The notes beneath the pieces are model-generated. The model was given only the letters and a program-made list of their open reading frames with translations, did no database searches and had not been told where the DNA came from. Below are positions 1-39,663 of a stretch of 39,663 nucleotides of DNA, piece after piece. Origin of the DNA: Rhodospirillales bacterium RIFCSPLOWO2_02_FULL_58_16. GTDB lineage: Bacteria; Pseudomonadota; Alphaproteobacteria; Rhodospirillales; 2-02-FULL-58-16. The stretch covers positions 1 through 39,663 of the forward strand of contig MIAA01000049.1 in the NCBI GenBank assembly GCA_001830425.1, given 5' to 3'. Both the position numbers and the translations under genes were made by a program. Position 1 is the first letter of the stretch. Each line of letters opens with the position of its first letter.

Positions 1-11
1 CCGGAATTAGA

Positions 12-140
12 CAACAGATTACGCAGATTGACGCAGATTTAAGAGACGAGCAGCGGCCTGAGAAGTTCAGAGTCTTGAGTTCAAACGGGCAGTGTTTTCT
101 AATCTGCGTAAATCGGCGCAATCTGCGGATTAAATTACGG
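12..140 (+). repeat. MITE-like short element, copy A
   Basis: The left end is a run of cagatt/acgcagatt units. The right end, from about 68 to 140, nearly matches the last 70 bases of the GxxExxY gene and its downstream flank (502-573). The left motif (acgcagattgacgcagat) and the right motif (aatctgcgtaaatcggcg) are imperfect inverted repeats of each other. The element looks like the full-length copy at about 161-573 with its middle removed. No gene is supported in it. Confidence 0.6.
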
Positions 141-208
141 CGACGAGGCGGGATATTGACCACGCAGATTCAAGAGACGAGCAAACGCACGCCATTATTG
201 GCGCGGCG

Positions 209-565
209 ATGGAGGTTCATCGACGACTGGGTCCGGGATTCCTGGAGGCGGTTTATCAGGAAGCGTTGGCGATTGAGTTTGCGGCCCGAGAAATTCCGTC
301 TGTGCGTGAAGTGGAGTTGCCGGTGCATTACAAGGGCAGGTTGCTGACCTGCTCGTACCGGGCTGATTTTGTTTGTTATGAAAGTATAATCGTCGAACTA
401 AAGGCGCTGCAAGCCATCACCGGCATTGAGCAGGCGCAGCTATTAAACTATCTCAAGGCGACGCGACTGGAACGCGGGCTGCTGTTGAATTTCGGTCGGC
501 AGAGTCTTGAGTTCAAACGGGTGGTGTTTTCTAATCTGCGCAAATCGGCGCAATCTGCGGATTAA
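209..565 (+). CDS. GxxExxY family protein (PD-(D/E)XK nuclease-like)
   Basis: The family-defining pattern G-PGFLEAVYQ is present at residues 8-17. The PD-(D/E)XK-like pair follows: Asp in RADF (around residue 53) and the E-L-K triad in VELKA. The family is widespread as small standalone genes in environmental bacteria, and its function is not established. The ATG at 209 falls inside the conserved N-terminal block: the upstream in-frame codons read HAIIGAA, which the family normally has, and stay open to the stop at 131. No ATG, GTG or TTG lies in that stretch, so the true start is either non-canonical (ATT at 155 or 134) or lost. The last 20 codons are also present in the two short flanking repeats, so the gene appears to be the cargo of a repeat element. 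Confidence 0.75.
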   Translation: MEVHRRLGPGFLEAVYQEALAIEFAAREIPSVREVELPVHYKGRLLTCSYRADFVCYESIIVELKALQAITGIEQAQLLNYLKATRLERGLLLNFGRQSLEFKRVVFSNLRKSAQSAD

Positions 566-584
566 ATTACGGCAATGTTGATAA

Positions 585-702
585 TCCACAGATTACGCAG
601 ATTGACGCAGATTCAAGAGACGAGCAGCGGTCAGAAAAGTTCGTTCAGACGGGTGGTATTTTCTAATCAGCGCAAATCGGCGCAATCTGCGGATTAAATT
701 AC
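585..702 (+). repeat. MITE-like short element, copy B
   Basis: This is a second short copy of the repeat that flanks the GxxExxY gene. It begins with ccacagattacgcagattg, carries the same caagagacgagca block seen at 171-186 and 41-53, and ends with the gene's terminal sequence through ggattaaattac. It lacks the central roughly 300 bases. The ends form imperfect inverted repeats. Bases 703-747 up to lpd hold nothing else that I recognise. Confidence 0.6.
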
Positions 703-747
703 AAAGTATTTGAGATTTAGCGAATATGGCTTACCCTCCGTAACGTC

Positions 748-2151
748 ATGAGCGATTCATACGATCTCATCGTTATCGGCGGCGGGCCGGGGGGGTACGT
801 CGCCGCCATCCGCGCCGCCCAGTTGGGCATGAGCGTTGCCTGCGTGGACAAGCGGGGAACGCCGGGCGGCACTTGCCTCAATGTCGGCTGCATTCCGTCC
901 AAGGCCCTGCTGCAATCATCTCACCACTATGCGACGGCGCACGAGGAATTCGCCGCTCACGGCATCACGGCCTCCAAGGTGGAGATGGACGTGGCCGCCA
1001 TGATGAAGCGCAAGGACGCGGTGGTCGGCGATCTGACCAAAGGCATCGAGTTTCTGTTCAAAAAGAACAAGGTGGCCTACATCATCGGCGCCGGGGCCGT
1101 CACCGGCCCGAACGAAGTTACGGTGAGCGGCGGCAAATCTCCCCAAGTCCTGAAAACAAAGAACATCCTGATCGCCACCGGCTCCTGTTCGGCGCCGTTG
1201 CCCGGCGTCGAGGTGGATGAGAAAACCATCGTCAGCTCCACCGGCGCTTTGTCTCTTACTAAAGTTCCCAAAACGATGGCGGTGATCGGCGCCGGCGTTA
1301 TCGGTCTGGAATTAGGTTCGGTGTGGCGCCGGCTGGGAACGAAAGTGACCGTGGTCGAGTTCCTCGACCGGATACTTCCCGGCATGGACGGCGACGTGGT
1401 CAGGCAGATGGAGCGCTCCCTCAAGAAACAGGGCATGGCCTTCAAGCTGTCCAGCAAAGTGACCGGCGCCAGGACCGCCAAGTCCGGGGTCGTCCTCACC
1501 GTCGAGCCTGTGGCCGGCGGCGAGGCCGAGACCATCACCGCCGATATCGTGCTGGTCGCTATCGGTCGCCGCCCCTATACGGCGGGGCTGGGCCTGGAAG
1601 CGGCGGGCGTCGTGATGGATCAGCGCGGCTTTATCAAGGTGGATGGAAAATATCAAACCTCCGTTCCCGGCGTCTTCGCCGTCGGCGACGTTATCGGCGG
1701 CATGATGCTGGCCCATAAGGCGGAGGAGGAGGGGGTGGCGGCAGCCGAAAATCTGGCCGGACAATCAGGCCATGTAAACTATGCGGCCATTCCCGGCGTC
1801 GTTTACACCTGGCCGGAAGCGGCCTCCGTCGGCAAGACCGAGGAAAGCCTGAAGAAAGACGGCATCGCTTACAACGTCGGCAAGTTCCCGTTCTCCGCCA
1901 ACTCGCGGGCGCGGGCCAACGCCGACGCCGAAGGCTTCGTCAAGGTGCTGGCCGACGCCAAGACCGACGCCGTGCTCGGCGTTCACATCGTCGGCCCGGC
2001 GGCCGGCGACATCATCCAGGAAGCGGTGGCGGTGATGGAGTTCGGCGGCTCGGCCGAGGACATCGCCCGCACTTGCCACGCCCATCCCGGCCTGTCCGAG
2101 GCGCTTAAAGAAGCGGCGATGGCGGCGGGCGGACGGGCGATTCACCTATAA
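748..2151 (+). CDS. lpdA: dihydrolipoyl dehydrogenase (E3), 2-oxoglutarate dehydrogenase type
   Basis: This FAD enzyme reoxidises dihydrolipoyl groups of 2-oxoacid dehydrogenase complexes and passes electrons to NAD+. The FAD-binding GGGPGG lies at residues 11-16. The redox-active disulfide Cys43/Cys48 sits in GGTCLNVGC. An NAD-binding GAGVIG motif, the second FAD motif (VGDVIGG) and the C-terminal active-site HAHPGLSE follow. At 467 residues it has the usual length. The GTCLNVGCIPSK form is typical of E3s that serve the 2-oxoglutarate complex, whereas the other copy at 17873-19279 has the PDH-type GICLNWGC. No E1 or E2 gene is adjacent. No strong ribosome-binding site is visible before the ATG. 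The gene converges on asd with a 6-base overlap. Confidence 0.95.
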   Translation: MSDSYDLIVIGGGPGGYVAAIRAAQLGMSVACVDKRGTPGGTCLNVGCIPSKALLQSSHHYATAHEEFAAHGITASKVEMDVAAMMKRKDAVVGDLTKGIEFLFKKNKVAYIIGAGAVTGPNEVTVSGGKSPQVLKTKNILIATGSCSAPLPGVEVDEKTIVSSTGALSLTKVPKTMAVIGAGVIGLELGSVWRRLGTKVTVVEFLDRILPGMDGDVVRQMERSLKKQGMAFKLSSKVTGARTAKSGVVLTVEPVAGGEAETITADIVLVAIGRRPYTAGLGLEAAGVVMDQRGFIKVDGKYQTSVPGVFAVGDVIGGMMLAHKAEEEGVAAAENLAGQSGHVNYAAIPGVVYTWPEAASVGKTEESLKKDGIAYNVGKFPFSANSRARANADAEGFVKVLADAKTDAVLGVHIVGPAAGDIIQEAVAVMEFGGSAEDIARTCHAHPGLSEALKEAAMAAGGRAIHL

Positions 2152-3162
2152 AAACGATTTAACCAGTTCCTCGGCGATCTGGACGGCGTTGAGAGCGGCG
2201 CCCTTGCGCAGGTTGTCGGAAACGCACCAGAAAGCCAGACCGTTCTTCACCGTCGGGTCTTTGCGGATGCGGCTGACGTAGACCGCGTCCTCGCCCGAAC
2301 ATTCGGCGGGGGTGACGTAGCCTTCATCGGCGCGGTGATCGACGACGGTGACCCCCGGCGCTTTCTTCAGGGCGGCGCGGGCCTCCTTCTCGGAAACGGG
2401 ACGAGTGAACTCGACATTGACCGCTTCGGCGTGGCCGATGAACACCGGCACCCGCACGCAGGTGGCGAAGACCTGGATATCTGCGCCCATGATCTTTCTG
2501 GTTTCCACCGCCATCTTCCATTCTTCCTTGGTGGCGCCGTCCTCCATGAAGACGTCGATGTGGGGAATGCAGTTAAAGGCGATCTGCTTGGTGAATATCT
2601 TCTGGTGCTTGAGGACAGGCTCGTTGACGAAAATGCCCCTGGTCTGGTTGAACAGTTCGTCCATGGCTTCCTTGCCGCCGCCCGACGTTGATTGATAGGT
2701 GGAGACCACCACCCGCTTGATGGGGGCCAGATCATGCAGCGGCTTCAACGCCACCACCATCTGAATGGTCGAGCAGTTGGGGTTGGCGATGATGTTGCGT
2801 TTTGTATACCCGCCGATGGCCTCCGGGTTTACTTCGGGGACCACCAGCGGAATATCCATTTCCATGCGGAAACAAGACGTGTTGTCGATGACCACGGCGC
2901 CGGCCTTGGCGGCGCGCGGGGCGTGTATCCTGGACACCGCCGCGCCGGGAGACGACAAAACGATGTCGGCGCCGGCGAAGTCGAAGGTCTCCAGGTCTCT
3001 AACCTTCAAAGTATTATCGCCGAACGATACTTCCATGCCGACGGAGCGCGAAGACGCCAGCGCCGTCACCTCATCCGCCGGGAACTCCCGCTCGCTCAGA
3101 ATGGTAAGCATCTCGCGCCCGACATTGCCGGTGGCGCCGACGACCGCAACCTTGTAGCCCAT
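2146..3162 (-). CDS. asd: aspartate-semialdehyde dehydrogenase
   Basis: The enzyme makes aspartate semialdehyde from aspartyl phosphate with NADPH, a branch point for lysine/diaminopimelate, threonine and methionine. The N-terminal GATGNVG nucleotide motif is at residues 9-15. The catalytic Cys130 lies in NPNCSTIQM. The length (338 residues) is normal. In related genomes asd commonly follows leuB; here about 1.3 kb of accessory DNA separates the two. The 3-prime end overlaps the convergent lpdA by 6 bases. Confidence 0.95.
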   Translation of the reverse strand: MGYKVAVVGATGNVGREMLTILSEREFPADEVTALASSRSVGMEVSFGDNTLKVRDLETFDFAGADIVLSSPGAAVSRIHAPRAAKAGAVVIDNTSCFRMEMDIPLVVPEVNPEAIGGYTKRNIIANPNCSTIQMVVALKPLHDLAPIKRVVVSTYQSTSGGGKEAMDELFNQTRGIFVNEPVLKHQKIFTKQIAFNCIPHIDVFMEDGATKEEWKMAVETRKIMGADIQVFATCVRVPVFIGHAEAVNVEFTRPVSEKEARAALKKAPGVTVVDHRADEGYVTPAECSGEDAVYVSRIRKDPTVKNGLAFWCVSDNLRKGAALNAVQIAEELVKSFL

Positions 3163-3205
3163 GATAAAACAACTCCGTGTATGCCAAGCCGAAGGGGGCC
3201 ATTAT

Positions 3206-3757
3206 CTACGCTGATCGGTCAGCGGTTGCAACAGATCGGGGAGGGTTTGGTTCAACATCACGAGTCTGTGCTAAGTTCAATAGCTTAGGGGGGATTGCGA
3301 CCAGTTCCGGTCCTCGTGGCGGTGCGTTTTTCCTCCAACCTTCTTTGACGGTCTCAATTTTGCTGATTGGCAGATAGAGGTTTTTTGGCAGTTCCCGTAG
3401 GCCCTCAACGTGCCAAAATACGGCCCAATGCCCACTGTTGTCCGAGTCATATTTGTTGGTCGTCGGAGGCCGATGCGTCATTCCGAACGGGTGCGCGCCT
3501 CCGACGCTATCCATATATGCGATATACCAGCCGAACCAAGTCACCATAAAGGTGAGCTTGCTAGGGACGCCCTCGTGCGAGGGGTAGATGATGGTGGGCA
3601 CCCGGAGTCCATGCCGTTTCTCATCAACTTTCCGGAAAAGCTCCCACTTTTTTGATCCGAATGCCACGAATCCTTTGGCGTCTGCGACTTGCTTGCCCGT
3701 CTGAAGGTGTTCGAGGGGAACGGGCGCAAGAATGGCAAAATCTGCTATGTCGATCAT
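3206..3757 (-). CDS. conserved-looking hypothetical protein, unknown function
   Basis: I do not recognise a family. The protein has 183 residues, is soluble and is rich in Trp and Pro, with no signal peptide or membrane segment. It opens MIDIADFAIL and has a central block (TFMVTWFGWYIAYMDS) followed by HWAVFWHVEGLRELPKNLYL. I chose the ATG at 3757 because GAGGGAG sits 6 bases upstream; a GTG at 3775 would add six residues but would overlap that site. It lies 43 bases upstream of asd on the same strand, inside the accessory patch between leuB and asd. The many aromatic residues and good ribosome-binding site argue for a real gene. Confidence 0.6.
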   Translation of the reverse strand: MIDIADFAILAPVPLEHLQTGKQVADAKGFVAFGSKKWELFRKVDEKRHGLRVPTIIYPSHEGVPSKLTFMVTWFGWYIAYMDSVGGAHPFGMTHRPPTTNKYDSDNSGHWAVFWHVEGLRELPKNLYLPISKIETVKEGWRKNAPPRGPELVAIPPKLLNLAQTRDVEPNPPRSVATADRSA

Positions 3758-3826
3758 GAATTCTCCCTCAGTCACTATCCATCTCAGGAATTTGAGTGTT
3801 CAGCTAAATAAAATTTATCTGTTAGA

Positions 3827-3955
3827 CCTGTTGCAAAAATAGCATTCTGAAGCTGGTGGCGCAATTTCTCTTGCGGTTACGACGATCAAACCCGGCGGCG
3901 ATGTTGATGATGCCAGCCTCCACGAAAAATCATCGTTTCACTTTAAAAGAGCAGA
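3827..3955 (-). mobile_element. insertion sequence end remnant
   Basis: Read on the minus strand, a short open frame ends in MLFLQQV at a GCTATTTTTGCAACAGGTC end. A related end with homologous codons (LLLQQA) occurs at 35540-35600. This looks like the last codons of an IS transposase running into its terminal repeat. An in-frame TGA is present upstream, so nothing functional remains. The rest of 3758-4201 holds no gene I can support. Confidence 0.4.
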
Positions 3956-4201
3956 TTCCAGAATCACTTCAATGGCTTGAATGTTTCATGTTTCGGTTTT
4001 TGGGGAAGGTCCTGATCGGGGAGGGGCTTTATTGCCATCCCATTTTGATCAAAAAATTATCCAGGCCCGTCTCCGCCCCACGGGCTAGATGGTCGATGGT
4101 TAAGACTTTTTCATAATGAGTAGCACCAACGTCTCGGCGCCCTTGATCTTGGGGGTGCAATCGTTGCCTTGGATTTCCATTCTTGAAGGAAACAGACGAA
4201 C

Positions 4202-4456
4202 TCACAAGAGCTTCAACAAGGCGACGATGGCGCCGACCTGGGCCAGGGCGGAGGTGAACATCCATTTCAGAATTTCGGTCTTCGTCGCCTCGATTTTTGC
4301 TTCCAGGCGGAAAACATCTTCCTTTGTCGCCAACCCCGAAACTTCGGCCATGCTTTCGGCCAAAGCCTCAGCCGTATCGGCGGCCTGCTTGGTCCCGAAT
4401 CCGGCGGCTTCGAGCTTGCGGGCAAGTTTCAGCGTATCGAAGGTAATAGCTGTCAT
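4202..4456 (-). CDS. DUF1640-type small coiled-coil membrane protein
   Basis: The 84-residue protein begins MTAITFDTLKLARKLEAAGF, a typical opening for the DUF1640 (CCDC90-like) family. It continues with a helical, heptad-like region (KQAADTAEALAESMAEV; TKEDVFRLEAKIEATKTEIL) and ends in one hydrophobic helix (ALAQVGAIVALLKLL). I infer an inner-membrane anchored coiled coil; its role is unknown. These proteins are often found near mobile elements and phage-like loci. The ATG at 4456 matches the family start; a GTG at 4474 would add six residues. It lies upstream of the IS remnant and downstream of leuB. Confidence 0.75.
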   Translation of the reverse strand: MTAITFDTLKLARKLEAAGFGTKQAADTAEALAESMAEVSGLATKEDVFRLEAKIEATKTEILKWMFTSALAQVGAIVALLKLL

Positions 4457-4510
4457 GTATCGATAATCCGCCACGCCAAATCAAATGTCAATTCCCCTAC
4501 GCCCAGGGTG

Positions 4511-5620
4511 TTACCGGATCAGTTTCTCCAGCGCCTGGATGACGGCGTCGCCCATTACCGATGTCGAGACTTTGGCCTTGCCCGGCTGCATGATGTCGGC
4601 GGTGCGCAAGCCGCCGTCGAGGACGTTCCTGACCGCCGTCTCGATGAAATCGGCGTCCCTGGCCATGTCGAATGAATAGCGCAGACACATGGCGAAACTG
4701 AGCAGGGCGGCCAGCGGATTGGCGATGCCCTTGCCGGCGATATCGGGAGCCGAGCCGTGCACAGGCTCGTACATGGCGTTGCGTCGTCCCCTATGATCGG
4801 CGGCGCCGAGGCCGGCCGAGGGCAGCATCCCCAGCGAGCCGGTCAGCATCGACGCCTCGTCGGACAGGATGTCGCCGAACATGTTGTCGGTGACGATCAC
4901 GTCGAACTGCTTGGGGGCGCGCACCAACTGCATGGCGGCGTTATCGACGTACATATGGGACAGTTCCACCTGCGGATAGTCGGCGGCGACGCTCGTTACC
5001 ACCTCACGCCACAGCGCCATGCAGTCCAGCACGTTGGCTTTGTCCACCGAACACAGGCGCTTGCCGCGAGTCATCGCCAGACCGAAGGCGACATGGGCGA
5101 TGCGCTCGATCTCCCCGGTGGTGTAAACCAGGGTGTTGTAGCCCTTGCGCCCGCCGCCGGACAGGTCCTCAACGCCTCTAGGCTCGCCGAAGTAAATGCC
5201 GCCGGTCAATTCGCGGACGATCATGATGTCCAGGCCCTTGACCACATCTTCTTTGAGGCTGGAAGCCCCGACCATGGAATCAAACACCACCGCCGGGCGC
5301 AGGTTGGCGAACAGGCCCAGTTCCTTGCGTATCCCCAGCAGTCCGCGCTCCGGCTTGATCTCGAACGGCAGGTTGTCCCACTTGGGGCCGCCGACGGCAC
5401 CCAGCATTACGGCGTCGGCTTTCCTGGCCTCGGCAATGGTTTCTTCGGTCAGCGGTACGCCGTTTACGTCAATCGAAGCGCCGCCGATCAAGCCGTCTGA
5501 AATGTCGATGGCGACTTTGCGCAGCTTGCCGATAACATCAATGACGCGGCGCACCTGATCCATGACCTCGGGGCCGATGCCGTCGCCGGGAAGGATCAAA
5601 AGCTTTTTGTCGGCGGCCAT
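4511..5620 (-). CDS. leuB: 3-isopropylmalate dehydrogenase
   Basis: The enzyme oxidatively decarboxylates 3-isopropylmalate with NAD+ in leucine biosynthesis. Visible marks are the [10 protein letters not shown] opening, the substrate-binding region with [15 protein letters not shown], the metal-binding [15 protein letters not shown] and the coenzyme loop with [15 protein letters not shown]. The length of 369 residues is typical. It follows leuD by 14 bases and closes the leuC-leuD-leuB group. Confidence 0.97.
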
Positions 5621-5634
5621 GAGACGATTTCCTT

Positions 5635-6246
5635 TTACAAGTGCAGCCAGGGTTGCGTTAACTTCTGCTTTTCCTCAAAAGCGTCGATCTTTTCCGACTT
5701 TTCCATGGTCAGTCCGATATCGTCCAGGCCGTTGAGCAGGTAATGCTTGCGCAACGGGTCGATGTCAAAGGAAATAGAGCTTCCGTCAGGGCCGGTAATC
5801 GTTTGACTTTGCAGGTCGATGGTGACTGTGGCGGCGCCGCCGCGTTCGGCATCCTTCATCAACTTATCGACATCGGCCTTCGGCAGCTTGACGGGCAGGA
5901 TGCCGTTCTTGAAGCAGTTGTTGTAAAAGATATCGGCGAAGCCGGGGGCGATGAGGCAACGGATGCCGAAATCCAGCAAGGCCCACGGCGCGTGTTCACG
6001 CGACGAGCCGCAGCCGAAGTTATCGCCGGCGATCAGGATGACGGCCTTGCGGTAGGCCGGCTTGTTGAGCACGAAGCCGGGAATTTCTTCCCCCCGCTCA
6101 TTAAAGCGCATCTCATCGAACAGGTTGGCGCCCAGCCCCGAGCGTTTGATGGTTTTCAGGAACTGCTTGGGGATGATCATGTCGGTATCGACGTTGATCA
6201 TGTCCAGCGGCGCGGCAACGCCGGTAAGGGTGGTGAACTTTTGCAT
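5635..6246 (-). CDS. leuD: 3-isopropylmalate dehydratase small subunit
   Basis: LeuD pairs with LeuC to isomerise 2- to 3-isopropylmalate. The protein (203 residues) has the swivel-domain signature [14 protein letters not shown] and the [17 protein letters not shown] motif, which holds the conserved Ser-Arg of this subunit. It is normally adjacent to leuC; here the vapD/DUF5397 pair separates them. The vapD stop is 13 bases upstream of this start, so all four genes could be on one transcript. Confidence 0.97.
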
Positions 6247-6259
6247 GGCGCCTTTTGTA

Positions 6260-6541
6260 TCAGTCGTTCTTGATCACAGAAGTAAAATCGGACCAATGCT
6301 CAACCTTGAAAGCGCGGATGTCTCTGATTGACGCAGGGAGCCACGGTAAAGCCTTCATGGTCATTATGGCCCGAAAAAGGTTGGCCAGATCATCATTCTC
6401 GGTGATGTAAACGCTTCCTTGAATTCTATCGAAGCCAAACCTGCTGAGTTCCTTCCCGATGTCTTGGTAAGCTTGGGACACCCCCTTGGGATGGCTAGTC
6501 TCCGTATCCTTCACCACCAAGTCAAAAGCGATTGCGAACAT
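6260..6541 (-). CDS. vapD: VapD family protein (Cas2-like ribonuclease, toxin-like)
   Basis: The protein of 93 residues opens with [10 protein letters not shown] and contains [19 protein letters not shown] and [18 protein letters not shown]. These are the recognisable blocks of VapD, a small Cas2-fold endoribonuclease described as a toxin-like factor in several pathogens. It starts within the stop codon of the upstream DUF5397 gene (TGATG, one-base overlap), the arrangement of a toxin-antitoxin pair. It lies inside the leucine operon between leuC and leuD, an unusual place. The family is clear; toxicity is inferred. Confidence 0.88.
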
Positions 6542-6741
6542 CAGTTTTCCTTTGGGTCATCCACGGCATGTGAATAACGATACTCTGCCTCTTCGCCGGT
6601 CTCGATAATACGCACCCGCAACAGCGCATCGTAGTCATCGAGAGACCGAACAACGCCTAATACTTCGTACACCGGTCCGACAGGGCCAAAGCGGCGGAAC
6701 TGGCCGACAATTCTTTCTACATCCATATTACGATTAGGCAT
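6541..6741 (-). CDS. DUF5397 protein, probable VapD partner/antitoxin
   Basis: The protein has 66 residues: MPNRNMDVERIVGQFRRFG, then GPVYEVLGVVRSLDDYDALLRV and EEAEYRYSHAVDDP. This matches the DUF5397 pattern, which I know as a frequent companion of vapD. The ATG at 6741 is preceded by AGGGAGGAG at good spacing; an upstream extension in the same frame would have no such site and would crowd the leuC 3-prime end. With this start it lies 58 bases after the leuC stop. The antitoxin role is inferred from gene order and the one-base translational overlap. Confidence 0.8.
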   Translation of the reverse strand: MPNRNMDVERIVGQFRRFGPVGPVYEVLGVVRSLDDYDALLRVRIIETGEEAEYRYSHAVDDPKEN

Positions 6742-6799
6742 ATGTCGCTCCTCCCTGAAATGCAATAACGCCATTTTACCCCCAATTGACGTCTGTCCG

Positions 6800-8197
6800 C
6801 TACAGCTTCCTGACATCGGTCAGCTTGCCGGCAATCGCCGCCGCTGCCGCCATGGCCGGGCTTACCAGATGGGTGCGGCCGCCTCGGCCCTGGCGGCCCT
6901 CAAAGTTGCGGTTGGAAGTCGAGGCGCAACGCTCTCCCGGCTCCAGCCGATCGGCGTTCATCGCCAGACACATCGAGCATCCGGCCTCGCGCCACTCGAA
7001 TCCGGCGTTGATAAATATCTTGTCCAGGCCCTCGGCTTCGGCTTGTTCCTTGACCAGCCCGGAACCGGGAACCACCATCGCGCCGACGCCGGAGGCCACC
7101 TTGCGACCGTTGACGACTTCAGCCGCCGCCCGCAGGTCTTCAATGCGGCCGTTGGTGCATGAGCCGATGAACACCCGGTCTATTGCTATTCCGTCGAGCC
7201 GGGCGCCCGGTCTTAAATCCATGTAGTCCAGCGCCCGTTCCATGGCCCGGCGTCTGGCCGGGTCGGTTTCCCGCGAGGGGTCGGGGACGACGGCGGAGAT
7301 GGGCAGCACGTTTTCCGGGCTTGTCCCCCATGTTACCTGCGGCTCCAGACTCGCGGCATTGACGGCGATGTCGGCATCGTACTTTGCGCCGTCGTCGGAG
7401 GCCAACGTCTTCCAGTAGGCGACGGCGCTTTCCCAGATCGCGCCCTTGGGCGCCATCGGCCGGCCCTTGAGATATTCATAGGTAGTCTCATCCGGCGCGA
7501 TCAGTCCGGCCCTGGCCCCGCCCTCGATGGTCATGTTGCATACCGTCATCCGTCCTTCCATGGACAGGGAGCGGATCGCTTGTCCGGTGTATTCGATGAC
7601 ATAGCCGGTGCCGCCGGCGGTTCCTATGCGCCCGATGATGGCCATCACCAGGTCTTTGGCCGTGACGCCTTCGGGCAAATCGCCCTCCACATGAACACGC
7701 ATGTTTTTGGCCGGCTGTTGCATCAGGGCGCTGGTGGCCAGCACATGTTCCACCTCCGACGTGCCGATGCCGAAGGCCAGCGCCCCAAAGGCGCCGTGGG
7801 TGGCGGTGTGGGAGTCGCCGCAGACGATGGTCATGCCGGGCAGGGTGAATCCCTGCTCGGGGCCGACGATGTGAACAACGCCTTGGCGAATATCATCAAT
7901 GGCAAAGTAGGGGACGTTGAAATAAGCGACATTGGCCTCAAGGGCTTCCACCTGGGCGCGGGACAGCTCATCGGCGATGGGGCCGGAGCGATCAACGGTC
8001 GGCACGTTGTGATCGGCCACCGCCAGCGTGGCCTTGGTCCGGCGGACCTTGCGACCGGAGTTTCTCAGCCCCTCGAAGGCCTGGGGGCTGGTGACATCAT
8101 GCACCAGATGACGGTCGATATAGAGCAGACAGGAGCCGTCGTCGGAGGTATCGACGACATGGCTGCTCCATATCTTGTCGAACAAGGTTTTAGGCAT
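6800..8197 (-). CDS. leuC: 3-isopropylmalate dehydratase large subunit
   Basis: This is the 4Fe-4S aconitase-type subunit of isopropylmalate isomerase. The start [10 protein letters not shown] is standard. The substrate-region [13 protein letters not shown], the first cluster-ligand motif FIGSCTNGR and the second (GCSMCLAMN) are all present. The length is 465 residues. It is preceded by rplS with a 20-base gap and followed by the DUF5397/vapD insertion before leuD. Confidence 0.97.
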
Positions 8198-8217
8198 AAT
8201 TTTGCGTATGGGCGCGG

Positions 8218-8661
8218 TTACTTTTGAGCGGCCTTGTTATGTTTTCCAGCCTTGGCGTCGGCGGCTTCACCCTTTTGTATAGCGGCTACCTTGCCGGAGA
8301 AGCCGTCGGTCTTCTCGGCGATGCGCGCCGCCTTGCCGGTGCGCCCGCGCAGGTAATAGAGCTTGGCCCGCCGCACATCGCCCCGGCGCACCACCTCGAT
8401 TGAATCGATGGACGGCGAATAGAGGGGGAATACCCTCTCGACGCCCTCGCCCGAGGAAATCTTGCGCACGGTGAAGGCCGAATTCAGCCCCCTGTTTCTG
8501 CGGGCGATGCAGACGCCTTCGTAGGCCTGGACGCGCTCACGGGCGCCTTCCACCACTTTGACGTTGACCTTCAGCGTATCGCCGGGAGCGAATTCGGGAA
8601 TAGCGCGGCCCGCCGTCAGTTTTTTCAACTGCTCGTTTTCGAGTTCTTTCATAATATTCAC
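8218..8661 (-). CDS. rplS: 50S ribosomal protein L19
   Basis: The core matches L19: [52 protein letters not shown] and [18 protein letters not shown]. The 147-residue length includes a short basic/Ala-rich tail. I prefer the GTG at 8661, which gives MNIMKEL as in related L19s and overlaps the trmD stop (GTGA), with AAGGAT upstream; an ATG at 8652 is the alternative. Confidence 0.97.
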
Positions 8662-9404
8662 GGCTCACATCCTTTGCTTCTATCGGCGGCGTATTCGGCC
8701 CAAAGATCAGGCCGGCGCGACCGCGTTATACTTTCCGCCCGGGCGAGACGCCAGGCTTGAATTTTTCCATGGTGGCCCGAGATCAGAACTTCCGGCGCCT
8801 CCCGGCCCTTCCATACCCGGGGCCGCGTGTATTGGGGATACTCAAGAAGTCCCCTCTCAAAACTTTCCTCCCTCAGCGACTCTTCCTTTCCCAGTACGCC
8901 CGGCAAAAGACGCAGACAGGCGTCGATCAACGCAATCGCCGCCGGTTCGCCGCCGGAAAGAACGAAATCGCCGAGACTCAGCTCTTCCGCATTTTGTGCC
9001 TCAAGCACCCGCTCGTCAACGCCTTCGAAGCGACCGCAGAGAACAACCATTCCCGGCCCTTTCGCCAATTCACGAACCCGCTTTTGCGTCAGCGGACGTC
9101 CGCGTGGCGTCAGGTAAATCAACGGCAAGGCGCCGGATATTTTTCCGGGCGAACCCATCGCCGACTCGATTGCAGCGTCCGTCACATCGGCGCGCATTAC
9201 CATTCCGGGTCCGCCGCCGAAAGGCGGGGCGTCAACGGAGCGGTGTTTATTGCGCGCAAAGTTGCGAATGTCCACTGTTTCCAGCGCCCAAACGCCATCT
9301 TTCAGCGCCTGACCGGCCAGCGAGCATTCCAGCGGTCCCGGAAACATCTCCGGGAACAGGGTCAAAACCTTGACCGTCCATGCGCTTGCCGCGTCCGTCG
9401 TCAC
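8658..9404 (-). CDS. trmD: tRNA (guanine37-N1)-methyltransferase
   Basis: TrmD is a SPOUT-fold enzyme that methylates G37 of tRNAs with SAM. The sequence shows [13 protein letters not shown], the [11 protein letters not shown] block, the knot region with [13 protein letters not shown] and [13 protein letters not shown], and the C-terminal [10 protein letters not shown]. At 248 residues the length is normal. A GTG start at 9404 overlaps the rimM stop (GTGA) and has GAGGAGG upstream. Confidence 0.97.
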
Positions 9405-9937
9405 CTTTTTTCCTCCTCGTTCGCGTCCGGCAAGTCCGGAGGCGGATTGATCACTATCCGGCCTCCCTTCATATCCACCTTCGGCGCCGTCAGACGGGTG
9501 AAGGGGATCATCAGCGCCTCAATTTCCAGAATGGCGCCGGCGCCGAAATCATGAACCGCCTTCACCATCCCCAGCTTTTTGCCGTCAACCGACTCGGCGG
9601 CAAGGCCGATAAGGTCGGCATGGTAGTACTCATCCTCGCCGGGATCGGGCAGCGCCGTGCGGCGAATATAGAGCTTTACGCCCTTGAGCGTCTCGGCGGC
9701 GTTACGGTCATCCACCCCTTCTAAACGGGCGATCAGATGGTCCTTGCCGCGACCGGCGATTCGGACCTTAAAGGAACGCTTCTCCGTTTCGTCAAGCAAC
9801 GCTCCGTAGGCGCCGATAGCGGACGGATCGGCGGTGAAACTCTTCAGCCGCACCTCTCCCCGCAAGCCGTGCGCCCCGGAAATAACGCCGACGCAAATCA
9901 GACCGCCTATCGAAGGTTGTTTCTGTCGCTTAACCGT
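9401..9937 (-). CDS. rimM: 16S rRNA processing protein RimM, apparent ACG start
   Basis: RimM helps assemble the 30S head and binds S19. The PRC-barrel half is recognisable ([42 protein letters not shown]). The first standard start codon (TTG, 9865) lies inside the conserved [10 protein letters not shown] motif, so the real start must be upstream. The in-frame codons continue back as [21 protein letters not shown], a normal RimM N-terminus, to an ACG at 9937. That ACG is 7 bases after AGGAG, which overlaps the rpsP stop TAG. No ATG, GTG or TTG exists in between. I therefore place the start at ACG; a sequencing error in an ATG cannot be excluded. The 3-prime end overlaps trmD by four bases. 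Confidence 0.85.
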
Positions 9938-9947
9938 GCTTTTTCTC

Positions 9948-10364
9948 CTATTCGGCGGGAGCTTCGGCGACCGGGGCTTCGGCTACGGGAGCTTCCACGA
10001 CCGGGGCTTCCGCCGCCGCCTTTGCCGCTTCCGCTTCTGCCGCGTTCTTCATGCGCTCCAGGGTCTTGGCCCTCGGCTTGCTCTTTTTGGTTTGTTCGTG
10101 GATCTCTGGCTTTTTCATAAAGCCGGCGTCGCTGAGGAATCTGGCGACGCGGTCGGTCGGCTGGGCGCCGACGCCGAGCCAGTAGGTAATCCGTTCATTC
10201 TTTAAAACAAGGCGCTCGGGATGATCCTTCGCCACCATCGGATTGTAGGCGCCGACCCTTTCGACATAGCGGCCGTCGCGGGGGCTGCGGGCGTCAGCCA
10301 CCACGATTCGATAAAAGGGGCTTTTCTTTGCGCCGCCACGGGATAAACGGATTTTTAATGCCAT
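9948..10364 (-). CDS. rpsP: 30S ribosomal protein S16 with Ala/Glu-rich tail
   Basis: The S16 core is clear: [40 protein letters not shown] and the [20 protein letters not shown] helix region. Residues 113-138 form a low-complexity tail built from repeated EAPV-A units, a common alphaproteobacterial extension. It lies 55 bases downstream of ffh and its stop codon provides part of the rimM ribosome-binding site. Confidence 0.97.
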
Positions 10365-10419
10365 GTTGCTGCTTGGTCCTTCTGTTGGTTATTTGATAAA
10401 TTTACTTACATGTTCTAAA

Positions 10420-11802
10420 TCAGCGCATCGGCCCTCTGGGATGCCCCGTCGGAGGCATGAGGCCGGGCGGCATGCCGCCGCCGCGTCCCAGGCCTTTTTT
10501 GCTCATTTTGCTCATCTTTTTCATCATCGTCGACATCTGCATGAACTGTTTGAGCAGCCGGTTGACTTCCTGCACGGAAGTGCCGGAGCCGGAGGCGATG
10601 CGTCGCCGCCTGGACCCGTTGAGAAGATTGGAATTTTGTCTCTCGCTCAAGGTCATGGAGCGGATAATCGCCTGTTGGCGGGCGATCATCCTGTCATCGA
10701 TTTTAGCTTCCGAAATCTCCTTCTTCATCTTGTTGATTCCGGGGATCATGCCGAGCAGGCCTTCGAGGCTGCCCATATTGCGCAGTTGGCCCAGTTGTTC
10801 GGACATGTCATCCAGGGTGAACTTGCCCTTCATCATCTTGGCCGCCATCTTTTCGGCGTCTTCCTTGTCGATGGTTTCGGCGGCCTTTTCCACCAGACCT
10901 ACGATGTCGCCCATGCCGAGGATTCGTCCGGCGACGCGCTCGGCCTGGAAGGACTCCAGCGCATCCAGCTTCTCGCCGACGCCCATGAACTTGATGGGCC
11001 GGCCGGTGATTGACCTCATGGAAAGAGCGGCGCCGCCCCTTGCATCGCCGTCAACCCGCGTGAGAACGATGCCGGTGATCCCCACCTTGCCGTGGAATTC
11101 CTTGGCTATGTTGACGGCGTCCTGGCCGGTCATGGCGTCGGCGATCAGGAGAGTCTCGATGGGCTTTGTCGCGTTCTTGACGGCGATCAACTCGGCCATG
11201 AGTTGATCGTCGATATGCAGGCGGCCTGCGGTATCAAGGATCACTACGTCCATGCCTTCACGCCGTCCGGCGTCCATGGCCCGTTTGGCGATGGCTAACG
11301 GCTGTTCGCCGAAGATGACGGGAAGAACGGCGACTTCGGCCTGTTTGCCCAATACCGTCAACTGCTGCTGCGCCGCCGGGCGGTAGACGTCCAGAGACGC
11401 CATCAGCACCTTCTTTTTTTCACGGCTCTTGAGGCGCAGGCCCAGCTTGGCGCAGGTGGTGGTCTTGCCCGATCCCTGTAGGCCGATCATGAGAACGGCG
11501 ACCGGCGGGACTCCGACAAGATTGATGTCGTTTCCTTCGGTCCCCAGCATCTCCACCAGATGATCGTTGACGATCTTGATCACCATTTGACCGGGAGTGA
11601 CGCTACGCAGAACTTCCGAGCCGACGGCGCGCTCCATGGCCGAAGCTATGAAATCCTTGACCACGGGAAGAGCCACGTCGGCTTCAAGCAGAGCCGTGCG
11701 CACCTCATGCAACGCAGTGGAGACATCGGCCTCGGAAAGCGCGCCGCGCTTTCTCAGCTTGTCGAATATCTCGCCTAACCGATCACTCAGGCTATCAAAC
11801 AT
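10420..11802 (-). CDS. ffh: signal recognition particle protein Ffh
   Basis: This is the SRP54 GTPase that binds 4.5S RNA and signal sequences. The N domain opens with MFDSLSDRLGEIFDKL. G motifs are visible: GLQGSGKTTTCAKL, DTAGRLHIDD and TRVDGDARGGAAL. The Met-rich M domain follows (MMKKMSKMSKKGLG). I chose the ATG at 11802, which gives the standard MFDSL opening; a TTG at 11844 would add 14 non-conserved residues. It heads the minus-strand ribosomal-protein operon. A terminator-like hairpin lies in its leader. Confidence 0.97.
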   Translation of the reverse strand: MFDSLSDRLGEIFDKLRKRGALSEADVSTALHEVRTALLEADVALPVVKDFIASAMERAVGSEVLRSVTPGQMVIKIVNDHLVEMLGTEGNDINLVGVPPVAVLMIGLQGSGKTTTCAKLGLRLKSREKKKVLMASLDVYRPAAQQQLTVLGKQAEVAVLPVIFGEQPLAIAKRAMDAGRREGMDVVILDTAGRLHIDDQLMAELIAVKNATKPIETLLIADAMTGQDAVNIAKEFHGKVGITGIVLTRVDGDARGGAALSMRSITGRPIKFMGVGEKLDALESFQAERVAGRILGMGDIVGLVEKAAETIDKEDAEKMAAKMMKGKFTLDDMSEQLGQLRNMGSLEGLLGMIPGINKMKKEISEAKIDDRMIARQQAIIRSMTLSERQNSNLLNGSRRRRIASGSGTSVQEVNRLLKQFMQMSTMMKKMSKMSKKGLGRGGGMPPGLMPPTGHPRGPMR

Positions 11803-11842
11803 GGAGGTCGCCGCTTTTCCCTGAAAAAATGTCTTAAACAAC

Positions 11843-11875
11843 AAAAAACGCCGGTGCGCGAAACTCGCGGACCGG
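11843..11875 (-). terminator. terminator-like hairpin in the ffh leader
   Basis: Read on the minus strand, a 10-bp stem (9 of 10 paired; arms at 11866-11875 and 11851-11860) with a 5-base loop is followed by CG and six T at 11848-11843. It lies 41 bases upstream of the ffh ATG and inside its likely leader, while the gene beyond is on the opposite strand. It may be an attenuator. The remainder of 11876-12063 is non-coding as far as I can tell. Confidence 0.55.
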
Positions 11876-12063
11876 CGGCGCCCCGCAGGACGTCGTACCG
11901 AATCCGCGCACTCTATTGACGGCGCAAAGGCAAGTCAAGGGCGGGGTCGCCACCTTGACGACAGCACATGATATGTTGAGCCGCCCGCAAGATTCCCCCT
12001 TGCTTCCGGCTGCCGTTACCGTAAGAATCCGGGCGGCATTCATTATTGTCGTAAGGGGGCGTC

Positions 12064-14235
12064 ATGGGAGAGCCGGCTGACAAGACCGTTGACGAGCCTG
12101 AAAAGTCAAAAGCGGCGCCTGAGGGAGAACCGCGCAGGCGCATGAACAGGATGGCTCTCGCCATCGGTCTTTGCATGGCCGCCGTGATCGCCGGCGCCGT
12201 TTTCTTCTCCCTTAAATTCGTCGAAGACGAACGCCTGAGAAAACTCCAGGAATGGCAGACCATCCTGGGGATAGTCGCCGACAGCCGGGCGGCGTCGATC
12301 AATGAATGGGTAGACCAGAACTTCGCTTCCCTGCGTGAGTTGACGGAGAACGCCTCGCTCCAGCTTTACATGAGCGAACTTGCCATGGCCGAAGGCTCAG
12401 CGGCAGGTTCCGACGAACCGGCCCAGGCGTCATACTTGCGCAACCTGCTTATGGCGACGGCGGAACGGACGGGATTCAAGTCCCCCATGGCGACGGGAGA
12501 AATAGCCGCCAACGTGGAAAAGGTCGGCGTCGCCGGACTCGGCATCACCGACGCCGACGGCAAGGCCATCGTCAGCACATCAGACATGCCGCCGATCACC
12601 GGCAAGATTCGCAAGGCCATCGCCACCGCCCTTGACGGCGAACCGGCGATCATCGACGTCTACATGGGCGCCAGCAATCTGCCCACCATCGGCTTTGTTT
12701 TGCCGGTGTTCGGCATCCAGGACAGCGGCGCCGGCGCTCGCGGCATCGGCGCCGTCGTCGGGCTTCGCGTCATCGACAAAAGCCTCTTTGAAAGACTGAA
12801 GCAACTGGGCGACACGGCGCAAACCGCAGAGACCTACCTCGTCCGCTCCACCGGCGCGACGGTGGAATACATCTCCCCGCTGGCCGACGGAACGGAGCCG
12901 TTGAAGCGCTCACTGGCGCTTGACACGCCTGATCTGGCCGAGGCCTTCGCGCTGGAAAAACCCGGCGGCTTCGCCGTGAAGAAAAACTATGCCGCCAAAG
13001 ACGTGCTTGTAACGTCCAGGCCGCTGGCCGGCCTGCCTTGGGTCATTGTGCGCACGATTACCCGCGACGAGGCCCTGTCCGGCACCGAAACGCGCCTGAA
13101 GACCATCCTGATCGTCTTTGTTTTGATCATCGTCGGCGTCACCATCGCCATTATCGCCGTTTGGCGCCACGGAAGCTCGCTGCGCGCCACCGAAGCCCTT
13201 GAAAAAGCCCGCATCAATTCCGAGCGCTTCGAGAACATGACCAAGTTCATGAATGTGGTCACCAACAGCCAGCCGACCAAGATCGTCGCGGTCTCCGGCG
13301 ACGCCAGATACACCTTCGCCAACGAACCGGCCGCCAGGGGCACCGGCATCACGCCCAAGGAGATGATCGGCAAGACCATGGCCGCCGTCATGGGGCCTGT
13401 GCAGGCGGAGGCTTACGCCGAGATCAACCGCGACATCCTCGAACGTTTCGCCAGGGACAATAATGCTTCCGACGTCCGCGAGCAGCATTTTCACACCTTC
13501 GGCGAAGAGGGCGACGAAGACTTCGCGGTGATCAGGTCTGATCATATTCCGCTGCGCGGAGACCGGGATTTCCCCCCCGCCGTGCTGATGATCCTGGACG
13601 ACATAACCGACCTGACCAAAGAGCGCCGGCGCAGTGAAAACATGCTTAACCAGTTGATCAGCACCCTGGTCAGCGTGGTTGACCGTCGTGATCCGTTCTC
13701 GGCTCACCACTCCGAGCGGGTGGGAGAAGTGGCGAAAAGCATCGCCGAGGAAATGGGCGCTTCCAAAGAGGACGCCAAGACCGTCAGAATCGCCGGCAAG
13801 CTGATGAATTTGGGAAAAATCTTTATTCCCCCGGAGCTGCTGACCAAGGCCGACAAGCTGTCCCCCGAAGAGCGCAGTCTGGTGGAAAACAGCTATCTGG
13901 TCAGCGTCGATCTGCTGGAGAACGTCGATTTTGACGGCCCGGTGGTGGACACCATCCGCCAGTTGGGAGAGACCTGGGACGGAAGCGGGCCGCTGGGCAT
14001 GAAGCACGATGAAGTCCTGCTGCCCGCCCGCATCCTTTCCGTCGCCAACACCTTTGTCGGCATGGTCAGTCCCCGCGCCTACCGGGGCGCTTTGACCTTC
14101 GAGAAGGTGTCGATAATCATGCTCGACCAGTCAGGCAGCAAGTTCGACCGCAAGCCTGTTTCCGCCCTCATCAACTTCCTTGAAAACCGGGGAGGAATGG
14201 AAAAATGGGCGTACTTCCGCGAGAAGCCTATGTAA
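12064..14235 (+). CDS. membrane-bound sensor with PAS and degenerate HD-GYP domain
   Basis: The protein has 723 residues. After a polar N-terminus there is a membrane helix at about 30-51, an extracytoplasmic sensor region to about 345, and a second helix at about 347-368. A PAS-like domain follows (FENMTKFMNVVTNSQPTKI; FANEPAARGTG). The last 190 residues align with HD-GYP phosphodiesterases: RRDPFSAHHSERVGEVAKSI, then KLMNLGKIFIPPELLTKADK where LLHDIGKI is expected, then ETWDGSGPLGM for HERwDGSGYP, and ARILSVANTFVGMVSPRAYR. The His-Asp pair is Met581-Asn582 and the HHE triad is missing, so c-di-GMP hydrolysis is unlikely. I infer a signalling or scaffold role. It is monocistronic and overlaps the convergent ligase gene by 8 bases. 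Confidence 0.8.
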   Translation: MGEPADKTVDEPEKSKAAPEGEPRRRMNRMALAIGLCMAAVIAGAVFFSLKFVEDERLRKLQEWQTILGIVADSRAASINEWVDQNFASLRELTENASLQLYMSELAMAEGSAAGSDEPAQASYLRNLLMATAERTGFKSPMATGEIAANVEKVGVAGLGITDADGKAIVSTSDMPPITGKIRKAIATALDGEPAIIDVYMGASNLPTIGFVLPVFGIQDSGAGARGIGAVVGLRVIDKSLFERLKQLGDTAQTAETYLVRSTGATVEYISPLADGTEPLKRSLALDTPDLAEAFALEKPGGFAVKKNYAAKDVLVTSRPLAGLPWVIVRTITRDEALSGTETRLKTILIVFVLIIVGVTIAIIAVWRHGSSLRATEALEKARINSERFENMTKFMNVVTNSQPTKIVAVSGDARYTFANEPAARGTGITPKEMIGKTMAAVMGPVQAEAYAEINRDILERFARDNNASDVREQHFHTFGEEGDEDFAVIRSDHIPLRGDRDFPPAVLMILDDITDLTKERRRSENMLNQLISTLVSVVDRRDPFSAHHSERVGEVAKSIAEEMGASKEDAKTVRIAGKLMNLGKIFIPPELLTKADKLSPEERSLVENSYLVSVDLLENVDFDGPVVDTIRQLGETWDGSGPLGMKHDEVLLPARILSVANTFVGMVSPRAYRGALTFEKVSIIMLDQSGSKFDRKPVSALINFLENRGGMEKWAYFREKPM

Positions 14236-15616
14236 ATTCTGTTACCTCGCAAATGAAGTCGTGGAATTTGCCGGAGGCGTCTTTCGCGATCTCGCCGCAG
14301 TAGGCAAAGTTGACGGCGCATGAAGGGATGAACTTTTCCCTTACCCACTCCCGCAGCCTGTTTTCCTCCTTGACCGTAAGGCCGCGTTCCACGGCGAGGC
14401 GAACCTCAATGGTTTTCACACCCTTTTGGACAAACTGAAATTGCCGGATGGGGGCGATTTTAAGGAAGGATTTGATGCTGTCGCTGCTCAGCAGGGTGGC
14501 GCGTTTTTCACCGCTCGGCAGAACCAGCAAATTCTGTTCCCTGCCGATAATCCGCTTTAATGCCGGCAGCCCGCGTCCGCAAGGGCAGGCTTCCCCCACT
14601 TCCGCATAGTCGCCGATGTCATAGCGTAGAAGCGGCATGGCGAAGTTGTGCATCGGCGTGACGATAACCCTGCCCGTTTGACCGGGAGAACAGGCGTTCC
14701 CCTGATCGTCAAGTATCTCCACCATCGTCCCCTCGGACTGAACGTGGTAGCATTCATGGTCCGGGCATTGCAGGGCGATATAGCCGACTTCCCGCGAACT
14801 GTAGATATCGCACACCTCCACCCCCCAGGCCTCGCGGCAAAGCTCCCTGACCGGGGGAGTGACGACTTCCGATATGGCCTGAACCTTCCGCAGGTTCGGC
14901 AGCCTGATATTATTTTTCAGGCTGTATTCGGCCAGTTCCTTGATATTGCTGGGGAAAGAAAGGATGTATTGCGGATCCTGCCGCCCGAGCCAATCCATCT
15001 GCTGTTGCGCGGCGCAGGTGATGTTCAGGGTAACCGCCTTTCCGGCGCCGGGGACCGAGCCGGTGATTACTCCCCAGCGGCCGGCGCCGCCGCCGGGATA
15101 AGGCGCGTCGCCTTTTTTGGAGCTTCTGATCACCGCCATCTTCCCGGTCAGGTCGAAGCCCTGCCAGTTCTGGTTGCGCATGGTGAAGGCGTCGAAGAAA
15201 AGCATCGCCAGTTTCGATCTCATCACATGGACGGGTTTTCCGGTTGACCCGGAAGTAAAGATTCCCGACACCTTGCCGTGTCCCGGCGGCATCTTTTTGC
15301 TGTGCAACGCCGCGCCGGCCTGCTGGATATCCTTGCGGTAAAGGATCGGCAATTTTGCCCATTGCCGATCCGTGATCCGCCCTTTCGGATGAAGGCCGAC
15401 CCCGTCAAGCCGCTCGCGGTAAAACGGAACCGTTTGGTAGGCGTGGGTAAGCAATCGGCCCAACTGACGAAGTTGCAGCGAGCGGATATCTTTTTCCGGC
15501 AACCACTGGCTTTGCTCGAATTGGTATTGAAGCGCCATCAGCAGACGCACCCACCCTCCCGGCAGTGACGGCCATACATTTCCTTCAAAAGACGATTTGG
15601 GAACGAAGATGGGCAT
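14228..15616 (-). CDS. PaaK/CapK-like adenylate-forming ligase
   Basis: The 462-residue protein has the ATP-binding loop FTSGSTGKPV, the region SSREVGYIALQCPDHECYH, the TPMHNFAMPLLRYDIGDY block and a Cys pair in CPCGRGLPALKRIIGR. These are typical of phenylacetate-CoA ligase/CapK relatives, which activate carboxylates as adenylates. The substrate cannot be told. The ATG at 15616 lies 4 bases after the ratA stop, so the two genes are probably co-transcribed; a GTG at 15643 would overlap ratA. The Cys-rich segment may bind zinc, as in PaaK relatives. Confidence 0.8.
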   Translation of the reverse strand: MPIFVPKSSFEGNVWPSLPGGWVRLLMALQYQFEQSQWLPEKDIRSLQLRQLGRLLTHAYQTVPFYRERLDGVGLHPKGRITDRQWAKLPILYRKDIQQAGAALHSKKMPPGHGKVSGIFTSGSTGKPVHVMRSKLAMLFFDAFTMRNQNWQGFDLTGKMAVIRSSKKGDAPYPGGGAGRWGVITGSVPGAGKAVTLNITCAAQQQMDWLGRQDPQYILSFPSNIKELAEYSLKNNIRLPNLRKVQAISEVVTPPVRELCREAWGVEVCDIYSSREVGYIALQCPDHECYHVQSEGTMVEILDDQGNACSPGQTGRVIVTPMHNFAMPLLRYDIGDYAEVGEACPCGRGLPALKRIIGREQNLLVLPSGEKRATLLSSDSIKSFLKIAPIRQFQFVQKGVKTIEVRLAVERGLTVKEENRLREWVREKFIPSCAVNFAYCGEIAKDASGKFHDFICEVTEFT

Positions 15617-15620
15617 GAAA

Positions 15621-16052
15621 TTAACCGTAAATATCCCTGGCACGCTTTCTGAAGGCGGAGACCATGACCCGCACCGCTGTCTCGAACACCGCGCCGATCA
15701 TTTTTTGCAGCAGCCCGGAGCGGAACTCGAAATCGACGAAAAAATCGACCTCGCACTTTCCGCCCTCAACCTTATTGAAAATCCAGTGGTTGTTCAAATA
15801 CTTGAAGGGACCGTCGGCGTAGGAGACATCGATGCGTCCCGGTCTGTCCAGCTTCACCGTGGAGGTGAATCGTTCGCGGAAAATATTAAAGCCGATCACC
15901 ATGTCGGCGACCAACTCGTTTCCGTTTCTCTCGCGGATGCGCGTGGAGACGCACCACGGCAGGAACTCGGGGTATTTCTCGATGTCGGCGACCAGATCGA
16001 ACATTTGTTCGGGGGTATGGGAGAGAACCCGTTTTTCCGCATGGGTCGGCAT
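15621..16052 (-). CDS. RatA/COQ10-like START-domain protein
   Basis: This 143-residue SRPBCC-fold protein has the family blocks MPTHAEKRVLSHTPEQMFDLV, DIEKYPEFLPWCVSTRI, GFNIFRERFTSTV and FVDFEFRSGLLQKMIGAVFE. Bacterial members are annotated as RatA or as ubiquinone-binding COQ10 proteins; a quinone-related role seems more likely next to lipA and pdh genes. It starts 8 bases after the lipA stop, on the same strand. Confidence 0.9.
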   Translation of the reverse strand: MPTHAEKRVLSHTPEQMFDLVADIEKYPEFLPWCVSTRIRERNGNELVADMVIGFNIFRERFTSTVKLDRPGRIDVSYADGPFKYLNNHWIFNKVEGGKCEVDFFVDFEFRSGLLQKMIGAVFETAVRVMVSAFRKRARDIYG

Positions 16053-16060
16053 GGCGGCGG

Positions 16061-16960
16061 CTACCCGGCTTTACGCGCTGCGCACAGTTTCTCGAAGTCC
16101 TCGTCGGCGTGGTAGGACGAGCGGGTCAGCGGCGTGGACGCCACCATCAGGAAGCCCTTGGCCTCGCCCAGACGCCTGTATTCATCAAACTCATCAGGGG
16201 TGACGAAGCGTTCCACCGGCGCATGACGGGGAGTCGGTTGCAGGTATTGGCCGATAGTCAGAAAATCGACATTCGCCGAACGCAGGTCGTCCATCGCCTG
16301 AAGCGCCTCGCCCCGCTCTTCGCCGAGACCGACCATGATGCCCGACTTGGTGAAGATGTCCGGCGCCAGTTCCTTGGCCCGATCCAGCAGCCGCAGGGAA
16401 TGGAAATAACGCGCCCCCGGACGGATAACGGGATAAAGGCGCGGAACCGTCTCCAGATTATGGTTAAAGACATCGGGGCCGGCGGCGATGACCGCCGCCA
16501 ACGCCTCTTTCTTGTTGCGGAAGTCAGGCGTCAGCACTTCGATGGTGGTGGCGGGCGAGGTCTCGCGAATCCGCTCGATGCACCGCACGAACTGTCCCGC
16601 CCCGCCGTCCTCCAGATCATCCCGGTTGACCGAGGTGATCACCACATGCTTAAGGCCGAGCCTGGCGACGCTCAAGGCCAGATTGTCAGGCTCCAGAGGG
16701 TCAACAGGGGACGGCTTGCCGGTCTTGACGTTGCAAAAGGCGCAGGCGCGGGTGCATGTAGCGCCGAGGATCATCACCGTGGCGTGTTTCCTCGACCAGC
16801 ATTCCGCGATGTTGGGACATGCCGCCTCCTCGCAGACGGTGTTGAGACGATGCTCGCGCAACAGTTCGCGGGTTTCACCGTAAGCCTTGGCCACCGGCGC
16901 CCTGACGCGGATCCACGGAGGCTTGCGCAACGCCGTCTTGAGGGGGCGGATATTCTTCAT
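16061..16960 (-). CDS. lipA: lipoyl synthase
   Basis: LipA is a radical-SAM enzyme that inserts two sulfurs into protein-bound octanoyl groups to make the lipoyl cofactor of PDH and similar complexes. The auxiliary cluster ligands are Cys43, Cys48 and Cys54 ([12 protein letters not shown]). The radical-SAM ligands are Cys69, Cys73 and Cys76 (CTRACAFC). The C-terminal RSSYHADE motif is present. The ATG at 16960 overlaps the arsM stop (ATGA) and gives 299 residues. Its place in the PDH operon fits its substrate: the lipoyl domain of E1-beta is the only one encoded here. Confidence 0.97.
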
Positions 16961-17766
16961 AGGACTGGCTTTACCGCCTTGATGACGGCCGAGACCACAT
17001 AGTTTTCGATGCCGCGCCCCGGCGCCCATTCCTTGATCGTCATGCGGCTTTCTTCCTTAGTCTTGATATCAATGCCGATGAAACCGGCAGCGGCAAGCCA
17101 GCCGGATAATTGGTCTATGGCGGCGCACCCGGAAATACAGCCGCACAGCAATTCGGCATCGTTCTTGAACTCGTCGGGCAGTTCCGCCGTAGCCACCACG
17201 TCGGATATGGCCAACCGCCCCCCCGGCTTCAGGACGCGGAAGGCCTCGCGCAATGCCTGCGGCTTGTTCGGAGAAAGGTTAAGGACGCAGTTGGAGATGA
17301 TGACATCGGCGGTATTGTCGGCCGCCGGCAGGTTTTCGATCTCGCCGAGGCGGAACTCGACGTTGCCGTAGCCGATCCTGCGGGCGTTGTCGCGGGCCTT
17401 CTTCAGCATTTCCGGAGTCATGTCGATGCCGATGACGCGCCCTTCCTTGCCCACCCTTCCGGCGGCGAGGAAGCAATCGATGCCGCCGCCGCTGCCCAGA
17501 TCGATGACCGTCTCGCCCGGCTTCATGGCGGCGATGGCGGCGGGGTTGCCGCAGCCCAGGCCCATGTTGGAACCTTCGGGCAGGGAAGCAAGTTCATCAT
17601 CGCTATAGCCGAAAGCCTTCGCCAAATCCTCGGCGGACGGAGTTTTCGCGCCGCAACAGGATGACGATTCAGGCAGGCAACACCCGGAATTGGTGGCCCC
17701 GGAGGCGATGGCGGCATAGGACCGGCGCACGCTGTCATGGACTGCTTCGGCGGTTTCCCCGGTCAT
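16957..17766 (-). CDS. arsM: arsenite S-adenosylmethionine methyltransferase
   Basis: ArsM methylates As(III) with SAM. The SAM motif [15 protein letters not shown], the post-motif [13 protein letters not shown] and the loop [16 protein letters not shown] are clear. Family Cys residues lie in [10 protein letters not shown] and [10 protein letters not shown], and a Cys-rich N-terminus ([12 protein letters not shown]) may also bind arsenic. The protein has 269 residues. AGGGAG precedes the ATG. It lies between lpd and lipA with a four-base overlap on lipA, which is not its usual ars-operon context, and no arsR or transporter is in the window. Confidence 0.9.
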
Positions 17767-17780
17767 TGATATCTCCCTAG

Positions 17781-17793
17781 TGGAGTGACTCCA
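17781..17793. promoter_or_regulatory. palindromic site upstream of arsM
   Basis: TGGAGTGACTCCA is a 6+1+6 perfect inverted repeat 14 bases before the arsM start. The TGGAGT..ACTCCA arms resemble dyads bound by MerR-family metal regulators. No regulator gene is nearby, so this is only a candidate operator. Confidence 0.3.
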
Positions 17794-17831
17794 ACAAATA
17801 TTTCCCGCGCTTTACGCAATTCAACCCCTCC

Positions 17832-17858
17832 TAACCTCCCCTTGGCAAGGGGAGGTTA
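17832..17858. repeat. REP-like palindrome between lpd and arsM
   Basis: Two perfect 12-bp arms (taacctcccctt / aaggggaggtta) are separated by ggc. No T-run follows on the minus strand, so it looks like a dispersed palindromic repeat more than an intrinsic terminator, although it could lower read-through from lpd into arsM-lipA. Confidence 0.55.
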
Positions 17859-17872
17859 ACTCCCCGATCTCC

Positions 17873-19279
17873 CTAAAAATGTATGGCGCGCCCGAAAGCG
17901 TCAAGCGCCGACTCGTGCATCATCTCTGATAGGGTCGGATGCGGAAAGACAGTTTGCATCAGTTCGGCCTCGGTGGTCTCCAGGCCCATGGCGACGGCAT
18001 AGCCCTGGATCAGTTCGGTAACTCCGGCGCCGATCATGTGAGCGCCCAGCAATTCTCCGGTTTTTGCGTCAAACACGGTTTTGACCATGCCCTCCGTCTC
18101 GCCCAGCGCCATGGCCTTGCCGTTAGCGGCAAAGGGGAAGCGGCCGATCTTGACCTGATATCCCTTTTCCTTGGCCTTGTTTTCGGAAAGGCCGATGCTC
18201 GCCACCTGGGGCCGGCAATAGGTGCAGCCGGGAATGCGGGAGATATCCAGGGGGTGAACGCCGTTCAGGCCGGCGATCTTCTCGACGCAGATGATCCCCT
18301 CGTGAGAGGCCTTGTGAGCCAGCCACGGCGGGCCGGCGACATCGCCGATAGCGTATACGCCCGGCTCGCCGGTTCGGCACCATTGGTCGGTGACGATGTG
18401 CGTCCTCTCCACCTTGACCTTGGTCCCTTCGAGGCCGAGATTTTCGGTATTGCCGACGATGCCGGCGGCGACGATCACCCGATCCGCCTTTATGTCCAAT
18501 GTCTTGCCGTTATGCTCGACGGCGGCGGCAACGGAGTTCTTGCTTTTGACCAGGGACTTCACCGTCGCCGAGACATGGATTTCCATGCCTTGGGCGCGGA
18601 AAGCCTTGGCGGCCAGAGCGGAAATTTCCTCATCCTCAACCGGCAGCACCCGGTCCAGCGCCTCGACCACCGTCACCTTGGAGCCGAGGGTGCTGAAAAA
18701 ACTTGCGAACTCGATGCCGATGGCCCCCGAACCGACCACCAGCAACGACTTGGGAACGGTATCGGCGACCAGCGCCTCCCTGTAGGACCATACCAGCTTG
18801 CCGTCAGGCTCCAGGCCGGGAAGAATCCGCGCTCTGGCGCCGGTGGCGAGAATGATGTTTCTGGCGGAGAGTGAAGAGACCTTGCCGTCGGTCGTTTTCA
18901 CCTGAATTTTTCCCGGCCCGTCAAGACGCGCCGAACCGTCGATGACCGTCACCTTGTTCTTCTTCAAAAGGTGGCCGATCCCCTTGTTGAGTTGTTTGGA
19001 AATAGTACGGGAGCGCTCGACTATTTTCTTGATGTCAAAACCCACCCCCTTGACTTCGATTCCATATGCGGAGGCGTTTTGCATGTCGTGGTAGATTTCC
19101 GCCGAGTGCAGCAGCGCCTTGGTCGGAATGCACCCCCAATTAAGGCAAATGCCCCCCAGATGCTCCCTCTCGACCACCGCTGCGGACATGCCCAACTGGG
19201 CGGCGCGGATGGCCGCCACATAGCCGCCGGGACCGCCGCCGATGATGAGAAGATCGAAGGAAGGGACCGAGTTCATCAT
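17873..19279 (-). CDS. lpdA: dihydrolipoyl dehydrogenase (E3) of pyruvate dehydrogenase
   Basis: This is the E3 of the PDH complex, 468 residues. It has the FAD motif GGGPGGYVAA, the redox pair Cys45/Cys50 in GGICLNWGC, the NAD motif VGSGAIGIEFA, the IGDVAGPPWLAHKASHEG block and the C-terminal HPTLSEMMHES. It is normally directly downstream of pdhC; here a 1.5-kb integron cassette cluster intervenes. Its start (MMNSVPSFD) lacks a strong ribosome-binding site and differs from the displaced original start (MAEPSFD) still present at 20959. After separation it must rely on read-through or on a promoter in 19280-19406; a weak TTGAGT / 17-base spacer / TAACAA pair is visible on the minus strand near 19310-19340. 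Confidence 0.95.
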   Translation of the reverse strand: MMNSVPSFDLLIIGGGPGGYVAAIRAAQLGMSAAVVEREHLGGICLNWGCIPTKALLHSAEIYHDMQNASAYGIEVKGVGFDIKKIVERSRTISKQLNKGIGHLLKKNKVTVIDGSARLDGPGKIQVKTTDGKVSSLSARNIILATGARARILPGLEPDGKLVWSYREALVADTVPKSLLVVGSGAIGIEFASFFSTLGSKVTVVEALDRVLPVEDEEISALAAKAFRAQGMEIHVSATVKSLVKSKNSVAAAVEHNGKTLDIKADRVIVAAGIVGNTENLGLEGTKVKVERTHIVTDQWCRTGEPGVYAIGDVAGPPWLAHKASHEGIICVEKIAGLNGVHPLDISRIPGCTYCRPQVASIGLSENKAKEKGYQVKIGRFPFAANGKAMALGETEGMVKTVFDAKTGELLGAHMIGAGVTELIQGYAVAMGLETTEAELMQTVFPHPTLSEMMHESALDAFGRAIHF

Positions 19280-19406
19280 TGAGCAGACTTTCTGAACACC
19301 GCTTGGCCTACTTGTTATGTCTTTGATTTTGGAGACTCAAGTATGAACAGCTTGCGCCACCAACCGCACCCCCGGCGCTCCGCAGACTTTAGCGATGGTG
19401 TCATAG

Positions 19407-19462
19407 CGTGGAGCTAAGGGGCGCGCCGCTTTTGGCGCGTCCCGCTTGAACGAGGGGTTAGG
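19407..19462 (-). repeat. integron attC site, terminal copy, cut at the crossover base
   Basis: The 56 bases are identical to 20064-20119. In the minus-strand reading the site begins CCTAACCCCTCGTTCAAGC and ends CTTAGCTCCACG; the expected TTAGGC after the final G is replaced by unrelated CTATGACACC. The break falls exactly at the G/TT position where integron integrases cut, which marks the end of the array. The adjoining 19280-19406 stretch holds only a 29-codon frame that I cannot assign. Confidence 0.8.
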
Positions 19463-19737
19463 CCGGCCTGCGGCTCTACAAGACGCCCTGTGACGTACTT
19501 GTGAAGGACGCTGGACATCAATGTTTGATAAGGGATCGCTTCTTCTGCGGCCTTGGCTTGAATATCGTCGAGATCTCGGGAAGAAATGCGTATATTGACC
19601 CGCTTGTCTTTAGCCAGAGAAGCCGAGGCCATTGCCGCAAAGCGTGCAATTTCACTTTTGCCTTTTGGAGAGGGCTGCCATTCATCCCTTTCAAAGGAAG
19701 CCAGAATTTCTTCCTCAAGTTTTCTTTCTTTGTCCAT
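19414..19737 (-). CDS. antitoxin of BrnT-type pair, with attC-encoded C-terminus
   Basis: The 107-residue protein has an acidic N-terminus (MDKERKLEEEILASFERDEW) and a ribbon-helix-helix-like block (KDKRVNIRISSRDLDDIQAK; IPYQTLMSSVLHKYVTGRL), as in antitoxins paired with BrnT-like toxins. It starts one base after the brnT stop, with AGGAG 7 bases upstream. The last 15 residues (LTPRSSGTRQKRRAP) are read from the attC site and are identical to the tail of the protein at 20071-20346. It is the second gene of an integron cassette. Confidence 0.82.
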   Translation of the reverse strand: MDKERKLEEEILASFERDEWQPSPKGKSEIARFAAMASASLAKDKRVNIRISSRDLDDIQAKAAEEAIPYQTLMSSVLHKYVTGRLVEPQAGLTPRSSGTRQKRRAP

Positions 19738-19738
19738 T

Positions 19739-20017
19739 TCAACGCTCCTCATCAAGATAGATACGAGTGGCTTTTCGGCTCGGGATAATCGTTTTCAGGA
19801 AGACCTCCTGCTTTGTCTCTACAAACGGCACCAGATAGGCGTAGCCGCGAATACGAACCACAAACATGCGTTGGTTCGGATATTGATCTGTGTTCGGATG
19901 GTCCAGCACAACAAGAAGACCACCATTCGACATAGCCGACAGCACCTCCTCAAAAGATACGCCTCGCTCGGCTTTGAGGCGGATATTTTTCTCGGTGCTC
20001 CAGTTCACAGGTTTCAT
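19739..20017 (-). CDS. BrnT family toxin
   Basis: The 92-residue protein shows the family pattern: MKPVNWSTEKNIRLKAERGV, SFEEVLSAM, LDHPNTDQYPNQRMFVVRI, YAYLVPFVE and FLKTIIPSRKATRIYL. BrnT toxins are RelE-like ribonucleases. It is the first gene of its cassette, beginning 41 bases after the GTTAGGC core site, and is followed one base later by its antitoxin. The gene direction matches the attC orientation, as expected for cassette genes. Confidence 0.85.
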   Translation of the reverse strand: MKPVNWSTEKNIRLKAERGVSFEEVLSAMSNGGLLVVLDHPNTDQYPNQRMFVVRIRGYAYLVPFVETKQEVFLKTIIPSRKATRIYLDEER

Positions 20018-20057
20018 GCGGAGGATATTACACCTGTGTGCCTTATGGCATCAAGAG

Positions 20058-20120
20058 GCCTAACGTGGAGCTAAGGGGCGCGCCGCTTTTGGCGCGTCCC
20101 GCTTGAACGAGGGGTTAGGG
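20058..20120 (-). repeat. complete integron attC site
   Basis: On the minus strand the site runs CCCTAAC ... GTTAGGC over 63 bases. It has the inverse core, an L box (CGTTCAAGCGGG), a near-perfect stem (GACGCGCC / GGCGCGCC) with a short AAAAGC loop, a complementary L box (CCCTTAGCTCC) and the core. This layout is the standard attC of mobile integrons. It separates two cassettes and is oriented like their genes. Confidence 0.88.
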
Positions 20121-20346
20121 CTTGGGCATCAACGTAAGAATCCAGAAGCCGACGAATCATGCGCTGGTACTGTGTGTGATGCTTCGTGGCTTCGGTCTTG
20201 AAGAACTCGATGCTTTTTTTGCTCAGAGCGAGCGTAATCTTTACGCCCTCCTCACGAAAAGCTAACTCGCTTGGAGAAGGAAGAAAGTCAGTAACCACCC
20301 GAGTTTTGCCAAGGGGTTCATCTGTGTATTTGATTTTTGCGCTCAT
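20071..20346 (-). CDS. CopG/BrnA-like antitoxin homologue, orphan, in integron cassette
   Basis: The 91-residue protein reads MSAKIKYTDEPLGKTRVV, then EGVKITLALSKKSIEFFKTE and HHTQYQRMIRRLLDSYVD, which resembles small ribbon-helix-helix antitoxins found with BrnT/DUF4258-type toxins. No such toxin precedes it in this cassette; the upstream gene, which it overlaps by 29 bases, is the unrelated 176-residue protein. Its last 15 residues are encoded by the attC site. AAGG lies upstream of the ATG. Confidence 0.72.
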   Translation of the reverse strand: MSAKIKYTDEPLGKTRVVTDFLPSPSELAFREEGVKITLALSKKSIEFFKTEATKHHTQYQRMIRRLLDSYVDAQALTPRSSGTRQKRRAP

Positions 20347-20848
20347 AAATTACCTTAAGAAATGGGGCGGTTTCATTTGCACCACTACGCAACTCAGCCG
20401 AACCGGATTGTGGGTTTCCAAGCGTGGGCATAGTGCGGTTTTTCAGCAATGTGTTTGACCATGCTACCTTCTGCGCTTCAACTATCCAAAACGCATGTGG
20501 TAGAAGATGCTTATCAAGGCGCATGAGCCAGAGCTGATGCCACCCAGGATGAATGGGAGAGACACGACTCGTTAGTGAATATGCGGAAACAGCTTTGACC
20601 TGAACTTTGATTTCAGGTTGGGTGGCCAGAATAACTTTGATATCATAAGCATGCTGAGTAGCGGAACCAAATTCCAATGTTGCTTCCGGGAACCGATGCT
20701 CAGCGTAGATGCGCGCAAAGAACTCAGCAATGACACCAGTTTTCTGATCCCCAATGGGAATCTCTTGCGTGCGAGAGCGCTGAAGCCGCTCAAGTCTTGC
20801 GTAGGCGACTGCATACTGTTTAATTGCGTCGAAAATTTCTTGTACCAA
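20318..20848 (-). CDS. integron cassette protein, possible PD-(D/E)XK nuclease fold
   Basis: The function is not recognised. The protein has 176 residues with a helical opening (MVQEIFDAIKQYAVAYARLERL), then GVIAEFFARIYAE, and a pattern HAYDIKVIL followed by EIKVQVKAVSAYS. The order Glu, Asp, Q-V-K resembles a PD-(D/E)XK nuclease core, but this is tentative. The frame starts at a TTG at 20848, preceded by AGGAG at 7 bases and only 18 bases after the GTTGGCT core site, a typical cassette layout. Its 3-prime end overlaps the antitoxin-like gene by 29 bases, so the two may function together. Confidence 0.6.
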   Translation of the reverse strand: MVQEIFDAIKQYAVAYARLERLQRSRTQEIPIGDQKTGVIAEFFARIYAEHRFPEATLEFGSATQHAYDIKVILATQPEIKVQVKAVSAYSLTSRVSPIHPGWHQLWLMRLDKHLLPHAFWIVEAQKVAWSNTLLKNRTMPTLGNPQSGSAELRSGANETAPFLKVIYERKNQIHR

Positions 20849-20865
20849 GCAACTACTCCTGTGGT

Positions 20866-20888
20866 AGCCAACGTAGAGCTAAGGGGCG
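20866..20888 (-). repeat. half attC site fused to lpd fragment
   Basis: On the minus strand CCCCTTAGCTCTAC-GTTGGCT matches the second half of the attC sites downstream (CCCCTTAGCTCCAC-GTTAGGC). The first half is missing; GC-rich sequence of the broken lpd copy joins here through the shared string CGCGCC/CGCC. It marks the upstream boundary of the cassette cluster. Confidence 0.7.
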
Positions 20889-20959
20889 GCGCGTATAACC
20901 GCCACATAGCCGCCGGGACCGCCGCCGATGATGAGAAGATCGAACGAAGGTTCAGCCAT
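20879..20959 (-). pseudogene. 5-prime fragment of lpd left next to pdhC
   Basis: The 26 codons MAEPSFDLLIIGGGPGGYVA.. repeat the FAD-binding start of the downstream lpd, then stop at a TAG supplied by the attC half-site. Some 46 bases are identical between 20895-20940 and the intact gene. The fragment keeps an excellent ribosome-binding site (GGAGGG) 8 bases after the pdhC stop, so it is likely the original lpd start of the pdhA-pdhB-pdhC-lpd operon. Confidence 0.85.
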
Positions 20960-20967
20960 TTTCCCTC

Positions 20968-21879
20968 CTACAGCAGCATGGTCAGGGGTTCTTCGATGTA
21001 GCGCCTGAAGGCGGCGAGGAATTGGGCGCCGATGACGCCGTCTACGGAGCGGTGATCGACGGACAGGGTGCAGGTCATTACCGTGGCGATAGCCAAGGCG
21101 CCGTCGATGACCACCGGGCGGCGCTCGCCGGCCCCCACCGCCAGGATGCACGACTGGGGCGGGTTGATGATGGCGGAGAACTCCTTGATGCCGAACATGC
21201 CGAGATTGGTGATGGTGAAGCCGCCGCCCTGATATTCTTCGGGGGCCAGCTTGCCGTCCCTGGCGCGGGCCGATAATTCCTTGATTTCATTTGAAATAAC
21301 GCCCAAACCCTTGGCGTCGGCCCGGCGCAGCACCGGGGTAACCAGGCCGCCCGGCGTCGCTACGGCCACCGCCACGTCCACCTCGTTGTAGATAAGGATG
21401 GCCTGTTCGGTCCAGCTTGCATTGGCCGCCGGAACCCGCCTGAGGGCCAGGGCGGCGGCGCGGATGACAAAGTCGTTGACTGAAATATGATAGCTTCCCG
21501 CGCCTTCCGGGGCATTGGAGTTCAGCGCCTTGCGGGTCTCCAGCAGGGAATCGATCCGGCAATCGATGGTCAGGTAGAAATGGGGAATGTCGCGCTTGGC
21601 CTCGCTCAGCCGCTTGGCGATGACCTTGCGCATGGTGCTGTTGGCCGCCTCGGTGAAGGCCTGTTTCAGCGGCGCCGCCGCCCCGGACGCTACAACCATT
21701 GGTACATTGCCGGCCTTGACCGCCTCGACATCTTTCCTGACGATGCGCCCGTGCGGCCCCGACCCCCTTATCAGGCCGAGATCGAGTCCGGCCTGCTCGG
21801 CCATGCGCCTGGCCAACGGACTGGCGAACAGTCGATCACCTTCCTTCTTGTGCCGTTCGGCCGGCTTGCCCTCGGTCAT
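20968..21879 (-). CDS. pdhC: pyruvate dehydrogenase E2 lacking its lipoyl domain
   Basis: E2 transfers acetyl groups to CoA. The catalytic domain is intact, ending with the HxxxDG site DHRSVDG (His near 276), and the E1/E3-binding domain is present (FASPLARRMAEQAG..GSGPHGRI, about residues 19-42). Instead of an 80-residue lipoyl domain, the protein begins MTEGKPAERHKKEGD and jumps straight to RLFASP. That opening matches residues 14-28 of the lipoyl domain in PdhB ([15 protein letters not shown]), so a remnant survives while the lipoyl-lysine is gone. The length is 303 residues against a usual 410-450. The in-frame extension upstream of 21879 lies within pdhB and is not E2-like. It follows pdhB by 16 bases. 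Confidence 0.93.
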   Translation of the reverse strand: MTEGKPAERHKKEGDRLFASPLARRMAEQAGLDLGLIRGSGPHGRIVRKDVEAVKAGNVPMVVASGAAAPLKQAFTEAANSTMRKVIAKRLSEAKRDIPHFYLTIDCRIDSLLETRKALNSNAPEGAGSYHISVNDFVIRAAALALRRVPAANASWTEQAILIYNEVDVAVAVATPGGLVTPVLRRADAKGLGVISNEIKELSARARDGKLAPEEYQGGGFTITNLGMFGIKEFSAIINPPQSCILAVGAGERRPVVIDGALAIATVMTCTLSVDHRSVDGVIGAQFLAAFRRYIEEPLTMLL

Positions 21880-21895
21880 GGTCGGCGTCCTCTCC

Positions 21896-23221
21896 CTAGC
21901 GGTAGCAAACGGACTTGGCCGCTTCGACGATATTTTCCGGACGAGGCAACGACAAGGCCTCCAGATTGGCGGCATAGGGCATGGGCGCGTCGGCGCCGGT
22001 AACGCGGAACACCGGGGCGTCCAGATAGTCAAAAGCCTGCTCCATCATCAGGGCGGCGATCTCGGCGCCGATTCCGGCGAAAGGCCACCCTTCCTCAACG
22101 CATACCAACCGGTTTGTTTTTTTAACCGAAGCGGTGACGGCGTTGACATCCAACGGCCTCAGGGTGCGTAAATTGATGACCTCGGCGTCGATCCCGTCAG
22201 CCGCCAGCAGTTCCGCCGCCTGCAAGGCGACGCCGACCATTCTGGAGAAGGCGACGATGGTGACATCGATGCCCGGACGCTCGATTTCAGCCAAGCCGAT
22301 AGGAATGGTAAAGTCGTGATCATCAGGGACTTCAAAGCTTTGTCCGTAGAGTATCTCGTTTTCCAGAAACACCACCGGATTGGGATCGCGGATGGCCGAC
22401 TTGAGCAGCCCCTTGGCGTCGGCGGCGCTGTAGGGCGCCACCACCTTTAGGCCGGGACAATGGGAATACCAACTGGCGTAACATTGGGAGTGCTGGGCGC
22501 CGACTCTGGCGGCGGCGCCGTTGGCTCCACGGAAGACGATGGAGCATCCCATCCGGCCGCCGGACATGTACAAAGTCTTGGCGGCGGAGTTGATAATATG
22601 GTCGATGGCCTGCATCGAAAAGTTGAATGTCATGAACTCGACGATGGGCTTCAGGCCGGCGAAAGCGGCGCCGCAGGCCAGCCCGGCAAAACCGTGTTCG
22701 GTGATCGGCGTGTCGATGACGCGCTTCTCCCCGAACTCGTCCAGCAAGCCCTGACTGATCTTGTAGGCGCCCTGGTATTGGCCGACCTCCTCGCCCATCA
22801 GGAAGACGCCGGCGTCGGCGCGCATTTCTTCGGCCATGGCGCTGCGCAAAGCCTCGCGCACGGTCATGGCAGTCGTTTTGGCGGAGGGTTTGTCATCATG
22901 TTTTGGCGCGGCCTTGCCGTCATTGCGAGCGGAGCGAAGCAATCCAGGCTGCGGCATGAGTAGCGCCGAAGCGTTTTCGCCTTCCTCCAGGATGACGGCG
23001 ATGGGGGTGTTGACGGCGACGCCCTCGGTCCCTTCCTTCACCAGTATTCTGCCGATCACGCCTTCGTCGGCGGCCTCCAGTTCCATGGTCGCCTTGTCGG
23101 TTTCGATCTCGGCGATGACATCGCCGTTGCGCACCGCGTCGCCTTCCTTTTTATGCCACTTGGCGAGCTTGCCCTCGGTCATGGTCGGCGATAGCGCCGG
23201 CATCAATACCTGAATGGTCAT
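21896..23221 (-). CDS. pdhB: pyruvate dehydrogenase E1 beta with N-terminal lipoyl domain
   Basis: This is the beta subunit of the E1 decarboxylase. Residues 1-80 are a complete lipoyl domain ([20 protein letters not shown]; lipoyl Lys43 in [10 protein letters not shown]). A linker of about 40 residues follows, then the E1-beta domain from [15 protein letters not shown], with [12 protein letters not shown] and [19 protein letters not shown]. Lipoylated E1-beta is known in alphaproteobacteria. Here it carries the only lipoyl domain of the locus because PdhC lost its own. The start at 23221 has GGAGG upstream and is 4 bases after the pdhA stop. The linker contains a dispersed palindromic repeat read in frame. 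Confidence 0.95.
22919..22948. repeat. dispersed palindromic repeat within pdhB, in frame
   Basis: The sequence cattgcgagcggagcgaagc with aatccagg after it is a well-known alphaproteobacterial dispersed repeat. On the minus strand it is read as [11 protein letters not shown] (residues 92-102 of PdhB), within the flexible linker, so the frame is kept and no folded domain is disturbed. Confidence 0.7.
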
Positions 23222-23225
23222 GGCG

Positions 23226-24254
23226 TCAGGCCTCCACCAGGATATCGGTAAACAGCTCGGAAGGATCGGGTTCCGGGCTGGACTGGGCGAACTCGGCGGA
23301 TTGCGAGACATTTTCCTTGATTTGGCGGTCGATTTCCTTGAAATCGGCCTCGTTTGCGACCTTGGCGTCAACCATCAGTTTACGCAGGTTGTCGATAGGG
23401 TCGCTCTCCTTGCGCACCTTGCTCACCTCTTCCTTGGAGCGGTACTTGGCCGGGTCCGACATCGAATGTCCGCGATAACGGTAGGTTTCCATTTCCAGAA
23501 TGTAAGGCCCGTCGCCGGCGCGACAGTGGGCGGCGGCAATGGCCCCGGCGTCGCGCACATCCAGCACGTCCATGCCGTTCACTTGCCGGCCGGGAATGTT
23601 ATAGGCCTCGCCGCGCCGGTACAGATCGGTGGAGGCCGAGGCGCGCTCCACCGAGGTGCCCATGCCGTACTTGTTGTTCTCGATGATGTAGACCACAGGC
23701 AGTTTCCACAAGGACGCCATGTTGAAGGACTCATAGACCTGCCCCTGATTGACGGCGCCGTCGCCGAAATAGGCGAAGGCCACTCCCCCGTCGCCCCGGT
23801 ATTTATGGGCGAAAGCGAGGCCTGTGCCGATTGACACCTGGGCGGCGACAATACCGTGGCCGCCGAAGAAGCCCTTTTCGCGGCTGAACATGTGCATGGA
23901 GCCGCCTTTGCCCCTGGAATATCCGCCGGCGCGTCCGGTAAGCTCCGCCATCACCCCGTCGGCTTCCATGCCGCAGGCCAGCATATGGCCGTGGTCCCGG
24001 TAGCTGGTGAGCATCGTGTCGTGGTCGCGGCGAACCGCCATCATGCCGACGACTACCGCTTCCTGGCCGATGTAAAGGTGACAGAAGCCGCCGATCAGGC
24101 CCATGCCGTAAAGCTGGCCGGCCTTTTCCTCGAAGCGGCGGATAAGAAGCATTTGGCGGTAATATTCAAGAAGCTCTTTCGGCGTCGCCCGGGCTTCCTG
24201 CTTTTTACGGGAAGCGTGCGCTTTTGCGGGAGCGGATTTCGCTGGTTTCGCCAT
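23226..24254 (-). CDS. pdhA: pyruvate dehydrogenase E1 alpha
   Basis: This is the thiamine-diphosphate subunit of E1. The TPP motif [18 protein letters not shown] is present, as are the phosphorylation-loop region [15 protein letters not shown] and [13 protein letters not shown]. The N-terminus is Lys/Ala-rich ([18 protein letters not shown]), typical of alphaproteobacterial PdhA. I chose the ATG at 24254 with GGGGAGG upstream, giving 341 residues. It is the first gene of the PDH operon. The upstream stretch 24255-24533 holds no gene I can support beyond a 20-codon frame at 24459-24521 that may be a remnant. Confidence 0.97.
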
Positions 24255-24533
24255 CAGTCCTCCCCGGAGATTGCCTTTACGCCCACACCGCATAGTAACG
24301 GCCCAACCGCCCTATTACAAGCCGCGACGGATGGAGGGGATTTGTGTCGACAGGGGCGCTCCCATACCGAATGGCGTCCTTTGTCCTTTGCTGTTTTTTT
24401 CCGGTTGGGGATCGGGTTATAACACCGGATGAGTTTCTAACGCTATCCGGGGGGCGACATGACCGTCACGCCGGACGATAACGAAACTATTCACAATGCG
24501 TTCTTTGACAGGAGTTTTTGAGGAGAACCGGTC

Positions 24534-24749
24534 ATGAGGCTGCACTACTATCCCGAGACCGACAGCCTTTATATCGAGTTGAAGGCGGAGCCGGGCGTAG
24601 AGACTCGCGAAGTAACGGAAGGGCTGATTGTCGATCTCGACGCCCAAGGCCATGTCGTCAGCTTCGATATTGATGGCGCATCCGGCCGGTTCGACCTGAC
24701 CTCCCTGGAGACAATTGCCCTGCCGCTCACCGTCACCAGGGCGGCATAA
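24534..24749 (+). CDS. DUF2283 family small protein
   Basis: The 71-residue protein has the DUF2283 pattern: MRLHYYPETDSLYIEL, then EVTEGLIVDLDAQGHVVSFDI and a C-terminal FDLTSLETI. Such proteins often accompany toxin-antitoxin genes or act alone; the function is unknown. GAGGAG precedes the ATG. It lies in the accessory segment between pdhA and tRNA-Phe. Confidence 0.85.
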   Translation: MRLHYYPETDSLYIELKAEPGVETREVTEGLIVDLDAQGHVVSFDIDGASGRFDLTSLETIALPLTVTRAA

Positions 24750-24815
24750 GATGAACCCCCGGCGGATTTTATGCTATCGTCCTGCATTCGACTTTCCAAC
24801 CGGGCGAGGAATTGC

Positions 24816-25136
24816 ATGAGCCGATCATTGATCCCTTCGGAGCTTCTGAATTCCGTCGTTTCTTATTTCCACCCGCGTAGAATCATTCTGTTCGGATCAC
24901 AGGCGCGGGGCGATGACGGGCCGGACAGCGATATCGATCTGCTTGTCATTATCGACGACGACGCGCCTCCTGAAAAACGGACGCTGAAGGCGGGCTGGGA
25001 ATCGCGCCGTTCCTATCGCGGCGCGGTCGATGTCATTCCCTGCCGCGAATCCATGTATCAGAAAAAACGCAATATAGTCGGCACGTTAGCTTTCGACGCC
25101 TCACGCGAGGGAGTTGTCGTTTATGAGCGATCCTGA
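24816..25136 (+). CDS. MNT-type nucleotidyltransferase (antitoxin of HEPN pair)
   Basis: The 106-residue protein carries the minimal nucleotidyltransferase motif GSQARG-x-DSDIDLLV. In characterised MNT-HEPN pairs the MNT enzyme AMPylates and silences the HEPN ribonuclease. The ATG at 24816 has GAGGAA upstream; an in-frame extension to 24771 is not conserved. It overlaps the HEPN gene by 14 bases. Residues 83-106 (KKRNIVGTLAFDASREGVVV) match the usual C-terminal region. Confidence 0.85.
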   Translation: MSRSLIPSELLNSVVSYFHPRRIILFGSQARGDDGPDSDIDLLVIIDDDAPPEKRTLKAGWESRRSYRGAVDVIPCRESMYQKKRNIVGTLAFDASREGVVVYERS

Positions 25137-25564
25137 TCCCATTGACGTCTGGAGCGAGGTCGAGCAATGGCTGGCGCACGCCGATTCTGATCGCAGAACG
25201 GCGACCGTATGTCTGGCTGCCGACCCGCCGCTTCTGGATGCGGCCAGTTTTCACTGTCAGCAAGCTGCGGAAAAGCTGCTTAAGGGGGCCTTTGGTCTGG
25301 GCGGCGATTCCTTTTCGCAAAACCCATGATCTGTCCGAACTGGGAGAAAAGGTAAGCAGCGTTTATCCCGATTTTGCCGAGCCGGCCGCTATGGTCGAAC
25401 GATGGACGAACTGGAACATCGCCTACCGCTATCCGGCGGACGATACGCCCGATCTTCCTCCCAGCCCCGAAACGCTTTTCAGGGCGCTTGACGTCATCGA
25501 CAGGCTTGCCGGGAAGGTTCAAGGGCTTCGCCGGAATGCTCCCATGGGGAGGTTGAGCGAGTAA
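25123..25564 (+). pseudogene. HEPN domain protein, frameshifted
   Basis: The first frame (25123-25329) encodes residues through FHCQQAAEKLLKG, the typical HEPN helix, then runs into a stop. The continuation lies in the next frame and reads PFRKTHDLSELGEKV..YPADDTPDLPPSPE to the TAA at 25564. The two parts join at the five-G run 25284-25288, so a single-base change in that run would restore one HEPN protein of about 146 residues. This could be a real inactivating mutation, phase variation at the homopolymer or a sequencing error. It is the toxin partner of the upstream MNT gene. Confidence 0.8.
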
Positions 25565-25647
25565 TGGCCAAGAAACCGATCAAAGTCGAATCCTTCAAGC
25601 ACAACGAGGCCGAGCGGAGAAACATTCCGACGGCGGCTACCCGCTAA
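25564..25647 (+). pseudogene. truncated site-specific DNA methyltransferase start
   Basis: The 27 codons beginning MAKKPIKVESFKHNEAERRN match the N-terminus usual for a class of standalone or type III-like adenine methyltransferases. The frame then stops, 15 bases from the tRNA-Phe gene. The start overlaps the HEPN stop (TAATG). The rest of the restriction-modification gene set seems to have been deleted. Confidence 0.5.
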
Positions 25648-25661
25648 CCCTTTGAAAGTAA

Positions 25662-25737
<76 letters not shown>

Positions 25738-25798
25738 AACGCCGACAAGACGCCGCTTATAGAAGAAACCGTTATGCCTGTCCATACCGCAGCAAAAC

Positions 25799-27664
25799 CT
25801 AAGCCCGGCTCGCCGCGAGAAACAGGATGTACAGCGTCCACAGTTTTTTGCGGTGGTCGCGTTTGCCGTTTTTGTGTTGGTCGAGCAGGGTCTTGACGGC
25901 GGTTTTTTCAAACCATCCGGCTATTGAGGCGGGCGGGTTCATCAGCACATCGGCGACAGGCTGGTAAAGTGGGCCGCGCAGCAGTTCGGCCAGGGGCAGG
26001 CCGAAGCCGTGCTTGGGCTGATAGACCGCCTCGGCGGGCAGGTAACGCGCCGCCAGCTTTTTCAGCAGGTATTTGGTGGTAGACCCGCTGTCTTTCCAAT
26101 AAGGCGGCAGGGACATGGCGAATTCGGCGAAGGCGCGGCACAGGTACGGGGCGCGCACCTCCAGACTGTTGTACATCGAGGCCCTGTCCACCTTGACCAG
26201 AATATCCTCGGGCAGATAGGTGAGGGTGAACAGATAAAGCAGGCGTTCGACGGGGTCGGCGGGGGCGTCGGCGTCAAGCAGATCGTCGAGGGGGCGGAAA
26301 GTGTTATCTTCGGGCATAGCCTCCTTGCGCCACAGGCCGGCCTTTTCCCTGACAGTGAACGGCGCCATCCACAGCGTGTTCTGGTAATCGACGGGATAGC
26401 CGAAGCCCTGGGAGACATGACGCAGCACAAAGTCCATGTTCATATAGCCGCCCGCCGCCGGCAACAGGTTCAGTCCGCCCCTCAGCAGAGAGCCGATGAT
26501 CGCCGGCATCCTGGCCATGATGTTTGAGTAGCGGCGGGCCTTGAACGAGGAGTAACCGGCGAACAGCTCGTCGCCGCCGTCGCCGCCGAGGGCCACGGTC
26601 ATGGTTTTCCCGGCGGCGCGGCATACCAGATAGGTGGGAAGCAGCGAATAGTCGGCCAGCGGCTCGTCGATCATCGCGCTGACGGCGTGAAAGGCTTCCA
26701 TCACGTCCTTGTCGCCCAACTCGACCACCTGATGGGGAAGGCCGCAATGTCCGGCGATTCTTATGGCGTTCGGCGTCTCATCGTAGGAGGAATCCGGCAT
26801 CCTGACGGTGAAAGCGGTTATTCCCGACGATTGACGCGCCGTAACGGCGGCGAGAAGGCCCGAATCAACGCCTCCCGACAGGAACAGGCCGACCGGCACG
26901 TCGGCGATCAGGCGCCGGCGCACCGACTCGTTCAGCAATTCGTCCAGGCGGTCAAGGGCCTGTTCCTCGCCGATGGCGGGGTCCATTCCTCCGTATTTCG
27001 GTCGCCAATAGCGCCGGATGTCGGCCTCGCCGTTTTCAAAGACCAGCAGATGGCCGGGTCTGAGCTTGAAGATGCCGGCAAAGCCGGACTCATCTCCCGG
27101 CATGTACTCATAGGTCAGGTAGTTGTGCGTCGCCTTTTTGTCCAAGCCGGCGCTGCGGAAGGCCGGATGGCGGCGCATGGCCCTGATCTCGGAGGCGAAG
27201 ACCATTACGCCCTGCCGCACGCCGTAAAACAAAGGCTTCTCGCCGAAGCGGTCGCGGGCCAGATACAAACGTCCGCTTTGCCCCTCAAAGAAGGCGAAGG
27301 CGAACATGCCGTCGATGCGCTCCAGCGTTTCGGCGACGCCGCAGCGGCGGAGCAGATGGAACAGAACCTCGGTGTCGGAACGGTCGGCCAACTCGACGCC
27401 GTCGCGGAGCAAGCCTTCGGCCAGGGCGCGGTAGCCGTATATCTCGCCGTTGAAGACCAGCGCGTCGCCGCTGTCCCGGTCAACGCGGGGCTGGGCGCCG
27501 CCCTTAAGATCAATGATCGCCAGCCGCCGATGGCCGAAGGCGATCTTTCCGGTTACATGGGCGCCTTCGCCATCAGGCCCCCGGTGGACCATGGTTTTCA
27601 TCATTGACGCCAGCACCGCCTTGGAATCGTCTCCGGGGCGGGTGAAGCCGACGATTCCGCACAC
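25799..27664 (-). CDS. asnB: asparagine synthetase (glutamine-hydrolysing)
   Basis: The protein has 621 residues. The glutaminase domain begins with the catalytic Cys2 (MCGIVGF), followed by HRGPDGEG, HRRLAIIDL and FNGEIYGYRAL. The synthetase domain has the pyrophosphate loop LFLSGGVDSGLL and ALGGDGGDELFAGY. Members next to glycosyltransferases often amidate cell-surface sugars or peptides, so a role other than bulk asparagine synthesis is possible. The start is GTG at 27664 with AGGAGG upstream, required by Cys2. It follows the glycosyltransferase by 5 bases. Confidence 0.93.
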   Translation of the reverse strand: MCGIVGFTRPGDDSKAVLASMMKTMVHRGPDGEGAHVTGKIAFGHRRLAIIDLKGGAQPRVDRDSGDALVFNGEIYGYRALAEGLLRDGVELADRSDTEVLFHLLRRCGVAETLERIDGMFAFAFFEGQSGRLYLARDRFGEKPLFYGVRQGVMVFASEIRAMRRHPAFRSAGLDKKATHNYLTYEYMPGDESGFAGIFKLRPGHLLVFENGEADIRRYWRPKYGGMDPAIGEEQALDRLDELLNESVRRRLIADVPVGLFLSGGVDSGLLAAVTARQSSGITAFTVRMPDSSYDETPNAIRIAGHCGLPHQVVELGDKDVMEAFHAVSAMIDEPLADYSLLPTYLVCRAAGKTMTVALGGDGGDELFAGYSSFKARRYSNIMARMPAIIGSLLRGGLNLLPAAGGYMNMDFVLRHVSQGFGYPVDYQNTLWMAPFTVREKAGLWRKEAMPEDNTFRPLDDLLDADAPADPVERLLYLFTLTYLPEDILVKVDRASMYNSLEVRAPYLCRAFAEFAMSLPPYWKDSGSTTKYLLKKLAARYLPAEAVYQPKHGFGLPLAELLRGPLYQPVADVLMNPPASIAGWFEKTAVKTLLDQHKNGKRDHRKKLWTLYILFLAASRA

Positions 27665-27669
27665 GGCGG

Positions 27670-28632
27670 TCAGGCCTCCTTGTCATCTGGGTCGATATTC
27701 CGCGTCGCCTTGATCGAATAGGTCGTCCTGCCCTGGGATTCATAGTAGGTGCGCGATTGCATCTCGGCGATAACGCCGAGAAGCATGAACATGACCCCGG
27801 CGATGCCCAGCGTTCCCGCCAACAGCGGCAAAGGCGTAAAGATGAAGTCGGTGGCGTAGAATATCTTCATGATCAGCGCCCAGATGAAGGCGATCAGCGA
27901 CAGCGACAGGCTCAACAGGCCGATCTTGCCGAAGAACTGGATAGGCCTGTCGAAGGAACGGTCGATGAAGTAGAGAACCAGGATATCCAGCAGCACCCGG
28001 CTTATCCTCCCCAGGCCGTACTTGGAAACGCCGTGCTTGCGGGCGTGGTGGGTGACGGGAATCTCGGTGACCCGCGCTCCCTCCCATGCCGCGTAGATGG
28101 GAATGAAGCGGTGCATCTCGCCGTAAAGGCGCACGTCCTCGATCACCTCGCGGCGGTACGCCTTCATGGTGCAGCCGTAGTCGTGAAGCCGCACCCCCAT
28201 GACGCGGGAAATCAACCCGTTGGCGATGATTGACGGCAACAGGCGGGTGAGGGCCTTGTCCTCGCGGTTTTTCCGCCACCCCGACACCACGTCGAAGCCT
28301 TCGTCCAGCTTCGCCAAAAGGCGAGGGATATCGACAGGGTCGTTCTGCAAGTCTCCGTCCATGGGGATCATGACATCGCCCTTTGCACAGCGGATGGCCG
28401 CCATGATCGCCGCCGTCTGACCGAAATTGCGGCGCATGTGGATGACCCGCGCATTGGGGTTCTTCGCGGCCAGATCGTCCAGGATTTTATCCGAGCCGTC
28501 GGCGCTGCCGTCATTGACGAATATCACCTCGTAATCACGGGCGAGGCCGTCCAGCACTTTGGTCAATTGATCATAAAGGGGATTGATGTTGTCCCGCTCG
28601 TCATAGATGGGAATAAGGATGGAAAGATACAC
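27670..28632 (-). CDS. family 2 glycosyltransferase, DPM1/ArnC-like, membrane-anchored
   Basis: The 320-residue protein has the GT2 opening LSILIPIYDERDNI, the nucleotide-sugar site VFVNDGSADGS and the DxD region MIPMDGDLQNDP. Two C-terminal membrane helices lie at about 230-252 and 263-290. This is the layout of polyprenyl-phosphate sugar transferases. A GTG start at 28632 is preceded by GGGGCGAG. It is co-directional with asnB (5 bases) and with the phosphodiesterase gene upstream (88 bases, with a palindromic repeat in the gap). Confidence 0.92.
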   Translation of the reverse strand: MYLSILIPIYDERDNINPLYDQLTKVLDGLARDYEVIFVNDGSADGSDKILDDLAAKNPNARVIHMRRNFGQTAAIMAAIRCAKGDVMIPMDGDLQNDPVDIPRLLAKLDEGFDVVSGWRKNREDKALTRLLPSIIANGLISRVMGVRLHDYGCTMKAYRREVIEDVRLYGEMHRFIPIYAAWEGARVTEIPVTHHARKHGVSKYGLGRISRVLLDILVLYFIDRSFDRPIQFFGKIGLLSLSLSLIAFIWALIMKIFYATDFIFTPLPLLAGTLGIAGVMFMLLGVIAEMQSRTYYESQGRTTYSIKATRNIDPDDKEA

Positions 28633-28659
28633 GTCGGCTCGCCCCTTGCGTTATGTCAC

Positions 28660-28680
28660 CCCCCGGATCAAGTCCGGGGG
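28660..28680. repeat. dispersed palindromic repeat
   Basis: CCCCCGGA-tcaag-TCCGGGGG is an 8-bp perfect hairpin of the kind common in alphaproteobacterial genomes. It lies between the phosphodiesterase gene and the glycosyltransferase and has no U-run. Confidence 0.55.
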
Positions 28681-28720
28681 CAAGGTATTTGTAGCCGCGA
28701 GGCGGCGTAATTGAAATAGA

Positions 28721-29443
28721 TTAAAACCTGTCCGGGTAATCGCTGAATACCGATTGAACGCCATGGCGGAAGAGCGCTTCGGCTTGTTCCGCTTGGTTCA
28801 CCGTGTAGCATCTTACGGCGAATCCGGCGTCAATAACGGCCCGCGCCCGGTCGGGTCGCAGCTTGTCGTGTCGGCAATGCACGGCGTCTGCGCCGTATGC
28901 TTCAAGGCGACGACGCCAGTCTTTGGGGATATTATCGATACACAAGGCGCGGGGGATATGAGACGCCGTCGCCGCCGCCGCCGCCAATGCCTGCGGATTG
29001 AAGCTGGAAATCAGCGGCGTCGGCAAGGCGGACGGCCATTCCCGGTCAAGGAGCGCGGCTACGGCGCGTCCGGTCTCGTCTTCCCGCCCTTTGTCGGATT
29101 TGATTTCCACATTGGCGCAAAGGCCGAGCGCGGCCAGTTCTTTCAGCATCCGGCTGAGGGTAGGGATAGGCTCGCCGGCGAACTCTTTCGCATACCAGCT
29201 TCCGGCGTCGAGTAATTGCAGTTGCGCCAGATCGGCGTTCGCCACCGGACCGGAACCGTCGGAGGTGCGCTCAAGACTATCGTCATGGAAGATAACGACC
29301 TGTCCGTCGCGGCTGAGGCGGGCGTCAAATTCCACCCACGTCACGCCCAGTTTTGCCGCCTTGACCATCGACGCCGTCGTATTTTCCGGGGCATGGCCCG
29401 AAGCGCCGCGATGGCCGATCACCCGAGGCAGCTCTTGACCCAT
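28721..29443 (-). CDS. ugpQ: glycerophosphodiester phosphodiesterase
   Basis: The enzyme splits glycerophosphodiesters into sn-glycerol 3-phosphate and an alcohol. The 240-residue protein has IGHRGASGHAPENT (catalytic His pair with FHDDSLERT), Glu/Asp in WVEFDARLSRDG and the motif NVEIKSD. There is no signal peptide, so a cytoplasmic location is expected. The ATG at 29443 overlaps the stop of the FecR/RTX gene by one base (TGATG), which implies coupled translation. Confidence 0.93.
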   Translation of the reverse strand: MGQELPRVIGHRGASGHAPENTTASMVKAAKLGVTWVEFDARLSRDGQVVIFHDDSLERTSDGSGPVANADLAQLQLLDAGSWYAKEFAGEPIPTLSRMLKELAALGLCANVEIKSDKGREDETGRAVAALLDREWPSALPTPLISSFNPQALAAAAATASHIPRALCIDNIPKDWRRRLEAYGADAVHCRHDKLRPDRARAVIDAGFAVRCYTVNQAEQAEALFRHGVQSVFSDYPDRF

Positions 29444-31143
29444 CAATCCAGGTCGTCCATCCGAATGATGACGGCATCGGCATCGATCTCGGTTGTCGAA
29501 TAGCCCTTAAGGCTGTCGGCGTCGACGCCGCTTACCGTCACTTCCACATCGGCGTCGCCGCCGAAGGTAATGATCGTGTCCTCGCCGTCCTGGGTGAACG
29601 AAACGCCGTCGAGCGAAAACTCTTCGCCCTCGAAACGCAGCACGTCGCCGATTTTGAAATCGGTGACGACGTCGCCGCCGTCGCCGGCCTTGAAGACGAA
29701 GGTGTCGCTGCCCTTGCCGCCCTTAAGAATATCATCGCCGGCGCCGCCGTAAAGCGTATCGTCGCCTTTGCCGCCTTCGAGTTTGTCGTCGCCGGCGTTG
29801 CCGTACAGGGCGTCATCGCCCTTGCCGCCGTCGATCTTGTCGTCGCCGCCTCCTCCGTACAAAGAATCGTCGCCTTTGCCGCCGGTCAGCACCTTGCCGT
29901 CGTCATGATCGCCGTCGTCATGACTGCCGTCGCCGGCGTCATCCTCTGCGTTGTCAGGAGCGGCATCGTCAGGAACGATGGTTTCGCTCACTCTGCTCAC
30001 TTCTTCTTGCGCTTCTCGCGGGGCGCTGTCCTGCCTGTCGGGCATCTCGGAAGCGAATTGGCGATCAGTTCCATAGGACTCCGGCGCCGGGGCATCGGCG
30101 CTTTCGGTTGCGAACGGATCATTATCTGCTCCGGCTCTGGTGTAGTCCTCGCCGACCACCTTGATAAAGGCGGGGCTTTCGTCGGCGGCTTCGCCTCCGG
30201 CGTCGGTAACGAAAGTCGGCGCGGCATTCTCATCAACAGCCGCAGCTATCCGTTGTGCGCCGTAGTCATTGCCGTCGTTGTAAGTCAGCGGCAAATAGCG
30301 GAGGGAATCAGCAAATAAATCATACAGGAAACCTAAGCTGAAATTGGGAATATCGGCAGGCAACGAATGGAAGCCGCCGACGATGACATACTGGTTAAAG
30401 ATGTCCAATACCAGGATTCCGGCGCTGTTGGAGATCACAACCTCGCCGATCAACCCCTGCGCGTTCTCCATGATGGCGACGGTAAGTTTCATGCCGTCGG
30501 GAATATTGATGCCGGCCTGGGCGTCATGAATGCCGATGTCCGCCGTCAGCGTATGGATGGTCATGGCGTCGGGATTGTTCTTCGCCGCCAGACCGCCGGT
30601 AAAGGTGTAAGAGCCGTAAAGCACGGTCAGGGAGACGCTTCCCGTTTGCGTCTCGCTGTCGTAGGTCGCTTCCTCGATAATCATGCGCCCGCCGGCGGCC
30701 ATGGCGAAAGTAGTTTCGTCGGCAAGCACTATGCCCAGCGCGCCGTCAATGCCGCTTTCAAGAATGTCGCCGGGAAACAGCGGCGAACCGGCGGCCAGTT
30801 CTTCGCGGGAGCCGTCGGCGCGGATGACAAAGACGGCGCCGCCGGCAGTGATGACATGCCCGACGGGTTCAGGCGACGAGGCAACGGCCCCGGCATGGAC
30901 TCCGGCCAGCCTGACGGCTGCCTCGCCGTTAAGATGAGCGCCTTGCGGCGTCGCCAGCGCTGGAGGATTGCCGCCGGACAGGAAGCCCCGGATAACGACC
31001 ATCGCGCCGTCCTCTGCGGTCAGCATCAAGTCGGCTCCCGCATATCCATAGTCGGCGGTGGCGATGTTGAATCCCTCGGGCAGCATAACCTCGCCGCCGG
31101 GAACGCTCTCAATTACAACAAAAGGCATACTGTTTGCGGCCAT
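29443..31143 (-). CDS. FecR-domain protein with RTX calcium-binding repeats
   Basis: The protein has 566 residues and no classical signal peptide. Residues about 90-190 form a FecR-like domain (GAVFVIRADGSREEL; LESGIDGALGIVLADETTFAM). An acidic, low-complexity linker at about 340-420 is rich in Asp, Glu and His (DAGDGSHDDGDHDDG). Seven tandem GG-G-D-L nonapeptides follow at 421-483 (GGKGDDSLY, GGGGDDKID and so on), then a C-terminal region typical of type I secretion substrates. I infer export by a type I system and calcium-dependent folding outside the cell. No ABC exporter is in the window. GGGAGG lies before the ATG. Confidence 0.88.
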   Translation of the reverse strand: MAANSMPFVVIESVPGGEVMLPEGFNIATADYGYAGADLMLTAEDGAMVVIRGFLSGGNPPALATPQGAHLNGEAAVRLAGVHAGAVASSPEPVGHVITAGGAVFVIRADGSREELAAGSPLFPGDILESGIDGALGIVLADETTFAMAAGGRMIIEEATYDSETQTGSVSLTVLYGSYTFTGGLAAKNNPDAMTIHTLTADIGIHDAQAGINIPDGMKLTVAIMENAQGLIGEVVISNSAGILVLDIFNQYVIVGGFHSLPADIPNFSLGFLYDLFADSLRYLPLTYNDGNDYGAQRIAAAVDENAAPTFVTDAGGEAADESPAFIKVVGEDYTRAGADNDPFATESADAPAPESYGTDRQFASEMPDRQDSAPREAQEEVSRVSETIVPDDAAPDNAEDDAGDGSHDDGDHDDGKVLTGGKGDDSLYGGGGDDKIDGGKGDDALYGNAGDDKLEGGKGDDTLYGGAGDDILKGGKGSDTFVFKAGDGGDVVTDFKIGDVLRFEGEEFSLDGVSFTQDGEDTIITFGGDADVEVTVSGVDADSLKGYSTTEIDADAVIIRMDDLD

Positions 31144-31184
31144 GACGTCCTCCCGGGCGTGAACGCCCTGATTTCATAACATAA

Positions 31185-31223
31185 TACAGGTTTTTTGCAG
31201 TTTTGGCTGTGACGGCTGTCACA
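31185..31223. repeat. 39-bp direct repeat, copy 1, with 13-bp palindrome
   Basis: The 39 bases are identical to 32406-32444. This copy also completes a perfect inverted repeat: TTTTGGCTGTGAC (31201-31213) and GTCACAGCCAAAA (31218-31230). It lies 42 bases upstream of the FecR/RTX start. In the second copy the right arm is broken after GTCACA. The two copies bound a 1.18-kb segment holding the DUF3800 gene. The remaining bases 31231-31487 are AT-rich and hold no gene I can support. Confidence 0.85.
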
Positions 31224-31487
31224 GCCAAAATGTGGTGGCCTGATAATCGCACACCGGGTTTGTTTTTTTTGGCTACATAGATCAAGAATACAGAGAGTTC
31301 ACCGAGAAGATATATCCAATTTGGGTAATACTTATCCCCATAATCCACATACCAACATTGCTTTCCGATACTTATCCACGTTAGTTATATTTATGCGCTA
31401 CATATAGGCATTTACGCCATATCAGTCAGCGTATATTGTTTTAATCCATCCGCGACGATACGTCGCCGAACGGAGTAACGGACAATA

Positions 31488-32222
31488 ATGAAGGTTCTCT
31501 TCCTTGACGAGTCCGGCGATCACAACTTGTCGGTAATTGATCCGCAATATCCCATGTTCGTTCTGGGCGGAATCATTGTTGACAAAGATTATGCCGACGG
31601 CCCGTTGACGGTAGCCTTGAATGAATTCAAGCGCGATATATTCGGGCGCACTGACATCGTGCTGCATACAGCCGACATTACCCGCAACAGGAATGGCTTC
31701 GAGCAACTAAAGGATGAAGCCTTTCGCTCCCGCTTCCATGATCGGCTGAACGCTATGATGCGTGATCTGTGTTATTCGGTGGTGGCATGTGCAATCAGTA
31801 AGGATGAACACCTCAGCCGATATGGCGTTGCTGCCTTGGACCCATACCTGCTCAGCCTCGATATTCTGGTGGAACGTTTTTGTTCCGTCGTAGGCAAGGT
31901 CAGCGGTGGTGGCGTGATCGTCGCAGAAAAACGAGACACTACGCTGGATCGTGAACTGGAACTTGCATGGTTGAACTTGAAAATACAGGGGACGCGATAC
32001 CTTCAGGCGAGCGCCATTGAAGATCGCATACTGGGCCTGAACCTGCGCGCCAAGCAGGACAACATCGCCGGTCTTCAGCTTGCCGATCTTGTGGTCTCGC
32101 CGATCGGACGCCACCTGTTGGGCAAATTGGACAAAGAAGACTGGCGCATCGTCGAGGGCAAGTTCCGGCGTGATCGGCGGGGAAAGGTGGAGGGATATGG
32201 ACTCGTCATACTACCAAAATAA
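31488..32222 (+). CDS. DUF3800 domain protein
   Basis: The 244-residue protein opens MKVLFLDESGDHN, the DUF3800 signature, and has later acidic positions consistent with an RNase H-like fold (ADITRNRNG; VIVAEKRD; QDNIAGLQLADLVVSPIGRH). Members are found in genomic islands and near defence genes; the activity is unproven. It is on the opposite strand to its neighbours and lies between two 39-bp direct repeats, with a more AT-rich upstream region, which suggests a recent insertion. GGAG precedes the ATG at a longish distance. Confidence 0.85.
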   Translation: MKVLFLDESGDHNLSVIDPQYPMFVLGGIIVDKDYADGPLTVALNEFKRDIFGRTDIVLHTADITRNRNGFEQLKDEAFRSRFHDRLNAMMRDLCYSVVACAISKDEHLSRYGVAALDPYLLSLDILVERFCSVVGKVSGGGVIVAEKRDTTLDRELELAWLNLKIQGTRYLQASAIEDRILGLNLRAKQDNIAGLQLADLVVSPIGRHLLGKLDKEDWRIVEGKFRRDRRGKVEGYGLVILPK

Positions 32223-32405
32223 CAGGGGCCAGCCCCCGCTACGCAGTGACCAGCCCACGATCCTTATATCGGCTTTTGGCATTAGTTTGTCAAGCTCCCG
32301 TCCGCTCAATGTTCCTTTTGTGTTCTTAACAAGGCGTGCCGTCTAATGTATGCTGTTTATTATCCCAATCATAGGAACGTATTATGTTTACGCAGTTTAA
32401 CCTGG

Positions 32406-32444
32406 TACAGGTTTTTTGCAGTTTTGGCTGTGACGGCTGTCACA
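32406..32444. repeat. 39-bp direct repeat, copy 2
   Basis: Identical to 31185-31223 for 39 bases, beginning tacaggttttttgcagtttt. It lies 14 bases past the stop codon of the S8 protease gene. Bases 32223-32405, between the DUF3800 gene and this repeat, hold only a short GGGGCCAGCCCC hairpin. Confidence 0.85.
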
Positions 32445-32458
32445 ACCATGCACTATCT

Positions 32459-33754
32459 CTATTTGCAGTCGGGCTGCAAAGTGACGAAGCCGTTGCCGTA
32501 GACCTGGTCGTGGCCGGGTATGCCGAGGTCGACGGCTTTCTCCATCATCAGTTTTTTTAGGATATCTTCGGGTTTTACATTGCCGGCGGCGGTGGTCAGG
32601 GCGATCAGCGCCGAGATGTAGGGGGCGGCAAAGGAGGTTCCGCTTTGCATCCTGCCGCCGCCGCCCGTCGTGGCGGTGTATATCTGTACGCCCGGCGCGG
32701 CGAAGTCGATGTAGCTGCCCGAGTTGGCGTGCGAATAAATGGTTTTGTCGGCGGCGAAGGCGGTCACCGCCACCACCTCTTTGTAGGCCGCCGGAAAGGC
32801 CGGTTTGTTGCCGTCGCGGCCCCAGTTGCCGGCGGCGGCGACGATAATCAGTCCCTTTTCAACTGCCTCCTTCAGCGCCTTGCGGACGATCTTGTTGTCG
32901 CTGCCGGCGACGCTCATGTTGATCACATGGACCTTGGTTTTGATCATCCAGTTCACCGCCTTCAGCATGCTGACGCCGTTGCCGACGACCTCTCCGGCTT
33001 CGTTGACCTCGAACATGTTGCCGGCGGCGAGCGAAGCTCCCGGCAACAGGCCGCCCCACTCGGGCTTGCCGACGAGGATGCCGGCCACCGCCGTGCCGTG
33101 GTCGGCCGGGCCGGGTTTTCGCCCGTTATCGTGGAATGAGACATACTCGATATCTTGCCCCGCCAGCGCCGGGTGGGAGACATCAACCGCCGCGTCGATC
33201 ATGCCGATGCGCACGCCGCCGCCGCAGTCAGGCGATGCCGGCCGCCAGCCGATAACGGCGCGCGGCAGGTTGCCTGAGAAATCCTTCGGAGGACCTTGCG
33301 CCTCGAATTGGTGGTTGGCGTCGATGGTCAGGCCGGGGAACCTGGCGCCGAGCAATTTTCTCGCCTCGGGCACGGCCATGCCGCGCGGCGTATGCAGACG
33401 ATATAGCGTTATCGACAATTCGGGCAGATCGACCCTTTCTTTCACCGTGAAGCCCAGCGGGCCGATCATGTCGGCAAAACCGGAGGGAGGATCGGAAATC
33501 AGGATTTCCCCGTCCTCGTAACGGCTTTCAGGCGCCGAGCCGAAGCCGGAAGGCGCTCCTCCGCCCTTGCTGCTGTCCGCGCTCGAAGAAGGCGACTGCG
33601 CCGCAGAGCCGTCGCCGGCGCCGCGAATGCTGACGATGCTGCCGGCGCTTGACCTTGCGGCTGTCCTGGTCGGAGACGCGCCCTGGGACAGGTAGAGCCA
33701 TGCGCCGCCCGTCGCCGCCAGCAACACGCATAATCCGACTATCCACCGCCCCAT
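32459..33754 (-). CDS. subtilisin-like (S8) serine protease, membrane-anchored or secreted
   Basis: The 431-residue protein begins with a hydrophobic signal/anchor (WIVGLCVLLAATGGAWLYL). A Ser/Gly-rich stretch follows, then the S8 triad: Asp in MIDAAVDVSHP, His in HGTAVAGILVG and Ser in GTSFAAPYISALIAL. The oxyanion Asn lies in AAAGNWGRDG. I expect it to act in the periplasm or outside. The ATG at 33754 has GAGAGG at 5 bases. Before the DUF3800 insertion it would have been directly upstream of the FecR/RTX gene on the same strand, so that protein is a possible substrate. Confidence 0.93.
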   Translation of the reverse strand: MGRWIVGLCVLLAATGGAWLYLSQGASPTRTAARSSAGSIVSIRGAGDGSAAQSPSSSADSSKGGGAPSGFGSAPESRYEDGEILISDPPSGFADMIGPLGFTVKERVDLPELSITLYRLHTPRGMAVPEARKLLGARFPGLTIDANHQFEAQGPPKDFSGNLPRAVIGWRPASPDCGGGVRIGMIDAAVDVSHPALAGQDIEYVSFHDNGRKPGPADHGTAVAGILVGKPEWGGLLPGASLAAGNMFEVNEAGEVVGNGVSMLKAVNWMIKTKVHVINMSVAGSDNKIVRKALKEAVEKGLIIVAAAGNWGRDGNKPAFPAAYKEVVAVTAFAADKTIYSHANSGSYIDFAAPGVQIYTATTGGGGRMQSGTSFAAPYISALIALTTAAGNVKPEDILKKLMMEKAVDLGIPGHDQVYGNGFVTLQPDCK

Positions 33755-33831
33755 TAAAGCCTCTCTCCGTTCAGCGCCCGGTAACAACTACCCTTAACTT
33801 TTTTCATCGGCTCACTCACTGTGTGAAGATG

Positions 33832-35514
33832 TCAGACGGGAGCAGTGGGCAGGACATTCAAGTAGCGGAAGTGGTCGCACAGTAGTTTTTGCCGCGCGAC
33901 GATAAAATCCTCGAATCTGCTCAGTTCCCAGAGCGACTTGTCTCTAGGGATAAGGTGCTTTCCCAGATAGGCGTCATCCTTCTCGGCGAACCACTTTGCG
34001 GGCGGCGTGTCGGTCTTGCCACCAGCACCATTTTCCTCCCGGCTCAGTAACATACAATTTGCAAGTTGATCACGTTCTGCCGCGTGGTATTTCATCACCA
34101 TACGGCCTGTTTCCGGGTTCTTTACCTTCTCAACGCATAGCAAACTTTGCGGGAAGATGTGATCAACTTGAGGCAGGTTATTTTCGTAGGCTGGTGTGTG
34201 GGTAACGTTGCGATACCAGAAATTGAACAAAAGGTGGATGGTGTTGGAGCCGTAACCCATCTGCAAAAAACGACCTTCAGTCAATTCCAGGCTGCGTCCC
34301 TGTTCACGAATTAAGCCGAAAATCTGCGTGGTGTTAAAAACATTCTTCTCAGAGAACTGCTTGCTTAACGCATCAATCAAACCATCAGGTTGGCCGCTGA
34401 AGGCGCCTGCTAACAGGCAGCGAAGCAAGTAAGCGTCAACATCGGTGGCTTTCTTCCATGCCTTTGGATAGTGGTAACAAACGTAAATGAGGGGAATAAG
34501 TACTAAGTAGGAAGGTAATGCCTTGTCGCACTGAATGAAGGTCTTGCCGCGTACCCAATCCAGCACATTCTTGATCGCTTTACTGATCTTTTCCCACTGC
34601 TCCTCGATCTGCTCGCGGACACCCTCCTTGCGAAATTTATGCACTTCGTAGCGAGCGCCCTCGCCAAGCAGAACCAAGCAGGTTTTCAGAACAAAATCAC
34701 GGTCGAAAGCAAAACCATGAACATTAAGTGCTCCGAGCAAGTCATCCATTTTTTCGTCGGCGAATTCCCAACTCACGCTCAAGAGTGAAAACAGTAGGTC
34801 AGATTTGCCAAGCCGGGTGCCGCCTGAATTGGCGCGGATGAATACTTCTACCACGTCGTCTTCAGTGTAGAGGTGTGGGCTGTCGATGCTATCCAGCTCT
34901 TGGTAGGTGATCATGTCATCGCTCGTGAATGTGCGTCTCACCAACTCAATGTGATCCCTGATTTTGTTCTGTTCATCTATGATCAACTGCCTGTTAGCAT
35001 ATGACGCCAAATAGCCTTCAATATTCCGGCTTACGTCGGTCGAAAAAACGAGATCCTTGAATTTAACCCAAGGGAAGACCACATCATCCGAAGACCAAAA
35101 TTTGAATTTATATTTGATATCATCCGGTGCCGCGACCTCGCCGCTCAGAACATCGAAATATAGTTCGCGCCCCTCGAAGCTGCCGCGCAAGCCGATAAAG
35201 AGACTCTGCAAGCGCTGCTGGCCGTCCAGCACTAGGCTTTTTTTCTTATCGCTTTCTTCGGCGTAGAAATCGCTCAGTCGCAGCGCTTCCTTCCAATTGT
35301 CGATGAAGCGACGACGCCTGATATTACTAAGGGTCTTCCATACTAGAAGCGTGCTGATTGGGTATTCGCGCAAAATGGAGTCGAACAGGCGGCAAATTTG
35401 ATCCTCACTCCATACAAACGGGCGCTGGATGTTTGGTAACCAGAACCCTCCATCTTCATCGACGTTATTGAGAAATCCAACGATCTTCCTGATGGTTTGC
35501 GTTCGATTCTTCAT
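33832..35514 (-). CDS. DUF262/DUF1524 protein (GmrSD-like nuclease, likely defence)
   Basis: The 560-residue protein has the DUF262 blocks PNIQRPFVWSEDQI and LVLDGQQRLQSLFIGL at the N-terminus, a ParB/sulfiredoxin-like nucleotide site. The C-terminus has a DUF1524 HNH-like motif (QVDHIFPQSLL) followed by RDQLANCMLLSREEN. GmrSD and SspE proteins with this layout cut modified or invading DNA. No partner gene (dnd/ssp or brx) is visible in the window. It lies next to an IS end and a toxin-antitoxin pair. It is on the minus strand, with its 3-prime end 77 bases from the protease start. Confidence 0.88.
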   Translation of the reverse strand: MKNRTQTIRKIVGFLNNVDEDGGFWLPNIQRPFVWSEDQICRLFDSILREYPISTLLVWKTLSNIRRRRFIDNWKEALRLSDFYAEESDKKKSLVLDGQQRLQSLFIGLRGSFEGRELYFDVLSGEVAAPDDIKYKFKFWSSDDVVFPWVKFKDLVFSTDVSRNIEGYLASYANRQLIIDEQNKIRDHIELVRRTFTSDDMITYQELDSIDSPHLYTEDDVVEVFIRANSGGTRLGKSDLLFSLLSVSWEFADEKMDDLLGALNVHGFAFDRDFVLKTCLVLLGEGARYEVHKFRKEGVREQIEEQWEKISKAIKNVLDWVRGKTFIQCDKALPSYLVLIPLIYVCYHYPKAWKKATDVDAYLLRCLLAGAFSGQPDGLIDALSKQFSEKNVFNTTQIFGLIREQGRSLELTEGRFLQMGYGSNTIHLLFNFWYRNVTHTPAYENNLPQVDHIFPQSLLCVEKVKNPETGRMVMKYHAAERDQLANCMLLSREENGAGGKTDTPPAKWFAEKDDAYLGKHLIPRDKSLWELSRFEDFIVARQKLLCDHFRYLNVLPTAPV

Positions 35515-35539
35515 TGAAGATTTCCCCTGCCAAGTATTG

Positions 35540-35600
35540 GGCCTGTTGCAAAAGTAGCTTTTTGACGACTGCTGCGCAATGCACCTGTTGATCAGGTCCG
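35540..35600 (-). mobile_element. insertion sequence end remnant
   Basis: GGGCCTGTTGCAAAAGTAGC resembles the end at 3827-3848. On the minus strand the adjoining codons read HCAAVVKKLLLQQA, parallel to NCATSFRMLFLQQV at the other site, so both appear to be the 3-prime ends of related transposase genes. No transposase body remains. Confidence 0.4.
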
Positions 35601-35636
35601 CTTCTGCATCGCAGCCGCTCGGTTTTCATTGACGAC

Positions 35637-35654
35637 GTAAGGAATATTCCTTAC
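35637..35654. promoter_or_regulatory. 18-bp perfect palindrome upstream of prlF
   Basis: GTAAGGAATATTCCTTAC is a perfect palindrome 30 bases before the antitoxin ATG. AbrB-fold antitoxins usually repress their own promoters, so this is the probable operator. Confidence 0.6.
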
Positions 35655-35684
35655 AATTGTGTCGTTCTATTGAGAGGGCTGATA

Positions 35685-36005
35685 ATGGCTGCTATCCATG
35701 GCGTCGCGACCATCACTTCGAAAGGTCAACTTACGTTGCCAAAACCGATCCGGCAGGCATTGGGAGTCGATGTGGGCGGCAAGGTTACTTTCGAACTACG
35801 CGGCGCCGAGGTCATCGTCACCCGCGCAGAGGAGGGGACGCACGAAGATCCGGCGATCACCGGATTTCTGGCCTTGCTGGAAAAGGATATTAAGAACTGC
35901 AAGCGGGTGTCGACCATGCCTAACGATCTCGCCCGCGCCATGATCGAGGCTCTTAGGCATCCCGTCGATCTTTATGAGGAGATTGACGGCGACGTGACCT
36001 TATGA
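35685..36005 (+). CDS. prlF: PrlF-type antitoxin (AbrB fold)
   Basis: The 106-residue protein has the SpoVT/AbrB DNA-binding block VATITSKGQLTLPKPIRQAL then VGGKVTFELRGAEVIV. The C-terminal half (EDPAITGFLALLEKDI) matches the PrlF region that binds YhaV. The ATG at 35685 has GAGAGGG upstream. The stop overlaps the yhaV start (ATGA). Confidence 0.88.
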   Translation: MAAIHGVATITSKGQLTLPKPIRQALGVDVGGKVTFELRGAEVIVTRAEEGTHEDPAITGFLALLEKDIKNCKRVSTMPNDLARAMIEALRHPVDLYEEIDGDVTL

Positions 36006-36466
36006 CGCGGCGCAAGGGCTGGACTTTGCTCTTTCACCAATGCTTGATCGAGCAGATTTCAAGGCTTGCGGCGGCCGCTGATCGAGCGCAAAAATCGGCC
36101 CCGGAAGGCTTCGAGGCAAACGCCAACGTCAAATTGTTTCGCGCCCTCAGCCGCTTGATGCTGGAGACGGTTCCCAGTGACCCGGCACGCGACGAATACC
36201 GACAGGGCAATACGCTGGGCGTATCTTTTCGCCATTGGCGCCGCGCCAAGATTGGTCGCCGCTTTCGTCTCTTTTTTCGCTACGATTCCAAAGTTAAAGT
36301 CATCGTCTATGCGTGGGTCAATGACAAACAAACCTTGCGATCTGCGGGGAGCAAGAATGACGTATATGCCGTCTTTGAACGCATGCTCGTCCGAGGACAT
36401 CCTCCGGATTCATGGGATGCCCTTATTGCTCAATCAGTCCCAAGCATAGATTTACCACCGGGTTGA
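36002..36466 (+). CDS. yhaV: YhaV family toxin
   Basis: YhaV is a RelE-like ribonuclease toxin. The 154-residue protein has the family blocks GWTLLFHQCLIEQI, KLFRALSRLMLETVPSDP, YRQGNTLGVSFRHWRRAKIG, RFRLFFRYDSKVKVIVYAWVND and the C-terminal HPPDSWDAL. It overlaps its antitoxin by four bases. The module lies just upstream of serC on the same strand. Confidence 0.9.
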   Translation: MTRRKGWTLLFHQCLIEQISRLAAAADRAQKSAPEGFEANANVKLFRALSRLMLETVPSDPARDEYRQGNTLGVSFRHWRRAKIGRRFRLFFRYDSKVKVIVYAWVNDKQTLRSAGSKNDVYAVFERMLVRGHPPDSWDALIAQSVPSIDLPPG

Positions 36467-36526
36467 TTATGACGGTAGGCGTCCGCGCCGCCATTATGGA
36501 AGCGACATTACCCTAGTTTTTCCCGG

Positions 36527-36555
36527 TTGACGATGCGCGTCGAGGATCATATAAG
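36527..36555 (+). promoter_or_regulatory. sigma70-type promoter for serC-serA
   Basis: TTGACG (36527-36532), a 17-base spacer and TATAAG (36550-36555) make a near-consensus promoter 60 bases before serC. Transcription would start at about 36562. Confidence 0.6.
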
Positions 36556-36560
36556 GGCGG

Positions 36561-36614
36561 TGGGCCACGACTCCCCAACGGGTCGCCGCTCTTCTGGAAG
36601 GAAGGGAGTAAAAA
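36561..36614 (+). ncRNA. structured serC leader, possible serC motif
   Basis: A hairpin with arms CGAC (36568-36571) and GTCG (36582-36585) can stack on an outer helix AAGGGCGG/CCGCTCTT (36553-36560 with 36586-36593). Alphaproteobacteria carry a conserved serC leader RNA motif in this position. The outer helix would require a start upstream of the one predicted from the promoter, so the assignment is tentative. A GGAAGGAAGGGAG ribosome-binding region follows. Confidence 0.4.
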
Positions 36615-36615
36615 A

Positions 36616-37788
36616 ATGAATTCCAGCCTAAAACCGGACATCCGTCCGTCTAATCCGAATTTCTCATCAGGTCCATGCGCCAAACGTCCCGGTTGGACGG
36701 TTGACGCCCTCAGCGGCGCCTTGGTCGGGCGTTCTCACCGCTCCAAGCCCGGCAAGGCCAGGATCACCGAAGTCATCGACCGCACCCGCGCCATACTCGG
36801 TCTTCCCAAGGAATACCGCATCGGCATCGTGCCGGCATCCGATACCGGCGCCGTCGAGATGGCGTTGTGGTCGACTCTCGGCGCAAGGGGCGTTGACATC
36901 CTGGCGTGGGAAAGTTTCGGCGCCGGGTGGGTCTATGACGTGGTCAAGCAGCTTAAGCTGAAATCCGTCGTCGTTCACGAGGCTCCCTACGGCAAAATTC
37001 CCGATCTGTCGAAGGTCAACTTCGACAACGACGTGGTGTTCACCTGGAACGGAACCACCTCCGGGGCGCGGGTTCCCGACGGCGAATGGATCAAGGCAGA
37101 CCGTTCGGGCCTCACCATCTGCGACGCCACTTCGGCGGTGTTCGCCTATGATTTGCCGTGGGACAAGCTGGATATCACCACCTATTCCTGGCAGAAGGTG
37201 ATGGGCGGCGAGGCCCAGCACGGCATTTTGATCCTTAGTCCCCGCGCCGTCGCCCGTCTGGAAAGCTACAGTCCGCCGTGGCCGATGCCCAAGATTTTTC
37301 TCATGACCAAGGGCGGCAAGCTGATCGAGGGCATATTCAAGGGCGAGACCATCAACACCCCCTCAATGATCGCCGTCGAGGACGCCCTGGACGGCCTCAA
37401 GTGGGCCGAAAGCCTGCACGGCCTCAGCGGCCTCATGGCTCGCGGCAGAGCCAATATGGCGGCCATAGCCAAGTGGGTGAAAAACAGCGATTGGGTGGAA
37501 TTTCTGGCGGAAGACGAATCGGTGCGCTCCTCCACCTCGGTGTGCTTCAAGGTCGTTGACCCCTGGTTTCTGGAGCAGAACGCGGAGACCCAGGCGGCGG
37601 TTTCCCAGCGCATCGCCGCCCTGGTGGACAAGGAAGGAGCGGCCTATGACATCGGCGCTTACCGCGACGCCCCTCCCGGTCTGAGGATATGGGCCGGAGC
37701 CACCGTCGAAACCGGCGATCTGCAAGCCTTGTTCCCTTGGCTGGACTGGGCCTATCAAACCGCCAAAAACGAAGCGAAGGGAAGCTGA
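36616..37788 (+). CDS. serC: phosphoserine aminotransferase
   Basis: SerC converts 3-phosphohydroxypyruvate to phosphoserine with PLP. The 390-residue protein is of the alphaproteobacterial type: [15 protein letters not shown] at the start, [14 protein letters not shown], the [17 protein letters not shown] block, the PLP lysine in [14 protein letters not shown] and [10 protein letters not shown]. It is followed one base after its stop by serA. Confidence 0.96.
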
Positions 37789-37789
37789 C

Positions 37790-39367
37790 ATGCCTAAAGT
37801 CCTGATATCCGACAGTATGAGTCCCCTCGCCACCGAGGTTTTCATCGAGCGGGGCATCGAAGTAGACGTCAAGCCGGGGATGAGTCCGGCTGAGTTGAAA
37901 GCCTGCATCGGCGCCTACGACGCCCTGGCCGTGCGCTCGGATACCAAAGTCACCGCCGAGATCATCGCCGCCGCCGATAATCTGAAAGTCATCGGCCGCG
38001 CCGGCATCGGCGTTGATAACGTCGATATTCCCGCCGCCACCGGCAAGGGCATCGTGGTGATGAACACGCCGTTCGGCAACTCCATCACCACCGCCGAGCA
38101 CGCCATCGCCCTGATGCTGGCGCTGACCCGCCAGATTCCCCAGGCCAACGCCTCCACCCACGCCGGGAAATGGGAAAAGTCCAGGTTTATGGGGACGGAG
38201 TTGATGGGCAAGACCCTGGGCGTCATCGGCTGCGGCAACATCGGCTCCATCGTCGCCGATCGCGGCCTGGGCCTGAAGATGAAGGTGATCGCCTATGATC
38301 CTTACCTGTCCCAGGAACGGGCCGAGGACGTAGGCGTGGAGAAGGTGGAACTGAACGATCTGATCGCCCGCTCCGACTTTATCTCCCTGCACACGCCGCT
38401 GACCGACTCGACGCGGGGCATTATTAACGCCGACGCCTTGTCGAGAATGAAAAAGGGCGTGCGCATCATCAACTGCGCCCGGGGCGGACTGATCATCGAA
38501 GAAGACCTGAAAAAGGCGCTGGAAAGCGGCCATGTGGCGGCGGCGGCGCTGGATGTGTTCTCCAAGGAACCGGCCAAGGAAAACGCGCTGTTCGGCATGG
38601 AGCAGGTGGTGGCGACGCCCCATCTGGGCGCTTCGACCACCGAGGCCCAGGAAAAGGTAGCAGTTCAAGTCGCCGAGCAGATGGCCGACTATCTGTTGAA
38701 CGGCGCGGTGATCAACGCGCTGAACATGCCGTCTCTCAGCGCCGAGGACGCTCCCCGGCTCAAACCCTACATGAAGCTTGCCGAGCAGTTGGGAAGTTTC
38801 ATCGGTCAGGTCACCGAGTCCGGCATCACCGGCGTCACCATCGAGTACGAAGGCCACGTCGCCGAGCTTAACGTCAAGCCGCTGACGGCGGTGATCCTGC
38901 AAGGGCTGCTGTCGCCGCTGCTGGAAAGCGTCAACATGGTCAGCGCCCCGGTCATCGCCAGGGAGCGCGACATCTCGATCACCGAGACCGTTCACGAGCG
39001 GGCCACCGCCTACCAGTCATTGATCAAGCTTACGGTGGCTACCGATACACAGGAACGCAGCATCGCCGGCACCCTGTTCGCCGGAGACCGTCCGCGCATC
39101 GTCGAGATCAACGACATCTCCATTGACGCCGAACTGGGGCCGCGAATGCTCTACTTCACCAACGAGGACAAGCCGGGCCTGATCGGCGCCCTGGGGACGA
39201 CTCTGGGCAACGCCGGCGTCAATATCGCCACCTTCAATCTGGGACGGAGCGGTGAGGGCGGCGACGCCATCGCCCTTATCGAAGTCGATCAGGAAGCCGA
39301 TGAGAAGCTGATGAAAAAAATGCGCGCCCTGCCTCACGTCAAACAGGCCAAGGCGTTGTCGTTCTAG
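37790..39367 (+). CDS. serA: D-3-phosphoglycerate dehydrogenase
   Basis: SerA starts serine synthesis by oxidising 3-phosphoglycerate. The 525-residue protein has the NAD motif GVIGCGNIGSIVADRG, the signature INCARGGLIIEEDL and the catalytic HLGASTTEAQEKVA. An intervening domain and a C-terminal ACT domain follow (FTNEDKPGLIGALGTTLGNA). The ATG comes 1 base after the serC stop. Confidence 0.97.
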   Translation: MPKVLISDSMSPLATEVFIERGIEVDVKPGMSPAELKACIGAYDALAVRSDTKVTAEIIAAADNLKVIGRAGIGVDNVDIPAATGKGIVVMNTPFGNSITTAEHAIALMLALTRQIPQANASTHAGKWEKSRFMGTELMGKTLGVIGCGNIGSIVADRGLGLKMKVIAYDPYLSQERAEDVGVEKVELNDLIARSDFISLHTPLTDSTRGIINADALSRMKKGVRIINCARGGLIIEEDLKKALESGHVAAAALDVFSKEPAKENALFGMEQVVATPHLGASTTEAQEKVAVQVAEQMADYLLNGAVINALNMPSLSAEDAPRLKPYMKLAEQLGSFIGQVTESGITGVTIEYEGHVAELNVKPLTAVILQGLLSPLLESVNMVSAPVIARERDISITETVHERATAYQSLIKLTVATDTQERSIAGTLFAGDRPRIVEINDISIDAELGPRMLYFTNEDKPGLIGALGTTLGNAGVNIATFNLGRSGEGGDAIALIEVDQEADEKLMKKMRALPHVKQAKALSF

Positions 39368-39464
39368 GCCGCCGGGGGTGCGGCCACGGGGGGCGCGGTT
39401 CCTTGCTTGCCGCTTTCGTCGTGGCCGGGCTTGAAGAATGGAACGCTACGGGAGATCAAGAGAC

Positions 39465-39587
39465 ATGGGTAAGCAATATCGCAGCGACGCCATGGCGGCA
39501 ATTTACGAGACCGCCCATGGTCTGCACGAGGCGGGCGTCATGGACAAAAGGACCATGAAGACCTTCGACGAGATAGTCCCCTGTTAA
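39465..39587 (+). pseudogene. truncated N-terminus of a HTH antitoxin-type regulator
   Basis: The 40 codons read MGKQYRSDAMAAIYETAHGL, then HEAGVMDKRTMKTFDEI, then stop. This resembles the first 40 residues of small XRE-family regulators (NadS/HigA-like), which normally continue with a helix-turn-helix. The DNA-binding part is absent. The start has GGGAG about 10 bases upstream. It lies 97 bases after serA. Confidence 0.5.
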
Positions 39588-39594
39588 AAACTCC

Positions 39595-39625
39595 GAACGC
39601 CCTTGATTTGCCGGGCGGTTTTAGC
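39595..39625 (+). terminator. possible intrinsic terminator
   Basis: AACGCCC, a loop of about ten bases, and GGGCGGTT (with one bulged G) are followed by TTTTAG. It could end the serC-serA transcript and the fragment behind it. Confidence 0.35.
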
Positions 39626-39663
39626 GATTTGACGTAGTCGGATTTGCAAGAAATCGTATTTTT

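Follow-up and report, generated by a model that had tools for sequence, protein, structure and literature searches.

Two neighbouring reading frames in a small cassette array end in the same 15 residues, each of them running into an identical attC site and stopping within it. This raises the question of whether an integron recombination site can supply a genuine protein end and, if so, whether it does so for cassette proteins in general or for particular proteins only. The array lies in a contig of 39.7 kb, belonging to a genome of 2.73 Mb in 53 contigs; the whole stretch of DNA analysed (39,663 nucleotides) is referred to as the window. From the data given below, we put at roughly 0.6 the probability that attC acts as a coding 3′ end, supplying the conserved basic tail of two clades of ribbon-helix-helix (RHH) antitoxins that are partners of BrnT.

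Organisation of the Cassette Array

All features of the array are located on the minus strand, flanked by two genes of the pyruvate dehydrogenase cluster, and are arranged in downstream order as the 3′ half of an attC, a 176-aa ORF, a CopG-like ORF, an attC, BrnT, a BrnA-type antitoxin and a second attC:

20867–20886 (about), minus strand: another attC, 3′ half only (CCCCTTAGCTCTACG/TTGGC), marking where the array begins on its upstream side, assigned by eye
20318–20848, minus strand: 176-aa ORF of cassette 1, without family match, its end resembling the BrnT end
20071–20346, minus strand: CopG/BrnA-like antitoxin, 91 aa, toxin partner probably lost here; homologues adjoin BrnT
20071–20118, minus strand: tail LTPRSSGTRQKRRAP and stop TAG of the CopG-like antitoxin, attC-encoded (sequence, ORF translation, probe matches)
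20058–20119, minus strand: attC of cassette 1, bottom-strand hairpin with z = −2.76
19739–20017, minus strand: BrnT toxin, upstream partner of the BrnA antitoxin (PF04365, E = 2.6e-7, just under the curated cut-off)
19414–19737, minus strand: coding sequence of the BrnA/CopG-type antitoxin, 107 aa from the ATG at 19737 (ORF list, Pfam match, homologue starts)
19414–19461, minus strand: tail LTPRSSGTRQKRRAP and stop TAG of the BrnA antitoxin, attC-encoded (sequence, ORF translation, probe matches)
19404–19463, minus strand: attC of cassette 2, with the 3′ boundary G/CTATGAC in place of G/TTAGG, end of the array

The cores CCTAAC and GTTAGG of the attC at 20058–20119 fit the patterns RYYYAAC and GTTRRRY, and the bottom strand of this site folds as a hairpin. 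The two copies are identical apart from one end, where the second has the altered 3′ flank G/CTATG, and a 26-nt attC probe gave two matches in the window compared with 0 expected in shuffles. With its CCTAAC/GTTAGG cores, its bottom-strand hairpin and its small ORFs, each followed by an attC, the locus is like integron gene cassettes (59-base element), from which it differs in that the coding sequence uses most of the attC. Searching the genes of the genome with the integron integrase model TIGR02249 revealed a best match of 83.6 bits against a cut-off of 265; there being no integron-integrase gene above this cut-off in the 53 contigs, the array is a small attC cluster without integrase.

Reading Frames of attC and the Shared Tail

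Frames were counted from the C of CTAAC. Frame F0, CTA ACC CCT CGT TCA AGC GGG ACG CGC CAA AAG CGG CGC GCC CCT TAG, gives the 15-residue tail with its stop at CCTTAG; F1 meets an immediate stop, the TAA in the first core; and F2 reads NPSFKRDAPKAARPLAPR up to a stop TAG in the last core. Both ORFs (19414–19755 and 20071–20346) run into the identical attC in the same frame F0 and end in LTPRSSGTRQKRRAP with the stop TAG, confirming the observation of an attC-read, shared tail that the initial annotation had made.

Since a stop is present in every attC frame, an ORF entering the site in whichever frame may come to a chance, and harmless, end there. The tail might accordingly be incidental read-through, where the stop happens to fall in attC, one accidental junction is inherited per clade and the tail arises neutrally from a site conserved for recombination. 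We regard this explanation as possible but rather doubtful, in view of the homologue and constraint data reported below.

Probable Identity of the Tailed Proteins and of the BrnT Partner

The ORF at 19414–19755 had been labelled a BrnT antitoxin, and the two tailed proteins had been called unrelated; both designations had to be revised. The protein is most probably a BrnA/CopG-type antitoxin, and the probable BrnT toxin is encoded at 19739–20017 without the tail. The span 19414–19755 represents the same frame begun at an upstream TTG; the likely start of the antitoxin is the ATG at 19737 (107 aa), matching its homologues. All Pfam matches remained under the respective cut-offs, with PF12441 (E = 5.6e-5) and PF14384 (E = 0.0068) for the 19414 ORF, PF14384 (E = 0.0059) for the 20071 ORF, and PF04365 for the BrnT ORF (31.3 bits versus a cut-off of 34.5, covering profile positions 1–75 of 77). 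The RHH parts of the two tailed proteins align at 19% identity with E = 0.002, and both weakly match antitoxin RHH models; as judged from this similarity, they are distant RHH relatives. An AlphaFold model of the BrnA antitoxin, based on a shallow two-sequence alignment and having a mean pLDDT of 60, predicted helices at residues 53–65 and 70–83, fitting an RHH domain, while residues 91–106, right after the two helices, showed the lowest confidence and were without secondary structure.

A BrnT gene is found directly before the antitoxin gene of the window BrnA and in 24 of 30 related BrnA loci. The same applies to 19 of the 20 related CopG loci but not to the CopG gene of the window; in Candidatus Megaera, the CopG gene overlaps the preceding gene, which is annotated as BrnT. 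The 176-aa ORF ends in ...VIYERKNQIHR, to be compared with ...AIYERENQIHG of the BrnT upstream of CopG homologues, and only the last BrnT residues are present. From these BrnT-like last residues, we infer that the BrnT toxin gene before the window CopG was probably deleted; the 176-aa ORF would then be fused to the end of the deleted gene, and the CopG antitoxin would be left toxin-less with its attC and tail kept.

With the type II toxin-antitoxin system BrnT/BrnA of Brucella abortus (review PMC5086665), the locus shares a gene order in which a BrnT-like toxin gene immediately precedes that of an RHH antitoxin. Unlike in that system, the antitoxins described here have an extra basic tail, attC-encoded in cassettes, and the Pfam scores are under the curated cut-offs. 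The genome has another nine BrnT genes scoring above the Pfam cut-off, all of them outside the array (other contigs, L001–L008).

Survey of attC Sites for Frame Use

It had been proposed that attC adds a standard C-terminal tag to cassette proteins in one frame. Sites of the window type were collected from 16 genomes of one bacterial order and a few plasmid integrons, a selection narrower than a sample of all integrons. At the score used, the detector found about 113 sites, compared with about 3 in shuffled sequence, and 102 sites with array support or a high score were counted. Clear ORFs at these 102 sites ended before attC (36), at the F1 core TAA (21), in F2 (6), late in F1 (3), in F0 (3) or past attC (3). 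The three F0 cases were the BrnA antitoxins in the window and in genome G432 and a small membrane-like protein (L041), so that F0 use outside the antitoxins amounts to about 1 in 66 cassettes. A general frame bias towards F0 is thus not borne out by the survey, BrnA antitoxins accounting for two of its three F0 cases. Cassette ORFs are usually without an attC tail and attC is not a standard tag, most ORFs ending before attC or at the F1 core. What holds of the proposed rule is its application within the two antitoxin clades, where all attC-bearing members use F0 and the tail persists without attC; the predicted attC-encoded tail is a conserved property of these two clades. A scan of viral contigs for the attC pattern gave no match.

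The survey also bears on the idea that the overlap serves translation, ribosomes entering attC to melt an mRNA hairpin that would otherwise keep the next cassette from being translated. It is known that attC hairpins hinder downstream translation, an effect on the next cassette that can be lifted by short ORFs in attC or attI (review PMC8876359), but such a role predicts F0 or F2 use across cassettes generally, whereas the survey shows otherwise, and it leaves basic tails without attC unexplained, making it highly improbable here. ORF-11 and ORF-18 at attI1 and the short ORFs within attC (PMC8876359) have in common with our case that an integron recombination site is translated, as predicted here; those ORFs are, however, separate short peptides acting on the translation of the next gene, whereas here the site encodes the end of the cassette protein itself.

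The Tail in BrnA and CopG Homologues

The homologue set comprised 50 proteins from one bacterial order (30 BrnA, 20 CopG) in addition to the two of the window, the 30 close BrnA homologues having been gathered in the order with a profile of four BrnA bodies. A narrow-pattern scan of genome contigs revealed one locus, L016 in a Sulfuricella MAG, whose antitoxin has 88% identity to that of the window and a tail one change away (LTPRSSGTRQKRRVP followed by the stop). Almost all BrnA homologues carry a K/R-rich tail of 15–20 residues after the RHH domain. The tails of attC-bearing BrnA members, read in F0, are of the KRR type, for example LASRSSGTPRKRGAP, ITTRSTRPRVKVARAG and LTTTRSTRTRVKAARAG; where attC is damaged or gone, the tails are SPSRPTRQKRRAS in L120, VPRSGATRPRRRTA in L118 and TSATRKPAAKRRASSGR in L134. 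In L120, the left arm of attC is lost and TRQKRRAS is retained with synonymous changes. The separate CopG clade follows the same pattern, with LTVHSSGRAGKRQAP and LTRRSTGRTTKRRAA, and EAPRRGSRTDKRRAP without attC. The retention of a tail of this kind in related antitoxins with a decayed attC makes it probable that the tail genuinely belongs to the antitoxin protein, and we infer that it is translated. Tails of about 15–20 residues in nearly all attC-less members argue against incidental read-through.

F0 was used in 24 of 24 attC-bearing antitoxin loci, two of them shortened by an early stop, with the presence of attC assigned by score and partly by eye. The spacers between RHH domain and attC vary by whole codons only (4, 6 or 13 codons in BrnA; 3 or 5 in CopG), and this restriction of junction length to in-frame changes is another point against read-through. 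Counts over related homologues are not independent events; the F0 junction may go back to as few as two independent origins, perhaps a single one in each clade. In a tree of the antitoxin bodies, built from few columns and with weak deep support, members with and without attC are interleaved, requiring at least 4–5 forced changes, and the tail-less BrnA of other classes are placed outside.

Evidence against a coding role of attC comes from the wider BrnA family, which does without the tail: a basic tail is absent from the BrnA homologues of other classes across the rest of the phylum, and four of them (L172, L173, L174 and L175), located before other attC types, stop in F1 or F2 and are tail-less. 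Furthermore, one attC-less member (L130) has an acidic tail, and three CopG members (L151, L162 and L165) end early. In viral contigs, no BrnA homologues were found; CopG homologues were present there at eight loci (L189–L196), being Megaera-like, without attC and ending in HKKLKKA, a short basic tail of their own.

Constraint on the Tail at the DNA and Protein Levels

Comparing the window with L016, using codons for the part before a 2-codon deletion and a nucleotide alignment for the tail, 2 of 48 nucleotides differed in the tail and roughly 40 of 267, mostly synonymous, in the body. The sole sense change in the tail, Ala to Val, is nonsynonymous and converts a hairpin mismatch into a pair. 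As this comparison indicates, DNA-level constraint dominates while attC is intact, the attC part being far more conserved than the gene body, as would also be expected if the tail were a by-product of the recombination site. Selection on the protein must therefore be tested where attC is lost. Loss of the hairpin is visible in folding, with a mean z of −2.12 with attC and −0.61 without.

In nine pairs of attC-less tails, all BrnA, pN/pS was 0.51; shuffling the order of the codons gave 0.755 ± 0.054 (0 of 200). Net charge averaged +4.58 over 19 attC-less BrnA tails, compared with +2.30 ± 0.51 when the bases were shuffled. These deviations from the shuffled expectation indicate that attC-less tails are constrained as protein and kept K/R-rich by protein-level selection; they also speak against a neutral by-product. 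The F0 reading of 82 control attCs is itself already basic, with a mean charge of +2.7, a point that read-through can claim in its favour. Attached to attC, antitoxin tails were more basic than these controls (+4.3 versus +2.7, p = 3e-5, a descriptive value only, since the rank and Fisher tests used ignore relatedness). As the attC type is basic in F0 on average, basicity alone is weak evidence, and the antitoxin tails are only moderately enriched.

If the tail is functional, DNA binding would be its most likely role, a disordered cationic extension strengthening DNA contact for operator binding or autoregulation. Alternatively, the tail might keep the antitoxin labile by marking it for proteolysis, in the manner of the basic, MuA-like C-terminal motifs recognised by ClpX; this we consider unlikely. 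ClpX recognises MuA-class basic C-termini with the consensus R/H-x-K/R-K-hydrophobic (PMC3983244), and in many tails a basic stretch gives way at the end to Ala and a small residue (KRRAP, TKRRAA, RKRAAG); the window tail R-Q-K-R-R-A-P, however, fails this consensus (C-motif 2), and the extreme C-terminal residues are freely variable.

Proposed Origin and Implications of the attC-Encoded Tail

In the reading that we prefer, attC as a coding 3′ end, a BrnTA module would have become a cassette with the antitoxin gene last, the last 15 codons and stop of which fell within attC in F0. The basic F0 tail beside the RHH domain would then have become useful, most likely for DNA contact, and would have been retained as attC decayed. 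An alternative order is possible, in which an older basic tail was replaced by attC. We see about even odds that the recombination site has been co-opted for a coding role, attC being a folded integrase substrate and also the coding end of a functional tail, and that outside the integron, the peptide is selected while the site decays.

Antitoxins are common in cassette arrays and are thought to stabilise them. If the tail is functional, such antitoxins would depend on a mobility site for part of the protein, and a single 60-bp element would be under two selections, one for single-strand folding and one for the peptide. The tail would, moreover, be a molecular fossil marking genes that were once cassettes. 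De-recruited cassettes turned sedentary genes have been described (PMC1382264), and the attC-less homologues of the same antitoxins are as expected after attC loss; the difference is that a protein-coding attC remnant appears to be kept by selection here.

In the literature searched, which lay mostly outside subscription journals, no report of a conserved attC-encoded protein tail was found. Since attC is treated as non-coding and ORFs are trimmed there in annotation, attC-encoded protein ends are easily missed. One published procedure for annotating cassettes ignored or cut back ORFs that reached at least 15 bp into the site (PMC1382264), and would thereby hide a case like that of the window.

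Insertion Site of the Array

The last attC ends (19404–19420) in G/CTATGAC and not in G/TTAGG, and this changed end suggests either insertion at a secondary site or a later change at the array end. The array sits within the broken second start of the dihydrolipoamide dehydrogenase gene (lpd; window positions 19221–19279 and 20879–20959). Behind E2 come 26 codons of lpd that end in the attC remnant, and a complete lpd is found on the far side of the array. Among relatives in which both genes were readable, most have lpd starting within about 40 nt after E2; from this close spacing, it follows that this is where the array was inserted, the start of lpd being duplicated.
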